Shown here one piece after another: positions 1 to 64,000 of a stretch of DNA of 64,000 nt. The notes under the pieces are model-generated. The model ran no database searches. It was not told where the DNA came from and was given only the letters and a program-made list of their open reading frames with translations. This DNA is from Malaciobacter molluscorum LMG 25693 (GTDB lineage Bacteria; Campylobacterota; Campylobacteria; Campylobacterales; Arcobacteraceae): the NCBI RefSeq assembly GCF_003544935.1, contig NZ_CP032098.1:186001-250000 (forward strand), given 5' to 3'. Positions within the stretch are counted from its first letter, which is position 1, and each line of letters starts with the position of its first letter. The translations under genes were made by a program, and so were the position numbers.

Positions 1-2811
<2,811 letters not shown>

Positions 2812-2943
2812 TAACTTGGTTTACTATCTTATTAAGTTTACTAAGTAGTTGTGTTAGTTATTGAAAGAAGAAAAAGACTTTAATATAAAAGAGCTCATAA
2901 GAATGTGAGTATAGAGTGAATGATAAGTTCATTGTATACTCAT

Positions 2944-3063
2944 ATTGCTGGTGGAAAAAGCGAAGTGGAAATACCCAGCTCCATTCCGAACCTGGAAGTC
3001 AAGCACTTCAGCGCTGATAATACTGCACCTTTCAGGTGTGGAAACGTAGGTCTCTGCCAGCTT
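2944..3063 (+). rRNA. rrf: 5S ribosomal RNA
   Basis: About 120 bases. The 5' TTGCTGGTGG pairs with the 3' CTCTGCCAGC, and the conserved CCATTCCGAAC loop lies in the middle. It sits about 130 bases after 23S with no tRNA between them. Identical to the copy at 45933-46052. The ends are inferred from the terminal helix. Confidence 0.95.
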
Positions 3064-3078
3064 TTGAGTTTTATTTTT

Positions 3079-3130
3079 AGGTTTAGTTATTTATACTTTT
3101 TTCTAGTATTCTTAACTAAGCCTTTTTTTT
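3079..3130 (+). terminator. rRNA operon terminator
   Basis: An 11-bp stem (AGGTTTAGTTA at 3079-3089 with TAACTAAGCCT at 3113-3123, one G-U pair) encloses a long loop that can form its own short ATAC/GTAT stem. It is followed directly by a run of eight T. It lies 16 bases after 5S. Confidence 0.85.
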
Positions 3131-3183
3131 TACCTCCTTTCACCTCCTCTTTCACCCTTTTATTTTTTTTTATCTCCTTTTTT
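3131..3183 (+). other. Pyrimidine tract with two anti-Shine-Dalgarno-like CACCTCCT units
   Basis: Directly after the terminator T-run the top strand is almost pure pyrimidine. It holds ACCTCCTTTC and CACCTCCTCT (3132-3150). The first shares the 11-mer ACCTCCTTTCA with the 3' end of 16S (42593-42603). The tract is kept base for base after the second operon (46120-46172). No function is known to me; see findings. Confidence 0.5.
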
Positions 3184-3239
3184 ATATAGTATTAACTAAA
3201 TTTTGATAAAATATTAGATATTAAATAAAGGAATTATAT

Positions 3240-3728
3240 ATGTTTTCATCTTTTAAGCAAAAGATAATAGATTATGTATTTACAGTATCAAAACAACCTA
3301 TATTATTAAAAGATTTATTAATAGCAAATTCTCAATATAATGAAAGATTGCATGTGGATCCTGTAAAGCTAGGATTTAGATTAAAAGTTGGAAGAGCATA
3401 TTTATTATATATATTATTAGTAATATTTATCTTTATACCATTTACAGCTATCACTCATAAACTGTTTGCAAATTTAGATCCTCATGTTTCTATATTAGTT
3501 GCAATGCTATTAACAGCTGTAATTTTTATTTTTTTTAATTTTTTTAGAGTATGGCTTGTAGATCAAGTAGCATTAAGTCAAATAAAAAAGGGATGGCAAA
3601 TTCATTTCCCTTTTTTCCCATATAAAGAATATTCAAAAAAGATTGATAAAATATTTGAAAAAGCAAATAAACTTGAATTACCAAAAAAAGAGTTAGAAAA
3701 ATATATATTAGATAATTTATCAGATTAA
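3240..3728 (+). CDS. Small two-helix membrane protein of unknown function
   Basis: I do not recognise a family for this 162-residue protein. It has a polar N-terminal part of about 50 residues, two strongly hydrophobic segments (about residues 52-73 and 83-103), and a charged C-terminal tail of about 55 residues rich in Lys and Glu. This suggests a two-pass inner-membrane protein with both ends in the cytoplasm. The ATG follows AAGGAATTATAT, a good ribosome site. An upstream TTTTGATAAAAT resembles the -10 regions used elsewhere in the window. It is the first gene after the rRNA operon and its stop overlaps the stop of the convergent methyltransferase gene by four bases. Confidence 0.8.
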   Translation: MFSSFKQKIIDYVFTVSKQPILLKDLLIANSQYNERLHVDPVKLGFRLKVGRAYLLYILLVIFIFIPFTAITHKLFANLDPHVSILVAMLLTAVIFIFFNFFRVWLVDQVALSQIKKGWQIHFPFFPYKEYSKKIDKIFEKANKLELPKKELEKYILDNLSD

Positions 3729-4474
3729 TTATCTAATAGTAGCTCTTTATCATATATTGCAGTAGCAGTAGTATTTCTTTGCTTTTTTAATTTCATATCT
3801 ACATATTTACCTATAATATCTTGTTTTCTTATAAAAGCTAATGTTTGTTTCTTTTTATGAGGTCTATATTGATAAATAATAAATCCAGCTTCATTCATAG
3901 ATAATCTAACAGGTGTAGCAACTGCATATGTAGTTATAATTGTATTTTTGTAAGATAATTTGAATAATAGGTCAAAATACTCTTTTGTCCATAACTCTTT
4001 ATTTACATCACTTGAAAAAGCATCTTGGTATATAATATCAAACTTTACATTTAAATTCTTTAAGTATTCTCTTGCATTACCTATATATATAAATATAGTA
4101 ATATCTTCATCTTCATAATGGTATTTATTACTTAGTTCATTGATAATATTTGATAATTCTTTAAATTCATTAGGATAAGAAAATTTTTTTAATGAATCAA
4201 TTAACTCTTTATTTAATTCAGGTGAATATATTTTAACTTTTGTTTTTAAATTATTCTTTTTTATATAATATATTGTTGCAAGTGTATTATAACCTAAACC
4301 AAAACATATATCCAAAATATTTAATTCTTCTTTATCATTGTGAAACATAAAAGCAGGGATAACATGTTTTGTTAAGGTTTCAAATATAGCACCATCATTT
4401 ATATTATGATAGTGTTGATTATATTTGCTAGAAAAAAGAGTATTTGATCCATCTTCTGTTTGAATAGAATTCAT
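3725..4474 (-). CDS. mnmD: MnmC/MnmD-like tRNA (mnm5s2U34) methyltransferase domain protein
   Basis: 249 residues resembling the stand-alone methyltransferase half of MnmC (DUF752), which completes the 5-methylaminomethyl group on U34 of some tRNAs using S-adenosylmethionine. Visible signals are the N-terminal DGSNTLFSSKYNQHYHN segment typical of the family, the SAM-binding ILDICFGLGYNTL (about residues 52-64), the YQDAFSSDVN motif (about 149-158) and TTYAVATPVRLSMNEAGF near the C-terminus. The FAD-dependent oxidase half of the fused enterobacterial enzyme is absent. It starts 4 bases after the luxS stop, so it is probably co-transcribed with luxS. Both use or recycle the SAM cycle, but a functional link is inference. 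Confidence 0.82.
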   Translation of the reverse strand: MNSIQTEDGSNTLFSSKYNQHYHNINDGAIFETLTKHVIPAFMFHNDKEELNILDICFGLGYNTLATIYYIKKNNLKTKVKIYSPELNKELIDSLKKFSYPNEFKELSNIINELSNKYHYEDEDITIFIYIGNAREYLKNLNVKFDIIYQDAFSSDVNKELWTKEYFDLLFKLSYKNTIITTYAVATPVRLSMNEAGFIIYQYRPHKKKQTLAFIRKQDIIGKYVDMKLKKQRNTTATAIYDKELLLDN

Positions 4475-4478
4475 TTAA

Positions 4479-4994
4479 CTATATTTCTAACTCTTTTAAT
4501 TTCTCTTCTGGTAAGTATAACTCTTTATTTGACATTATACCTATTTCATTATCTAAAATATCTTGTGCTATTTGTTTTGCTTCCTCAAGAGAGTGCATTT
4601 TATATGTACCACATTGAAATTTATTTAATTCTGGAATATCTTTTTGTGATTTAACTTTAAGTACATCTTCCATAGATTTTCTCCAAGCAGTTGCAACTTC
4701 TTGCTCTGTTGGATTTCCTAATAAACTCATATAAAAACCAGTTCTACATCCCATAGGTGAAACATCTATTATTTCAACATCATTCGAATTTAAATGATTT
4801 CTAATAAATCCTGCAAAAAGATGTTCTAATGTGTGAATACCTTTTTCTCCAAGCATTTTTTCATTTGGAACACAGAATCTTAAATCAAATACTGTGATAA
4901 CATCTCCTGATGGAGATTTCATTGTTTTTGCAACTCTAACTGCAGGTGCAGGCATGATTGTATGATCAACTCTAAAACTATCTAATAATGGCAT
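4479..4994 (-). CDS. luxS: S-ribosylhomocysteine lyase LuxS
   Basis: Cleaves S-ribosylhomocysteine to homocysteine and DPD, the precursor of autoinducer-2, and so recycles SAM. The 171-residue length is normal. The metal-binding HTLEH motif lies at residues 54-58, exactly where known LuxS proteins have it, with the third ligand Cys in [10 protein letters not shown] near residue 128. The conserved [10 protein letters not shown] segment is also intact. The ATG follows AAAGGTAAATA. It is first in a two-gene unit with the methyltransferase. The enzyme call is secure; whether the cell uses AI-2 as a signal cannot be read from this window. Confidence 0.97.
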
Positions 4995-5068
4995 TATTTA
5001 CCTTTCTATTTTAATTATTTACAATTTTATCAAAAGAAAAGTAAATAGGTAATTAGTATATAAAATTA

Positions 5069-5094
5069 GAAGTAAAAGCTTATGCTTCTACTTC
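5069..5094 (-). terminator. Terminator-like hairpin at the end of nifJ
   Basis: On the minus strand GAAGTAGAAGC and GCTTTTACTTC form an 11-bp stem (one G-U) with loop ATAA, followed by TAATTTTAT. It overlaps the nifJ stop codon. The T-run is interrupted, so strength is uncertain. Confidence 0.55.
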
Positions 5095-8000
5095 CTTTTT
5101 TTTGTAGATGTTTCTACTTCATCAGAATAATCCATCATTGAATATCTTTGAAGCTGTCTATATCTATATTGTGAGTCTTCTTTATTTTTTTGTAATAAGA
5201 AGTCTGCATGTTCTGGATTTAGTTTTTTTAATGATTTATATCTTGTCTCTCTTAATAAAAATTCCTCATATTTATCCCAATTTGGTTTTTTACCATAAAT
5301 TTTAATTGGATTTTCACCTTGTTTGATTTTTCTTGGGTCATATGTATAAATTGGCCAATAACCACAATCTGTTGCAAGTTGTCCTTGGTCAACTGAATTC
5401 ATTAAGCCACCTTGAATACCATGTGCAATACAAGGTGAATAACAAATTATTAAAGATGGACCATCATACTCTTCTGCTTCTTTCATTGCTTGAATAGCTT
5501 GTTTTTGATTTGCTTTAGAATTAATTTGCGCAATAAAAATATTTCCATATGTCATAGAAATATATCCCAAATCTTTTTTTGCATTTGTTTTCCCATCATT
5601 TGTAAAATCTGCAATTGAACCAGCACGTGCAGCTTTAGAAGATTGACCTCCTGTATTAGAGTAAACTTCTGTATCAACTACTAAAATATTTACATCTTTT
5701 CCTGTTGATAATACATGGTCAAGTCCACCATATCCTATATCATATGCCCAACCATCTCCACCAATCATCCATTGAGATTTTTTAACAATATATTTTTTTA
5801 ATTTTAGTAACTCTTGAACACCATCTAACTCTTGGTTTTGTTCTAATTGTGGCACAAGTTTGTCTCTTATTTCTTGAGTTTTTGCTCCATTATTTCTATT
5901 CTCCAACCACTCTTTATATAATACTTTTAGTGGATTATTAACAGTTGATAATGTACTATGCATAATATTTGCAATTTTGTTTCTAATTGTTTCTGTTGCA
6001 ACATACATTCCATATCCAAACTCTGCATTATCTTCAAATAAAGAGTTTGCCCAAGCAGGACCTTCTCCTTTTGCATTTTTAGTATAAGGTGTTGAAGGTG
6101 CAGATGCAGAATAAATAGAAGAGCAACCTGTGGCATTTGCAATCATCATTCTATCACCAAATAGTTGTGTAGCTAGGGTAATATAAGGAGTTTCCCCACA
6201 CCCTGGACATGCTGAATGGTATTCAAATAAAGGTTGTGCAAATTGAGAATTTTTTACATTTGTTGGTTCTACTAAATAATCTTTATAAGTTACATCATTA
6301 AATAAATAGTCTGCATTCTCTTGTTCTTGATTATTTTTTTCAACTTCAAAAGGTACCATTTGAAGTGATTTTTCTTTTGTTGGACAAATATCAACACAAA
6401 TATTACAACCAGTACAGTCTAAAATTGATACTTGAATTTTATATTTTAAATTTTTATCTTTAAACTCTTTACCTTTAGCATCTAAAGAATGTTCTTTTAC
6501 TCCATTTGGAGCATTGTTATACTCTTCTTCATTCATTAAAAAAGGTCTGATTACTGCATGTGGACATTCAAATGCACATTGGTTACATTGAATACATGTG
6601 TCCATATTCCATTTTGGAACCATTGTTGCAATACCTCTTTTTTCATATTTAGTAGAGCCATTTTCAAAGGTACCACATTCCATTCCTAAATCTATAATAG
6701 TGGATACTGGAATTTCATCACCTTTTGCTGCATTTACAACTTTTGCAAAGTCTTCTACAAATAGTGAACCTTTATATTTAGAATCTAAAGTCAATGGTTC
6801 ATTTTCTAATTTTGACCACTCTTTTTTTATCTCTATTTTTTCTATACCATCAGCTCCCGAATCAATAGCCTGATAGTTCATTTTTACTATCTCTTCACCT
6901 TTATTTCCATAAGCTTTTAATGCATATTCTTTCATATACTCTTTTGCATTTTCATAAGGAATAATATTAGCCAATTTAAAAAATGCTGCTTGCATAATTG
7001 TATTTGTTCTATTTCCTAATCCTATATCTCTTGCTAATTTTGTTGCATTGATAATATAGAAATTGATATTTTTATCTGCAAGTAATTTTTTTATTCTATT
7101 TGGAAGTTTGCTTTCTATTTCATCTTTTGAGTGAATAGAGTTTAATAAAAATGTTCCATTTTCTTTAAGTTTATCTACTACTTCATATTGTTCTAAATAA
7201 ACTTCTTTTGAACATGCAACAAAACTTGGATTTGAAACTAAATAAGTAGATCTAATTGGATTTTTGCTAAATCTTAAATGTGATCTTGTATAACCACCAC
7301 TTTTTTTAGAATCATATGCAAAATATGCTTGAGCATATAAATCTGTTTTATTACCAATAATTTTAACTGAGTTTTTATTTGCTCCAACTGTACCATCTGC
7401 ACCAAGACCATAAAAAAGACACTCAGTTACGTCTTCTACTACTGAAATATTCTCTTTTACTTCAATTGAAGTATGTGTTACATCATCAATTATTCCTACA
7501 GTAAAATTATCTTTAGGTGAGTTACTTGCTAAATTATCATAAAGTGCAATTATTTGATTAGGTGGTACATCTTTTGAAGATAATCCATATCTTCCTCCAA
7601 TAATTTTAGGTTGTTGTTTTTGTCCATAAAATAGTGCTTTAATATCAAGATATAAAGGTTCTCCTAAACTTCCTGGCTCTTTTGTTCTATCAATTACACA
7701 GATCCTTTGTGTTGTTAATGGTAATGCATCCATAAAATATTTTGTACTAAAAGGTCGATACAAATGAACACTTAAAAGTCCAATCTTTCTATTCTCTTTT
7801 TTTCTTAAATAATCAATTGTTTCTTTTATTGTTTCTGTTACAGAACCCATAGCAACTATAATGTCTGTTGCATTTTCATCACCATAATATGTGAAAGGAG
7901 CATAATTTCTACCTGTAAGTTCAGAGATTTTTTTCATATAATCATTTACAATATCAGGAAGTGCATTGTAATATTTATTTGCAGCTTCTCTTCCTTGGAA

Positions 8001-8675
8001 ATAAATATCATCATTTTGAGCAGTACCTCTTGTGATTGGTGATTCTGGATTTAAAGAAGTGTCTCTAAACTTTTGAACGGCATCATAGTCTATTAATTTA
8101 TCAAATTCATCATAAGACATTACTTCAATTTTGTTTATTTCATGTGAAGTTCTAAATCCATCAAAAAAGTGTAAAAAAGGAACTCTTCCTTTAATTGCAC
8201 TTAAATGTGCTACTCCAGCTAAATCCATTACTTCTTGTACTGAACCAGTTGCAAGCATTGCAAATCCTGTTGCTCTTGTACTCATTACATCTTGATGATC
8301 ACCAAAAATAGATAATGCATGTGTTGCAAGTGCTCTTGCACTAACATGAATAACACCAGGTAATAATTGCCCAGCAACTTTATACATATTTGGTATTTTT
8401 AATAAAAGTCCTTGAGAAGCTGTAAATGTAGTTGTTAGTGCACCTGCTTGAAGTGATCCATGAAAAGTTCCTGCAGCACCTGCTTCACTTTGCATTTCTA
8501 CTACTTTAACTGTAGAACCAAAAAGATTTGTTTTTCCTTGAGTTGCCCACTTTTCAGTTAAATCACCCATTTGAGAAGAAGGTGTAATAGGATAAACTCC
8601 TGCAACTTCTGTAAAAGCATAAGATACATATGCAGCAGCTTCATTCCCATCCATAGTAGCAAACTGTTTTATCAT
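5088..8675 (-). CDS. nifJ: Pyruvate:ferredoxin (flavodoxin) oxidoreductase, single-chain
   Basis: Converts pyruvate and CoA to acetyl-CoA and CO2, passing electrons to ferredoxin or flavodoxin. At 1195 residues it is the full fused NifJ/YdbK type. Order of parts: N-terminal pyruvate-binding region with YPITPSSQMGD (about 28-38); gamma-like and CoA domains; two [4Fe-4S] clusters (CIQCNQCAFECP about 690, CTGCNICVDICP about 745); then the TPP domain with CPGCGETPY, ATGCSSIYSASAPSTPY and GGDGWAYDIGYGG. All cluster cysteines are present. The ATG follows AAGGATAGATA. It is transcribed alone, with 86 bases to the upstream HAD gene and a hairpin at its end. Many other Campylobacterota use a four-subunit PorABCD instead. 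Confidence 0.96.
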   Translation of the reverse strand: MIKQFATMDGNEAAAYVSYAFTEVAGVYPITPSSQMGDLTEKWATQGKTNLFGSTVKVVEMQSEAGAAGTFHGSLQAGALTTTFTASQGLLLKIPNMYKVAGQLLPGVIHVSARALATHALSIFGDHQDVMSTRATGFAMLATGSVQEVMDLAGVAHLSAIKGRVPFLHFFDGFRTSHEINKIEVMSYDEFDKLIDYDAVQKFRDTSLNPESPITRGTAQNDDIYFQGREAANKYYNALPDIVNDYMKKISELTGRNYAPFTYYGDENATDIIVAMGSVTETIKETIDYLRKKENRKIGLLSVHLYRPFSTKYFMDALPLTTQRICVIDRTKEPGSLGEPLYLDIKALFYGQKQQPKIIGGRYGLSSKDVPPNQIIALYDNLASNSPKDNFTVGIIDDVTHTSIEVKENISVVEDVTECLFYGLGADGTVGANKNSVKIIGNKTDLYAQAYFAYDSKKSGGYTRSHLRFSKNPIRSTYLVSNPSFVACSKEVYLEQYEVVDKLKENGTFLLNSIHSKDEIESKLPNRIKKLLADKNINFYIINATKLARDIGLGNRTNTIMQAAFFKLANIIPYENAKEYMKEYALKAYGNKGEEIVKMNYQAIDSGADGIEKIEIKKEWSKLENEPLTLDSKYKGSLFVEDFAKVVNAAKGDEIPVSTIIDLGMECGTFENGSTKYEKRGIATMVPKWNMDTCIQCNQCAFECPHAVIRPFLMNEEEYNNAPNGVKEHSLDAKGKEFKDKNLKYKIQVSILDCTGCNICVDICPTKEKSLQMVPFEVEKNNQEQENADYLFNDVTYKDYLVEPTNVKNSQFAQPLFEYHSACPGCGETPYITLATQLFGDRMMIANATGCSSIYSASAPSTPYTKNAKGEGPAWANSLFEDNAEFGYGMYVATETIRNKIANIMHSTLSTVNNPLKVLYKEWLENRNNGAKTQEIRDKLVPQLEQNQELDGVQELLKLKKYIVKKSQWMIGGDGWAYDIGYGGLDHVLSTGKDVNILVVDTEVYSNTGGQSSKAARAGSIADFTNDGKTNAKKDLGYISMTYGNIFIAQINSKANQKQAIQAMKEAEEYDGPSLIICYSPCIAHGIQGGLMNSVDQGQLATDCGYWPIYTYDPRKIKQGENPIKIYGKKPNWDKYEEFLLRETRYKSLKKLNPEHADFLLQKNKEDSQYRYRQLQRYSMMDYSDEVETSTKKRK

Positions 8676-8762
8676 TATCTATCCTTATAATACAAGTATT
8701 TTTATAGATAATAATTAAATATAGCTTAATAAAGTATTAACTTTTTTAAAATAAGTAAATCT

Positions 8763-9431
8763 TTATAAGCAAGGGTTAGTGATATTTTTTATGAGATTTA
8801 CTGCATCTAGTGAATCTTGAACAATAAATCCAGAATATTCTTTTAAACTATCTTCATTTGCATATCCACATAAAACACCAACACAATTAACTCCTGCATT
8901 ATTTGCACAAATTAAATCTAATTTAGTATCTCCAATCATCCATACTTTTTGTTTTGTTTCATCATATTTCATTAATTCTAAGGTTTTTAAAATTGGTTCA
9001 GGATGTGGTTTTGGATTTTCAACATCTTCTCTTCCTGTTATAAATTCAAAATAATTTAATATTTCTAAATGTTCAAGTAAAGGCTTAGTATATTTAGCAG
9101 TTTTTGTAGTAACTATAGATAATCTTGCAAATGAGGAAGCAATTTGTAAAGTCTCTTTTACATTTTCTAACAATAATGTTTTTTCTTTTGATATATCTTT
9201 ATATTTTTGTTTATAGGCATCTACAAAATCCCAAACTCTTTCTTCTTCTACTCCTAAATCTTTATACATTATATCTAAAGGGTATCCAATCAAGTTTTTT
9301 ATATCATCATCTTTACCTTTAAAATCAAAAGCTAATTGTTCAAATGTATGTTTAAATGATGTTATTATAGCTTCAGTTGAATCTATAAGTGTTCCATCTA
9401 AATCAAATAGTAAAATATTATTTTCTTTCAA
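8763..9431 (-). CDS. HAD-family hydrolase (phosphoglycolate phosphatase-like)
   Basis: 222 residues with all HAD motifs: FDLDGTLIDST (about 9-19, nucleophile Asp and acid/base Asp), the TTK of motif II (about 108-110), KPHPEP (about 139-144, motif III Lys) and MIGDTKLDL (about 165-173). The helical cap between motifs I and II is the small type of the Gph/PgmB group. The substrate cannot be fixed from sequence; phosphoglycolate or another small sugar phosphate is likely. It starts 10 bases after the binding-protein gene stops, so they form a probable two-gene unit, without an obvious metabolic link. Confidence 0.85.
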   Translation of the reverse strand: MKENNILLFDLDGTLIDSTEAIITSFKHTFEQLAFDFKGKDDDIKNLIGYPLDIMYKDLGVEEERVWDFVDAYKQKYKDISKEKTLLLENVKETLQIASSFARLSIVTTKTAKYTKPLLEHLEILNYFEFITGREDVENPKPHPEPILKTLELMKYDETKQKVWMIGDTKLDLICANNAGVNCVGVLCGYANEDSLKEYSGFIVQDSLDAVNLIKNITNPCL

Positions 9432-9441
9432 ATTATTCCTT

Positions 9442-10941
9442 TTATTTTTCCCATTCTATTTGGTTATGCATTATACCTAAAAATGAAGGTTTTATATATT
9501 TTATATCTTTATTTACTACAGTAATAGAGTTTGGTATATATAAGAATAAGTAAGGTAAATCATTTACAATTTGTGCAAATATTTCTTTATAAATTTGTGC
9601 AAATTTTTTCCTATTTATAGTTTTTGCACCTTCTTCTATTAGGTTATCTATTTTTTTATTATTATAATGAACTAAGTTAAAACCACCTGTTCTTTGTGAT
9701 TTACTATGCCATAAAGGATATGCATCAGGTGCTAATGTTGTTGACCATCCTAATAGAAGTGCTTCAAACTTTTTTGGAAGTACAACCGTATTTAAAAATG
9801 CTTGCCATTCTAAAACTCTTATTTTCACATTTACTCCAGCTTTTTTTAATTGATGTTGTATTATTTGAGCGGCATTTATTCTTATCTCATTTCCTGTATT
9901 TGTTGTAAGTTCAAACTCTAAAGGATTATTTTTATCATATCCTGCTTCTTTTAACAATTTTTTTGCTTCTTTTATATTTTGTTTTGGAGATTTGATTTTA
10001 TTATTATAAACAAAACTTCCTGGTAAAAATGGTCCATTACAAACTTTCCCATGTCCAAAAAATAAAATATCAACTAATTGTTGTCTATTAATTGCTAAAG
10101 ATAAAGCTTTTCTAACTTTTATATCTTTGAATTTTTTATTCTTTAGATTTAATCCTACATAATCATAAGAGAAAGATTGAGATTCTATTATTTTATAGTT
10201 ATTTAGAAAATCTTTATCTATTTGTCTATCTAATTGAAGTGCAGTTAGTGTCGATATATCTAATTTATTTTGTTTCAACATTAAAAATGATGTTGTTGTA
10301 TCCGGATAAAATTTATATTTAATTTTATCAATTTTAGGTCTACCTTCAAAGTAGTTATCATTTGCTTTTAATATAATATCTGATGAGTTTTTTAAATCTT
10401 TTAAAATATAAGGCCCTGTTCCAATTGGATGTTTATTAAACTTGCTAGTCATTAAATTTTTTTCATTCTTTAAAATATGATAAGGAAGTAATCCCACTAA
10501 CCAAATTTCTAAGGCTTTAAAGTAAGGTTCAGTATATTTAATTTCAACAGTATATTTATCTAAAGCTTTTACACTTTTTACTTTATTATAATTTGATCTA
10601 AATGATACATATATTTTAGGATTAATTATTGTATTGTAAGTAAAAATAATATCTTTAGAAGTAACTTCTTTTTTATCGTGCCACAATACATGTTTTTTTA
10701 ATTTTATAATTAAAGTTGTTTTATTTGTAAATTTAAATGATTTTGCAATATCAGGAATAATATTGCCATCTTTATCATATTTTAATAAGCCATTAAAAAG
10801 CCATTGAGATATTTCTGTACTAGCTGTATCATTCGATAAAATAGGATTTAACTTACTAGGACTTGAACTAATAGATAAATTTAATGTGCTAGCAACTAAA
10901 AGATTTGTAATTAAAAAAAATAGTAAAATTGTTTTTTTCAT
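9442..10941 (-). CDS. ABC-type peptide/nickel substrate-binding protein (SBP family 5)
   Basis: 499 residues. An N-terminal signal peptide (about 1-17) precedes NLSISSSPSKLNPILSND, typical of DppA/OppA-like periplasmic receptors. The family pattern is clear throughout: IAKSFKF, VLWHDKKEVTSKDIIFTYN, IGTGPYILK, KVRKALSLAINRQQLVDILFFG, and WHSKS. The usual lipobox is missing, so it is likely soluble in the periplasm. No permease or ATPase genes are nearby, so it must work with a transporter encoded elsewhere. The ATG has no clear ribosome site. The start lies only 32 bases after the rpsI terminator. Confidence 0.87.
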   Translation of the reverse strand: MKKTILLFFLITNLLVASTLNLSISSSPSKLNPILSNDTASTEISQWLFNGLLKYDKDGNIIPDIAKSFKFTNKTTLIIKLKKHVLWHDKKEVTSKDIIFTYNTIINPKIYVSFRSNYNKVKSVKALDKYTVEIKYTEPYFKALEIWLVGLLPYHILKNEKNLMTSKFNKHPIGTGPYILKDLKNSSDIILKANDNYFEGRPKIDKIKYKFYPDTTTSFLMLKQNKLDISTLTALQLDRQIDKDFLNNYKIIESQSFSYDYVGLNLKNKKFKDIKVRKALSLAINRQQLVDILFFGHGKVCNGPFLPGSFVYNNKIKSPKQNIKEAKKLLKEAGYDKNNPLEFELTTNTGNEIRINAAQIIQHQLKKAGVNVKIRVLEWQAFLNTVVLPKKFEALLLGWSTTLAPDAYPLWHSKSQRTGGFNLVHYNNKKIDNLIEEGAKTINRKKFAQIYKEIFAQIVNDLPYLFLYIPNSITVVNKDIKYIKPSFLGIMHNQIEWEK

Positions 10942-10973
10942 ATATTATTGTAGTGTTTTTTTATAAAAAAATA

Positions 10974-11007
10974 GATAAAAAAAAAGGAAGCAAAAATTGC
11001 TTCCTTT
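10974..11007 (-). terminator. rplM-rpsI operon terminator
   Basis: On the minus strand AAAGGAAGCAA, a three-base TTT loop, TTGCTTCCTTT, then a further T-run of nine or more: a classic Rho-independent terminator 53 bases after rpsI. Confidence 0.93.
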
Positions 11008-11059
11008 GATAATACGGGAATCGTTGTAATCGACAAAAGCCAAAATTGTTTTGTGCAAA

Positions 11060-11449
11060 TTATCTTTTTGAGAACTGAGTTGATTTTCTCGCTTTTTTTC
11101 TTCCGTATTTTTTTCTTTCAACGCTTCTAGCATCTCTTGTTAATAATCCATAAGGTTTTAAAATAGCTCTGAATTGTTCATCATAAGCAACTAATGCTCT
11201 AGAAATACCATGTCTAATTGCATCAGCTTGTGCAGAATATCCTCCACCTAATGATTTAACTACGATGTTTACAGAAGTTTCTTGTTTAGATACTTCAAGT
11301 GGTTGCATAACTCTTTTTTTAATTGATTCAAGACCACCTAACCACTCATCCAAAGATTGACCGTTAATTGTAAGTTGACCATTACCACTTTCAAGCCATA
11401 CTTTTGCTACAGCTGTTTTTCTTCTTCCTGTTGCGTAAACTTTTGCCAT
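11060..11449 (-). CDS. rpsI: 30S ribosomal protein S9
   Basis: 129 residues, normal for S9. It starts with [16 protein letters not shown], carries [20 protein letters not shown] in the middle, and ends in the basic [17 protein letters not shown] tail, whose last Lys-Arg reaches the P-site tRNA. Only 5 bases separate it from rplM, the usual bacterial L13-S9 operon. A strong terminator follows. Confidence 0.98.
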
Positions 11450-11454
11450 TAGTC

Positions 11455-11874
11455 TTATCCTTTAATTTGCGCAGTGTGAGGGTGCTCAGAACCTGCATAT
11501 ACTTTTAATTTTTTTAACATTTCTTTACCAAGTTTAGTTTTTGGTAGCATACCTCTAGTAGCTAATTTATATAACTTCTCTGGATTTTTTTCAAACATAT
11601 CTGACATTCTGTGAGTTTTTGTACTACCAAAATATCCTGAGTGAGTATAATAATTTTTATCTTCTAGTTTTGTTCCAGAAAATTTTGCTTTAGAAGCATT
11701 AATAATTACAACATAATCTCCACAATCTACATGAGGAGTATAAGAAGGTTTATGTTTACCTCTTAAGATAGTAGCAACTTCAGTAATAATTCTACCAAAT
11801 ACTTTATCAGTTGCATCTACTACTATCCAATCTCTCTCGATTTCGTTAGCTTTTGCCATTTGAGTAAATTTCAT
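11455..11874 (-). CDS. rplM: 50S ribosomal protein L13
   Basis: 139 residues with the L13 core: [19 protein letters not shown] near the N-terminus, [20 protein letters not shown], and [20 protein letters not shown]. The first ATG is used because GGAG lies 6 bases before it; a second Met five codons on lacks such a site. First gene of the L13-S9 operon. Confidence 0.98.
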
Positions 11875-11928
11875 TTATTTCTCCGATTTGATTAATGAGG
11901 TGAAATAATATTCAAATAAAGCTTAATT

Positions 11929-11947
11929 ATTACTTAAATTAAGTAAT
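11929..11947 (-). terminator. Short palindrome after the histidine kinase gene
   Basis: ATTACTTAA and TTAAGTAAT form a 9-bp inverted repeat around one central base, directly after the kinase stop. There is no good T-run. It could be a weak terminator or part of the rplM promoter region. Confidence 0.3.
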
Positions 11948-11949
11948 TT

Positions 11950-13326
11950 TTAATATTTTATTGTAAATTCAGAACCTTCATGGATTTTACTTTTAACTTC
12001 AAGTTTAAAATTATGTAATGAAAGTATAGAATGAACAATAAAAAGACCTAGTCCAAGAGAGTTGTTCCATCCATTTTTTGATACACGATAAAATTTTTTA
12101 TTAATTTTACTTAGTTCTTTTTCTTCAATACCTATGCCTTTATCAATAATACTAATGTATGAGTTAGTAATCTTAACTTTTACATCATTTTCAGAGTATT
12201 TCAAAGCATTTTCAATCAAATTTGTAAGAACCATTTCCATTAGTGTTTCATCAATATCTAAAATAACATCTTCTCCTTCGATTGATACTTCATGATCTTT
12301 ATATTTATCTTTTAAATCAGATATTACTCTTTTACAAATAGTTATCATTGAACATTTATTAAAAGTTGTTTGCTGTTTTCCTTCTTCTAATTTTAGTGAT
12401 AATCTTAATTTATCAATTATTTGAGTCATTTTATTACCGTTTGATTGTATTTTATTTAAAAATTTCTCTTTCATAGTCTCTGGTAAATCAGGATCTGCTA
12501 ATAATGTTTCACTATATCCAGAAATAATTGCAATAGGATTTTTGAATTCGTGAGATATTGCAGAAATAATCTCATCTTTTTGTCTATTTGCAAGTTTTAG
12601 TTTTGCTGTTTGTTTTGCTTTTTGTTTCTCTTTTTTTGATAATTTTTGTGCAACTTTATTTAATAGTTTTGCAATTTTATCAAACTCTTGAGTATATGTA
12701 GAACTAATTTCATAATTTATTTTCTTGTCACTTAAATCAATAAGATACTTTAAAATAGAATCTGTTTCATTTTTTATTTTTATACTTACAAAATAAGTTA
12801 CAATAAATGCAAGAATTAAAAATATTGTAATAATTGCAATAACATGAAAAGATAATTTGATAAAGTTTTTTTGTATTTTGTCTGTATAATCTGCAAGTCT
12901 TATATAATATGTGTTATCCTGAAGTTTAACTTTTTTAGCTACATATAATAGTTCTTTATCTAGAGTTTTAGAATAACGAATAATTTTTCCAATTCCATCA
13001 TATTTAGCATGAATAATTTCATATCTATTTTTATGGTTGCCCATTTTTGTCTTATCTCTATCACTTTCTACAATTACTTTTCCATTTTCATTTATTATTG
13101 TAATTCTTAGATTTGTTCTTTTTTTAAACTCTTTAGCTACTTTTTGTATATCGTTTATGTTATGTAGAACTAAAGATAATGAATCTATATTTTGAGATAA
13201 GTTTTTTTCAATTTGATCCATGTATATATTTTTGGACCAAAAATAAGTTGTAAAACTTATACTTAAAAAAATTAAAACAAAGATAATTCCATAAATTCTA
13301 AGAAAAAGTTGATGTATTTTTAACAA
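11950..13326 (-). CDS. Sensor histidine kinase, PhoR/PhosS-like
   Basis: 458 residues. One membrane segment near the N-terminus (about 8-28), a periplasmic sensor region of about 130 residues, a second membrane segment (about 160-185), a linker, then the kinase core: H-box SAISHEFKNPIAII (His near residue 255), N-box NLIENALKYS, G1 DKGIGI and G2 GLGLGLF. All catalytic motifs are intact. It starts with TTG and overlaps the end of its response regulator by 7 bases. Gene order phoU-psiE-regulator-kinase and the Pho-box-like promoter upstream suggest that it senses phosphate state; that is inference from context. Confidence 0.88.
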   Translation of the reverse strand: MLKIHQLFLRIYGIIFVLIFLSISFTTYFWSKNIYMDQIEKNLSQNIDSLSLVLHNINDIQKVAKEFKKRTNLRITIINENGKVIVESDRDKTKMGNHKNRYEIIHAKYDGIGKIIRYSKTLDKELLYVAKKVKLQDNTYYIRLADYTDKIQKNFIKLSFHVIAIITIFLILAFIVTYFVSIKIKNETDSILKYLIDLSDKKINYEISSTYTQEFDKIAKLLNKVAQKLSKKEKQKAKQTAKLKLANRQKDEIISAISHEFKNPIAIISGYSETLLADPDLPETMKEKFLNKIQSNGNKMTQIIDKLRLSLKLEEGKQQTTFNKCSMITICKRVISDLKDKYKDHEVSIEGEDVILDIDETLMEMVLTNLIENALKYSENDVKVKITNSYISIIDKGIGIEEKELSKINKKFYRVSKNGWNNSLGLGLFIVHSILSLHNFKLEVKSKIHEGSEFTIKY

Positions 13327-13994
13327 AAGATATATCCTTCCCCTCTAATTGATTTAATGTACTGTTTTTTCGAATCTGGATCTATTTTTGCTTTTAATCT
13401 TTTGATTGCAACATTTACTGTTTTTAATTTTTTATCAAATGAGTCTTCCCATACAGAATTTAAAAGATGTTCTCTTGATAATAAAATATCTTTATTTTTA
13501 ATAAATTCTAAAAGTAAATCATGCTCAAGATGTGTTAATTCTATAGGTTCATCTTCAATATAAAATCGTTTATTATTTGCTTTGTAAATAATATCTCTAA
13601 CTTTTAATATTTCAATATCCTTAGAGGTTCTTTTTAATACAGCTTTTACTCTTGCAACTAATTCTTTTAAGTTAAAAGGTTTTGTTATGTAATCATCTGC
13701 ATGATTTTCAAATCCTTCTAAAATATCTTCATCTTTATCTTTTGCAGTTACATAAATGACTGGATTATTATATCCTTTAGATTTTAATTCATTAACAAAT
13801 GTAGCTCCGTCTACTCCTGGAAGATTTCTATCCATCAAAATTAAATCTACTTTTTCTTCATCTAATATTTGATTTAAAACAGGGTTTATATTTAAACATC
13901 CAATAGTCTCAAATCCAGCTTTTTGTAAAGTATATTCTAAAAGTTCTAATATATCTTCTTCATCTTCAACTATTAGTATTAATTTGTTTTTCAT
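13320..13994 (-). CDS. OmpR/PhoB-family response regulator
   Basis: 224 residues: receiver domain with acidic DEED (11-14), phospho-acceptor Asp55 in MDRNLPG and Lys in YITKPFN, then a winged-helix DNA-binding domain (LTHLEHDLLLEFI, VNVAIKRLKAKI, IRGEGYIF). The fold binds tandem direct repeats about 11 bases apart, which fits the TGTAAYC repeats found before phoU and pstS in this same block. The ATG follows GAGGAT and lies inside the 3' end of the psiE-like gene (29-base overlap), so expression is probably coupled. Likely partner of the adjacent kinase. Confidence 0.9.
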   Translation of the reverse strand: MKNKLILIVEDEEDILELLEYTLQKAGFETIGCLNINPVLNQILDEEKVDLILMDRNLPGVDGATFVNELKSKGYNNPVIYVTAKDKDEDILEGFENHADDYITKPFNLKELVARVKAVLKRTSKDIEILKVRDIIYKANNKRFYIEDEPIELTHLEHDLLLEFIKNKDILLSREHLLNSVWEDSFDKKLKTVNVAIKRLKAKIDPDSKKQYIKSIRGEGYIFC

Positions 13995-14385
13995 TTTTAT
14001 CCTCTTTTAAATCTTCTAGAAACTCTTTTTTACCTGGAGAGTATTTTATAGCAAGTATTCTAAATATAAAGAAAACCATAATTACAACTAATAAAAAAAG
14101 AATAGTAAAATAATCTTTTTGAGGTTTAGATGTATAAATTACAACATCTCTAATTAAAAATATTATAAAAATATCTATAACAAATCTTAGTCTTAATTTT
14201 TCTTTTTTTATAAAATCAGAAATCATTTTCATAACTTCTATTATTACAATAAATTCTAACATTAAAACTATTGTTTTTTGAAAATCTAAATTTGCAACTA
14301 AGATAATTATAAATATAACTAATGCTGCTAAAAACTCATAATTGTTTTCAAAATAATTTTTAATCTTTTTTATAGCTCTTTTCAT
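13966..14385 (-). CDS. PsiE-like (phosphate-starvation-inducible) membrane protein
   Basis: 139 residues with about four hydrophobic segments (about 18-31, 37-58, 67-85, 92-112) and a charged C-terminal tail. The spacing, and LEFIVIIEVMKMISDFIK followed by RFVIDIFIIFLIRDVVIY, resemble the PsiE family, whose function is unknown but which is induced by phosphate starvation in E. coli. It lies 3 bases after phoU and its 3' end overlaps the response regulator start, so it is in the same transcript as phosphate regulators. The family call rests on pattern plus context. Confidence 0.7.
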   Translation of the reverse strand: MKRAIKKIKNYFENNYEFLAALVIFIIILVANLDFQKTIVLMLEFIVIIEVMKMISDFIKKEKLRLRFVIDIFIIFLIRDVVIYTSKPQKDYFTILFLLVVIMVFFIFRILAIKYSPGKKEFLEDLKEDKNEKQINTNS

Positions 14386-14388
14386 AAT

Positions 14389-15054
14389 TTATTGTTCTAA
14401 TTCTCCCCCAATATGAGCAAATATTATTAAATTTGCGATGCTTGAAGCTCTATCTGCACATTTTTCTAATCTTCTTAAACTACTTAATAAATTAAAATAA
14501 TCTTTTGAAAGTTCATAGTTATTAGTTATTAGTTTCAAAATATTTTTTTCTACCATAGCGTATAAATCGTCAGTTTTACTCTCTTCAACTAATACTTTAT
14601 TAAATGATTCTTCAATTATCTTTTCATTGTGTTCATCAAGCATTGAAAGAGTTATTTCTAATGCATTTGCAGCAGCTTTTTGCAAAGGAATTGCATATTC
14701 TAAAATAGCTGTTTCATCTAATTCTTCTGAAAAAGACTTTCTAAAAGTTTTTATAAATGTTTTGGAATTAGAACCTGCTCTAACTAATTCATTTGTTATT
14801 TTTAAGTAAGAAACCATTTCTCTTAAATCTTTTGCTTCTGGAGAATATAATGCTAGAGTAGTTACAATCATATTATCAATTTCATTTGATCTTGAAACTA
14901 ATTTTTTTAATGACAAATCAATATCATTAAATAGTGAAATATCATGATCTTTTAAAGCTTTTAATGAGATTTTATTAGCCTTTAAAACAAATTGTCCTAT
15001 TTGTTTGATTTCATTTCTAATAATCTCAACTTTATCTTCATACGTTTTTAACAT
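14389..15054 (-). CDS. phoU: PhoU-type phosphate signalling protein
   Basis: 221 residues, all-helical, with two PhoU repeats (about 5-100 and 115-210). The repeat features are RSNEIDNMIVTTLALYSPEAKDLREMVSYLKITNELVRAGS in the first half and the matching LLSSLRRLEKCADRASSIANLI near the end. PhoU links phosphate transport to PhoR/PhoB signalling. It is the first gene of the phoU-psiE-regulator-kinase unit and has a 227-base leader containing a Pho-box-like promoter. The usual pstSCAB neighbours are missing, apart from a PstS-like gene two genes upstream. Confidence 0.88.
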   Translation of the reverse strand: MLKTYEDKVEIIRNEIKQIGQFVLKANKISLKALKDHDISLFNDIDLSLKKLVSRSNEIDNMIVTTLALYSPEAKDLREMVSYLKITNELVRAGSNSKTFIKTFRKSFSEELDETAILEYAIPLQKAAANALEITLSMLDEHNEKIIEESFNKVLVEESKTDDLYAMVEKNILKLITNNYELSKDYFNLLSSLRRLEKCADRASSIANLIIFAHIGGELEQ

Positions 15055-15211
15055 TATTTAAATCTCCTGCAATATAAACTTTTGTTTTTCTATTAATTGA
15101 GTTTAATGTAAAAGTTGTTTCATTTATTAATTTTAATACCAACAGTTACAGTAAGTGTTATGCAATAAATACTTTAAGAAATTCCTGATAGTATTTTAAA
15201 TAAAAGCAATT

Positions 15212-15239
15212 AAAGTATTTGTTTTTACACAAATACTTT
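15212..15239 (-). terminator. Hairpin after the EAL-GGDEF gene
   Basis: AAAGTATTTGT and ACAAATACTTT form a perfect 11-bp stem with a 6-base loop, 43 bases after the stop of the EAL-GGDEF gene on the minus strand. The following tract is AATTGCTTTTATTT, so it is a moderate terminator at best. It also lies downstream of the predicted phoU promoter and so could attenuate phoU. Confidence 0.5.
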
Positions 15240-15255
15240 ATTAAATTTTTATAAT

Positions 15256-15286
15256 TTTATAAAATAATGGTTACAAGAAGGTTACA
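15256..15286 (-). promoter_or_regulatory. Pho-box-like promoter of phoU operon
   Basis: On the minus strand: TGTAACC (15280-15286), 4 bases, TGTAACC (15269-15275), 7 bases, TATAAA (15256-15261) as -10. Seven-base repeats with 11-base period and no -35 element are the hallmark of PhoB-family activation. The same layout occurs before the PstS-like gene. The upstream repeat overlaps the stop codon of the EAL-GGDEF gene. Confidence 0.65.
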
Positions 15287-17033
15287 GTAAAATTGATATA
15301 CCTAAAGGATTTTTCATCTGTTTAGAAGCTTTTTTGATTTTACCTAATATAGTATCAAGATTTTTAGAATTAGAATTCTGATTTATTTCAATAATAGCGG
15401 AAGAGACACTAAGTAAATCAAATTCTCTTATTTCACCAAATCTATCTTTTGTTTTTATATAACCATTTTCAATATCTTCATCATTATATAAGCTACTTAC
15501 ACTATTTTTGAAAAGTATTTGTATTTCATTTATTTGTTCATATACTTCTTTATAATCTAAATTTCTAAATCCTACAAAAAAGTCATCTCCTCCAATATGT
15601 GCAATAAGTGAACTTTTATTCAACTCTTTTTGTAATAATTCTGAAAAAATGAGAATAGCTCTATCACCTTGTCTAAATCCATAATAATCATTAAAAGGTT
15701 TAAAGTCATTAAAGTCAAAATAAACAATATGTGTTTTTTGATTTTCTTTAAAACTGTCTTGAATAAATTTATCTATTTGATTATTACCTGGAAGTTTTGT
15801 TAATGGATTCTGATTTTGTGCAATTTCTATATTTCTTTTATAGGATAAAGATAAAAGATTATTTACATTAATAAATCCCAAATAACAATTATCTTTTGTT
15901 ACAAATATACCTTTTGATTCATTCCCTCTTAAGTTAAACATTTCTAATGTTTTATCAATGCCCCAAGAAACTTCAATTGATAAAGATGATCTTATATATG
16001 TGCTTAATTTTGATCTAAAAGATTTATTTTGTGCCAATGACATACCATATTGAGAATATGATAATTTTTTTATATCAACTTCATAAATTACTCCAACTAA
16101 GGCACTATTCTCATCTGTAATAGGAACAAAAGTATTTGTAGGAAACTCTTTGAAATATAAAAAGAGATCATGCAGTGTAGAGTTTATATTTAACGGTTCT
16201 ATATATTGTATATAAGTTTTATCAATTAAATTATTATTGCTTTTTCTTTTATCATTTTTAAATAGATTTGGAACATTTTCATATGAATCTTTTATCTCTG
16301 CTATATTAAGAGTTGGTCTCGCAATTAAAAAACCTTGTATAAAATCGATATCAATATCTTTGCAAGTATAATATTCACCAATATCTTCTATTCCTTCTGC
16401 AATTACTTTTATCCCCATCACATGAGCCATATCTACAATTGAAGAACAAAACAGTTTTTTTCTTGAGTCCTTATTTATATTTCGTATAAAAAATCTATCA
16501 AGTTTTATAAAATGTGCTTCACTTAAATATAATAATTCTAAGCCAGAAATTCCAGTACCAAAATCATCAATTGCAATGTGAAATCCCTCATTCTTATAAT
16601 TATTTAATATCTTATTTATCATCAATTTATTTTGCATTGTTCCATTTTCTGTTATTTCAAAACAAATTGATTCTTCTTTTATATTTAACTCTTTTAAAAT
16701 TAAAGAAGTGTTTCCTTCTTTAAAATCTGGCATATAAAGAAGTCTATTATCTAAATTATAAAATAATTTTAAATTATAAATTTTTATATGATTGAATTTT
16801 TTGAATGCTTTTTTTCTTAAAATTAAATCAACTTTATATAAAAGTTCTTTATCAAATAAATTATCAAATAAATCTGGAATAGTTTTAAATCCTAAATTTT
16901 GGTATCCTCTAATTAAAGCTTCTACTGCATAGATTTTACCAGTTCTTGTATTTACAATTGGTTGAAATGCATAGTCTAATTTATCTATTAATAACAATAA
17001 TTCTTTTTCTTTATCTAATTTGGCAATTGACAT
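15282..17033 (-). CDS. EAL-CBS-GGDEF protein (probable c-di-GMP phosphodiesterase)
   Basis: 583 residues, cytoplasmic, no membrane segment. Order: EAL domain (about 15-250), a pair of CBS-like modules (about 275-400), GGDEF domain (about 415-580). The EAL domain keeps key residues: EAL at 38-40, FEITENG, IDDFGTG, EGIED and QGFLIARP. The GGDEF signature reads GGDDF, so its cyclase activity is doubtful; the domain may bind GTP and regulate the EAL part. Prediction: net c-di-GMP breakdown, controlled by a ligand at the CBS modules. It lies between the PstS-like gene and phoU, suggesting a link between phosphate state and c-di-GMP, which is inference. Confidence 0.88.
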   Translation of the reverse strand: MSIAKLDKEKELLLLIDKLDYAFQPIVNTRTGKIYAVEALIRGYQNLGFKTIPDLFDNLFDKELLYKVDLILRKKAFKKFNHIKIYNLKLFYNLDNRLLYMPDFKEGNTSLILKELNIKEESICFEITENGTMQNKLMINKILNNYKNEGFHIAIDDFGTGISGLELLYLSEAHFIKLDRFFIRNINKDSRKKLFCSSIVDMAHVMGIKVIAEGIEDIGEYYTCKDIDIDFIQGFLIARPTLNIAEIKDSYENVPNLFKNDKRKSNNNLIDKTYIQYIEPLNINSTLHDLFLYFKEFPTNTFVPITDENSALVGVIYEVDIKKLSYSQYGMSLAQNKSFRSKLSTYIRSSLSIEVSWGIDKTLEMFNLRGNESKGIFVTKDNCYLGFINVNNLLSLSYKRNIEIAQNQNPLTKLPGNNQIDKFIQDSFKENQKTHIVYFDFNDFKPFNDYYGFRQGDRAILIFSELLQKELNKSSLIAHIGGDDFFVGFRNLDYKEVYEQINEIQILFKNSVSSLYNDEDIENGYIKTKDRFGEIREFDLLSVSSAIIEINQNSNSKNLDTILGKIKKASKQMKNPLGISILL

Positions 17034-17131
17034 TTATAGCCTTTGTAGTTATATATATAGATCTTTGATTATTTGTTCGCGTTAATAAAAAAAGACCTGT
17101 ATATATAGCCAAAAAAGAGGCTATTCTCTTT

Positions 17132-18181
17132 TTACTTTAATATATCAATGGAGACTTTTACTCTTTTTTTTACAGATACTTTTACGGATTCTCTTTTATT
17201 TTTTGGTAAAGTAATTAATCCTATTTTATTAAGAATACCTTTTCCTCCAGTCATCTTATCACTCATAAATAGTTCAATATATTTTTTCATTGCTGGAACA
17301 TCTTTTTCATGAGAGTTTTTAATATAAAAATATAGTGATCTTGATATAGGATATTCCCCAGATGATATTGTTTTAGAAGTCGGCATAATACCATCTATTT
17401 TTGTACCAATTAATTTGTCTTTATTTTTAGCTAAAAATGAATATCCAAAAATACCAAATGCATTTTTCATTTTTATTAGTTTTTCTACTATGATATTATC
17501 ATCCTCTCCTGATGATATATAAACTCCATCTTGTCTAATTTTATGGTATTCTTTATATGCTTTATATCTATTTTTATCTTTGTTATATAAAGATATATAT
17601 GAGTTCATATTTTTAAAAGTTGCTTTTAATATAATATCTTCGAAAGTATCTCTCGTTCCAGATGATTTAGGCGGTCCATATATAAGTATCTCTCTATTTG
17701 GAAGTGATGGATGTACTTGTGACCATCTTTTATAGGGATTTTTAATTAATTTATCATTTTTATTAGGAACTTCAGCTGCAATAGCTAGGGCTAATTGTTT
17801 TGTTGTAATTGAGAATGGTTTATTTTCATTAGATTGTGCAAATATGATACCATCAAATCCTATTATTGCTTCTGTTATATTTGTAATACCATTTTTTTCA
17901 CATATTCTAAATTCTTCTTTTTTCATTCTTCTTGAAGCATTTATAATATCTGGTGTATTTAAATTATTCCCTTTACAAAATAGTTTATACCCTTCTCCTG
18001 AACCAGTTGAAATTATTATGGGAATTGGATAGTTTGTTGTTTCATCTAATTTTTTCGCAACAGCAGAAGCAAATGGATAAACTGTTGATGAGCCTACTAT
18101 TTTTATTTGATCTCTAGCATTAAGATTAATTGTTATTAATGCACTAGATAATAAAGTAAAAGAGGCTTTTTTAATCGTCAT
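17132..18181 (-). CDS. PstS-like phosphate-binding periplasmic protein
   Basis: 349 residues. Signal peptide MTIKKASFTLLSSALITINLNA, then DQIKIVGSSTVYPFASAVA, STGSGEGYKLFCKG, NASRRMKKEEF and GPPKSSGTRDTFE, all matching the PstS/SphX group (PBP-like-2). I place the start at ATG 18181, which follows GGGAAAG; an in-frame TTG five codons earlier gives a worse N-terminus. Promoter: Pho-box-like repeats with a -10 (18217-18247). No pstC, pstA or pstB follows, so it either serves a transporter encoded elsewhere or acts as a sensor. It is the first gene in the phosphate block. Confidence 0.88.
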   Translation of the reverse strand: MTIKKASFTLLSSALITINLNARDQIKIVGSSTVYPFASAVAKKLDETTNYPIPIIISTGSGEGYKLFCKGNNLNTPDIINASRRMKKEEFRICEKNGITNITEAIIGFDGIIFAQSNENKPFSITTKQLALAIAAEVPNKNDKLIKNPYKRWSQVHPSLPNREILIYGPPKSSGTRDTFEDIILKATFKNMNSYISLYNKDKNRYKAYKEYHKIRQDGVYISSGEDDNIIVEKLIKMKNAFGIFGYSFLAKNKDKLIGTKIDGIMPTSKTISSGEYPISRSLYFYIKNSHEKDVPAMKKYIELFMSDKMTGGKGILNKIGLITLPKNKRESVKVSVKKRVKVSIDILK

Positions 18182-18216
18182 ATTTATCTTTCCCAATAAA
18201 ACTTTTATAAAGAAAT

Positions 18217-18247
18217 TGTATAACGTGTTGATTACATTTTGATTACT
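18217..18247 (-). promoter_or_regulatory. Pho-box-like promoter of the PstS-like gene
   Basis: On the minus strand: AGTAATC (18241-18247), 4 bases, TGTAATC (18230-18236), 7 bases, TATACA (18217-18222). It has the same 7-4-7-7 geometry as the phoU promoter. It sits about 36 bases before the chosen start. A 15-base unit (TTATACAATTTCTTT on the minus strand) occurs on both sides of it, at 18209-18223 and 18254-18268. Confidence 0.68.
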
Positions 18248-18302
18248 ATTTTAAAAGAAATTGTATAAAGAATAATATTTAAGTGTAGAGAAATAAGGAC
18301 GA

Positions 18303-19370
18303 TTAAATGTCGCTTATTTCTATAAGTTTTGCTTGATAATCAGCAATTAATGGATCAATAATTTCATCAAATAATCCATCATTCATTATGTATTCAAGTC
18401 TATAAAGTGTAAGGTTAATTCTATGGTCTGAGATTCTATTTTGTGGATAATTATATGTTCTGATTCTTCCACTTCTATCTCCAGTACCTACTTGGGCTTT
18501 TCTTTCTGCACCTTCTTGAGCCATTTGTTCTTGCATCTGCAAATCATAAAGTCTTGCTTTAAGAACTTTCATGGCTTTTTCTTTATTTTTATGTTGTGAT
18601 TTTTGGTCTTGGTTAGTTACTACAATTCCACTTGGAATATGAGTAATTCTAACTGCACTATCTGTAGTATTTACAGATTGTCCTCCACAACCACTTGATC
18701 TCATAACATCAATTTTTAAATCGTTAGGATTGATATCTACTTCAATATCATCAACTTCTGGCATTACTGCTACAGTTATTGCTGAAGTATGTACTCTTCC
18801 TTGTGACTCAGTTGCCGGTACTCTTTGAACTCTATGTGTACCACCTTCAAATTTTAATTTACTGTAAGCGTGGTCACCTTTTACAAGTAATACAAGTTCT
18901 TTGTATCCTCCAGCTTCACTCTCACTTGAGTTCATAATTTCAACTTTCCAGCCATTGTTTTCTGCATATCTTAAGTAACCTCTAAAAAGGTCACCAACAA
19001 AAATTGCAGCTTCATCCCCACCTGTCCCTGCTCTAAGTTCTAAATAGATGTTTTTATCATCATTTGGATCTTTAGGAATCATAAGAACTTTTATTTCTTC
19101 TTCAAGTTGTGGTTTTCTTGTTTCAAGATCTTTTAATTCTTCTTTTGCAAGCTCACCTAATTCAGGATCTTCTAAAAGAATTTTATTTTCTTCAATATCT
19201 TGAACAATTTGAATGTATTCTTTTGCTTTATTAACAATTGGTTCTATTGATGATTGCTCTTTTGATAGTTCTGTCATTTTTTTTATGTCAGATGTTATAT
19301 CTGGTGAGATTAACAGCTTGTTAATCTCTTCATATCTATCAATAAAAGGTTGTAGTTTATCTTCTAACAT
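18303..19370 (-). CDS. prfA: Peptide chain release factor 1
   Basis: Recognises UAA and UAG in the ribosomal A site. 355 residues. It carries the PAT-type anticodon-like motif in [15 protein letters not shown] (RF2 would have SPF) and the catalytic GGQ in [18 protein letters not shown]. The GTGGDEAA segment is also typical. It lies 30 bases downstream of rpsT on the same strand and is probably co-transcribed. Confidence 0.97.
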
Positions 19371-19400
19371 TATTTTTTATTTACGTTATTTATATAAAAA

Positions 19401-19661
19401 TTATAATGCATTAACTTTTGTTTGTAATCTACTAACTTTTCTAGCAGCATTACCTTTCTTTAATACACCTTTACTTACGCAGTGGTGAATATATTTATTC
19501 GCAGATTTTACTGCTTCAGAAGCTTTTTCTTTATCATTCGCTTCAACTGCAGATAATACATCTTTTGTTAAGTTTTTAATTCTTGTTTTATAGAATCTGT
19601 TTCTTTCAGTTCTAATTTTTGCTTGTCTAGCTCTTTTTTCAGCAGATTTATGATTTGCCAT
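19401..19661 (-). CDS. rpsT: 30S ribosomal protein S20
   Basis: 86 residues, very basic: [20 protein letters not shown] at the start, and [21 protein letters not shown] near the C-terminus, both signatures of S20. It is divergent from glmM, with an 85-base shared promoter region, and is followed by prfA, a common order in Campylobacterota. Confidence 0.97.
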
Positions 19662-19746
19662 TTTATTTTAACCTCTTTGTAAAAAATTTAAGGGTAGAAT
19701 AATACCTAAAATAACTTTAAATTAAGTTTAAATTTAGGAAGCTTTA

Positions 19747-21081
19747 ATGAAACTATTTGGAACTGATGGTGTTAGAGGAAAAGCAGGTGAATTTTTAGAT
19801 TCTATAACTACAATGAAACTTGCTATGGCTGCTGGAATCTATTTTAGAAAACATTCAACAACAAATAAAATATTAGTTGGAAAAGATACAAGAAGAAGTG
19901 GATATATGATTGAAAACGCTTTAGTATCAGGGCTTACAGCTATTGGATATGATGTTATACAAATTGGGCCAATGCCTACTCCTGCAATTGCATATTTGAC
20001 AGAAAGTATGAGGTGTGATGCTGGTATTATGATAAGTGCATCACATAATCCTTATGATGACAATGGAATAAAGTTCTTTGATAATCATGGTAATAAATTA
20101 AATTCTAAATGTGAAAAAGAGATAGAAAAAATATTTGCAGATAGAGAATATATAATTTCTCAACAAAAAATTGGGAAAGAAATTGGTTCTTCAAAAAGAA
20201 TCGATGATGTAATTGGAAGATATATTGTATCAATAAAAAGTTCCTTTCCTAAAGACTTAACACTTCATGGTCAAAGAATCGTACTTGATTGTGCAAATGG
20301 AGCAGCTTATAAAGTTGGACCAACTATTTTAGAAGAGTTAGGGGCAGAAGTAATAACAATAAATAATAAACCTAATGGATATAATATTAATGATGATTGT
20401 GGAGCATTACATCCTAAAAATGTAGGTAAAATGGTACTTGAAACTAGAGCAGATTTAGGTATTGCACTTGATGGGGATGCTGATAGACTTGTAATTATTG
20501 ATGAAACAGGTTCTGTTGTATCTGGTGATAAATTATTAGGTGCGTTGTGTAATTATTTAAAAGATGAAAGTCACTTAGTAGGTAATGCATGTGTTGCAAC
20601 TGTTATGAGTAATCAAGCATTAGAGGATTATTTAAAATCTAAAAACCTAGAATTAATTAGAACTGATGTTGGTGATAAAAATGTTTTAGAAGGTATGAAA
20701 AAACATAATGTAAATTTTGGTGGAGAACAAAGTGGGCATATTATTTTTTCAGATGTTGCAAAAACAGGTGATGGATTAGCTTCAGCACTCCAAGTATTAG
20801 CATTAATTGTAAAAAGTGGCAAAAAAGCAAGTGAGATTTTAAATCCTTTTGAACTTTACCCTCAAGTATTAGAAAATATTGTAGTAAGTCAAAAAAAACC
20901 TTTAGATGAAATTGATGGATTAAAAAAACTTCAAGATGAGATAAAAAAATTAGGAATGAGAGATTTAGTTAGATATTCAGGAACTGAAAAAAAACTAAGA
21001 GTATTACTTGAAGGTAAAGATAAAAAACAAGTAGAAGAGTATATGAATAAACTAGTAGAGTTTTTTAAAAATAAACTATGA
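19747..21081 (+). CDS. glmM: Phosphoglucosamine mutase
   Basis: Interconverts glucosamine-6-phosphate and glucosamine-1-phosphate on the way to UDP-GlcNAc. 444 residues. Start [14 protein letters not shown]; active-site serine in [16 protein letters not shown] (about 94-109); metal-binding DGDADR (about 240-245); GGEQSGHII; and the phosphate-binding [10 protein letters not shown] at the end. All essential motifs are intact. Its stop overlaps the lspA start (ATGA), so the two are translationally coupled. Confidence 0.97.
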
Positions 21082-21536
21082 AAAAAATATTTTTAGTATT
21101 TTTTATTTTTGCAACTGTATTTATTATAGATCAATTTATTAAATATGGATTTGTTTATTTTGATTGGGGATATGAAGGAAAAGTATTATCTTTACAATTA
21201 GCATATAACTATGGAGTAGCATTCTCTATGTTCTCTTTTTTAAAAGAGTATTTGAAGTTTATACAACTGATTATGTTATTTGTAGGAGTTATATATCTCT
21301 ATTTTAATAAAAGTGTATTCTATAAATATTTTGTAGCTATAGGATTGTTATATGCAGGTGGTTTATCTAATATTTTAGATAGATTTACTTATGGAGCAGT
21401 TGTTGATTATATTTATTGGCATTATGGTTTTGAATTTGCGATTTTTAATTTTGCAGATATGATAATAAATCTTGCAGTTGCAATAATAATTTATCAACAA
21501 CTATTTAAGAAAAAAGATAAAAAAACTAGTGTTTAG
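21078..21536 (+). CDS. lspA: Lipoprotein signal peptidase (signal peptidase II)
   Basis: Removes the signal peptide of diacylglyceryl-modified prolipoproteins in the inner membrane. 152 residues with four hydrophobic segments. Family motifs: DQFIKY (about 18-23), [30 protein letters not shown] with the first catalytic Asp, and [12 protein letters not shown] with the second. It overlaps glmM by four bases. Lipoprotein substrates in the window include the TraT-like, BamB-like and Mla-associated proteins. Confidence 0.95.
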
Positions 21537-21557
21537 TAAGCTTAACTAAAAATTAGA

Positions 21558-21563
21558 TATAAT
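21558..21563 (+). promoter_or_regulatory. leuC promoter -10 element
   Basis: TATAAT within GATATAATCGCA, 35 bases before the leuC start. The same GATATAAT core lies before purS (55934) and tatA (60234). Instead of a clear -35 there is an A/T-rich tract, as is usual for sigma-70 promoters in Campylobacterota. Confidence 0.6.
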
Positions 21564-21598
21564 CGCACAAATAATATATATATATAAGTAGGTAATAA

Positions 21599-22867
21599 AT
21601 GGGACAAACAATAACAGAAAAAATATTTAGTGAGCATGTTGGAAGAGAAGTTCATGCAGGAGAAATCATTAGATGTAATATAGATATGGTGATTGGAAAT
21701 GATATTACTACTCCTATATCAATTAGAGCATTTGAAGAGAGCGGTAAAGAGAAATTAGCAAATCCAGATGGTTTTGCAATTGTTCTTGATCACTTTATTC
21801 CAGCAAAAGATATTGCAAGTGCAAATCAAGCAAAAATCTCAAGAGATTTTGCAATGAAACATAATTTAAAAAACTTTTTTGATGAAAAAGATATGGGAAT
21901 TGAGCACGCATTACTACCAGAAAAAGGTTTAGTATTACCAGGTGATGTAATTATTGGGGCTGATTCACATACATGTACTCATGGTGCATTAGGTGCATTT
22001 AGTACAGGTATGGGAAGTACAGATATCTCTTTTGGAATGATTACTGGTGGTAACTGGTTTAAAGTTCCTGAATCAATTAAAGTTGTATTCAATGGAAAAC
22101 CAAGTGAATTTGTAACAGGAAAAGATTTAATTTTAGAAGTAATTAGAATTTTAGGTGTAGATGGTGCACTTTATAAAACTTTAGAGTTTACTGGAACTAC
22201 AATTCCTCATTTAACTATGGATGATAGATTCTCTTTATGTAATATGGCAATTGAAGCCGGAGCTAAAAACGGTATTGTTGCTTATGATGAAGTAACTAAA
22301 GAATTTTTAGATTCAAGAGATTCTTTAAGAGCAGAACCAAAAATTCATTATAGTGATGAAGATGCGATTTATTCTCAAGTGATTGAGATTGATGTTGAAA
22401 ATTTAGAGCCTGTTATTGCATATCCTTTCTTACCTTCAAATGGTCATTCAGTTACACAAGCAGTATCTGATGAGATTAGAGTTGATCAAGTATTTATAGG
22501 ATCATGTACAAATGGTAGATTAAGTGATTTTGAAGTTGCTGCAAAATTATTAGAGGGTAAAAAAGTTGCAAGACATGTAAGACTTATTTTAACTCCAGGA
22601 ACACAAAAAATATTAAGAGAAGCAACAAAATTAGGATATATTGATACTTTAGTTGATGCAGGTGCAGTTGTCTCAAATCCGACTTGTGGAGCATGCCTTG
22701 GTGGATATATGGGAATATTGGGAGATAATGAAGTATGCATATCTACAACTAACAGAAACTTTGTAGGAAGAATGGGTAGTAGAAGTTCTAAAATTTATCT
22801 TGCTAATAGTGCAGTTGCAGCAGCAAGTGCAATTTCTGGATATATTACAGATCCAAACTCTTTATAA
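21599..22867 (+). CDS. leuC: 3-isopropylmalate dehydratase, large subunit
   Basis: Aconitase-family enzyme of leucine synthesis, forming a heterodimer with LeuD. 422 residues, which is the shorter LeuC/HacA type. Signals: GADSHTCTHGALGAFSTGMG, GSCTNGRLSDFE and NPTCGACLGGYMG. The three cluster cysteines lie in SCTNG and in CGAC, so a [4Fe-4S] cluster is expected. leuD is not next to it: a mobA-like gene follows after two bases. A related substrate (homoaconitate, methylmalate) cannot be fully excluded for this short type. Confidence 0.9.
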   Translation: MGQTITEKIFSEHVGREVHAGEIIRCNIDMVIGNDITTPISIRAFEESGKEKLANPDGFAIVLDHFIPAKDIASANQAKISRDFAMKHNLKNFFDEKDMGIEHALLPEKGLVLPGDVIIGADSHTCTHGALGAFSTGMGSTDISFGMITGGNWFKVPESIKVVFNGKPSEFVTGKDLILEVIRILGVDGALYKTLEFTGTTIPHLTMDDRFSLCNMAIEAGAKNGIVAYDEVTKEFLDSRDSLRAEPKIHYSDEDAIYSQVIEIDVENLEPVIAYPFLPSNGHSVTQAVSDEIRVDQVFIGSCTNGRLSDFEVAAKLLEGKKVARHVRLILTPGTQKILREATKLGYIDTLVDAGAVVSNPTCGACLGGYMGILGDNEVCISTTNRNFVGRMGSRSSKIYLANSAVAAASAISGYITDPNSL

Positions 22868-22869
22868 TT

Positions 22870-23439
22870 ATGTACCCACACTTTAATATACCTTGTGTAA
22901 TTTTATGTGGTGGTAAAAGTTCAAGAATGAAAGAAGATAAATCTCTTCTTCCATTTGCGAATAAATCTTCTTTAGTAAAATATCAATATGATCGTTTAAA
23001 AATATATTTTGATGAGATATATCTTTCTTCTAAAGAAAATAAATTTGATTTTAATGCTGATTTGTTACTTGAAGAGTCAAATATTTTCTCTCCCATAGTG
23101 GCACTTGATAATATTTTTAATAAATTAAAAAGTAAAAAAGTATTTATTATAACAGTTGATACACCTTTAGTTGATATATTTTCAATACAAAAGATTATAG
23201 AAAAATCAGATTCTTATGATATAACTGTTGCTAAAACTCAAAGAATACATAGTTTATGTGGAGTATTTTCAAATAGTATAAAATTACTTACAAAAAAGAT
23301 GCTAAAAGATGATTTTCACAAAGTTGGATATTTATTAGATAACTTAAATACTAAAATAGTAGAATTTGATTGTGATGATGAGTTTATAAATTTAAATAGA
23401 CCCGAAGATTATAAAAAGGCCTTATCTTTGATTAAATAG
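22870..23439 (+). CDS. mobA: MobA-like molybdenum cofactor guanylyltransferase
   Basis: 189 residues. The nucleotide-binding N-terminus reads CVILCGGKSSRMKEDKSLLPF, the MobA signature, followed by TVDTPLVDIFSI, where the Asp binds metal, and HSLCGVFSNSI. It attaches GMP to molybdopterin for Mo-bis-MGD enzymes such as nitrate or formate dehydrogenases. It begins two bases after leuC and ends at a shared terminator. Confidence 0.9.
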   Translation: MYPHFNIPCVILCGGKSSRMKEDKSLLPFANKSSLVKYQYDRLKIYFDEIYLSSKENKFDFNADLLLEESNIFSPIVALDNIFNKLKSKKVFIITVDTPLVDIFSIQKIIEKSDSYDITVAKTQRIHSLCGVFSNSIKLLTKKMLKDDFHKVGYLLDNLNTKIVEFDCDDEFINLNRPEDYKKALSLIK

Positions 23440-23448
23440 TAGATATAA

Positions 23449-23481
23449 AAAAAGCAGATAAGAAAACTTATCTGCTTTTTT
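23449..23481. terminator. Bidirectional terminator between mobA and rplT
   Basis: AAAAAGCAGATAAG, AAAA loop, CTTATCTGCTTTTT: a perfect 14-bp stem whose arms end in A and T runs, so it can stop transcription from both convergent sides. Confidence 0.93.
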
Positions 23482-23498
23482 ATGTTTTGCAAATTTAA

Positions 23499-23858
23499 TT
23501 ATGCTGCAAGTGCATCTTTTGCTTTAACTACTAATGAAGCAAAACCTTCTGCATCATTCATAGCCATATCAGCTAAGATTTTTCTATCTAATTCAATATT
23601 AGCTAATTTTAATCCATTCATGAATCTTGAATAGTTAATATCATTTAGTCTACAAGCAGCGTTGATTCTGATAATCCAGATTTTTCTAATATCTCTTTTC
23701 TTTTGTCTTCTATCTCTATAAGCATATACTAATGAATGCTCTAATTGCTCTTTAGCTTTTCTAAAGTGTTTTCTTCTTCCACTAAAAAAACCTCTAGCTT
23801 GTTTTAATACTTTTTTGTGTCTTCTTCTTCTAACTACACCAGTTTTTACTCTAGGCAT
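23499..23858 (-). CDS. rplT: 50S ribosomal protein L20
   Basis: 119 residues, normal length. Basic extension [20 protein letters not shown], then [20 protein letters not shown] and [20 protein letters not shown]. Last gene of thrS-infC-rpmI-rplT. A 99-base spacer with two hairpins separates it from rpmI. L20 represses this operon in other bacteria by binding mRNA. Confidence 0.98.
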
Positions 23859-23892
23859 ATTTTTCCTTTCTTTACCATTTTTTAATTAGGTG

Positions 23893-23931
23893 TCGATTGT
23901 TTTAATCGAACTTGTCCACATACATTGTGGA
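23893..23931 (-). promoter_or_regulatory. Two adjacent hairpins between rpmI and rplT
   Basis: TCGATT/AATCGA (23893-23909) and TCCACA/TGTGGA (23915-23931), each a 6-bp stem with a five-base loop, five bases apart. They are unusually GC-rich for this spacer. Possible L20 autoregulation site or mRNA processing element. Confidence 0.45.
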
Positions 23932-23957
23932 GGGACTATGTAATTTATATAGTTAAA

Positions 23958-24155
23958 TTACGCTTTATTTAACATTTTTTTAACTCTTGCATTATCTACA
24001 TTTGCAACAGTTTGTGGGCCTCTTAAGTTTCTTTTTCTTTTTTGGCTCTTTTTAGTTAAGATATGGCTTCTAAAAGCTGATCCTCTTTTTATAGAACCAT
24101 TTTTTTTCACTTTAAATCTCTTTAAAGCTCCACTATTAGATTTCATCTTTGGCAT
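23958..24155 (-). CDS. rpmI: 50S ribosomal protein L35
   Basis: 65 residues, starting [20 protein letters not shown] and carrying [18 protein letters not shown], both L35 signatures. It lies in the conserved infC-rpmI-rplT order. The ATG follows AAAGGATTCCACA. Confidence 0.97.
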
Positions 24156-24254
24156 TGTGGAATCCTTTCTTTAAATTTGCATTTCCATAATATGAAAAAG
24201 TGTGTGATTTTACTTAAAAAAAGCTTAAAATATAATTAATTGGATTTAGTTAGT

Positions 24255-24279
24255 AAAGAAGAAGAGAATCTTCTTCTTT
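24255..24279 (-). promoter_or_regulatory. Hairpin between infC and rpmI
   Basis: AAAGAAGAAGA and TCTTCTTCTTT form a perfect 11-bp stem with a three-base loop, 7 bases after the infC stop. On the minus strand no T-run follows, so it is not a standard terminator. It may be an mRNA processing or L20-response structure. Confidence 0.45.
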
Positions 24280-24286
24280 TTAGTAG

Positions 24287-24823
24287 TTATTTTTTTTCTT
24301 CTTTTTTTGGAAAAACTTGCATATTTACAAATCTTCCTTCTTGTTTTGGTTCTGATTCTCTTGTACCATAATCTTCAAGCATAGGCCAAATTTTTTCAAG
24401 TACTTCAATACCAGCTTCAGGATGAGCCATTTCTCTACCTTTTAGAAAAACTCTACATTTTACATGGTAACCTTTTTCTAAAAATTCTATGGCATGTTTA
24501 ACTTTGTAGTTAATGTCATTTTCTGCAATTTTAACAGAAAACTTTACTTCTTTTACAACAATAACTTTTTGTTTTTTCTTTGCTTCTTTTTTCTTCTTTT
24601 CTTCTTGGTATTTAAATTTACCATAATCCATAATTTTAACAACTGGTGGTTTTGCAGTTGCTGCAATTAATACTAAGTCTAGCCCTTGCTCTTCTGCTGC
24701 TGCTAATGCATCTTTTGTTGGAATAATTCCATAATTAGTTCCATCATCAGATGTACATCTAACCTCTTTAACTTTAATGTCTTCATTCATTAACACTTCG
24801 TCTTTTTTATTGTTTCGACTCAA
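24287..24823 (-). CDS. infC: Translation initiation factor IF-3
   Basis: 178 residues. N-domain with [28 protein letters not shown] and [14 protein letters not shown]; a Lys-rich linker helix; C-domain with [26 protein letters not shown]. The start is TTG at 24823, overlapping the thrS stop as TTGA, preceded by AAGGA. A downstream in-frame ATG (codon 12) would remove conserved N-terminal residues. infC commonly uses a rare start codon (AUU in E. coli), which IF-3 itself controls; here it is TTG. Confidence 0.96.
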
Positions 24824-26628
24824 ATTTCACATCCTTTTTTAATTTCTTCTATCATTGAAATAAACTCCTCTTTTGACATGTTTGACTGCTCTCTCTTTCT
24901 TCTGTCTCTTAATGCTATTGAGTTGTTTTGAACCTCTTCATCTCCCAATACAACAATCATTGGAACTCTTTGTTTTTCTGCCATTCTAATTCTTTTATTT
25001 AAACTTTCATTCATATTAAAGATTTTAGAATCTATTTCTTTGTATAAAAGTTCTTTTTGAAGTTGTTGTGCATATTCTACATGAGTATCTGCAATTGGAA
25101 CAAAAATCACTTCAGTTGGCGCAATAACAAATGGGAATTCCCCTGCACAGTGTTCTGTAAGAATACCAATAAATCTTTCAAAAGAACCTAAAATTGCTCT
25201 ATGAATCATTACAGGTTGTTCTTTTTCACCTTTATCGTTTACATACTCTACATTAAATCTACGTGGCAAGTTCATATCTACTTGAACTGTACCACATTGC
25301 CATTTTCTACCAATAGCATCTAAGATTTTAATATCAATTTTTGGTCCATAGAATGCTCCTCCACCTTCATCGATACCATAAGGCAGATTATTTTCGTCAA
25401 GTGCATCCATAATACCTTTTGTTGTCATTTCCCAAAATTTATCATCACCAATTGCTTTTTTAGGTTTTGTTGATACTTCCATTTCATATTTAAAATCAAA
25501 TAGTTTCATTAATGAATCAACAAATTCTAAAACATCAATAATTACTTCTTTTACTTGTTCTTGCGTACAAAAGATATGTGCATCATCTTGAGTAAATTCT
25601 CTAACTCTAAATAATCCATGCATTGCACCACTCATTTCATGTCTATGAACAACACCATATTCAAATAATTTTTTAGGTAAATCTTTATATGAAACTAAAT
25701 CATTTTTAAATATTTGAATATGACCAACACAGTTCATTGGTTTCATTCCATATTTTTGTTCATCGATAGTTGTATAATACATATTTTCGCCATAATTATC
25801 ATTATGTCCTGAAATATCCCACATAGTAGATTTAAGTAGTTCTGGACCTCTTACTGGTTCATATCCTCTTACTCTATGCGCTTTATAAAGTAGTTTTTCT
25901 AATTTACTTCTTAATCTTGAACCATTAGGCAACCACATAGGAAGACCTGCTCCAACTTCATCATTAAAAGTGAATAGTTCTAGTTGAGTACCTAATTTTC
26001 TATGATCTCTTTTTTTAGCTTCTTCAAGCATTTTTATATAATCATTTAACTCTTTTTTATCAAAGAATGCAATTCCATAAATTCTAGTAATCATCTCATT
26101 TTCTTCATTACCTCCAAGATAAGCTCCAGCTATTCTTGTAAGTTTAAAGTATCTGATCATTTTAGTATTTGGAACATGAGGACCTCTACAAAGATCTTCA
26201 AAATCTCCTTGTTTATAAATAGTTAAAGTATCATCAGTAATATTTTTTAATACTGCTTGTTTTAATTCATCATTTTGGAATTTCTGTAGGATTTCTTCTT
26301 TGGTCGTTTCGTATCTTTGAATTGGTAGCTTCTCATTTGCAAGCTCTTTCATTTTCTTTTCGATTTTAGGTAAGTCTTCTTCTGATATTTTTGTATCAAC
26401 TTTAAAATCGTAATAAAATCCCTCTTTTACAACAGGACCAACAAAGAATTTAGCTTCTGGATATAACTGTTTAATAGCTTGCGCCATTAGGTGAGCACAA
26501 GAGTGTCTCAAAATCTCTAAAGATTCAGAAGAATTGTCACTTTTGATTTCGTCCCCAGTTATATTTAAAGCTTCCGCAGTTTGAAGGTCATATATTTTAC
26601 CTTCACTTAATACACCAATAGGTTCCAA
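24820..26628 (-). CDS. thrS: Threonyl-tRNA synthetase
   Basis: 602 residues, about 40 shorter than the E. coli enzyme: the N-terminal TGS domain is reduced or missing, as in other Campylobacterota. The editing domain has [11 protein letters not shown] (HxxxH), and the class II core has [39 protein letters not shown] and [13 protein letters not shown]. The anticodon-binding domain ends the protein. It starts with TTG after AAGGAAATAA. First gene of the thrS-infC-rpmI-rplT operon. Confidence 0.96.
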
Positions 26629-26728
26629 TTATTTCCTTTTTTCTTATAAATTTCATATATTCTATCGCAATTGCACTTAAATTTAATCTTAATAACAATT
26701 TATTAATAAACTTTTGGTAGAATATGGA

Positions 26729-27241
26729 ATGATTTTAAACTTATCTAAAATAAAAACTGAAGCTTTATTATTGTTTTGTAAAGATTTGATCTTATCTTAT
26801 AAAGATAAAGAAGCAAAACTATTTGATGTGTCTGAAGATATTGATGAATATATTACATCTGTAAGTGAAGAAATTTTAAATCAAATAAAAAGAGTAACTT
26901 TTGCAGATCAACACTACATTCAAAACAGAAATCATTATAGAATAAAGGCAGTTTTTAAAGCATATAACTTCATAAATGATGAAGTTTCAAAATATCTTAA
27001 AAATGACCCCACTTTTAATCCTGCAATGTTATTTCTTGCACTTTTAGCTGTTTGGTTTAAAGAATTAGATAAAGAATCAAACTCAAAAGAGTTTATATAT
27101 TTTATTCTTTTCCCTTATGCAAATATGTATGATAAACTTTTATTTGAAGTGAAAAATGATGAATTTAAAAAAATTAATGTAAAGATGATGAATATAGCAG
27201 AAAATGTAATATTTAATTATGATAGATTATCTTTGAAATAA
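26729..27241 (+). CDS. Conserved-looking protein of unknown function
   Basis: I do not recognise a family. With the ATG at 26729 it has 170 residues; an in-frame TTG at 26714 would add five. The upstream TTTTGGTAGAATATGG looks like a -10 region rather than a ribosome site, so the transcript may be nearly leaderless. The protein looks mainly helical, without signal peptide. One moderately hydrophobic stretch (about 97-112, PAMLFLALLAVWF) may be a buried helix. It is divergent from thrS and 18 bases before the NFACT gene, with which it may be co-transcribed. Confidence 0.75.
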   Translation: MILNLSKIKTEALLLFCKDLILSYKDKEAKLFDVSEDIDEYITSVSEEILNQIKRVTFADQHYIQNRNHYRIKAVFKAYNFINDEVSKYLKNDPTFNPAMLFLALLAVWFKELDKESNSKEFIYFILFPYANMYDKLLFEVKNDEFKKINVKMMNIAENVIFNYDRLSLK

Positions 27242-27259
27242 ATATAAAAGTAATTAATT

Positions 27260-28588
27260 TTGAAATACTATATAATAAAACAGTTAGTTGAATATTTAAA
27301 AAATCATGTAAAAAATATAAAACTAGTAAAAAGAATTGATAATAATACTATATTAATAGAATATAATAGTTCTGAGTCAATTTATTTTGATATGACAAAA
27401 GGACAAAGTAATGCATATAAAAAGCAGACAAAAGTAAATATAAAAAAAGATTTTAATGCTCCTTTTGATGTATTGTTACAAAAGAGATTTATTAATTCAA
27501 AAGTAGAAGATATATTTGTTTATAACAATGATAAAGTAATAAATATTAAAGTTAATTCTTCTTCTTCATATAAAAAACTAACTACAATACTACAACTAGA
27601 GTTTACAGGTAAACATACAAATATTATTATATTAGATGAAAATAGGGTAGTTTTAGAAGCGTTAAGACATATTGATGAATTTTCTTCATCTCGTATAGTA
27701 AAAGTAGGACATACTCTTGATGAAATACCAAAGCAACACTTTATATTTAAAGAAGATATTGTTGAAAATATAGAAGAGTATTTATTTAAAATATATGAAC
27801 AAAAAGAACAGAATAATTTAAATAATTTAAAAAAACAAAAATTACAAATTTTAAATAAAAAAGTTAAAAAGTTAAAAAACTTAATAGATAAGTTACCTAA
27901 AAAAGAGGATTTAGAAATTGAGTCTGAAAAATTATATCATGATGCAAATATTATTTTAGGAAATTTACATAAAATTAAGCCCTATCAAAAAATATTAGAA
28001 TCTTATGATTATGATGGAAATGAAGTAAAAATAGAACTAAATGAAGAATTAAGCGCTTCAACATATGCAAATGAATTATTTAAAAAAGCAAAAAGAATTA
28101 AACATAAATCAATAAATGTAAAAATAGAAAAGAAAAATTTAGAAGAAAAACATGATTTTTTAATAAAAATGATTAAAAATGTACATGATGCTATATCAAT
28201 TGATGAAGTCGAATTTTTAGTTCCTAAAAAACAAAGAAATCAAATAAAAACAACAAAACAACAAAATTACGAACTATTCTTTTTTAATGGGTATAGAATA
28301 ATGCTTGGACGAAATGAAAGAGAAAATATATATTTATTGAAAAATTCAAAAGCAAATGATTTTTGGTTTCATTTAAAAGATAGAAGTTCTTGTCATGTAA
28401 TAGTTCAAAACAATAAAAAAACAATAAATGAAGATGTAATATTTAAAGCTGCACAACTTTGTGCAAAATTTTCAACAGAATTTTCAGGGGATTATTTAGT
28501 TGATTATACACAAAGAAGAAATGTAAAAGTTCAATCTGGGGCAAATGTTTTATACAATCCTTATACCACTATTTCTGTTATAGTTTAG
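27260..28588 (+). CDS. NFACT family protein (RqcH/Rqc2/FbpA-like)
   Basis: 442 residues. NFACT-N domain (about 1-180), a coiled-coil middle (about 180-310, Lys/Glu/Leu-rich) and NFACT-R domain at the end, with GYRIMLGRNERENIYLLKN, KANDFWFHLKDRSSCHVIVQ and YTQRRNVKV. Relatives bind obstructed 50S subunits and tRNA and add C-terminal Ala tails in ribosome rescue; some were first described as fibronectin-binding proteins. It is shorter than Gram-positive RqcH (about 570). Start is a TTG, chosen because the N-terminus KYYIIKQLVEYL fits the family; no clear ribosome site. Confidence 0.85.
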   Translation: MKYYIIKQLVEYLKNHVKNIKLVKRIDNNTILIEYNSSESIYFDMTKGQSNAYKKQTKVNIKKDFNAPFDVLLQKRFINSKVEDIFVYNNDKVINIKVNSSSSYKKLTTILQLEFTGKHTNIIILDENRVVLEALRHIDEFSSSRIVKVGHTLDEIPKQHFIFKEDIVENIEEYLFKIYEQKEQNNLNNLKKQKLQILNKKVKKLKNLIDKLPKKEDLEIESEKLYHDANIILGNLHKIKPYQKILESYDYDGNEVKIELNEELSASTYANELFKKAKRIKHKSINVKIEKKNLEEKHDFLIKMIKNVHDAISIDEVEFLVPKKQRNQIKTTKQQNYELFFFNGYRIMLGRNERENIYLLKNSKANDFWFHLKDRSSCHVIVQNNKKTINEDVIFKAAQLCAKFSTEFSGDYLVDYTQRRNVKVQSGANVLYNPYTTISVIV

Positions 28589-28660
28589 AATTTTATTTAA
28601 TAATGTTGTTTTTATGACTTATTTGATAAAATCTCACTTTATTTATTAATAGGAGTAAAA

Positions 28661-29404
28661 TTGAAAAATTACATTAAAATAGGATTATTGACATTAAGTT
28701 CTCTTTTTATAATGTCTGTATTTACAGGTTGTGGTGCATTAACAACTGCAATAGAAAAAAGAAATCTTGATGTCCAAACAAAAATGAGTGATTCTATATT
28801 TTTAGAACCCGTGGAGCTAGAAAAACAAATTGTATATGTTAGAGTAAGAAATACTACAGATAAAAATATTAATATTGAAGATGATATTAAACAAGCCTTT
28901 AAAAATAAAGGTTTTAAAGTTACTTTACATCCATCTAAAGCAGAGTTTATGGTGCAAGCAAACTTATTACAAATAGGAAAATCTGATAAAAAAAGTGCAA
29001 CAAGAGCATTAGAATCAGGATTTGGTGGAGCTCTTTTAGGAGCTGGAGCTGTTGCCTTAGGTGGTTCTAGAAGTACAAGTTCTTATGCAGCAGGTGGTAT
29101 TATTGGTGGTTTAATTGGTACAGTAACTGATGCATTAGTTAAAGATGTTTATTATACAATGGTTACAGATGTTGAAATTAGACAAAGAGCTTCAGCAGAT
29201 GAAATTATCTATCAAAATAGTAATGGTAGTTCAAAACAAGGCATGTCATCAAATTTAAATCAAAATATAGAAAAAAAACATGCAAAATGGAAAATTTATA
29301 GAACAAGAATTGTAAGTACTGCAAATAAAATGAATTTAGAATTTGAAGAAGCTAAACCTAAATTAATTGAAGGTTTAACAAGATCTATCTCGGGAGTATT
29401 ATAA
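28661..29404 (+). CDS. traT: TraT-like outer-membrane lipoprotein
   Basis: 247 residues. Lipoprotein signal with Cys24 in SVFTGCG, then ALTTAIEKRNLDVQTKMSDS, the central Gly/Ala-rich membrane-associated part (GFGGALLGAGAVALGG, YAAGGIIGGLIGTVTDALV) and DVYYTMVTDVEIRQRA and ANKMNLEFEEAKPKL at the end. These match plasmid TraT, a surface-exclusion and complement-resistance protein. No conjugation genes are nearby, so this is a chromosomal relative with unknown role. It starts with TTG 5 bases after AGGAG and is followed by a terminator, so it is a single-gene unit. Confidence 0.88.
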   Translation: MKNYIKIGLLTLSSLFIMSVFTGCGALTTAIEKRNLDVQTKMSDSIFLEPVELEKQIVYVRVRNTTDKNINIEDDIKQAFKNKGFKVTLHPSKAEFMVQANLLQIGKSDKKSATRALESGFGGALLGAGAVALGGSRSTSSYAAGGIIGGLIGTVTDALVKDVYYTMVTDVEIRQRASADEIIYQNSNGSSKQGMSSNLNQNIEKKHAKWKIYRTRIVSTANKMNLEFEEAKPKLIEGLTRSISGVL

Positions 29405-29418
29405 ATATTTTCTATATT

Positions 29419-29464
29419 AAAGAATTAAACTTAACATAGTTTAGTTCTTTACTTTTATTTTTTC
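29419..29464 (+). terminator. Terminator after the TraT-like gene
   Basis: AAAGAATTAAACT and AGTTTAGTTCTTT form a 13-bp stem with one wobble pair and a 6-base loop, followed by ACTTTTATTTTTTC. Confidence 0.85.
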
Positions 29465-29526
29465 TTATTAAGGACTTAAAAGCCCAATAATGGTAAAATC
29501 AGCATAATAAAAAAATAGGGATTTTA

Positions 29527-30285
29527 ATGTCAAATTTAATTTCATCAAGTTCAACAAGAATAAAAACTGCAATAGCATTAGTTTTGGTCTTACTTATAAT
29601 TGGATATATTGATTCATACTTTGTAACATGGTTATTTTTGGGTTCTCTTTTAATTATAGCAATAAAAGAATCAACTAAACTATTCCATATTCAAAGTACG
29701 CAACTTTTTGTTTATTCAACAATTTTATGGGCTGTAGCATATTTTTATCAAGATCCTGAAGATTTAGTTTTTATATTAGGTATGATTTATGCAGCTATAT
29801 TAGCATATACTCAAAATTTAAATAAGAAAATTTTCTTACCGTTATTATATCCAACTGCTTCATTTTTGTTTCTTTTAGCTTTATATAAAGACTTTGGAAT
29901 GCAAAGCTTACTTTGGTTGCTTGTTGTAGTTGCTTTAACAGATACAGCTGCATATTTTGTTGGTAAAGGAATAGGAAAAACTAAATTTTGTAAAACAAGT
30001 CCAAATAAAACTTTAGAAGGTGTAATTGGAGGAATTCTTTTTGGTTCTTTAATTGGATCTATTTTTGCACTAAATGATTTAACTTTTATTCAATCTCTTT
30101 TAATCTCTTTTATATCTTCCGTAGCATCGGTATTTGGTGATTTATTTGAAAGTTATTTAAAAAGAGAAGCAAAAGTTAAAGATAGTGGAAGTTTTTTACC
30201 AGGACATGGTGGGATTTTGGATAGAACAGATGGGTATTTATTTGCCTCAATAATTATGTTAATTGGTTTAAGAGTAATAGCTTGA
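29527..30285 (+). CDS. cdsA: Phosphatidate cytidylyltransferase
   Basis: Makes CDP-diacylglycerol from phosphatidic acid and CTP. 252 residues with about seven membrane segments. The family signature is complete: VALTDTAAYFVGKGIGKTKF, SPNKTLEGVIGGILFG, and DLFESYLKREAKVKDSGSFLPGHGGILDRTDGYLFA with its catalytic acidic residues. AGGGA precedes the ATG. Its stop overlaps the TTG start of dxr (TTGA); the cdsA-dxr pair is common. Confidence 0.95.
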   Translation: MSNLISSSSTRIKTAIALVLVLLIIGYIDSYFVTWLFLGSLLIIAIKESTKLFHIQSTQLFVYSTILWAVAYFYQDPEDLVFILGMIYAAILAYTQNLNKKIFLPLLYPTASFLFLLALYKDFGMQSLLWLLVVVALTDTAAYFVGKGIGKTKFCKTSPNKTLEGVIGGILFGSLIGSIFALNDLTFIQSLLISFISSVASVFGDLFESYLKREAKVKDSGSFLPGHGGILDRTDGYLFASIIMLIGLRVIA

Positions 30286-31349
30286 TAGTTTTAGGTAGTA
30301 CAGGATCAATTGGAGTAAATACTCTAAATATTGCAAGAAAATTTAATCTTGAAGTTGAGGTTTTAGTCGCAGGTAAAAATATTAAACTTTTAAATGAACA
30401 AATAAAAGAATTTAATCCTAAAAAAGTAGTAATAGCAAGCAGTGAAGATATTTCTAATGTAAACCATAATGATGTTAAAGCTGGAGAAACTGCAATATTA
30501 GAAACAATTGAAGAATCAAACTCTAATATTGTAGTAAATGCATTAGTTGGATTTTTAGGATTAAGACCAACATTAAAAGCAATTACATGTAAGAAAAGAG
30601 TTGCTTTAGCAAATAAAGAGTCTTTGGTTGTAGCAGGTAAATTTATAGACCAATCAAATTTAGTTGCAATTGATAGTGAACACTTTGGACTTTGGTATTT
30701 AATTCAAGATAAAAAAATTGAATCTTTGACTATTACTGCTAGTGGTGGTTCTTTTAGAGATTACCCTTTAGTAAAACTAAAAGATGTATCTGTAAAAGAA
30801 GCATTAAATCATCCAAATTGGTCAATGGGAAATAAAATTACAATTGATAGTGCAACAATGACTAATAAAATGTTTGAGTTATTAGAAGCAAAATGGTTAT
30901 TTGATACAACAAATATAGATGCAATAATAGAGACAAAATCTTTAATTCACGCAATGGTTAATTTTAAAGATGGAAGTACTACTGCACATATTGCAAATGC
31001 TTCAATGCAACTTCCAATCTCTTATGCTTTATTAGGAAGAGTTGATGAAAATATTTTACAACACATTGATTTAGTAAAAATAGGTTCTTTAGAGTTTAAA
31101 CAGATTGAACAAGAAAGATATCCAATTTGGAAATTAAGAAAAGAGATATTAAAAAATCCAGATTTGGGTGTGGTTTTGAATGCTGCAAATGAAGTTGCAG
31201 TATCAAAATTTTTAAATAATGAGATAGGATTTTTAGATATATCAAAAATCTCAATTGATGCAATAAATAAATTTAATAATCCAACTATTAATAATATTGA
31301 TGATATTTTTGAACTAGACAAAGAAATTAGGAATTATTGTGGAGATTGA
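30282..31349 (+). CDS. dxr: 1-deoxy-D-xylulose 5-phosphate reductoisomerase
   Basis: Second step of the MEP isoprenoid pathway (NADPH and divalent metal). 355 residues: NADPH-binding LGSTGSIGVNTL at the extreme N-terminus, NALVGFLGLRPTL, ALANKESLVVAG, DSEHFGLWYLIQ (metal ligands Asp and Glu), ASGGSFRDYP and HPNWSMGNKITIDSATM. The start must be TTG 30282, because the dinucleotide-binding motif begins at residue 3. Coupled to cdsA by the TTGA overlap. Confidence 0.96.
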   Translation: MIVLGSTGSIGVNTLNIARKFNLEVEVLVAGKNIKLLNEQIKEFNPKKVVIASSEDISNVNHNDVKAGETAILETIEESNSNIVVNALVGFLGLRPTLKAITCKKRVALANKESLVVAGKFIDQSNLVAIDSEHFGLWYLIQDKKIESLTITASGGSFRDYPLVKLKDVSVKEALNHPNWSMGNKITIDSATMTNKMFELLEAKWLFDTTNIDAIIETKSLIHAMVNFKDGSTTAHIANASMQLPISYALLGRVDENILQHIDLVKIGSLEFKQIEQERYPIWKLRKEILKNPDLGVVLNAANEVAVSKFLNNEIGFLDISKISIDAINKFNNPTINNIDDIFELDKEIRNYCGD

Positions 31350-31614
31350 TTTACTTATTCCTTTTATTATTTTAATAATTTTGGTAATATACTTAATATA
31401 TACAAGAACAAAATTTGAAAAAGAGATATTAGACTCTTATGAAAATAAATTTGAAGAATGGAAAAAACATAATACAAGTAACAATGAGAAACAAGAATAT
31501 AAAGAACTTGTAGGTTTAGTTTTTAAAAAAGGTTATAAAGTAGAGATTGAACTTTTAGATGAAAGTGCAAAAACTCAATTAGAAAAAGGTAAATTTAGTA
31601 TAAAGGCTAAATAA
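31339..31614 (+). CDS. Small single-pass membrane protein, unknown function
   Basis: 91 residues. N-terminal hydrophobic helix (about 4-22) followed by a charged cytoplasmic-type tail with coiled-coil tendency (KFEKEILDSYENKFEEWKK). The start is a GTG inside the end of dxr (11-base overlap); no other start gives a complete helix. The stop overlaps the next start (TAATG). Tight packing in the cdsA-dxr unit supports that it is expressed. Confidence 0.7.
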   Translation: MEIDLLIPFIILIILVIYLIYTRTKFEKEILDSYENKFEEWKKHNTSNNEKQEYKELVGLVFKKGYKVEIELLDESAKTQLEKGKFSIKAK

Positions 31615-32042
31615 TGAAACTACTGTTTTTCCTATTTGTTTCTACATTTTTGTATGCAAATAGTTTTGAAAGAGTCAATGATCTTGATATTGTTGTAGAT
31701 AAAACTAATAAACTTATTTGGCAAGATGATATACGTGTTATAAAGGTACGTAAAACTCATCAAAATGCTCAAGAGTATTGTGAAAAATTAAAAATAGGTA
31801 AATTCTCAAATTGGAGATTACCAACAATTGAAGAGTTTAAATCAATTGTTGATAAAAAAAATCAAAAAAATTTTATAAATAGAAAGTTTAAATTTAATAT
31901 CCCAAATGGGTATTGGGCAAGTAAAGCACATTGGCGGACATTATGGTATTATGCAGATTATATGCATTTTATAAGTGGAACTGCATATTATGATAGTAGA
32001 CATAAAAATAAATATATTAGATGTGTAAAAGATTTAAAATAA
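31614..32042 (+). CDS. DUF1566 (Lcl-like) exported protein
   Basis: 142 residues: signal peptide (MKLLFFLFVSTFLYANS), then the DUF1566 pattern: VDKTNKLIWQDD, AQEYCEKLKIGKFSNWRLPTIEEFKSIVD, NGYWASKAHW and the closing YIRCVKDL. Such proteins share a fold with C-type-lectin-like domains and are exported, but their function is mostly unknown. It starts at the stop of the preceding gene (TAATG) and is probably in the same transcript. Confidence 0.82.
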   Translation: MKLLFFLFVSTFLYANSFERVNDLDIVVDKTNKLIWQDDIRVIKVRKTHQNAQEYCEKLKIGKFSNWRLPTIEEFKSIVDKKNQKNFINRKFKFNIPNGYWASKAHWRTLWYYADYMHFISGTAYYDSRHKNKYIRCVKDLK

Positions 32043-32050
32043 GGAAGTAG

Positions 32051-32608
32051 ATGAATAAAAGAGTTTTGATATTACATGGATTAAATGGAAGTGATTATCC
32101 TCATTGGCAAGCACATTTAGCTGCTGATTTAATTAAAGAAAACTATATTGTATCATTTCCAGCTTTTCCATCAAGAGATAATCCAAACTTTATAGAGTGG
32201 AAAAAGACTTTAAAAAAAGAGATAGAACACTTTAATCCCCAAATAGTTGTTTGTCATTCATTAGCTAATATTTTGTGGTTTCATGTATGTGATGAATTAA
32301 ATATTCAACTTGATAAATTAATGTTAGTAGCACCAGTTAGAAAAGATTGTAATGTTGAAGAGATAAAAGAATTTTTTCCATATAAAGCACCAAAAAATTT
32401 AAAATCAAAAGAAGTGATTATGGCTGCATCAACAAATGATCCTTATATGAGTATAGAAGAAGCAGTAGAATTACAACAAGAATTAAATATTGGAATGAAA
32501 ATAATGGAAAATGCAGGGCATATAAATGCAGATTCTGGTTTTGGTAAATTAGATTGTGCATTGGATTGGATAAAAAGAGAAGAAGAGTGTAAGGGAGAAA
32601 ATAATTGA
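32051..32608 (+). CDS. RBBP9/YdeN-type serine hydrolase
   Basis: 185 residues, alpha/beta hydrolase of the small RBBP9 family. [19 protein letters not shown] at the N-terminus, [18 protein letters not shown], nucleophile Ser in [10 protein letters not shown] (about 76), Asp in ASTNDPYMS, and catalytic His in [12 protein letters not shown]. The substrate is unknown. AAGGAAGTAG precedes the ATG. Its stop overlaps the TTG start of tsaD. Confidence 0.85.
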
Positions 32609-33597
32609 TATTAAGTATAGAATCTTCTTGTGATGATAGTTCTATTGCAATTACAGATATAAAAACAAAAAAATTAATTTATCATAAAAAAATTTCTCAA
32701 GAAATACAACATAGTTGTTATGGTGGAGTTGTACCAGAGCTTGCTGCAAGACTTCATATTGAGGCATTACCTAAAATATTAGAAGAGACAAAAGAGTATT
32801 TTTCTAAATTAAAAGCAGTTGCAGTTACAAATGCTCCTGGATTATCTGTTACATTAATGGAAGGTGTAACAATGGCAAAAGCATTAGCTTTGTCTTTAAA
32901 TTTGCCATTAATTGCAGTTAATCATCTAAAAGGGCATATTTATTCACTATTTATTGAAAAAAATGAGGTATTACCTTGTACTATCTTATTAGTTTCAGGT
33001 GGTCATACTCAAATTATTGAGGCCTCATCTTTTGCAGATATGAAAATAATTGCAACTACTTTAGATGATAGTTTTGGCGAAAGTTTTGATAAAGTATCAA
33101 AAATGATGAATTTAGGATACCCTGGAGGACCAATTGTTCAAGAGTATGCATTAAAAGGTGATGAAAATAGATTTGATTTTCCTGTTCCTTTAAGACAAAG
33201 CCCTAATATTGAATTTAGTTATTCTGGATTAAAAAATGCTGTTAGACTTGAAATAGAAAAAATTGGTGAATTAAATGAACAAAATAAAGCTGATATTTGT
33301 GCATCTTTTCAAAAAACAGCGGTAGCCCATATTATGCAAAAGATTAAAAAATATTTTAAAAAAAATATTCCTACAAATTTTGCAATTGTTGGAGGAGCTA
33401 GTGCAAATATTTATCTTAGAACTCAAATAGAAGATCTTTGTAGTAAACATAAAACAAAACTTCATTTAAGTCAATTAAAATATTGTTCTGATAATGCAGC
33501 AATGATTGGAAGAGTTGCCTTAGAACAGTATAAAATAAATGATTTTACAAAAATTGAAGATATTGATATCCAAACAAGAATAAAGGTATTTAAATAA
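32605..33597 (+). CDS. tsaD: tRNA N6-adenosine threonylcarbamoyltransferase TsaD
   Basis: Forms t6A37 in ANN-reading tRNAs with TsaB, TsaC and TsaE. 330 residues. Signals: [30 protein letters not shown], metal-binding His pair in [41 protein letters not shown], and [12 protein letters not shown] with the metal-binding Asp. The TTG start (overlap TTGA) is required to keep the first strand. It overlaps the next gene by one base (TAATG). Confidence 0.96.
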
Positions 33598-33914
33598 TGT
33601 TTGAAATGGGTGCAAAACTTGAAGATGGTATTTTTGATACTAAAAAAGAAGATAAAAATAAAAAGAAATCAAATCATATTGAAGCAAAAAATAATCATCA
33701 GTTAGTATTCACTTTTGAGAAAAGAAGAGGTAAACCTGTAACTTTAGTAGGAAGATTTTATTTATCAGATAATGATAAAAAAGATATTTTAAAACTATTA
33801 AAGAAAAAATTAGCATGTGGTGGAAGTTTAAAAGAAGAATTGATTGAAATTCAAGGTGATGTAAAAGATAAAATAAAAGTAATTTTAGAAAAAGAAGGAT
33901 GGAAGTTTAAATAA
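33597..33914 (+). CDS. yciH: SUI1/YciH-family translation factor
   Basis: 105 residues. A charged, poorly ordered N-terminus (about 1-40) precedes the SUI1 fold: FTFEKRRGKPVTLVGRFYL, LLKKKLACGGSLKEELIEIQGD and the final ILEKEGWKFK. Related to eukaryotic eIF1 and E. coli YciH, which influences start-site fidelity. It begins with one-base overlap on tsaD. The gene ends inside a bidirectional terminator. Confidence 0.9.
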   Translation: MFEMGAKLEDGIFDTKKEDKNKKKSNHIEAKNNHQLVFTFEKRRGKPVTLVGRFYLSDNDKKDILKLLKKKLACGGSLKEELIEIQGDVKDKIKVILEKEGWKFK

Positions 33915-33934
33915 TAAGAGAAAAATCTCTTATT
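33913..33934. terminator. Bidirectional terminator overlapping two stop codons
   Basis: AATAAGAGA, loop AAAA, TCTCTTATT. The arms include the stop codons of yciH on one side and the symporter on the other. T-rich sequence follows in both directions. Confidence 0.7.
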
Positions 33935-35348
33935 ATTTTATCCAAATTGTAGTATCAATTTTATCTTTTAATTCTGGATAATTTTTAGCTTCAAAAGTTG
34001 GGTCTTCCCCTCTTTGTCTTTGTTCTAAATAGTCTTTTGTTAATTTAATAACAGTACCTGAAAGTAAAACAATAGCAATTAAGTTTATTGTTGCCATTAG
34101 TCCCATTGCTGCATCTGCTGCATTAAATACTGTTTGAACTTTTTCATAAGAACCCCAAATTACCATTGAAATTGCTGCAATTCTTAATAAAAAAATCCAT
34201 GTTTTTTTACCTGCTCCTAAATAAGTAAGAGCGTTTTCAGCATATGTATAATTACCAATAATTGAAGTAAATGCAAAAAATAAAATAGCAATTGCTACAA
34301 AATATTTACCAGCTTCACCAATATGAACAGTAAGTGCAGCTTGAGTAAGTTCAATTCCTTTTATTCCTGATCCTGGTTCTAAAACACCTGCAAGTAATAT
34401 CATTACCGCTGTTGCAGTACAGATTAATAATGTATCAATAAAAACACCTAATGCTTGAACAAAACCTTGAGAAGAAGGATGATGTGGTGTTGGTGTTGCA
34501 ACTGCTGCAATATTTGGGGCAGAACCCATACCTGCTTCATTTGAGAATAGTCCTCTTTTTACACCATTTAATAATGCTGCAACAACGCCACCAGTTACAC
34601 CACCAACTGCTTCTTGAAGACCAAATGCACTTTTAACTATTAGGGCAATAATACCAGGAACTGCATCATAATTTACAATCATTGTGAATACTGCAAGAAG
34701 TAAATAAACTATAGCCATAAATGGAACAACAATTTCAGCAATTTTAGCAATACCTTTTATTCCTCCAAAAATTACAAGAGCTGCAACAAGTGCAATTGTA
34801 TAACCAACATACATTTTATCAATATCAAAAGCTGTACTAACTGCTTCTGCGATTGAATTTGCTTGTACAGCATTAAAAATAAGACCAAATGCAATAATTA
34901 AACTAATAGAAAAAATTGCTGCAAGAATAGGAGATTTTAAACCTTTTGCAATATAAAAAGCAGGTCCACCTCTATATTGATCATTTACATCTTTTACCTT
35001 ATATAATTGAGCAAGAGTACTTTCTGCATATGCTGTAGCCATACCAACTAAAGCAACTATCCACATCCAAAAAATTGCTCCAGCTCCACCAACATATAAT
35101 GCAATAGCTACACCAGCAAGATTTCCTGTTCCAACTCTTGATGCAAGCGAAATAGTTAAAGCTTGTAATGGTGAGATTCCAGATTCATCAGTTTCATCTT
35201 TATCAAATACTGATTTGAACATCTCTTTAAAATGAATAAATTGTATAAATTTAAGTCTAATAGTGAAAAATAAACCTACGGCTAATAGACCATAGATTAG
35301 AATATAATCCCAAAAGATAGTATTTAAAAAGTTTATTACTTCATTCAT
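33933..35348 (-). CDS. AgcS-family sodium:alanine/glycine symporter
   Basis: 471 residues from the ATG at 35348, chosen because AAGGA lies 7 bases before it; an ATG nine codons upstream has none. About ten hydrophobic helices. Family signature: SLASRVGTGNLAGVAIALYVGG, GGPAFYIAKG, KRGLFSNEAGMGSAPNIAA and FAFTSIIGNYTYAENAL. It imports alanine or glycine with Na+; the exact substrate is not predictable. Single-gene unit, divergent from nnrDE across a region containing a long palindrome. Confidence 0.93.
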   Translation of the reverse strand: MNEVINFLNTIFWDYILIYGLLAVGLFFTIRLKFIQFIHFKEMFKSVFDKDETDESGISPLQALTISLASRVGTGNLAGVAIALYVGGAGAIFWMWIVALVGMATAYAESTLAQLYKVKDVNDQYRGGPAFYIAKGLKSPILAAIFSISLIIAFGLIFNAVQANSIAEAVSTAFDIDKMYVGYTIALVAALVIFGGIKGIAKIAEIVVPFMAIVYLLLAVFTMIVNYDAVPGIIALIVKSAFGLQEAVGGVTGGVVAALLNGVKRGLFSNEAGMGSAPNIAAVATPTPHHPSSQGFVQALGVFIDTLLICTATAVMILLAGVLEPGSGIKGIELTQAALTVHIGEAGKYFVAIAILFFAFTSIIGNYTYAENALTYLGAGKKTWIFLLRIAAISMVIWGSYEKVQTVFNAADAAMGLMATINLIAIVLLSGTVIKLTKDYLEQRQRGEDPTFEAKNYPELKDKIDTTIWIK

Positions 35349-35410
35349 AAATGATTCCTTTTTATTAAATGTCATACATAATACAAAAATATAACTTATA
35401 TGTAATTAAT

Positions 35411-35465
35411 ATGAAACATTAATGTAAAAAAATGACACTTAAAATGTCTTTTTGTTACATTTCAT
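35411..35465. promoter_or_regulatory. Nested inverted repeat in the divergent agcS / nnrDE promoter region
   Basis: ATGAAA (35411-35416) with TTTCAT (35460-35465), ATGTAA (35422-35427) with TTACAT (35455-35460), and GACA (35434-35437) with TGTC (35445-35448), plus A/T runs that pair in between. The axis is near 35441. It may be an operator or a cruciform-forming site; no T-run supports a terminator. Confidence 0.45.
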
Positions 35466-35535
35466 ATTTATATATATAATAAAGAATTTTACTAAATTTA
35501 AATATAATTAATTATCTCAACATAAAAGAGTGAAT

Positions 35536-36936
35536 ATGAAAAAAGTATTTAATGAAGTATCTTCTTTAGATAAAAAGTGTTACGAAAAATATTTGTTAAG
35601 TGAAGAAATCTTAATGGAGCATGCTGCTTTATCTTTAAAAAATGAGATAGAAAAAAAAGTTAAAAATCATAATAGTAATATATTAATTGTTTGTGGAGTT
35701 GGAAACAATGGTGCAGATGGTATTACTCTTTCAAGATTACTACAAAATAGATATAAAAATATAATCTTATATTTACCTTTTGGTGTAAAATCAAACATGG
35801 CAAAAATTCAATTAAGTAGAGTTAATACTTTAAAAATTAAACAAATTGATACAATTGAAGATATAAAAGATATTGATTTAGTTGTTGATTGTCTATTTGG
35901 AAGTGGATTAAATAAACCATTAAATAACGAAGCAAAAAAAATAATAGAAAATTTAAATAGTATTAATGCCAAAAAAATTTCATGTGATATTCCTAGTGGA
36001 ATAAATAGTGAAGGGTATATTTATGATATAGCATTTAAAGCGGATACTACTATTACTATGGGAGCTTTAAAAATCTCACTTTTTTCAGATATTGCAAAAG
36101 AGTATATTGGAAAACTAAAAGTTGGAAATTTAGGAATAAGTGATGAATTATATGAAGAAAAAACAAATATTTATTTTTTAGAAAAGTCTGATTTACAATT
36201 GCCTTTAAGAAAAGAGATTAATTCTCACAAGGGTACTTTTGGACATGCTTGTGTCGTAATTGGTTCTAAAAAAGGAGCTGGAATACTTGCAAGTGATGCT
36301 GCATTTAATTTTGGTGCGGGGTTAGTAACTGCAATGGTTCATGAAGAGATACAAATGCCTTATTATATTATGCAGTCTCATAATATACCTGAAAATACAA
36401 CAGCTATTGCTATGGGGATGGGTTTAGGACTTTATGATAAAATAGAAATAAGAAAAATATTAGATTTAAAAATAAAAAAAGTAATTGATGCAGATCTATT
36501 TTATGATGAAATAATTTTAGATTATTTAGATGAAAATTTGGTTTTAACCCCTCATCCAAAAGAGTTTTGTGCTTTACTCAAATTGATAGGTATTGCAAAC
36601 ATTGATGTTAATGATTTACAAAAAAATAGAATAAAATATGTAAAAGAGTTTTCAAATAAATATCCAAAAACTACTCTTCTTTTAAAAGGTGCAAATGTAC
36701 TTATAAGTCAAAATCAAAAAATATATATTAATACTTTTGGTACAACATCTTTAAGTAAAGGTGGAAGTGGAGATATTTTAAGTGGATTAATTGTATCTTT
36801 ATTGGCACAAGGATATAGTTGTAAAGATAGTGCAATTAATGCTTCTTTGGCACATACCCTTGTAGCAAAAAAATATAGATATAACAATTATTCATTGACA
36901 CCAAATGATTTAATAAAAGGAATAAAAAATATATGA
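35536..36936 (+). CDS. nnr: Bifunctional NAD(P)H-hydrate epimerase / dehydratase
   Basis: Repairs hydrated NADH and NADPH. 466 residues in two domains. Epimerase (about 1-205): ILMEHAALSL, CGVGNNGADGITLSRLL, DCLFGSGLNKP and DIPSGINSEG. Dehydratase (about 215-466): HKGTFGHACVVIGSKKGAG, ATAIAMGMGLG, LTPHPKEFCALL, LLLKGANVLI and SLSKGGSGDILSGLI with the nucleotide-binding GSGD. I use the ATG at 35536 after AAAAGAGTGA rather than a GTG two codons earlier. The stop overlaps cutA (ATGA). Confidence 0.94.
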   Translation: MKKVFNEVSSLDKKCYEKYLLSEEILMEHAALSLKNEIEKKVKNHNSNILIVCGVGNNGADGITLSRLLQNRYKNIILYLPFGVKSNMAKIQLSRVNTLKIKQIDTIEDIKDIDLVVDCLFGSGLNKPLNNEAKKIIENLNSINAKKISCDIPSGINSEGYIYDIAFKADTTITMGALKISLFSDIAKEYIGKLKVGNLGISDELYEEKTNIYFLEKSDLQLPLRKEINSHKGTFGHACVVIGSKKGAGILASDAAFNFGAGLVTAMVHEEIQMPYYIMQSHNIPENTTAIAMGMGLGLYDKIEIRKILDLKIKKVIDADLFYDEIILDYLDENLVLTPHPKEFCALLKLIGIANIDVNDLQKNRIKYVKEFSNKYPKTTLLLKGANVLISQNQKIYINTFGTTSLSKGGSGDILSGLIVSLLAQGYSCKDSAINASLAHTLVAKKYRYNNYSLTPNDLIKGIKNI

Positions 36937-37241
36937 AAGCTATTATAGTTCAAACGACTACAAATAACATAAAAGAAGCAAAAAAGATTGCTAAAATTTT
37001 ACTTGAAAAGAATTTAGCTGCATGCATACATATTTCGGCAGTTGATTCTCTATATACTTGGAATAGTGAATTTTGTGAAGAAGTAGAATACCTTTTAAAT
37101 ATAAAAACTAAAAAAGAAAATTTTAAAAAAATTAAAAGCAAAATCAAAGAATTACATAGCTATGATGTGCCCGAAATTGTAAGCTTCAAGATTGATGATT
37201 TAAGTAAAGATTATGAAAAATTTATTGAAGAGAATTGCTAA
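36933..37241 (+). CDS. cutA: CutA1-type divalent-ion tolerance protein
   Basis: 102 residues. The trimeric CutA1 fold is shown by VQTTTNNIKEAKKIAKILLEKNLAACIHISA, SLYTWNSEFCEEVEYLLNIKTK and HSYDVPEIVSFKI. The Cys in AACIH is the conserved ligand position. The cellular role remains unclear in most bacteria. Translationally coupled to nnr; thiG follows after 34 bases. Confidence 0.93.
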   Translation: MKAIIVQTTTNNIKEAKKIAKILLEKNLAACIHISAVDSLYTWNSEFCEEVEYLLNIKTKKENFKKIKSKIKELHSYDVPEIVSFKIDDLSKDYEKFIEENC

Positions 37242-37275
37242 ATAAACTTAATAATAAAGTTAAAGGATAATTAAA

Positions 37276-38055
37276 ATGAATAATATTTTAAAAATAGGGA
37301 ATTATGAATTTAATAGTAGATTAATTGTAGGTTCTGGAAAATATGATAGTTTTCAAACTACTAAAGATGCTACTTTAGCAAGTGGAAGTGAGTTAATTAC
37401 AGTTGCTATTAGAAGAGTAAATATTACAAACCCTAATGAAGAAAATTTATTAGATTATTTTAAAGAGACAAATGTAAAATTATTACCAAATAGTGCAGGA
37501 TGTTTTACTGCAGATGAAGCAATTACTACATTTAGACTTATGAGAGAAGCAACTGGTATTGATTTAATTAAATTAGAAGTAATTGGAGATGCTCAAAAAA
37601 CATTATATCCCGATGTAATTGAAACAATCAAAGCTTGTGAAATCCTAAAAAAAGAGGGGTTTACTATTATGGCATATACAAATGATGATCCAATAATTGC
37701 AAAAAGATTAGAAAATGCAGGTGCAGATGCAATAATGCCTTTAGCTGCTCCAATTGGTTCTGGGCTTGGTATTCAAAATAGATATAATGTTGCTTTTATA
37801 AAAGATGCTGTAAACGTTCCTGTGATAGTTGATGCAGGTGTTGGATGTGCAAGTGATGCAGCAATTGCTATGGAATTAGGTGCAGATGCAGTTCTTACTA
37901 ATACAGCAATTGCACAAGCAAAAGATCCAATTAAAATGGCAGAAGCAATGAAATATGCTGTTATAGCAGGAAGAATGGGTTATGAAGCAGGAAGAATTCC
38001 TAAAAAACCATATGCAACAGCTAGTTCACCTGTTGATGGATTAATTCAATTTTAG
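37276..38055 (+). CDS. thiG: Thiazole synthase ThiG
   Basis: Makes the thiazole ring of thiamine from deoxyxylulose phosphate, ThiS-thiocarboxylate and dehydroglycine. 259 residues: [51 protein letters not shown] (Schiff-base Lys), [15 protein letters not shown] and [22 protein letters not shown]. It stands apart from thiS, thiF and thiH, which are not in the window. No TPP riboswitch is visible in the 34-base leader, so it may depend on the nnr-cutA transcript. Confidence 0.96.
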
Positions 38056-38059
38056 TTCC

Positions 38060-38085
38060 ATGGACTTCTTACAAAAGAAGTCCAT
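38060..38085. terminator. Hairpin between thiG and azlD
   Basis: ATGGACTTCTT, loop ACAA, AAGAAGTCCAT: a perfect 11-bp stem. It overlaps the azlD stop codon. The T-runs on both sides are poor. Confidence 0.55.
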
Positions 38086-38374
38086 TCCTATGTAAAGCAA
38101 CAATTACTACTGCAATACTCATAGATAAAAAAGTATTTTTTGTTTTATGCATTATTAATATACTTACACCTGCTGCAATAATACCAATGATCCCAGTTTT
38201 AATAATAGAAGGGACAACCAAAGAAATAAGTAAAGTTGCAGGAATAGCTTCTAGTAATAAATCAATATGTTTTATTCTTTTTAACTTATTTGCTAAAAAT
38301 AATCCAGAAAACCTTAAAGTATAAGTTCCTATAGCCACAAAAATTATTATTAATAAAATATCTATATTATTCAT
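38069..38374 (-). CDS. azlD: AzlD-like branched-chain amino acid export subunit
   Basis: 101 residues with three to four hydrophobic helices and the AzlD pattern TYTLRFSGLFLANKL near the N-terminus, followed by LEAIPATLLISLVVPSII. Small partner of AzlC. It overlaps azlC by 8 bases. Substrates of the pair are usually leucine, isoleucine, valine or analogues. Confidence 0.87.
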   Translation of the reverse strand: MNNIDILLIIIFVAIGTYTLRFSGLFLANKLKRIKHIDLLLEAIPATLLISLVVPSIIKTGIIGIIAAGVSILIMHKTKNTFLSMSIAVVIVALHRNGLLL

Positions 38375-39053
38375 ATTTTTCTCTTTTATTTATAAAAATA
38401 TAAATATAACAGCCAATTAAAGATGAAAATATGATATAAGACATATTTGATATTGTTTTTTCTAAAATTACTGCAATTATTGCTGTTGTACAATATACAA
38501 TTAAATCACTTCTTTTTTTATACATACTTGCTACAATAGAAATAAATAAAGCTAAAAAAGCAAAATCTAATCCATATAATTTAGGATTAGATATTAATGC
38601 TCCAAAATAATAACCAATACTTGTTCCTATAAACCAACTAACAAATATACAAAATCCTCCACCAAGTAAAAAATAAATATTAATATTTTCATTTTCTTTT
38701 TTTTTATTTAATGTAACTGCCCATGATTCATCAGTAACAAAATGAACAATAAAAAGTTTTTTATTTATAGACGAACGTACAAAAAGATCATTCAATGATG
38801 CAGTAATTAAGAAATATCGAAGATTAATAAGTAGTGCACTACCTACTACAATTGATATATTTATTGGATTATTTATCATATCAACAATTACAAATTGAGA
38901 AGATCCCGCAAATATAAATATATTCATTAATGCTAATTGTATAAAAGTTATACTTTTAGATGTACATATTACACCTAGAACAACACCGTATATTAAAACA
39001 CTAATACTTATTGGTAAATTTGATATAAAGCCATTTTTTAAATTATTTTTCAT
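38367..39053 (-). CDS. azlC: AzlC-like branched-chain amino acid export permease
   Basis: 228 residues, about six helices. Family marks: ISVLIYGVVLGVICTSKSI, MNIFIFAGSSQFVIVDMI, LINLRYFLITASL and FVTDESWAVTLNKK. The AzlC-AzlD pair forms an exporter of the LIV-E class. It lies 46 bases after the AraC-type regulator gene on the same strand, so the regulator may be first in the transcript. Confidence 0.9.
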   Translation of the reverse strand: MKNNLKNGFISNLPISISVLIYGVVLGVICTSKSITFIQLALMNIFIFAGSSQFVIVDMINNPINISIVVGSALLINLRYFLITASLNDLFVRSSINKKLFIVHFVTDESWAVTLNKKKENENINIYFLLGGGFCIFVSWFIGTSIGYYFGALISNPKLYGLDFAFLALFISIVASMYKKRSDLIVYCTTAIIAVILEKTISNMSYIIFSSLIGCYIYIFINKREKYE

Positions 39054-39099
39054 AAAGAAAGATTATCAAAAAATAAAAATTAAATATAGGACTAAATTG

Positions 39100-39927
39100 C
39101 TAAGTAAAAAATTTTTTATATTCTCCTGGTGTTAATCCTGTAATTGTTTTAAATCTTTTATTTAAATGACTTTGATCATTAAATCCACACATATATGCAG
39201 TTTCTGTAAGAGAAAAGCCATTTTGTAAAAAAGATTTCGCTTTTTCAACTCTAACTAACATTAAATAAGTATGTGGAGAAACAAATGTATGTTTTTTAAA
39301 TAATCTAACAAAATGATATTTTGAAATATTAAACTCTTTAACAATATCATCAAGTGTTATTTGCATAAAAAAATTATCATTAAAATAATCTTTTATTTTT
39401 TTTATTAATATTTTATGAGCAGGAAGTTCAATAATTTCATTTGCTTTAGAATTTATTTTGAGAATATGATTTATAATATCAATTAATTCACATTCCCATG
39501 ATAATTTATTTATTAAAGATATATTATCTTCGTTAGTTAGAAATGATAATTTGTTATATAAAAAATCATTATTAAAGTGGCTATTTGAAAAACTTAATTG
39601 TTTTTTTGAAAAGTTTTCTTTTAAAATATCTATTATTGTTTGAGGTTTTATATAAATAGATCGGTGTTTATACTCTTTTTGATCAATTATGCCACAAGAG
39701 TGTATTTCATCTGGATTAATTGTAATAATAGATGATTTATCAAATTTATAATTAAATCCTCTAAGAAAAGCACTCATATTACCTTTTTGGATCACACTAA
39801 TAGTATAATCCTCATGTACATGTTTGCCATGATTAAAATTATTATAATGTCCTTCATATACTACAATATCTTTTTGTATATTTGGTTTACTAAATTTTAT
39901 ATTATGAATTATGTTACTATTTTTCAT
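39100..39927 (-). CDS. AraC-family transcriptional regulator
   Basis: 275 residues. N-terminal cupin-type ligand domain (VYEGHYNNFNHGKHVHEDYTI: the His-rich sensing motif; IITINPDEIHSCG) and a C-terminal double helix-turn-helix (ITLDDIVKEFNISKYHFVRLFKKH; LTETAYMCGFNDQSHLNKRFK; ITGLTPGEYKKFF). Related regulators sit beside AzlCD or LysE-like exporters and sense amino acids; that role here is inferred from position. It faces away from the tRNA cluster. Confidence 0.9.
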   Translation of the reverse strand: MKNSNIIHNIKFSKPNIQKDIVVYEGHYNNFNHGKHVHEDYTISVIQKGNMSAFLRGFNYKFDKSSIITINPDEIHSCGIIDQKEYKHRSIYIKPQTIIDILKENFSKKQLSFSNSHFNNDFLYNKLSFLTNEDNISLINKLSWECELIDIINHILKINSKANEIIELPAHKILIKKIKDYFNDNFFMQITLDDIVKEFNISKYHFVRLFKKHTFVSPHTYLMLVRVEKAKSFLQNGFSLTETAYMCGFNDQSHLNKRFKTITGLTPGEYKKFFT

Positions 39928-40034
39928 AGTAACTATTATATCAAAATTAAAAAAAGTTTTATTGTACCAAATTGCTCGAAATTTTAATAATAAAAAGAAA
40001 TTTAAAAAAAAAATGAGATTTCAAGTAAAACCTC

Positions 40035-40063
40035 TTGACAAATAAAAAAAAATATAATATAAT
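40035..40063 (+). promoter_or_regulatory. Promoter of the tRNA cluster
   Basis: TTGACA (40035-40040), 17-base spacer, TATAAT (40058-40063): perfect consensus. It is followed by TCCGTCC, almost the same discriminator as the rRNA promoter (TCCCGTCC). A second TATAAT frame at 40053 gives a 12-base spacer and is unlikely. Confidence 0.9.
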
Positions 40064-40104
40064 TCCGTCCTCTTTTTGAGAGAAACAACTTAAAAAGTTA
40101 ATGT

Positions 40105-40182
40105 CGGGGCGTAGCGCAGTCTGGTTAGCGCACCTGGTTTGGGACCAGGGGGCCGGAGGTTCGAATCCTCTCGCCCCGACCA
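40105..40182 (+). tRNA. tRNA-Pro (TGG)
   Basis: Full cloverleaf: acceptor CGGGGCG with CGCCCCG, anticodon loop TTTGGGA (anticodon TGG), T-arm GGTTCGAATCC, A discriminator and encoded CCA. First of the cluster. Confidence 0.97.
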
Positions 40183-40195
40183 TTTTTTTATTTAT

Positions 40196-40273
40196 GGTGG
40201 GTATAGCTCAGCTGGTTAGAGCATCGGGTTGTGGTTCCGAGGGCCGTGGGTTCGAATCCCATTACCCACCCCA
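40196..40273 (+). tRNA. tRNA-His (GTG)
   Basis: Anticodon loop TTGTGGT. The extra G(-1) at 40196 pairs with C73, the identity element of tRNA-His; acceptor GTGGGTA with TACCCAC; encoded CCA. Confidence 0.97.
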
Positions 40274-40288
40274 TTTTTTATAATTTAT

Positions 40289-40365
40289 GCGTCTGTAGCT
40301 CAGCTGGATAGAGCACACGCCTTCTAAGCGTGCGGTCAAAGGTTCGAATCCTTTCAGGCGTACCA
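40289..40365 (+). tRNA. tRNA-Arg (TCT), copy 1
   Basis: Anticodon loop CTTCTAA, T-arm GGTTCGAATCC, A discriminator and encoded CCA. First acceptor pair is G-U. Identical in all 77 bases to the copy at 40511. Confidence 0.97.
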
Positions 40366-40368
40366 CTT

Positions 40369-40453
40369 GCGGATGTGGTGAAATTGGTAGACACGCCAGA
40401 CTTAGGATCTGGTGCCTCACGGTGTGGAGGTTCGAGTCCTCTCATCCGCACCA
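40369..40453 (+). tRNA. tRNA-Leu (TAG)
   Basis: Class II tRNA of 85 bases with a long variable arm (TGCCTCACGGTGT). Acceptor GCGGATG with CATCCGC, anticodon loop CTTAGGA, encoded CCA. Only three bases after tRNA-Arg. Confidence 0.97.
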
Positions 40454-40456
40454 CTA

Positions 40457-40507
40457 AAAGCCTTATATGAATGATTTCTTATCATTTATGTAAGGCTTTC
40501 TTTTTTT
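40457..40507 (+). terminator. Terminator inside the tRNA cluster
   Basis: 19-base arms (AAAGCCTTATATGAATGAT with ATCATTTATGTAAGGCTTT, two wobble pairs), five-base loop, then C and seven T. It lies between tRNA-Leu and the second tRNA-Arg. Confidence 0.9.
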
Positions 40508-40510
40508 AAT

Positions 40511-40587
40511 GCGTCTGTAGCTCAGCTGGATAGAGCACACGCCTTCTAAGCGTGCGGTCAAAGGTTCGAATCCTTTCAGGCGTACCA
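40511..40587 (+). tRNA. tRNA-Arg (TCT), copy 2
   Basis: Identical to copy 1. It begins four bases after the T-run of a strong terminator, with no visible promoter of its own. Confidence 0.96.
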
Positions 40588-40863
40588 CTTATTTAATAAT
40601 CAGTTTTTTAATCATGAAATATAATTGTTTTAACTTAATTGTTAAAGTTTTTATTTTACTTTTCAGTCAAGATATAGTTAAAGAAAGACTTAAAAAAAGG
40701 GAAAGCTTGAAAAGTTTCAATAAGATATGAAAAAAATAGAATAAAAAAAGAATGCAAAATAATAATAGAGGATAAAGAAGGGGAGAAAAGGGTGATAAGA
40801 GTAGAGAAAAGAGGGTGGAACAGTGCGATTTTCAAAATTTAAGCTTTTATTAAGTTGTAGCTC

Positions 40864-40892
40864 TTGACAAAGAGGGGAAAAGAGACTATAAT
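40864..40892 (+). promoter_or_regulatory. rRNA operon promoter
   Basis: TTGACA (40864-40869), 17-base spacer, TATAAT (40887-40892): perfect consensus, about 190 bases before 16S. The GC-rich TCCCGTCC that follows is typical of stringently controlled stable-RNA promoters. Confidence 0.93.
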
Positions 40893-40935
40893 TCCCGTCC
40901 AAATTCGCTGAGGCCGGAAGGAAGAAAGTGAAGAG

Positions 40936-40945
40936 TTCTTTAACA
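40936..40945 (+). promoter_or_regulatory. boxA antitermination element in the rRNA leader
   Basis: TTCTTTAACA closely matches the bacterial rRNA boxA (TGCTCTTTAACA), the NusB/S10 loading site. It lies about 45 bases after the promoter, where it is expected. Confidence 0.75.
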
Positions 40946-40966
40946 GAGAAGTTTGGTAAAGATAAG

Positions 40967-40992
40967 TAATCTTTATAAACTGAATATACTAG
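40967..40992 (+). other. Leader arm of the 16S processing stem
   Basis: These 26 bases are complementary to 42646-42671 in the 16S-23S spacer, with one mismatch. The pair would enclose 16S as in the RNase III stem of other bacteria. Confidence 0.85.
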
Positions 40993-41084
40993 ATATATAA
41001 AAAACAAGAAGAAATAAAAATTCTTCGTCTATAACACGAGTAATTAAGAGATTAATTAGTCAGAGAATTAAACATTCAAAAAAT

Positions 41085-42602
<1,518 letters not shown>

Positions 42603-42610
42603 AGAGAAGA

Positions 42611-42636
42611 CTAGATAAGATTCGATTCTTATCTAG
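42611..42636 (+). other. Perfect hairpin in the 16S-23S spacer
   Basis: CTAGATAAGA, loop TTCGAT, TCTTATCTAG: ten perfect pairs, 9 bases after 16S. It lies inside the predicted 16S processing stem. The spacer (42603-42885) carries no tRNA gene. Confidence 0.7.
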
Positions 42637-42645
42637 CAAAAAGAT

Positions 42646-42671
42646 CTAGGATATTCAGTTTATAAAGATTA
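42646..42671 (+). other. Spacer arm of the 16S processing stem
   Basis: Complementary to the leader arm 40967-40992 in 25 of 26 positions. Confidence 0.85.
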
Positions 42672-42885
42672 TTTGAAAGAGTAATCAAGTTATTTAAAAA
42701 TATAATGTTAAAGTCTAAATTTTTCTAAGAAATAACAATTTCAAAGATAAAAAGAAAGAACACAACTATTTTATTAAATTTAATAAGATAGTAGCCAAGG
42801 AATAATTATCAAGGTAAAATAATAGAGATATTGTTTTATAAAAGGTACCCTGGAGAAATCGTAAGATTTTTTTAGGCTAACTTAA

Positions 42886-45800
<2,915 letters not shown>

Positions 45801-45932
45801 TAACTTGGTTTACTATCTTATTAAGTTTACTAAGTAGTTGTGTTAGTTATTGAAAGAAGAAAAAGACTTTAATATAAAAGAGCTCATAAGAATGTGAGTA
45901 TAGAGTGAATGATAAGTTCATTGTATACTCAT

Positions 45933-46052
45933 ATTGCTGGTGGAAAAAGCGAAGTGGAAATACCCAGCTCCATTCCGAACCTGGAAGTCAAGCACTTCAG
46001 CGCTGATAATACTGCACCTTTCAGGTGTGGAAACGTAGGTCTCTGCCAGCTT
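45933..46052 (+). rRNA. rrf: 5S ribosomal RNA
   Basis: Identical to 2944-3063, with the same spacing to 23S and terminator. Confidence 0.95.
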
Positions 46053-46067
46053 TTGAGTTTTATTTTT

Positions 46068-46119
46068 AGGTTTAGTTATTTATACTTTTTTCTAGTATTC
46101 TTAACTAAGCCTTTTTTTT
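46068..46119 (+). terminator. rRNA operon terminator
   Basis: Same 11-bp stem, long loop and T-run as at 3079-3130. Confidence 0.85.
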
Positions 46120-46291
46120 TACCTCCTTTCACCTCCTCTTTCACCCTTTTATTTTTTTTTATCTCCTTTTTTGTTTTTTTACTCTTATTTAATAAATATT
46201 ACTATTATTATTTGTAGATTTAAAACAATTAGGTTATAATAAATAATAACTATTTATAATTGTATTGTAATATTTTATAGGGAGAGCAATA

Positions 46292-47089
46292 ATGGAATCA
46301 ATATTAAAAGATTTGGTTGTACTATATGTTGAAGATCAAAAAGAAGCGCAAACAGAATTAAAACATGTTTTTGATAAAACTTTTAAAAAAACAATTATTG
46401 CAAATAATGGAGAAGAGGGGTTAAAACTTTTTTTAAGTCATAAAAAAAGAAATTATAATATAGATATTATAATTACAGATATAACAATGCCAAAGCTTAA
46501 TGGTATTGAAATGATTAAAGAAGTTAAAAAATATGATAATAATGTAAAGTTTGTTTTAACAACAGCATATACTGATGTAGAGTATCTATTAGAAGCAATT
46601 GAACTAGGAGTTACTGCATACATAGTTAAACCTATAAATATATTAAAATTACTAGAAAAAATAGAGTGTGCTTATAAAGAAAAAATTGATAATGATAAAT
46701 TAAATAGTATTATATTGAAGATGAAAGAGCATAATATTAAAAATATTGATGACTTCTTTACTCTATTAGACGATAGTAAAAAAGAAAATAGTGATAATAT
46801 TGAGTTATCAGATGGATTTACTTATAATCATAAAAATAAAGTACTATTAAAAGAAGGGAAAGTTATAACTTTAGTAAATCAGGAAATATTATTATTGGAA
46901 TATTTTATTCAAAATCCTAATAAAATATTAACATATGATGAATTATTAGAGGCTATAACTGTAAATACTACAAATACAAGTTTAAACAATCTAAGAACAG
47001 TTATAAAATCATTAAGAAAAAAATCATCTAGAGAATTAATTACTAATTTATCTGGCGTAGGATATAAATTAATTTTAAATAAAAAATAA
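46292..47089 (+). CDS. Orphan OmpR-family response regulator
   Basis: 265 residues. Receiver domain (about 8-125) with acidic ED (14-15), phospho-acceptor Asp63 in ITDITMPKLNG, and Lys in YIVKPINI; a linker of about 50 residues; a C-terminal winged helix (LVNQEILLLEYFIQNPNKILTYDELLEAI, LRTVIKSLRKK, GVGYKLILNKK). The C-terminal half is typical of Trans_reg_C domains in Arcobacter-type regulators. No kinase gene is adjacent. A TATAAT at 46235 and GGGAG before the ATG give a simple promoter and ribosome site. Confidence 0.88.
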   Translation: MESILKDLVVLYVEDQKEAQTELKHVFDKTFKKTIIANNGEEGLKLFLSHKKRNYNIDIIITDITMPKLNGIEMIKEVKKYDNNVKFVLTTAYTDVEYLLEAIELGVTAYIVKPINILKLLEKIECAYKEKIDNDKLNSIILKMKEHNIKNIDDFFTLLDDSKKENSDNIELSDGFTYNHKNKVLLKEGKVITLVNQEILLLEYFIQNPNKILTYDELLEAITVNTTNTSLNNLRTVIKSLRKKSSRELITNLSGVGYKLILNKK

Positions 47090-47188
47090 AAAAGTGATAT
47101 ATACTTAATTTTAAATAAAATAGACTTCTATAAAGTAATAATATATTTATAACATAATATAATTTTTATAATCTATGGGAGGTTTATC

Positions 47189-47557
47189 ATGCCAAACGTA
47201 AAACAAATAGAAGAACTAAAAAATATCTTGTTAGATAGAAAGAAGAAATTGTTATTAAGTATTAGTAATAATAGGGATAATATTGATCTATTAAAAGAAC
47301 AAGATATTAGAGATGATTTGGATTATGCAGAAGTTATATCAGATTCTTTTACTGAAGGTATGATAGTAAATCATCATAGTAAAGAATTAAATGAAATAGA
47401 TTTAGCTTTAAAGAAGATGAATGAAGGAACATATGGTATTTGTGATATGTGTTCTGTTGTTATACCAATTGGTAGATTAAGAGCAAAACCTTTTGCAAAG
47501 TATTGTACTGAATGTAGAAGTGTTTTTGAAAAAGAGGAGAATAAAAAACTTAAATGA
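47189..47557 (+). CDS. dksA: DksA/TraR-type zinc-finger protein
   Basis: 122 residues. N-terminal coiled-coil (about 5-75, with acidic DDLDYAEVISD near its tip) and C-terminal zinc finger CDMCSVVIPIGRLRAKPFAKYC..C with all four cysteines. It has the length of short DksA proteins that bind the RNA polymerase secondary channel and modulate stable-RNA promoters with ppGpp. GGGAGG precedes the ATG. Its stop overlaps truD (ATGA). Confidence 0.9.
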   Translation: MPNVKQIEELKNILLDRKKKLLLSISNNRDNIDLLKEQDIRDDLDYAEVISDSFTEGMIVNHHSKELNEIDLALKKMNEGTYGICDMCSVVIPIGRLRAKPFAKYCTECRSVFEKEENKKLK

Positions 47558-48555
47558 TTCAAAGATTATATAATATTGATAACAAAGAATTAAATTTCTC
47601 TTTTTCTCAAAATGAAGAAGATTTTATTGTAGAAGAAATACCAATAAAATTTTCAAATAAAGGTAATTTCTTAATTTTAAAAATAAAAAAAAGAAATTTA
47701 AGTACTTGGGATTTAATTACTATTTTATCAAGAAATTTAAATTTATATGAAAATGAAATAGGTTATGCAGGATTAAAAGATAAACATGCAACTACTATAC
47801 AATATATTTCAATTCCTAAAAAATATTCTAAAGATATAAAAAAATTTAAGAATAAAAGAGTTGAAATTTTAGATACTTTTTTGCATAATAATAAATTAAA
47901 TATTGGAGATTTGATATCTAATAGATTTCTTATAAATTTAAAAAATGTTGATTTTATTACATTAAATAAAATAGAAAAAAATATAAAAACAATTTTAAAA
48001 ATTGGTATGCCAAATTATTTTGGTTTTCAGCGTTTTGGTAAAGATGTAGATATTAATTTAGAAAAAGCAAAAGATTTAATTGAAAATAAGATTTTTATAA
48101 AAGATAGAAAATTAGAAAAAATGTTACTTAGTGCATATCAAAGTAATTATTTTAATGCATGGTTAGTTGAAAGATTAAAAATAAATAAAAATAGATTTGA
48201 ATTATTAAATGGAGATATATTTAGAAATAAAATAGAAAATAAATTTTTTACAGTAAAAAAAATAAATAAAACAATTGAGGAAGATTTTATATTAAATAAA
48301 ATTATTCCCACTGGATTACTTCCTGGTAATAAAGTTTTTAGATCAATTCTTAAAGCGAGACAATTAGAAGAAAAATTTGATAATAATGATATATATGAAA
48401 AAGGTTATAGAAGAGATGCAATAATCTTTCCAAAAGTATTAAATATAAAATATAATAAAGAAACGAAAATTTGTAATTTAGATTTTATTTTACCAAAAGG
48501 TTCTTATGCTACTGTATTTATTGAAAATATAGCAAATAAAAATTTTAATTTTTAA
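47554..48555 (+). CDS. truD: tRNA pseudouridine(13) synthase TruD
   Basis: 333 residues. Catalytic Asp in GYAGLKDKHATTIQYIS (about 70-86), NRFLINLKNV, NYFGFQRFGKD and LLSAYQSNYFNAWLVERL, all typical of TruD. It modifies U13 in tRNA-Glu in E. coli. Coupled to the dksA-like gene by ATGA. Its last 11 bases overlap the end of the convergent lipoprotein gene. Confidence 0.94.
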   Translation: MIQRLYNIDNKELNFSFSQNEEDFIVEEIPIKFSNKGNFLILKIKKRNLSTWDLITILSRNLNLYENEIGYAGLKDKHATTIQYISIPKKYSKDIKKFKNKRVEILDTFLHNNKLNIGDLISNRFLINLKNVDFITLNKIEKNIKTILKIGMPNYFGFQRFGKDVDINLEKAKDLIENKIFIKDRKLEKMLLSAYQSNYFNAWLVERLKINKNRFELLNGDIFRNKIENKFFTVKKINKTIEEDFILNKIIPTGLLPGNKVFRSILKARQLEEKFDNNDIYEKGYRRDAIIFPKVLNIKYNKETKICNLDFILPKGSYATVFIENIANKNFNF

Positions 48556-49129
48556 GTTTGCTATATAGTCTGTTTGATAAATCATTTATTATTTCATTAA
48601 ATAGTATATTTTCACTTTTTACAAAATCATATGGTTGTAAACTTATATTTTTTAATGATTTATCGTAAAAGTATGTATCAAATAACTTTTTATCTTTATA
48701 TATTTCAAATTTTATACTAAGAATTGCATAAGATATATTGTTTTTAATTTTGTTTTCTATTTTATATATATGCGTATTTATTGAATAATTTGCTTTTTCT
48801 TTATTAGGATAAATATATGTAGTATTAAAGAGTCCATTTTTATCAAAACTACTCATTAATTCTTGATGAATGATTAAATTAGGAATATCACTCCATTTAT
48901 TTTTAATATAAGATTCAACTTTATATTCTTGTGTACTATAAATCATATCAGTTGTATTATAAATAGGATTTATTGTTGGTTTGTTGATAATAATAGTTTT
49001 ATTAATAGTATTATATTTCTTTAAATTATCATATTTCAGAGTATATTTGTTTAAAGTATAAGTTGTTTGTTTTAAACTACAAGCATTAAAAGTTATTAAT
49101 ATTAGTATTAATAAGATAATATTTTTCAT
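48545..49129 (-). CDS. Mla/PqiC-type auxiliary lipoprotein
   Basis: 194 residues. Signal with lipobox FNAC (Cys17). The rest resembles the ABC-transport auxiliary component family (PF03886-like): KYTLKYDNLKKYNT near the start, STQEYKVESYIKNKWSDIPNLIIHQELMSSF, then a long beta-rich part. It directly follows mlaD (no gap). Likely an outer-membrane anchor of the MCE lipid-transport system. The C-terminal end overlaps truD by 11 bases. Confidence 0.75.
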   Translation of the reverse strand: MKNIILLILILITFNACSLKQTTYTLNKYTLKYDNLKKYNTINKTIIINKPTINPIYNTTDMIYSTQEYKVESYIKNKWSDIPNLIIHQELMSSFDKNGLFNTTYIYPNKEKANYSINTHIYKIENKIKNNISYAILSIKFEIYKDKKLFDTYFYDKSLKNISLQPYDFVKSENILFNEIINDLSNRLYSKLKN

Positions 49130-50053
49130 TTATTCTCCTGGTCCTAATTTTTTTATCTCTTTTTTAAATATAATATCACTTGGACTATTTGATATATTTT
49201 CAATTAGATTTTGTGTTTTTATAACTGTATCTTCTAACGTATCCAATGTTCTATTCATTTTATATATAGTATCTTCTGATATTGATTTTATATCATAAGT
49301 TCCTTTTTTAATCTCATCTGTTAATGTATTAGATAAAAGTTTAATACTATTTGCTGCATTATTGACTTGCTGTGCAGCATTTGACATATTCTTAAAAGAA
49401 TTTGTCCCTTTTGTTGTAATATTATTTATATTAATAAGTATTTCATTTAATGATTTTTCTTTACTTATTATATATTTAGAGAACTTCTCAATATTTTGTG
49501 TAATTTGTTGGGTTTTATTTAATATTTGAGAAATATTATTTAAATTCTTATTATTAAAAAGTTTTTTCATTTGAATAAGAACTTCATTTATTTGTTTTGA
49601 AATACTTTCTGTACTGTTTTCTAAAGATGCAAAAACAGATATTTTTGCTTTAATTACTTTTTCTCCCGAGCTATTTTCTTCTAATAATTCTGAAGATTTA
49701 CTACCACCTTTTAATTCTATGTATTTTAAACCTGTAAGACCTAATGTTCCTAATGTTGCAAAGTTATCCTCTTTTATTGGAGTTCCTTTATCAACTTTGA
49801 TATTTATTTGTATTTGTTCCGAATTATTAGGATTTATTTTTATTTCTTCAACTTTTCCTACTTCTACACCTTTAAATTTAACAGCAGATTCTACATTTAA
49901 TCCAGAAACAGATTCATTTATATATATTACATAGTGATCTGATTTTACATTTTCTAATCCAAATTTACCTAACCAAAAAATAAAAGTGAGAAGTAAAATA
50001 AAAAAAGAGATTACAAATATTCCTATTTTATAATAATTAACTTTTGTGTCCAT
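49130..50053 (-). CDS. mlaD: MlaD-like MCE-domain protein
   Basis: 307 residues. N-terminal membrane anchor (about 8-28), MCE domain (about 38-120: VSGLNVESAVKFKGVEVGKVEEI, ATLGTLGLTGLKYIELKGG), then a long helical region with coiled-coil character (about 150-290, Asn/Lys/Ile rich). Periplasmic lipid-binding subunit of an ABC lipid-transport system. AAGGAT precedes the ATG, which lies 17 bases inside the ATPase gene. Confidence 0.9.
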   Translation of the reverse strand: MDTKVNYYKIGIFVISFFILLLTFIFWLGKFGLENVKSDHYVIYINESVSGLNVESAVKFKGVEVGKVEEIKINPNNSEQIQINIKVDKGTPIKEDNFATLGTLGLTGLKYIELKGGSKSSELLEENSSGEKVIKAKISVFASLENSTESISKQINEVLIQMKKLFNNKNLNNISQILNKTQQITQNIEKFSKYIISKEKSLNEILININNITTKGTNSFKNMSNAAQQVNNAANSIKLLSNTLTDEIKKGTYDIKSISEDTIYKMNRTLDTLEDTVIKTQNLIENISNSPSDIIFKKEIKKLGPGE

Positions 50054-50795
50054 TTTTATCCTTTTTTATTGTTAGAAAATCTTCTAAAAATGAATCATTT
50101 TTATCTAATGCCATTTGAATATTCCCTTCAAAAGCTATTTTTGTATCTTTTAGTATAATAAATCTATCTAGTGTATGTTTAATTGTTGTTAAATCATGAG
50201 TAATTACTATTATAGTTAAGTTTAACATTTTTTTTAGATTTAATATAAGTTCATTGAATTGTTCAGCGCTTGAAGGATCAAGTCCACTTGTGGGTTCATC
50301 TAAAAATAAAACTTTTGGTTCTATTGCAATTGCTCTTGCTAGTGCAACTCTTTTTTTCATTCCACCACTTAGTTCAGAGGGATACAAAAAAGCATGCTCC
50401 TCTTTTAGTCCTACAAGTTTCAAATTTGTTAATGCTATCTTTTCAATTAAATCATATGGTAAATTTGTATATTCTTTTAACATAACTTCAATATTTTCTA
50501 AAACATTTAAAAAAGAGAAAAGTGCTCCAAATTGAAAAAGATATGAAAAATCATTTTTTAATTGTTGAGATTCTTCTATTGATAAATTTGATATATCCTT
50601 ATTTAAAAATAGGATTTTCCCTTTTTGTATTTTTTGAAGCATTACTATTTGTCTTATTATTGTAGTTTTGCCAGATCCACTTCCTCCTAAAATACCAAAG
50701 ATTTCACCTTCATTTATTTCAAAAGATATATTATTATGAATAGTTCTATCATCAAATTTTGTAGTAAGATTTTCTACTTTTATTATATCCATCAT
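50037..50795 (-). CDS. mlaF: MlaF-like ABC transporter ATPase
   Basis: 252 residues with all ABC motifs: Walker A GGSGSGKTT (about 36-44), Q-loop LFQFGALF, signature LSGGMKKRVALARA, Walker B VLFLDEPTSGLDP and switch His in VITHDL. The GALF after the Q-loop is characteristic of MlaF. It overlaps mlaE (ATGATG start with the mlaE stop) and mlaD. Confidence 0.94.
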   Translation of the reverse strand: MMDIIKVENLTTKFDDRTIHNNISFEINEGEIFGILGGSGSGKTTIIRQIVMLQKIQKGKILFLNKDISNLSIEESQQLKNDFSYLFQFGALFSFLNVLENIEVMLKEYTNLPYDLIEKIALTNLKLVGLKEEHAFLYPSELSGGMKKRVALARAIAIEPKVLFLDEPTSGLDPSSAEQFNELILNLKKMLNLTIIVITHDLTTIKHTLDRFIILKDTKIAFEGNIQMALDKNDSFLEDFLTIKKDKNGHKS

Positions 50796-51877
50796 ATACC
50801 ACTTTCAGTTAATATCACAGAAAAAATTGCATTTAATGCAATAACTGTGAAAATTGCATTTACTACACTAATTGTAGTATATTTACCTATACTTGTAGTA
50901 TTGTTCTGTACTTGAAAACCTCTATAACAGCCAATAATTGCAATTACAATACCAAAAAATGATGATTTAATTACTCCAATTAAAAAATGTTTTAATTCAA
51001 CTTCTTGGTACATTCTATTGATAAATTCATGAAATGTAATTTTTAAATCAAAAAAAGCAACAATCATTCCTGAAAAAACAGATATTGCATCAGCAAAAAA
51101 AACAAGAAGAGGTAAAGATATAAAAAGTGCAAAAACTCTTGGCAATGTTAAAAAAATTGTAGGTTCAAAACCCATTGTTTTCATTGCATCAACTTCTTCT
51201 GTTATTTGCATTGCTCCAATTTGAGCTGTATATGAACTTGCTGTTCTTCCCGCGATTACAATTGCTGTAACCAAAGGAGCTATTTCTCTAAACATTGTAA
51301 TACAAACCATTTCTACAATATATATATTTCCACCAAATTTTTCTAATTGTACAGCACCTTGGTAAGCTATAACTATTCCAACTAAAAATGATGTTAATGC
51401 AATAATACTTATCGCACTTATTGCAGAAGTCTCTATTGATTTTAGTATTTCATTAAATCTAATTTTTTTAGGATTTAAAATTGTATAAAAGAAAAAAAAG
51501 AATAATTTTCCAAAAAAGTATATAAATTGATTTAATTCAATAATCTTTTCATATGTTGATTTACCAAGTTTTTCTAAGTAATTAAGAGAATTTCTTTTTT
51601 TTATATTTTTATTTGAGATATAATGTTTTTTATAATATTCAATTTGATCTGTGAATTTATCTTTATTAGTAATGTTTATATTATTTAGTGAAATTAAATA
51701 TATAGTCGCAATAGAATCAATTTTTTTTAAATGTTCTAAATTAAACTCTAGAAAAATATATTTCTTTTTATTAAGGTATTTTATAAGTTGAGGCAGGGTG
51801 AATTTGTCTAAAGTTCCATATAGAGTGATTTTTAAAGTTTCATTATATAAAATTGGTTTAAAATCAAAACTTTGCAA
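50792..51877 (-). CDS. mlaE: MlaE-like permease with N-terminal STAS-like domain
   Basis: 361 residues, about 100 more than E. coli MlaE. The first about 100 residues look like a STAS domain (ITLYGTLDKFTLPQLIKYL, FLEFNLEHLKKIDSIATIYLISL), which in E. coli is the separate protein MlaB. The rest is a MlaE permease: FLVGIVIAYQGAVQLEKFGG, REIAPLVTAIVIAGRTASSYTAQIGAMQITEEVDAM and RVFALFISLPLLVFFADAISVF. Starts with TTG after AAAGG. First gene of the mlaE-mlaF-mlaD-lipoprotein operon. MlaC is not present here. Confidence 0.9.
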   Translation of the reverse strand: MQSFDFKPILYNETLKITLYGTLDKFTLPQLIKYLNKKKYIFLEFNLEHLKKIDSIATIYLISLNNINITNKDKFTDQIEYYKKHYISNKNIKKRNSLNYLEKLGKSTYEKIIELNQFIYFFGKLFFFFFYTILNPKKIRFNEILKSIETSAISAISIIALTSFLVGIVIAYQGAVQLEKFGGNIYIVEMVCITMFREIAPLVTAIVIAGRTASSYTAQIGAMQITEEVDAMKTMGFEPTIFLTLPRVFALFISLPLLVFFADAISVFSGMIVAFFDLKITFHEFINRMYQEVELKHFLIGVIKSSFFGIVIAIIGCYRGFQVQNNTTSIGKYTTISVVNAIFTVIALNAIFSVILTESGI

Positions 51878-51965
51878 AACTTTAGCCTTTTTTATGTATA
51901 CAATTATTCTATAATCTTTTGACTAAATAAAAGATATAGAATAATTTAAAAGAACAGCAGAGTAA

Positions 51966-52940
51966 TTATTTAACAGTAAAATATTCGTTATTTAAATAAA
52001 AAGTATTTCCTATTGCAATAACTTTATCTTCTTGATCAAATGAAAAATTATAAATCTTTTCAGTATTAAAATCATTACTTATATTAATTAAATACCCTTG
52101 AGATTCTAGTGCATATAAAGAGTTCCCATATGCAAGTGCATAAAACTTAGCATATTTATATTTTCGTCTGTTTTGAACATTTAAAGATATATCTGTTTTT
52201 ATAATTTGACCATCAATTGTAGCAATATAAATATCATTATCGTGTGAAATTATATCTCTAATACTATATTTTTTTAAATTAACAGCACCTGCTCCAACTG
52301 ATACTATTTTGTTTGTTGTTGCAGCAATTAAACTATCATTTACAACATTTAAGAAAATTATATTATTAAACTTTCCATCTGCATCAACAACAATAGTTCT
52401 AATAACTTTATTTGTTCTAGCATTAACAACAATAATTTTACCATCTAAAGTAGGGAATAAGATTAGATTACCCATAAAGTATGGATTTGCAATTCTTGTA
52501 TCATTTGCTAATGATTTTGAGTAATATTCTTTCATTAATATTTTTTTAGTTTTTGTATTATATAAAGATATAGAATTATCCATGAATACAATTGCCAAAA
52601 TGTCATTTTTTAATGTTGCTGCTACTACACCAGTTTTGAAATCAATTTCAGATTTATTTAGTAATACTTTACCTAAATAGTTTGTAGAAATTATAATGTT
52701 ATCACTAATATTTATAAACTCAAAACCTTCTGGAAGTTTAAAATCAGAAACACCTCTTTTTGTTATTACTTCACCATTTTCTAATGTAGCTCCATCTTTA
52801 TTAAAAGATAATATATTATCATCTAGTGAAGTTATATTTGTTTCATAATCACCTAAAGTATCATCTACTTCAAAATATTTTTTACTAGAACAACCAGTAA
52901 AAATAAGTAGAGATGTTAATAGTATTAAGAAATATTTCAT
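51966..52940 (-). CDS. BamB-like beta-propeller lipoprotein
   Basis: 324 residues. Lipobox FTGC (Cys17), then repeated beta-propeller-like blades (ILSFNKDGATLENGEVITKRG, GKVLLNKSEIDFKTGVV, DGKIIVVNARTNKVIRTI, DGQIIKTDISLNV). Preceded by a YfgM-like gene, the same pairing as yfgM-bamB in Gammaproteobacteria, so a role in outer-membrane protein assembly is plausible. Overall sequence likeness to E. coli BamB is weak. Confidence 0.7.
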   Translation of the reverse strand: MKYFLILLTSLLIFTGCSSKKYFEVDDTLGDYETNITSLDDNILSFNKDGATLENGEVITKRGVSDFKLPEGFEFINISDNIIISTNYLGKVLLNKSEIDFKTGVVAATLKNDILAIVFMDNSISLYNTKTKKILMKEYYSKSLANDTRIANPYFMGNLILFPTLDGKIIVVNARTNKVIRTIVVDADGKFNNIIFLNVVNDSLIAATTNKIVSVGAGAVNLKKYSIRDIISHDNDIYIATIDGQIIKTDISLNVQNRRKYKYAKFYALAYGNSLYALESQGYLINISNDFNTEKIYNFSFDQEDKVIAIGNTFYLNNEYFTVK

Positions 52941-52951
52941 TTATTTTCCTT

Positions 52952-53533
52952 CTATTTTGTAAGTAAATAGTGATTTAAAATTTTCACTAATTCATTAACT
53001 TTTGATTCTTTTGGAATAAGTTTTAATGTTGCTTTTGCATCATTATATTTACCATTAGTTGCTTCTAATAATGCTTTATTAAATAGAGCAAACTCTTTTA
53101 ATAAAAAATCTCTTTGCATTGATACTTCATTTAATTCAGATAAATTTTTATCTTCAAGAGCTTTTTTATATTTTGATAAACTATCAAAAAACATTACATC
53201 TACATTAGCTGTTTTACCTTCATCTTTTGCTTTTAAGTATAAAGCTACTTGGTAAAGTTTTTTATTTGATTCTTCTAATGTTTTGAAAGCATTTTTATCA
53301 TTGAAGTTCTTTAATACTTTTTCAAATGCTATATTTGCTTTTATTTTATTTTGATTATCAAAATAATTTTTTACATTAAATCCAATAAATGTAGCAATAA
53401 TTACTACAAGAAGTATGATTAATAGTATTTTGTATTTTTTGTAAAATCTTTCTAATTTTACAAAACTTTCAAGAAATTTTTCTTCACTATCTAATTCATT
53501 TTTTACAAAATCAACATTTTCTTTTAAACTCAT
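52952..53533 (-). CDS. YfgM-like single-pass protein with TPR-like periplasmic part
   Basis: 193 residues: short cytoplasmic N-terminus, one membrane helix (about 34-52), then a helical periplasmic domain (NIAFEKVLKNFNDKNAFKTLEESNKKL, FALFNKALLEATNGKYNDAKATLKLI) with tetratricopeptide-like spacing. E. coli YfgM has this layout and works with PpiD at the SecYEG translocon. It is 11 bases upstream of the BamB-like gene. Not to be confused with a secreted protein; there is no cleavage site. Confidence 0.72.
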   Translation of the reverse strand: MSLKENVDFVKNELDSEEKFLESFVKLERFYKKYKILLIILLVVIIATFIGFNVKNYFDNQNKIKANIAFEKVLKNFNDKNAFKTLEESNKKLYQVALYLKAKDEGKTANVDVMFFDSLSKYKKALEDKNLSELNEVSMQRDFLLKEFALFNKALLEATNGKYNDAKATLKLIPKESKVNELVKILNHYLLTK

Positions 53534-53642
53534 AAATTTCCTTTTGAAAAATTAGTATTATGTTACAAAAATTTTTATAAAATCTTACTTTTATAAAAAC
53601 TTTTATATAATGCAAGTCTTATATAAACAAAAAAGGTTGATA

Positions 53643-54929
53643 ATGAAGAAATTTCTATTAGCTTCTTCAATTGCTCTTATATTTTCACAAGTTGCATTTT
53701 CAAATGAGCAAGAACAGGAGTTACCACAGAGTAGATTTGAATCATTAACTAAATTAACACAAGTTATTGGTACTGTTGAAAAGTATTATGTTGATGATAT
53801 AAAGCTTGAGGCGATTGTGAATAAAGCAATTAAAGGTTTAATGGAAGAATTAGATGCTCATTCAACTTTTTTAGATAAAAAATCTACAAAAGAGATGTCA
53901 ATTCAAACAAATGGAGAATTTGGTGGGTTAGGTATTACTGTTGGTATGAGAGATGGAGCATTAACAGTTATCTCTCCAATTGATGGTACCCCTGCATATA
54001 AAGCTGGAGTAAAAGCTGGAGATATTATTTTAAAAATTGATAATAAATCAACATTAAATATGAGTCTTGATGAAGCAGTGAGTTTAATGCGAGGAAAACC
54101 AAAAACTAAAATAGATATAACTGTAGTAAGAAAAGGTGAAAATAAACCTTTAAAGATTACAATTGTTAGAGATATTATAAAAATTGATTCTGTTTTTGTA
54201 AAAACTATAAATAAAGATTTATTATATTTAAGAATTACTAGTTTTGATAAAAATGTTACTAAAAGTTTAATAGAGGGATTAAATAAGCATAAAAATATTA
54301 AAGGTATTATTTTAGATTTACGTAATAATCCAGGAGGTCTTTTAACGCAAGCAATTGGAACAGTTGATTTATTTGTTAATTCAGGTGTTATTGTTTCTCA
54401 AAAAGGAAGAGATTTAACGGATGAAGAAAAATTTTATGCAAAAAGTTCGACTACCTTAACAGATGCACCAATGGTTGTATTAGTAAATGGTGGTTCTGCG
54501 TCTGCTTCAGAAATTGTAAGTGGTGCTTTACAAGATAATAAAAGGGCAGTTATTGTAGGAGAAAAAACTTTTGGTAAAGGTTCCGTTCAAGCAGTATTAC
54601 CAATTGTAAAAGATAGAAGTGAAAATATTAAATTGACAATTGCTAAATACTATTTACCAAGTGGAAGAACTATTCAAGCTAAGGGGATTACTCCTGATAT
54701 TCTTTCATATCCAGGAAAAGCTGTAGCTGGTGATGATAGTCAATTCCAAATTAAAGAAGCAGACTTAAAAAAACATTTAAAGGAAGAATTAGAAAAAGTT
54801 GATAGCATAAAAAAAGATAATAAAAAATCTAAAAATGATATGGTTATAACAAAAGAGGATATTGCTAATGACAATCAACTAAATTCGGCAATAAATATTT
54901 TAAAAAGTTTAATAATTATGAGTAAATAA
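53643..54929 (+). CDS. ctpA: Carboxyl-terminal processing protease (S41)
   Basis: 428 residues from the ATG at 53643, which follows AAAAGG and opens a proper signal peptide (MKKFLLASSIALIFSQVAFS); an upstream in-frame ATG would spoil it. PDZ domain (about 90-170: GEFGGLGITVGM, SPIDGTPAYKAGVKAGDIIL), then catalytic Ser in NGGSASASEIVSGAL and Lys in VGEKTFGKGSVQ. Periplasmic tail-specific protease. Divergent from the YfgM/BamB pair and 11 bases before purC. Confidence 0.95.
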   Translation: MKKFLLASSIALIFSQVAFSNEQEQELPQSRFESLTKLTQVIGTVEKYYVDDIKLEAIVNKAIKGLMEELDAHSTFLDKKSTKEMSIQTNGEFGGLGITVGMRDGALTVISPIDGTPAYKAGVKAGDIILKIDNKSTLNMSLDEAVSLMRGKPKTKIDITVVRKGENKPLKITIVRDIIKIDSVFVKTINKDLLYLRITSFDKNVTKSLIEGLNKHKNIKGIILDLRNNPGGLLTQAIGTVDLFVNSGVIVSQKGRDLTDEEKFYAKSSTTLTDAPMVVLVNGGSASASEIVSGALQDNKRAVIVGEKTFGKGSVQAVLPIVKDRSENIKLTIAKYYLPSGRTIQAKGITPDILSYPGKAVAGDDSQFQIKEADLKKHLKEELEKVDSIKKDNKKSKNDMVITKEDIANDNQLNSAINILKSLIIMSK

Positions 54930-54940
54930 TAGGAGAAATA

Positions 54941-55891
54941 ATGAAAATAAGTGAAATTGTAGCACTTGGTCTTTGGCCAGAGACAAAAAAAACTACAACA
55001 AAAAAAGGTATCAAAGAGTTAGAAGATTTAGGATATAACTTATTTTATATAGGTAAAAATGCAGACCTTTATACTTGTCCAGGTGATGATGCTAAAGTAT
55101 TACTAGTAAGAAGTGATAGATGTTCTGTTTTTGATATTCCTTTAAATCTTCAAATTGAGACAAAAGGTATTTTACAAACAGCAATTTCTAATCATGGTGC
55201 AGAATTTGCAAAAAAAGAGGGAATTAGAACTGCAATTTTAAGTGAAAAAGTTGATCAGAGTTTATCAATTGCTCCTAGATGTCAATTAATGGAGTTATGT
55301 AAAGCTTTAGAAGCTGAAATTGATGGTGAAACAGTTCAATTTGAATTGATTTTTAGAAACTATTTAACAGGTTCATTATTTGAAGCTTGTCAAAATGGAA
55401 AAGATCCTTATGGATTAAATTTACCATCGAATTTAAAACAATGGCACAAGTTTGAAACACCAATTTTTACACCAACAACAAAAGGTGTAAAAGATATTCC
55501 TTTAACATCTTCTAAAGTAAGAGAAGTTTTCCCTGAGATTATTTCAAGTTTAGAAAAATTATTTAAAGATTTTACAGATTATGCAAATAAAAATGGAATT
55601 ATTGTAGTAGATACAAAATTTGAAGTATTTGTTAATTCAAAGGGTGAATGGGTACTTGGAGATGAAGTATTAACTCCTGAAAGCTCAAGATTTATCTCTA
55701 AAGAAAATTTTGAAAAAGAAGAGTATATTTCTATGGATAAACAAATTCTTAGAAATTTTGCTAAAGAAAACAGTTGGAAAGAAAAAGCAAAAGATTTAAA
55801 ACCTGGTGAAAAACTTGATGTAGAAGTTCCTGCTTCTATAAAGAATAAAATTTTAGAAGGTTACACAACTATTTTAGATAGATTGAAATAG
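54941..55891 (+). CDS. purC: SAICAR synthase
   Basis: Step eight of purine synthesis, joining aspartate to CAIR with ATP. 316 residues, longer than E. coli PurC (237). ADLYTCPGDDAKVLLVRSDRCSVFDIPL, FELIFRNYLTGSLFEAC, TTKGVKDIPL, DTKFEVFVNSKGEWVLGDEVLTPESSRF are recognisable. AGGAG precedes the ATG. It may be read together with ctpA; purS has its own promoter. Confidence 0.92.
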   Translation: MKISEIVALGLWPETKKTTTKKGIKELEDLGYNLFYIGKNADLYTCPGDDAKVLLVRSDRCSVFDIPLNLQIETKGILQTAISNHGAEFAKKEGIRTAILSEKVDQSLSIAPRCQLMELCKALEAEIDGETVQFELIFRNYLTGSLFEACQNGKDPYGLNLPSNLKQWHKFETPIFTPTTKGVKDIPLTSSKVREVFPEIISSLEKLFKDFTDYANKNGIIVVDTKFEVFVNSKGEWVLGDEVLTPESSRFISKENFEKEEYISMDKQILRNFAKENSWKEKAKDLKPGEKLDVEVPASIKNKILEGYTTILDRLK

Positions 55892-55933
55892 TTTAAATAC
55901 AAATTATCTAAATGGCTATAAGGCATTTTTGGA

Positions 55934-55939
55934 TATAAT
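55934..55939 (+). promoter_or_regulatory. purS-purQ promoter -10 element
   Basis: TATAAT in TTTTTGGATATAATCGCA, 27 bases before purS. Same core as the leuC promoter. Confidence 0.65.
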
Positions 55940-55965
55940 CGCAAAAAATTAATTGAAGGTAGTAA

Positions 55966-56211
55966 ATGAAAGCAATTGTAAACGTAGCATTAAAACAAGG
56001 TGTTTTGGATGATCAAGGTAAAGCAACTCATCATGCGTTAGATACATTAGGATTTAAAGAAATTGTTAAAGATGTAAGAATTGGTAAACAAATAATTTTA
56101 GAGCTTAATTCTGATAATGAAAAAGATGCTAAAACTGAAGTAAAAAACATGTGTGAAAAACTTCTTGCAAATACTGTAATTGAAGATTATAGTATCGAAA
56201 TTATAGGTTAA
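55966..56211 (+). CDS. purS: FGAM synthase subunit PurS
   Basis: 81 residues: KAIVNVALKQGVLDDQGKATHHALDTLGF and VRIGKQIILELN are the PurS pattern. Small structural subunit of the three-part FGAM synthase (PurS-PurQ-small PurL). GAAGGTAGTAA precedes the ATG. purQ starts two bases after its stop. Confidence 0.96.
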   Translation: MKAIVNVALKQGVLDDQGKATHHALDTLGFKEIVKDVRIGKQIILELNSDNEKDAKTEVKNMCEKLLANTVIEDYSIEIIG

Positions 56212-56213
56212 TA

Positions 56214-56891
56214 ATGATGAATGTAACAGTATTACAATTTCCAGGTACAAACTGTGAATATGATACAAAATATGCTTTTGAAAAATTGGCTTGTAATGTA
56301 ACTATTCTTTGGCATAAAGAGATAAAATTACCTGAAAATACAGATTTATTAGTTATTCCTGGTGGATTTTCATATGGAGATTATTTAAGAAGTGGAGCAA
56401 TTGCAAGATTTGCAAATATTATGGATTCTGTTCAAGAATATGCAAAAAATGGTGGAAAAGTATTAGGTATTTGTAATGGATTTCAAATTCTTTTAGAAGC
56501 AGGACTTTTACCTGGTGCTATGAAAAGAAATGCATCTTTAAACTTTATTTCTAAATATAATCATTTAAAAGTAATTAACAACGATAATTGTTTTTTACAA
56601 AAATTAAATTTAGGTGAAGTTATAAATATTCCTGTTGCTCATCATGATGGTAATTATTATATTGATAATGATGGATTAAAACAACTAGAAGAAAATAATC
56701 AAATACTTTTAAAATATTGTAATAAAGATGGTGAAATTGAGAACTTAAATGGTTCTGTTGCACAAATCGCTGGAATTTGTAATAAAGAAAAAAATATATT
56801 TGGTTTAATGCCTCATCCAGAAAGAGCAATTGAAAATTTATTAGGTTGTGATGATGGTATTAAAATGCTAGAAGGATTTTTAAAACTATAA
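56214..56891 (+). CDS. purQ: FGAM synthase glutaminase subunit PurQ
   Basis: 225 residues, class I glutamine amidotransferase. VLQFPGTNCEYDTKYA at the N-terminus, PGGFSYGDYLRSGAIA, nucleophile Cys in GICNGFQILLEAGLLPG, and His/Glu in GLMPHPERA. It supplies ammonia to PurL, which is not in the window. A terminator follows. Confidence 0.96.
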   Translation: MMNVTVLQFPGTNCEYDTKYAFEKLACNVTILWHKEIKLPENTDLLVIPGGFSYGDYLRSGAIARFANIMDSVQEYAKNGGKVLGICNGFQILLEAGLLPGAMKRNASLNFISKYNHLKVINNDNCFLQKLNLGEVINIPVAHHDGNYYIDNDGLKQLEENNQILLKYCNKDGEIENLNGSVAQIAGICNKEKNIFGLMPHPERAIENLLGCDDGIKMLEGFLKL

Positions 56892-56893
56892 GT

Positions 56894-56922
56894 AAAGATA
56901 GATTATTCTATCTTTGCTTTTT
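56894..56922 (+). terminator. purSQ terminator
   Basis: AAAGATAGA, loop TTAT, TCTATCTTT, then GCTTTTT. It ends 14 bases before the next gene. Confidence 0.8.
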
Positions 56923-56936
56923 AATAAAGAGTAAAT

Positions 56937-58139
56937 ATGAAAGTTTTATTACTACTATTAATTTTTTTACAACTGTGTTTTTCTAATATAGAATTTACAA
57001 ATAAAGAGAAACCAGTCTTTCAAGAAGAACCTTACAAACAATTAAATACCCAAAATGAAGAAGAGACTTTTTCAAATGCTTTAGATTATTTAAATGAAAA
57101 AGATGTAAAAGAAGTACCAACTTCAAAAAACTTATATCTTTCTTATATTGAATTTCCAGAAAATATATATAAGAATCAAAGATTTGAAGTTGTTTTAAAA
57201 GCACTAATTACAACTGATGATTTTGATAGAATTGAAACAAGATTTGTTGATTCAAAAAATATGAATGTATTAAATCCAGAAGAACCGTGGATGGCTGTGG
57301 ATAAAAATAGTTTCGAAAATAGATATTTTTTTAAAGCATATGAAGAGGATTTTATCTTACCAACATTTCAAGTTTTACTTTATAAAGATGACAGATTAGT
57401 TGATTTTGCATATTTAAAATCAAAAGATGTAAGATTTTCAAAATTAGCTCAAGGTGATAGTACCTTTTCTAATGTTATTGCAAAAGAGTTAACTGTAAAT
57501 ACTCATAAAACAAAACAATATAACAATAAAGAGTTATTAACTATATTAGATATTGATGCAAAAGATTCAAATTTAGAAGATTTTTATTTAAAAGAGTTTT
57601 CTAAAGATCAAGGAATTTCAAGTATTGAAGATAATTATCCAAATCAACATATTTTATATTATGTGGTTGCTCCTATTTATGATAAAAAATTAGAATTTAC
57701 ATATTTTAATACTAAATCTAATAGTTTTAAAACAATTTCAATTCCATTAAGCTTAGAAAATGAATTAGTTAGTACGCAAACAGATTTAAATCCAAATAAT
57801 TCTAATTATGAATTATATAAAAAGATTGCATTGTTAGTTATATTATTGATATTCCTAATTCTTCTAATTTGGAAAAGAAAGTTTCTTTATTTAGTAATTG
57901 TATTAATATTAATTGCATTATCAATTCTATATTTAATGCCAAATAGAAAAGTTTCTTTAAAAAAAGATACAATGGTATATATTTTACCAACAAATAAATC
58001 AACAGTATTTTATCAGTTAAAAAATTCTGAAGTAGTTGAAATCTTGAATAGTAAAAGAGAATTTAAAAAAGTTATGTTTGATGATAATGGAAATAAAATC
58101 ATTGGTTGGGTAAAGGAAAAAAACATTGGCAAGAATTAG
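56937..58139 (+). CDS. Exported/membrane protein with C-terminal SH3-like domain
   Basis: 400 residues. Signal peptide (about 1-16), a periplasmic region of about 280 residues in which I see no known domain, two adjacent membrane helices (about 297-315 and 320-337), and a C-terminal SH3b-like module (KDTMVYILPTNKSTVFYQLKNSEVVEIL..GWVKEKNIG). The layout suggests an inner-membrane protein with both large parts in the periplasm. The stop overlaps plsC by 14 bases. Function unknown. Confidence 0.75.
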   Translation: MKVLLLLLIFLQLCFSNIEFTNKEKPVFQEEPYKQLNTQNEEETFSNALDYLNEKDVKEVPTSKNLYLSYIEFPENIYKNQRFEVVLKALITTDDFDRIETRFVDSKNMNVLNPEEPWMAVDKNSFENRYFFKAYEEDFILPTFQVLLYKDDRLVDFAYLKSKDVRFSKLAQGDSTFSNVIAKELTVNTHKTKQYNNKELLTILDIDAKDSNLEDFYLKEFSKDQGISSIEDNYPNQHILYYVVAPIYDKKLEFTYFNTKSNSFKTISIPLSLENELVSTQTDLNPNNSNYELYKKIALLVILLIFLILLIWKRKFLYLVIVLILIALSILYLMPNRKVSLKKDTMVYILPTNKSTVFYQLKNSEVVEILNSKREFKKVMFDDNGNKIIGWVKEKNIGKN

Positions 58140-58812
58140 AGCTTTATTAGTAGTAATTCAATTTTCAATAACAGTTGCTATTACTATTTTTTTTATGTAC
58201 ACATTTAGAAATCATGCACATAAAGTAATAAAAATTTGGATGAAATTTCAAGTATTCTTTTTAGGTATAAAATTAAAAGAAGAGGGAAAACTTGATGAGA
58301 GTTGTGATTTGCTAATTCTAAATCATCAAAGTTTACTTGATATTATTGTAATGGAATATATTCATTCAAGAAATTTGGCATGGGTCGCAAAAAAAGAGAT
58401 TACTGACTTGCCTTTTTTTGGTCATATTATAAAAGCTCCAAGAATGATATCAATAGATAGAGAAAATAAAGCAGGAATTGTAAAATTATTAAAAGAATCT
58501 AAAGATAGATTATCAAAAGGAAGACCTATTGCAATTTTTCCTGAAGGTACAAGAACAAATGGTAAAAAACTTTTAAAGTTTAAATCAGGTGCAAAGATAA
58601 TTGCAAATAAACTTAATTTAAGAGTTCAACCAGCTGTATTAATTAATACAAAGAATATTTTAGATTCTCAAAAACTTACTTGTAATCCAGGTATTGTAAA
58701 AGTAATATATTTAGAACCTGTTCAAGCTTCAAAAGATACTAATTGGTTTGAAGAAACAGAAAATAAAATGAGAGAAATTATTGAGCAAGAGAGTAAAAAA
58801 AATGAGCTTTAA
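58126..58812 (+). CDS. plsC: 1-acylglycerol-3-phosphate acyltransferase
   Basis: Makes phosphatidic acid, the substrate of CdsA. 228 residues, N-terminal membrane helix. Acyltransferase motifs: NHQSLLDI (NHx4D), WVAKKEITDLPFFGHI, and FPEGTRTNGKKLLKFKSGA. The start is TTG 58126, inside the preceding gene. Confidence 0.94.
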   Translation: MARIRALLVVIQFSITVAITIFFMYTFRNHAHKVIKIWMKFQVFFLGIKLKEEGKLDESCDLLILNHQSLLDIIVMEYIHSRNLAWVAKKEITDLPFFGHIIKAPRMISIDRENKAGIVKLLKESKDRLSKGRPIAIFPEGTRTNGKKLLKFKSGAKIIANKLNLRVQPAVLINTKNILDSQKLTCNPGIVKVIYLEPVQASKDTNWFEETENKMREIIEQESKKNEL

Positions 58813-59194
58813 TATACAAACAATTCTTGCAATTGGTTGTGGAGGGTTTTTAGGAGCACTTCTTAGAGCTTATGCAATTCATGTAGTAAATAAACATGTG
58901 CCTTTAGAGTTTCCATTGGGAGTATTGGCCGTAAATGTAATTGGAAGTTTTGCTATGGGAATAATTTTTGCAGTTTTTGCACACTACTCATTAAGTGGAA
59001 ATTTAAAAGTATTTTTAACAACAGGATTTTTAGGAGCTTTAACTACTTATTCTACTTTTGCTATTGAGACATATTTTTTATTTGAGACTTCGTTATTTAT
59101 TGCAATTGCAAATATAGTTCTTAATGTTACAGGAACTATACTTGCTGCTGCTTTAGGATATAAGTTATTACAGTTTTTACTTGTTAATCATTAA
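58802..59194 (+). CDS. crcB: Fluoride channel CrcB/Fluc
   Basis: 130 residues, four membrane helices. CGGFLGALLRAY, NVIGSFAMGI and FLGALTTYSTFAIETYFLF are the Fluc signatures, including the Asn and the Phe-box. It exports F- passively as an antiparallel dimer. I use ATG 58802; an in-frame TTG seven codons earlier adds an unrelated basic segment. It overlaps plsC by 11 bases. No fluoride riboswitch is apparent. Confidence 0.94.
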   Translation: MSFNIQTILAIGCGGFLGALLRAYAIHVVNKHVPLEFPLGVLAVNVIGSFAMGIIFAVFAHYSLSGNLKVFLTTGFLGALTTYSTFAIETYFLFETSLFIAIANIVLNVTGTILAAALGYKLLQFLLVNH

Positions 59195-59682
59195 TAAGTA
59201 TCTGTAAACTCTTTTATCTCTCTAACTTTTTTTATTACATTATCATATAATGCATCTGGCATATATGGTAATAATGATATTAGTTCATCAATCTTATCTT
59301 TATTTGTTTTATAAGTATATATTTTTTCTACTTGTTCTGTCATTGCTTGTTCCCAATGGCATAAATCTTCTATTCTATTTTTGATTAATTCTAATTCATT
59401 TTTTGATAAATCTTTTAATATATACTTTAAATATCTATTTCTATTATTTGAATTATCTTCAAATAACTCTTGTTCTGCAACATTTAAAGCTTCAGCAATA
59501 AAAGGAATAAAATCAGCTTTTATTGATGATGTACCATTTAAATATGCATAGATTGATGAAACTGACGGAGCTTCTCCTAATCTATTTACTTTAGGATTTA
59601 TTGCTAAGAGTCTGGCTGCAAACTCTTTTTTTGTCATTTTTTTCTCTTTTAATATTTGATTTATTCTTTCGTAAATCTCCAT
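59191..59682 (-). CDS. XRE-family helix-turn-helix regulator
   Basis: 163 residues. N-terminal HTH (about 5-68: INQILKEKKMTKKEFAARLLAIN, SVSSIYAYLNGTSSI, FIPFIAEALNV), followed by a helical C-terminal part (about 80-163) of unknown class. The HTH has an insert of about eight residues (NPKVNRLGE) between its helices. It lies beside a 583-base non-coding spacer containing palindromes, so it could act there. Converges with crcB, with a four-base overlap. Confidence 0.83.
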   Translation of the reverse strand: MEIYERINQILKEKKMTKKEFAARLLAINPKVNRLGEAPSVSSIYAYLNGTSSIKADFIPFIAEALNVAEQELFEDNSNNRNRYLKYILKDLSKNELELIKNRIEDLCHWEQAMTEQVEKIYTYKTNKDKIDELISLLPYMPDALYDNVIKKVREIKEFTDTY

Positions 59683-60265
59683 TTTTAACCTTTTAAATTT
59701 TTTATAAAGTGTCTAACAGTTAAACCAATTATAATATATCTTGAAAAAAGTATTATATAGTTTAATTGTAAATTTTACTTAAAATCTTAAATACTTTTTT
59801 ATAATAATATAAAAAAGTAAACAAAATATGACTTTTTAAATAATGAAAAAATATATCTAATAAATTTAAATTTATAAAATTATCATAAATAAGATAATTT
59901 TATAATAGTGACAATTTATAGACAAATAATCGACAAAATAAGGCTTTTATCTTATAAAAGTCAATAGATATAAGTTAAATGACATATTATTATAAAAAAT
60001 TATAATCTTTTATTAATTTGTTCTATTTTGATAAAAAATTTATAAAATAATTAAAAAATTCATAAATATTGATAAATAATAATATTATAATTTAGCATAT
60101 TAAAGAATTTTAAATAAACAATAATAAAATATAATATGACACTTTTATAATGAATTGTACTTTTAAAATTTTTAAATCTTAAATTAAAAAGATTATTTAG
60201 AATTTAAGAAAAAAATTTTAAGTATTAAAAAGATATAATTTGTTAAAAATTATAAGGAGTCTACT
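59683..60265. other. 583-base AT-rich gene-free spacer with palindromes and phased repeats
   Basis: No ORF of note on either strand. It contains a perfect 11-bp inverted repeat (59793-59818, ACTTTTTTATA/TATAAAAAAGT), a second 11-bp inverted repeat (59874-59903, ATAAAATTATC/GATAATTTTAT), three GACAA units exactly 11 bases apart (59910, 59921, 59932), a 7-bp palindrome (CTTTTAT/ATAAAAG, about 59944-59960), and the tatA promoter (TATAAT at 60234). AT content is visibly above its neighbours. Confidence 0.65.
60234..60239 (+). promoter_or_regulatory. tatA promoter -10 element
   Basis: TATAAT in AAGATATAATTTG, 26 bases before the tatA start. AAGGAG lies upstream of the ATG. Confidence 0.6.
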
Positions 60266-60496
60266 ATGGGTATGCCAGGTGGTATGGAATGGGTATTAAT
60301 CGCTTTAGTAATTTTATTATTATTTGGTGGTAAAAAGATACCTGAACTTGCTAAAGGATTAGGAAGTGGAATTAAAAATTTTAAAAAAGCAGTAAAAGAA
60401 GATGATGAAACTATAGCAGAAGATAAAAAAGAAGAAATAGAAAAAAAAGCTGAATCTTCGACAGATGCTAAAAAAGAAGAAAATAAAACAGTATAA
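60266..60496 (+). CDS. tatA: Sec-independent translocase protein TatA
   Basis: 76 residues: short periplasmic start, one membrane helix (about 8-20), the [23 protein letters not shown] hinge and amphipathic helix of TatA, then an acidic Lys/Glu tail. TatA forms the pore of the twin-arginine pathway with TatC. First of a unit with argS, a conserved neighbour in Campylobacterota. Confidence 0.95.
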
Positions 60497-60505
60497 GAGT
60501 ATATC

Positions 60506-62095
60506 TTGCAAAAAATAGTAAAAAAATATATAGAAGAAATTTTAGAAAAACAAATAGTATTAGAAAAACCTAAAGATATATCTTTAGGTCATTTTGCAAC
60601 GCCTGTAGCATTTTCATTAGCAAAAGAGTTAAGAAAATCTCCAATGATAATTGCGCAAGATTTAGCTTCAAAATTTGAAGATAGTGAAATGTTTGAAAAA
60701 GTTGAAGCAGTTAAAGGTTTTATAAATTTTAAATTATCAAATGCTTTTTTGCAAACTTTATGTGAAGAAACTTTATCTTTAGGTGATAACTTTGCAAAAG
60801 GTGAAAATAAAAATGAAAAAATACTATTAGAGTATGTAAGTGCAAATCCTACTGGTCCTTTACATATAGGACATGCAAGAGGAGCAATTGCAGGAGATAC
60901 ATTAGCAAGAGTAGGTAGGCATTTAGGTTTTGATATAACTACTGAATATTATGTAAATGATGCTGGTGCTCAAATGGATCTACTTGGATTGTCTTTAGCA
61001 TTAGCAGGACAAGAATCAATTTTAAAACAAGAAGTTCAATATCCTGAAAAATATTATAGGGGTGATTATCTTTTTGATATTGCTAAAGATGTTGAAAAAG
61101 AGTTTGGAAAAGATATTTTTAATGATGAAACAAAATATAAAGAATTAGCTTTATTTGCAAAAGATAAAGTTCTTGATATAATAAAAAAAGATATGTCTGA
61201 TATTGGTATTGAATTTGATAACTATGTTAGTGAAAAATCTCTTTATTCATCGTGGGATGAAACTAAAAGTTTATTAGAAAAAAATGGTTCACTTTATGAA
61301 AAAGATGAAAAAACTTGGATAAGATCAACTGAATTTGGTGATGATGTTGATAGAGTTGTCGTAAGAGATAATGGTATTCCTACATATTTAGCAGGAGATA
61401 TTATTTATCATAAAAATAAATATGATAGACAATATGATAAATATATAAATATTTGGGGTGCTGATCACCATGGCTATATTACTAGAGTTAAAGCTGCTAT
61501 TGAATTTTTAGGTTATGATTCTAAAAAGTTTGAAGTGTTACTTTCTCAAATGGTTCAATTACTAAAAGGTGGGGAACCTTATAAAATGAGTAAAAGAGCT
61601 GGTAATGTTATATTAATGAGTGATATATCTAATGAGATTGGTTCAGATGCATTAAGATTTGTATTTTTAACAAAAAAAAGTGATACTCATTTAGAGTTTG
61701 ATTTGGATATCTTAAAAAATCAAGATAGTTCAAATCCAATATTTTATATTAATTATGCATATGCAAGAATTAATCAAGTTTTTAAAAAAGCGCAATTAAA
61801 CTTTGATGATGTCTCTAGTGAGAGTTTTGAAAATTTAAATCAAGATGCTTTAAATCTTGTTTATGAATCATTACTTTTACCTTCAATTTTAGAAGAAGCT
61901 TTTTCTAAAAGAGATATGCAAAAAATAACAGATTATTTACATTCAATTGCAGCTTCAGTTCATAGGTTTTATAATGAACATAAAATTATTGATTCAGATG
62001 AACAAAATCAATACTTAAAAGTATTAAGTTTGGCTGCTTTAACAATTAAAGTAACTTTAAATCTATTGGGAATAGAGGCTAAGGAGATTATGTAA
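60506..62095 (+). CDS. argS: Arginyl-tRNA synthetase
   Basis: 529 residues, class I. N-terminal Add1 domain, SANPTGPLHIGHARGAIAGD with HIGH-type motif, WGADHHGYITRVKAAIEFLG, KMSKRAGN as KMSKS motif, and the helical anticodon-binding end (INYAYARINQVFKKA, FYNEHKI). Start TTG 60506, 9 bases after tatA. tRNA-Arg(TCT), one substrate, is encoded twice in the window. Confidence 0.96.
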   Translation: MQKIVKKYIEEILEKQIVLEKPKDISLGHFATPVAFSLAKELRKSPMIIAQDLASKFEDSEMFEKVEAVKGFINFKLSNAFLQTLCEETLSLGDNFAKGENKNEKILLEYVSANPTGPLHIGHARGAIAGDTLARVGRHLGFDITTEYYVNDAGAQMDLLGLSLALAGQESILKQEVQYPEKYYRGDYLFDIAKDVEKEFGKDIFNDETKYKELALFAKDKVLDIIKKDMSDIGIEFDNYVSEKSLYSSWDETKSLLEKNGSLYEKDEKTWIRSTEFGDDVDRVVVRDNGIPTYLAGDIIYHKNKYDRQYDKYINIWGADHHGYITRVKAAIEFLGYDSKKFEVLLSQMVQLLKGGEPYKMSKRAGNVILMSDISNEIGSDALRFVFLTKKSDTHLEFDLDILKNQDSSNPIFYINYAYARINQVFKKAQLNFDDVSSESFENLNQDALNLVYESLLLPSILEEAFSKRDMQKITDYLHSIAASVHRFYNEHKIIDSDEQNQYLKVLSLAALTIKVTLNLLGIEAKEIM

Positions 62096-62096
62096 G

Positions 62097-62219
62097 ATGA
62101 AATGGTTTATTATAATTTTTCTTATTATTATAGGTTATGCATTAATAACTGGTAATATGGGTGGAGCAAAATATGCTGCAGGAAATTATAATAAACTTCT
62201 TACAGGAAGAGGAGATTAA
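62097..62219 (+). CDS. Small 40-residue membrane protein
   Basis: Short ORF one base after the argS stop, with AAGGAG ten bases before its ATG. It codes for a hydrophobic helix (KWFIIIFLIIIGYALIT, about 2-18) followed by a Gly/Lys/Asn-rich tail of 22 residues ending TGRGD. Reading frame, ribosome site and tight packing favour a real gene. I know no family for it; the tail suggests a small membrane-anchored peptide. Confidence 0.65.
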   Translation: MKWFIIIFLIIIGYALITGNMGGAKYAAGNYNKLLTGRGD

Positions 62220-62224
62220 CAAAG

Positions 62225-62551
62225 TTAAGCTTTGTGTTCTCCTAGCTCTTCTAAGAACTCTTCAAGATTATATTTTTCTCTATGCTTCTCACTCATTAAA
62301 TGAATAAAAATATCACCTAAATCAATAATTGTCCAATCTTCATTATCATCAACTCTTAAAAATTCTTCTCCTAGTGGCTTTAAATCATTTTTTAGATAAT
62401 TTAAAAGAGAAAATGCATGTTTTGAATTTAATGTAGTTGCAATTATTACATAATCAACAATATAATCTTTTCCGTTTAAGTCAATTACTTCAATGTTTTC
62501 TGCTTTTTTGTCATCAAGAATAGTTTTTATTCTTTCAATTCTTTCATTCAA
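62225..62551 (-). CDS. rsfS: Ribosome silencing factor RsfS
   Basis: 108 residues: KKAENIEVIDLNGKDYIVDYVIIATTLNSKHAFSL and EDWTIIDLGDIFIHLMSEKHREKYNLEEF match RsfS (formerly Iojap). It binds L14 and blocks subunit joining under nutrient stress. It lies 11 bases after nadD, the common nadD-rsfS pairing. Its end is close to the small membrane ORF on the other strand. Confidence 0.95.
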   Translation of the reverse strand: MNERIERIKTILDDKKAENIEVIDLNGKDYIVDYVIIATTLNSKHAFSLLNYLKNDLKPLGEEFLRVDDNEDWTIIDLGDIFIHLMSEKHREKYNLEEFLEELGEHKA

Positions 62552-62562
62552 ATTAGTTACCT

Positions 62563-63105
62563 TTATTTTGTTTTATATAATGACTTTACATCATCTTTTA
62601 TTTTTTTTGGAATGAAATCTAAGTTAATAGAATTTCTTAAATTTGTTGAACTTATATCTATTTCAACATTTAAAGTTTTTATCTTATCCAAATTTTCATT
62701 TAAAAAACCTATTCTTTTTGCAACAACAAATTCAACTTCTTTTTTTAATTCATCATATTTATACCATTTATTTAAACTTTTATAATTATCAGTACCGATA
62801 ATAAAATAAATTTTTGATATTTCATAATGATTTTTTAAAAATTGAATAGTTTCAAAAGAGGGTACTTTTCTTTTTTGATTAATTTCATAGTCACAAATAA
62901 TCACTCTTTTATTGTTTATAAATAGTTTTGATAAAAGAGAAAATCTTTTTTCTGGTTTTAAATGAAAATCATCTTTAAAAGGATTCAGATAAGTTGGCAC
63001 AATAAAGATTTTATCAATATCTAACTCTTCTAAAGCAATACTAACTATCTTTTCATGTGCAATATGTGGTGGGTCAAAACTTCCTCCAAATACTGCTATA
63101 CGCAC
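62563..63105 (-). CDS. nadD: Nicotinate-nucleotide adenylyltransferase
   Basis: 180 residues. Nucleotidyltransferase signature GGSFDPPHIAHEKIV at the start (HxxH-type), IVPTYLNPFKD, FIIGTDNYKSLNKWYKYDELKK, and ISSTNLRNSI (the ISSTxIR motif). Makes deamido-NAD in NAD synthesis. Divergent from gapA. Confidence 0.95.
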   Translation of the reverse strand: MRIAVFGGSFDPPHIAHEKIVSIALEELDIDKIFIVPTYLNPFKDDFHLKPEKRFSLLSKLFINNKRVIICDYEINQKRKVPSFETIQFLKNHYEISKIYFIIGTDNYKSLNKWYKYDELKKEVEFVVAKRIGFLNENLDKIKTLNVEIDISSTNLRNSINLDFIPKKIKDDVKSLYKTK

Positions 63106-63196
63106 TTAATTTATCCTTTTGTTTTATGATTAAATAATATTATAGCAATTTTTGGATAAAATCTCTCAAAATTACAAATAAATATAAAGGTATATT

Positions 63197-64000
63197 ATGG
63201 CTGTAAAAGTTGCAATAAATGGTTTTGGAAGAATTGGAAGATGCGTTGCAAGAATTATTGCTAATAGAGATGATGTTGAATTAGTAGCAATTAATGATAC
63301 TGCATCTATTGAGATGCTAGAGTATATCACTAAATATGATACCGTTCATGGTACATTTGATGGTGATGTAAAAGTTGAAAATGGTTATTTAAAAATGGGA
63401 AACATAAATGCCAAGTTATACTCAACTAGAGATGCAAGTGAGCTAACATTTACAAAAGATTGTGGAGCAGAAGTTATTTTAGAGTGTACGGGTGCATATT
63501 TAACAACTGAGAAATGTCAAGTACATTTAGATAATGGTGCAAAAAAAGTAGTTATGTCTGCACCTGCAAAAGATGATACACCAACATTTGTTTTAGGTGT
63601 AAATGAAGATAAATATGAAGGTCAGGCAATTGTTTCTAATGCTTCTTGTACAACTAATTGTTTAGGACCAGTTGCTAAAGCACTTGATGATGCATTTGGA
63701 ATAGAAAAAGGTTTAATGACAACTATTCATTCATATACTAATGACCAAAATATTTTAGATGTAAAACATAAAAAAGATAAAAGAAGATCAAGAGCTGGTG
63801 CGCTTAATATGATACCAACAACAACAGGTGCAGCAAAAGCTATGAGACTTGTAATGCCACAACTTGATGGAAAATTACATGGACAAAGTGTAAGAGTTCC
63901 AACTCCAAATGTTTCTATGGTTGATGTAAATTTACTTGTAAAAAAAGATACAACAAAAGAAGAAGTAAATGCTTTATTTGAAACAAAAGCAAAAGAATTA
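63197..64000 (+). CDS. gap: Glyceraldehyde-3-phosphate dehydrogenase, 5' part
   Basis: Open reading frame running off the right edge after 268 codons. NAD-binding INGFGRIGRCVARI at the N-terminus, catalytic Cys151 in SNASCTTNCLGPVAK, HSYTNDQNILD, RAGALNMIPTTTGAAKAM. A promoter-like TTTTTGGATAAAATC lies near 63150-63162 and AAGG before the ATG. The coenzyme-selecting residue after the second strand reads NDT, usual for NAD-dependent enzymes. Confidence 0.96.
   Translation, partial: MAVKVAINGFGRIGRCVARIIANRDDVELVAINDTASIEMLEYITKYDTVHGTFDGDVKVENGYLKMGNINAKLYSTRDASELTFTKDCGAEVILECTGAYLTTEKCQVHLDNGAKKVVMSAPAKDDTPTFVLGVNEDKYEGQAIVSNASCTTNCLGPVAKALDDAFGIEKGLMTTIHSYTNDQNILDVKHKKDKRRSRAGALNMIPTTTGAAKAMRLVMPQLDGKLHGQSVRVPTPNVSMVDVNLLVKKDTTKEEVNALFETKAKEL

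Follow-up and report, generated by a model that had tools for sequence, protein, structure and literature searches.

The pho box of the Campylobacter jejuni PhosS/PhosR system is reportedly built on a GTTTC-type word (Wosten is said to have described it in 2006). In Escherichia coli, the pho box bound by PhoB is composed of 11-base repeats with the word CTGTCAT (PMC4415409). Base contacts reported for PhoB are those of Arg201 with a guanine, of Thr194 and Val197 with thymines, and of Arg219 with bases separating the two repeats (PMC3973317). Pho boxes are also found at the plcP/agt lipid-remodelling loci of marine Alphaproteobacteria and others (PMC4796936). Pho boxes are thus known as a kind; the word and the phylum-wide series dealt with here appear to be undescribed in the open-access literature, where no description of an Arcobacteraceae or a phylum-wide Campylobacterota Pho box was found.

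Two sites, A and B, were analysed in the window (the whole 64-kb stretch of DNA under study). They are, with a probability of roughly 0.9, Pho boxes, that is, PhoB-type activator-dependent promoters under the control of the adjacent PhoB-like regulator. Both very probably serve as phosphate-starvation control switches, with a word common to a large group of Campylobacter relatives. Like the E. coli pho box, they have two 7-base direct repeats with four bases between them, lie near a -10 and precede similar target genes. The E. coli word CTGTCAT is, however, absent from the repeats, which read TGTAACC, AGTAATC or TGTAATC (consensus TGTAAYC).

Two probable promoters of one geometry in the phosphate block

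The genes and promoters of the block are as follows.

18215..18247, minus strand: probable Pho box B and promoter; repeats 18241-18247 and 18230-18236; -10 TACAAT 18215-18220
17132..18181, minus strand: PstS-family phosphate-binding protein; TIGR02136 142 bits, below cut-off; probable ATG at 18181
15282..17033, minus strand: cyclic-di-GMP protein (EAL + GGDEF), conserved within the genus; gene located between pstS and box A
15254..15286, minus strand: probable Pho box A and promoter; repeats 15280-15286 and 15269-15275; -10 TAAAAT 15254-15259
14389..15054, minus strand: phoU
13966..14385, minus strand: PsiE-family (phosphate-starvation-inducible) membrane protein
13320..13994, minus strand: PhoB-like OmpR-family response regulator, proposed binder of the boxes
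11950..13326, minus strand: PhoR-like (PhoR/PnpS-like) sensor kinase with a weak sCache-like periplasmic part

Site A reads TGTAACC TTCT TGTAACC ATTATTT TATAAA (minus strand, 15286-15256) and site B reads AGTAATC AAAA TGTAATC AACACGT TATACA (minus strand, 18247-18217). The repeat pairs and spacings that the preliminary description had claimed before phoU and before the PstS-like gene are therefore present at both sites. It had placed the -10 as TATAMA at N7; a -10 exists at both sites, but following a multi-species alignment this assignment was replaced by TANANT at N9, two bases further downstream. The first repeat of site A shares bases with the stop codon of the EAL/GGDEF gene upstream. The position of that gene suggests a possible link between phosphate starvation and cyclic-di-GMP.

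A matrix was built from 15 distinct sites before pstS and pstC of other species, at loci fetched by PhoU similarity and with the own genome left out. Although these training sites were picked by their repeats alone, disregarding the -10, an invariant TANANT stood exactly nine bases past the second repeat in 15/15, and also in A and B. From these invariant T-A-n-A-n-T columns the aligned Arcobacteraceae promoter is therefore WGTAAYC-N4-TGTAAYC-N9-TANANT. As in PhoB-type Pho boxes, two 7-base direct repeats with an 11-base period lie at a fixed distance from the -10, where a -35 would be; they precede phosphate-starvation genes and are conserved at orthologues.

In the window, WGTAAYC-N4-WGTAAYC matched exactly at sites A and B only, and the two sites account for two of the three exact matches to GTAAYC-N5-GTAAYC in the 2.8-Mb genome. 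The matrix scored B at 31.2, A at 27.6 and the third-best site of the window at 9.8; the best score in a 5.6-Mb third-order Markov null was 13.9. With up to three mismatches, the word showed no excess in the window (52 occurrences where 75 were expected), so the signal strength lies in near-exact matches and in their position. Counts of the word by itself, with one mismatch allowed, were discarded as evidence of enrichment, since the reversed control was commoner (41 versus 16 matches).

Loss of pstCAB upstream of phoU

On alignment with the related genome G026, about 2.86 kb carrying pstC, pstA and most of pstB is missing from the window. Two stretches now occupy the space between site A and phoU.

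15106..15236, minus strand: filler of 131 bases of unrelated sequence in place of the ~2.86 kb
15055..15105, minus strand: final 51 bases of the lost pstB, which now serve phoU as leader and ribosome-binding region

By this alignment, site A is the former pstC promoter, now reading straight into phoU-psiE-phoB-phoR; its repeats are identical to those of the G026 pstC promoter. The PstS-like protein is 74% identical to its G026 counterpart and the regulator 96%. The dN of the pstS-like gene is 0.147, compared with 0.081 between two other species, and the gene has been diverging fast since losing its pstCAB partners. In Arcobacter sp. CECT 8985 the PstS-like protein is reduced to a remnant behind an intact box. 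Presumably, a second pst operon took over transport.

The adjacent regulator and its co-occurrence with the box

The regulator carries Response_reg and Trans_reg_C domains and belongs to the OmpR/PhoB response-regulator family. Against the PhoB equivalog TIGR02154 it scored 174.2 bits (cut-off 296.2), this still being its best-scoring NCBIfam family, and the kinase scored 140.9 bits against the PhoR equivalog TIGR02966 (cut-off 334.2). Because both lie well below the curated cut-offs, orthology with the E. coli PhoB/PhoR pair is not formal. The recognition helix aligns with that of E. coli PhoB (KTVNVAIKRLK here, RTVDVHIRRLR in PhoB). Arg201, Thr194, Val197 and Arg219 are all kept, as they are in nearly all aligned Arcobacteraceae relatives, whereas Asp196 is replaced by Asn and His198 by Ala.

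The regulator has an orthologue in 53 of 61 Arcobacteraceae, and 46 of these 53 genomes carry the strict box, as against 2 of the 8 without the regulator (Fisher p = 7e-4); by the strict pattern, seven regulator-carrying genomes have no perfect box. As for the two genomes with a box and no regulator, one may have a contig broken before the regulator, and in the other the matches lie away from recognised phosphate genes.

Alternative explanations for the two sites

That the repeats arose by chance within AT-rich intergenic DNA has practically no probability left. At three mismatches the word is no more frequent than in shuffles, as chance would have it, but the scores of A and B are far beyond a genome-sized null and the box is conserved at orthologous promoters across families; the null scores and this conservation refute the chance origin. 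Random genome frequency, or a lack of conservation before phoU/pstS orthologues, had been set beforehand as grounds for dropping a Pho reading; the near-exact motif does not occur at such frequency and is kept before pstS, pstC and phoU orthologues. The Pho-regulon interpretation of both boxes thus gains support from near-exact frequency and conservation alike.

It is very unlikely that the repeats are operators of some other OmpR-family regulator rather than of the neighbouring PhoB-like protein. Many regulators of this family bind direct repeats of 11-base period, and the genome is rich in them (89 first-look candidates); yet the box accompanies phosphate genes across families and co-occurs with the PhoB-like regulator, whose gene lies beside or behind the box in Sulfurovaceae and in the Campylobacter-like family. 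Somewhat less improbable, though still unlikely, is that site A has lost its role and survives only as a remnant of the former pstC promoter, with phoU-phoB-phoR transcribed from elsewhere. No pstCAB genes follow it any longer, and phoU begins about 200 bases away. Its box and -10 have, however, stayed intact while the flanking DNA diverged, phoU is strongly constrained (dN/dS 0.05), and Arcobacter sp. CECT 8985, also without pstCAB there, has an intact box scoring 20.9. The reading of A and B as functional Pho boxes under the adjacent regulator is therefore preferred.

The predicted Pho regulon in the genome of the window and across Arcobacteraceae

The genome of the window was searched by patterns and by stretches of sequence. 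The repeat with N9 and the -10 was found without mismatch at three places only, before phoU, pstS1 and plcP. The two outside the block are:

C1:1740632: pstS1, pstS of the second, complete pst operon
C1:2727898: gene for a PlcP-like phosphoesterase, followed by patatin

Allowing one mismatch raised the count to 13, as against 3 in the reversed control; the additions include site B, one site at pitA and one at an olsF-like gene, the last scoring only 13.6 and so weak, close to the maximum of the null. A box scoring 22.4 precedes a 32-codon ORF, MFTEYSFLYLATVGFHLTGLSVIYYLQRHNLI (G000 C1:24323; L178, L308). The ORF is found in five of the six genomes of the genus, each with a box of 19 to 28.5 at equal distance (L309-L312). 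Its 32-residue product is predicted to be a Pho-controlled membrane protein, to our knowledge undescribed.

Across 61 Arcobacteraceae genomes the exact word pair gave 76 matches versus 32 for the reversed control, and 44 of the 76 precede recognised phosphate genes by our own count. Genes behind the matches found from the motif were pstC, pstS, phoU, olsF, two PhoX types, PhoD, a PhnF-type GntR/UTRA regulator and pitA; the expectation that pst, phosphatase and phosphonate-type genes would stand there was borne out. Starting from the genes, a site scoring at least 10 (about 22 are expected per whole genome) was found directly before plcP in 25/30 loci and directly before olsF in 26/30.

At plcP the best site ends 6-7 bases from the ATG in 28/30 loci (L142-L169). 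With the -10 so close, the plcP message would have almost no leader, and plcP mRNAs are therefore predicted to be leaderless. In several genera the divergent gene beside plcP has its own box with the same short spacing; by eye, its N-terminal sequence looks like that of a glycosyltransferase. The resemblance to the plcP/agt loci lies in plcP under a Pho box and, in some genera, a glycosyltransferase-like neighbour, whereas in Arcobacteraceae the box word is a different one and the -10 stands just 6-7 bases before the ATG.

At pitA the box lies on the opposite strand, between a TATAAT-like -10 and the start, which follows it directly (13/30 loci). This position suggests repression of the low-affinity transporter; the box could instead activate a divergent transcript. 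Divergently from pitA, some 215 bases away from its box, lies a conserved gene for a 70-residue protein that matches no Pfam family (L188-L196).

These data provide a usable phosphate-regulon matrix for the whole family, of which no published example was found, and predict phosphate-controlled membrane-lipid replacement in Arcobacteraceae together with a new small protein.

Related boxes beyond Arcobacteraceae

The preliminary description had proposed a species-specific Pho word. A Pho word it very probably is, but one common to Arcobacteraceae and with variants in other Campylobacterota. Sulfurovaceae and other families carry TGTWAYC-AAAA-TGTWAYC, in the same geometry, before their pst and regulator genes. 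In a Campylobacter-like family of small genomes (f3, taken to be Campylobacteraceae), TGTTTCC-N4-xGTTTCC-N9-TANANT precedes pstS and PhoX, its geometry equal to that found here and its likeness being to the C. jejuni PhosS/PhosR box; a related regulator, 40-55% identical, adjoins the box in some of these genomes. In the Campylobacter-type box, word positions 4-5 are TT where they are AA here, and regulator residue 197 is Ile (7/7 regulators of the TGTTTCC family) where it is Val here. Hence the word does differ from the Campylobacter pho box in its letters (GTTTC repeats), as had been stated, but the 11-base period and the -10 distance are the same, and mixed pstS promoters, TGTAACC-AAAA-TGTTTCC, occur in Sulfurovaceae (L040, L043, L060). 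Sulfurovaceae regulators have Trp at residue 219, and their spacer is mostly AAAA. These links between residue and word are correlations resting on few independent events. A pattern search of the own genome found no GTTTC in both repeats with an N9 -10.

The intermediates link Arcobacter-type and Campylobacter-type boxes, with matching regulator changes, and offer a natural series for studying how OmpR-family regulators shift DNA specificity. We consider the odds about even that there was one ancestral Campylobacterota Pho switch of fixed geometry, its word drifting with the regulator (TGTAAYC with Val197, TGTTTCC with Ile197, Arg219 to Trp with a mostly AAAA spacer), and that it commands a lipid-replacement programme (plcP, glycosyltransferase, olsF) with leaderless plcP messages and the undescribed 32-residue membrane protein.

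Proposed mechanism

Sequence, geometry, conservation, gene association, regulator co-occurrence and pstCAB loss were observed directly; we infer binding, phosphorylation, induction and the directions of effect. Under phosphate shortage the PhoB-like regulator would be phosphorylated by the sensor kinase encoded beside it. Two regulator molecules would then occupy the pair of 11-base repeats in head-to-tail orientation, in place of a -35, and bring sigma-70 RNA polymerase to the -10, which lies nine bases further on. Box B would turn on the pstS-like gene and probably also the cyclic-di-GMP gene behind it, while box A would turn on phoU-psiE-phoB-phoR, making the system autoregulated. Elsewhere in the genome the same word would turn on the complete pst operon, plcP, olsF and the gene of the 32-residue membrane protein, and the box over the pitA start region would probably repress that transporter.

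Other box-like sequences

Two genera have a box-like repeat, TGTAATCTCCYTGTAATC-N10-TATAAT, in the gap separating tuf from a tRNA array (L013, L068-L070, L090, L105, L107). With N10 in place of N9 and only two genera, it was weighed as a regulon candidate but not adopted; it does not fit a phosphate role and was counted against the main reading. A palindrome-like match before gltB (L010) and matches inside genes (L004, L005, L014) were judged to be probably due to chance and left out. TGTTACCAAAATGTTACC lies about 290 bases before a 400-residue ORF (G235 C18:64356-64384, L136 and L141; G295 C1:931799, L135), with three tandem repeats in G235. This uncharacterised ORF is porin-like by eye.
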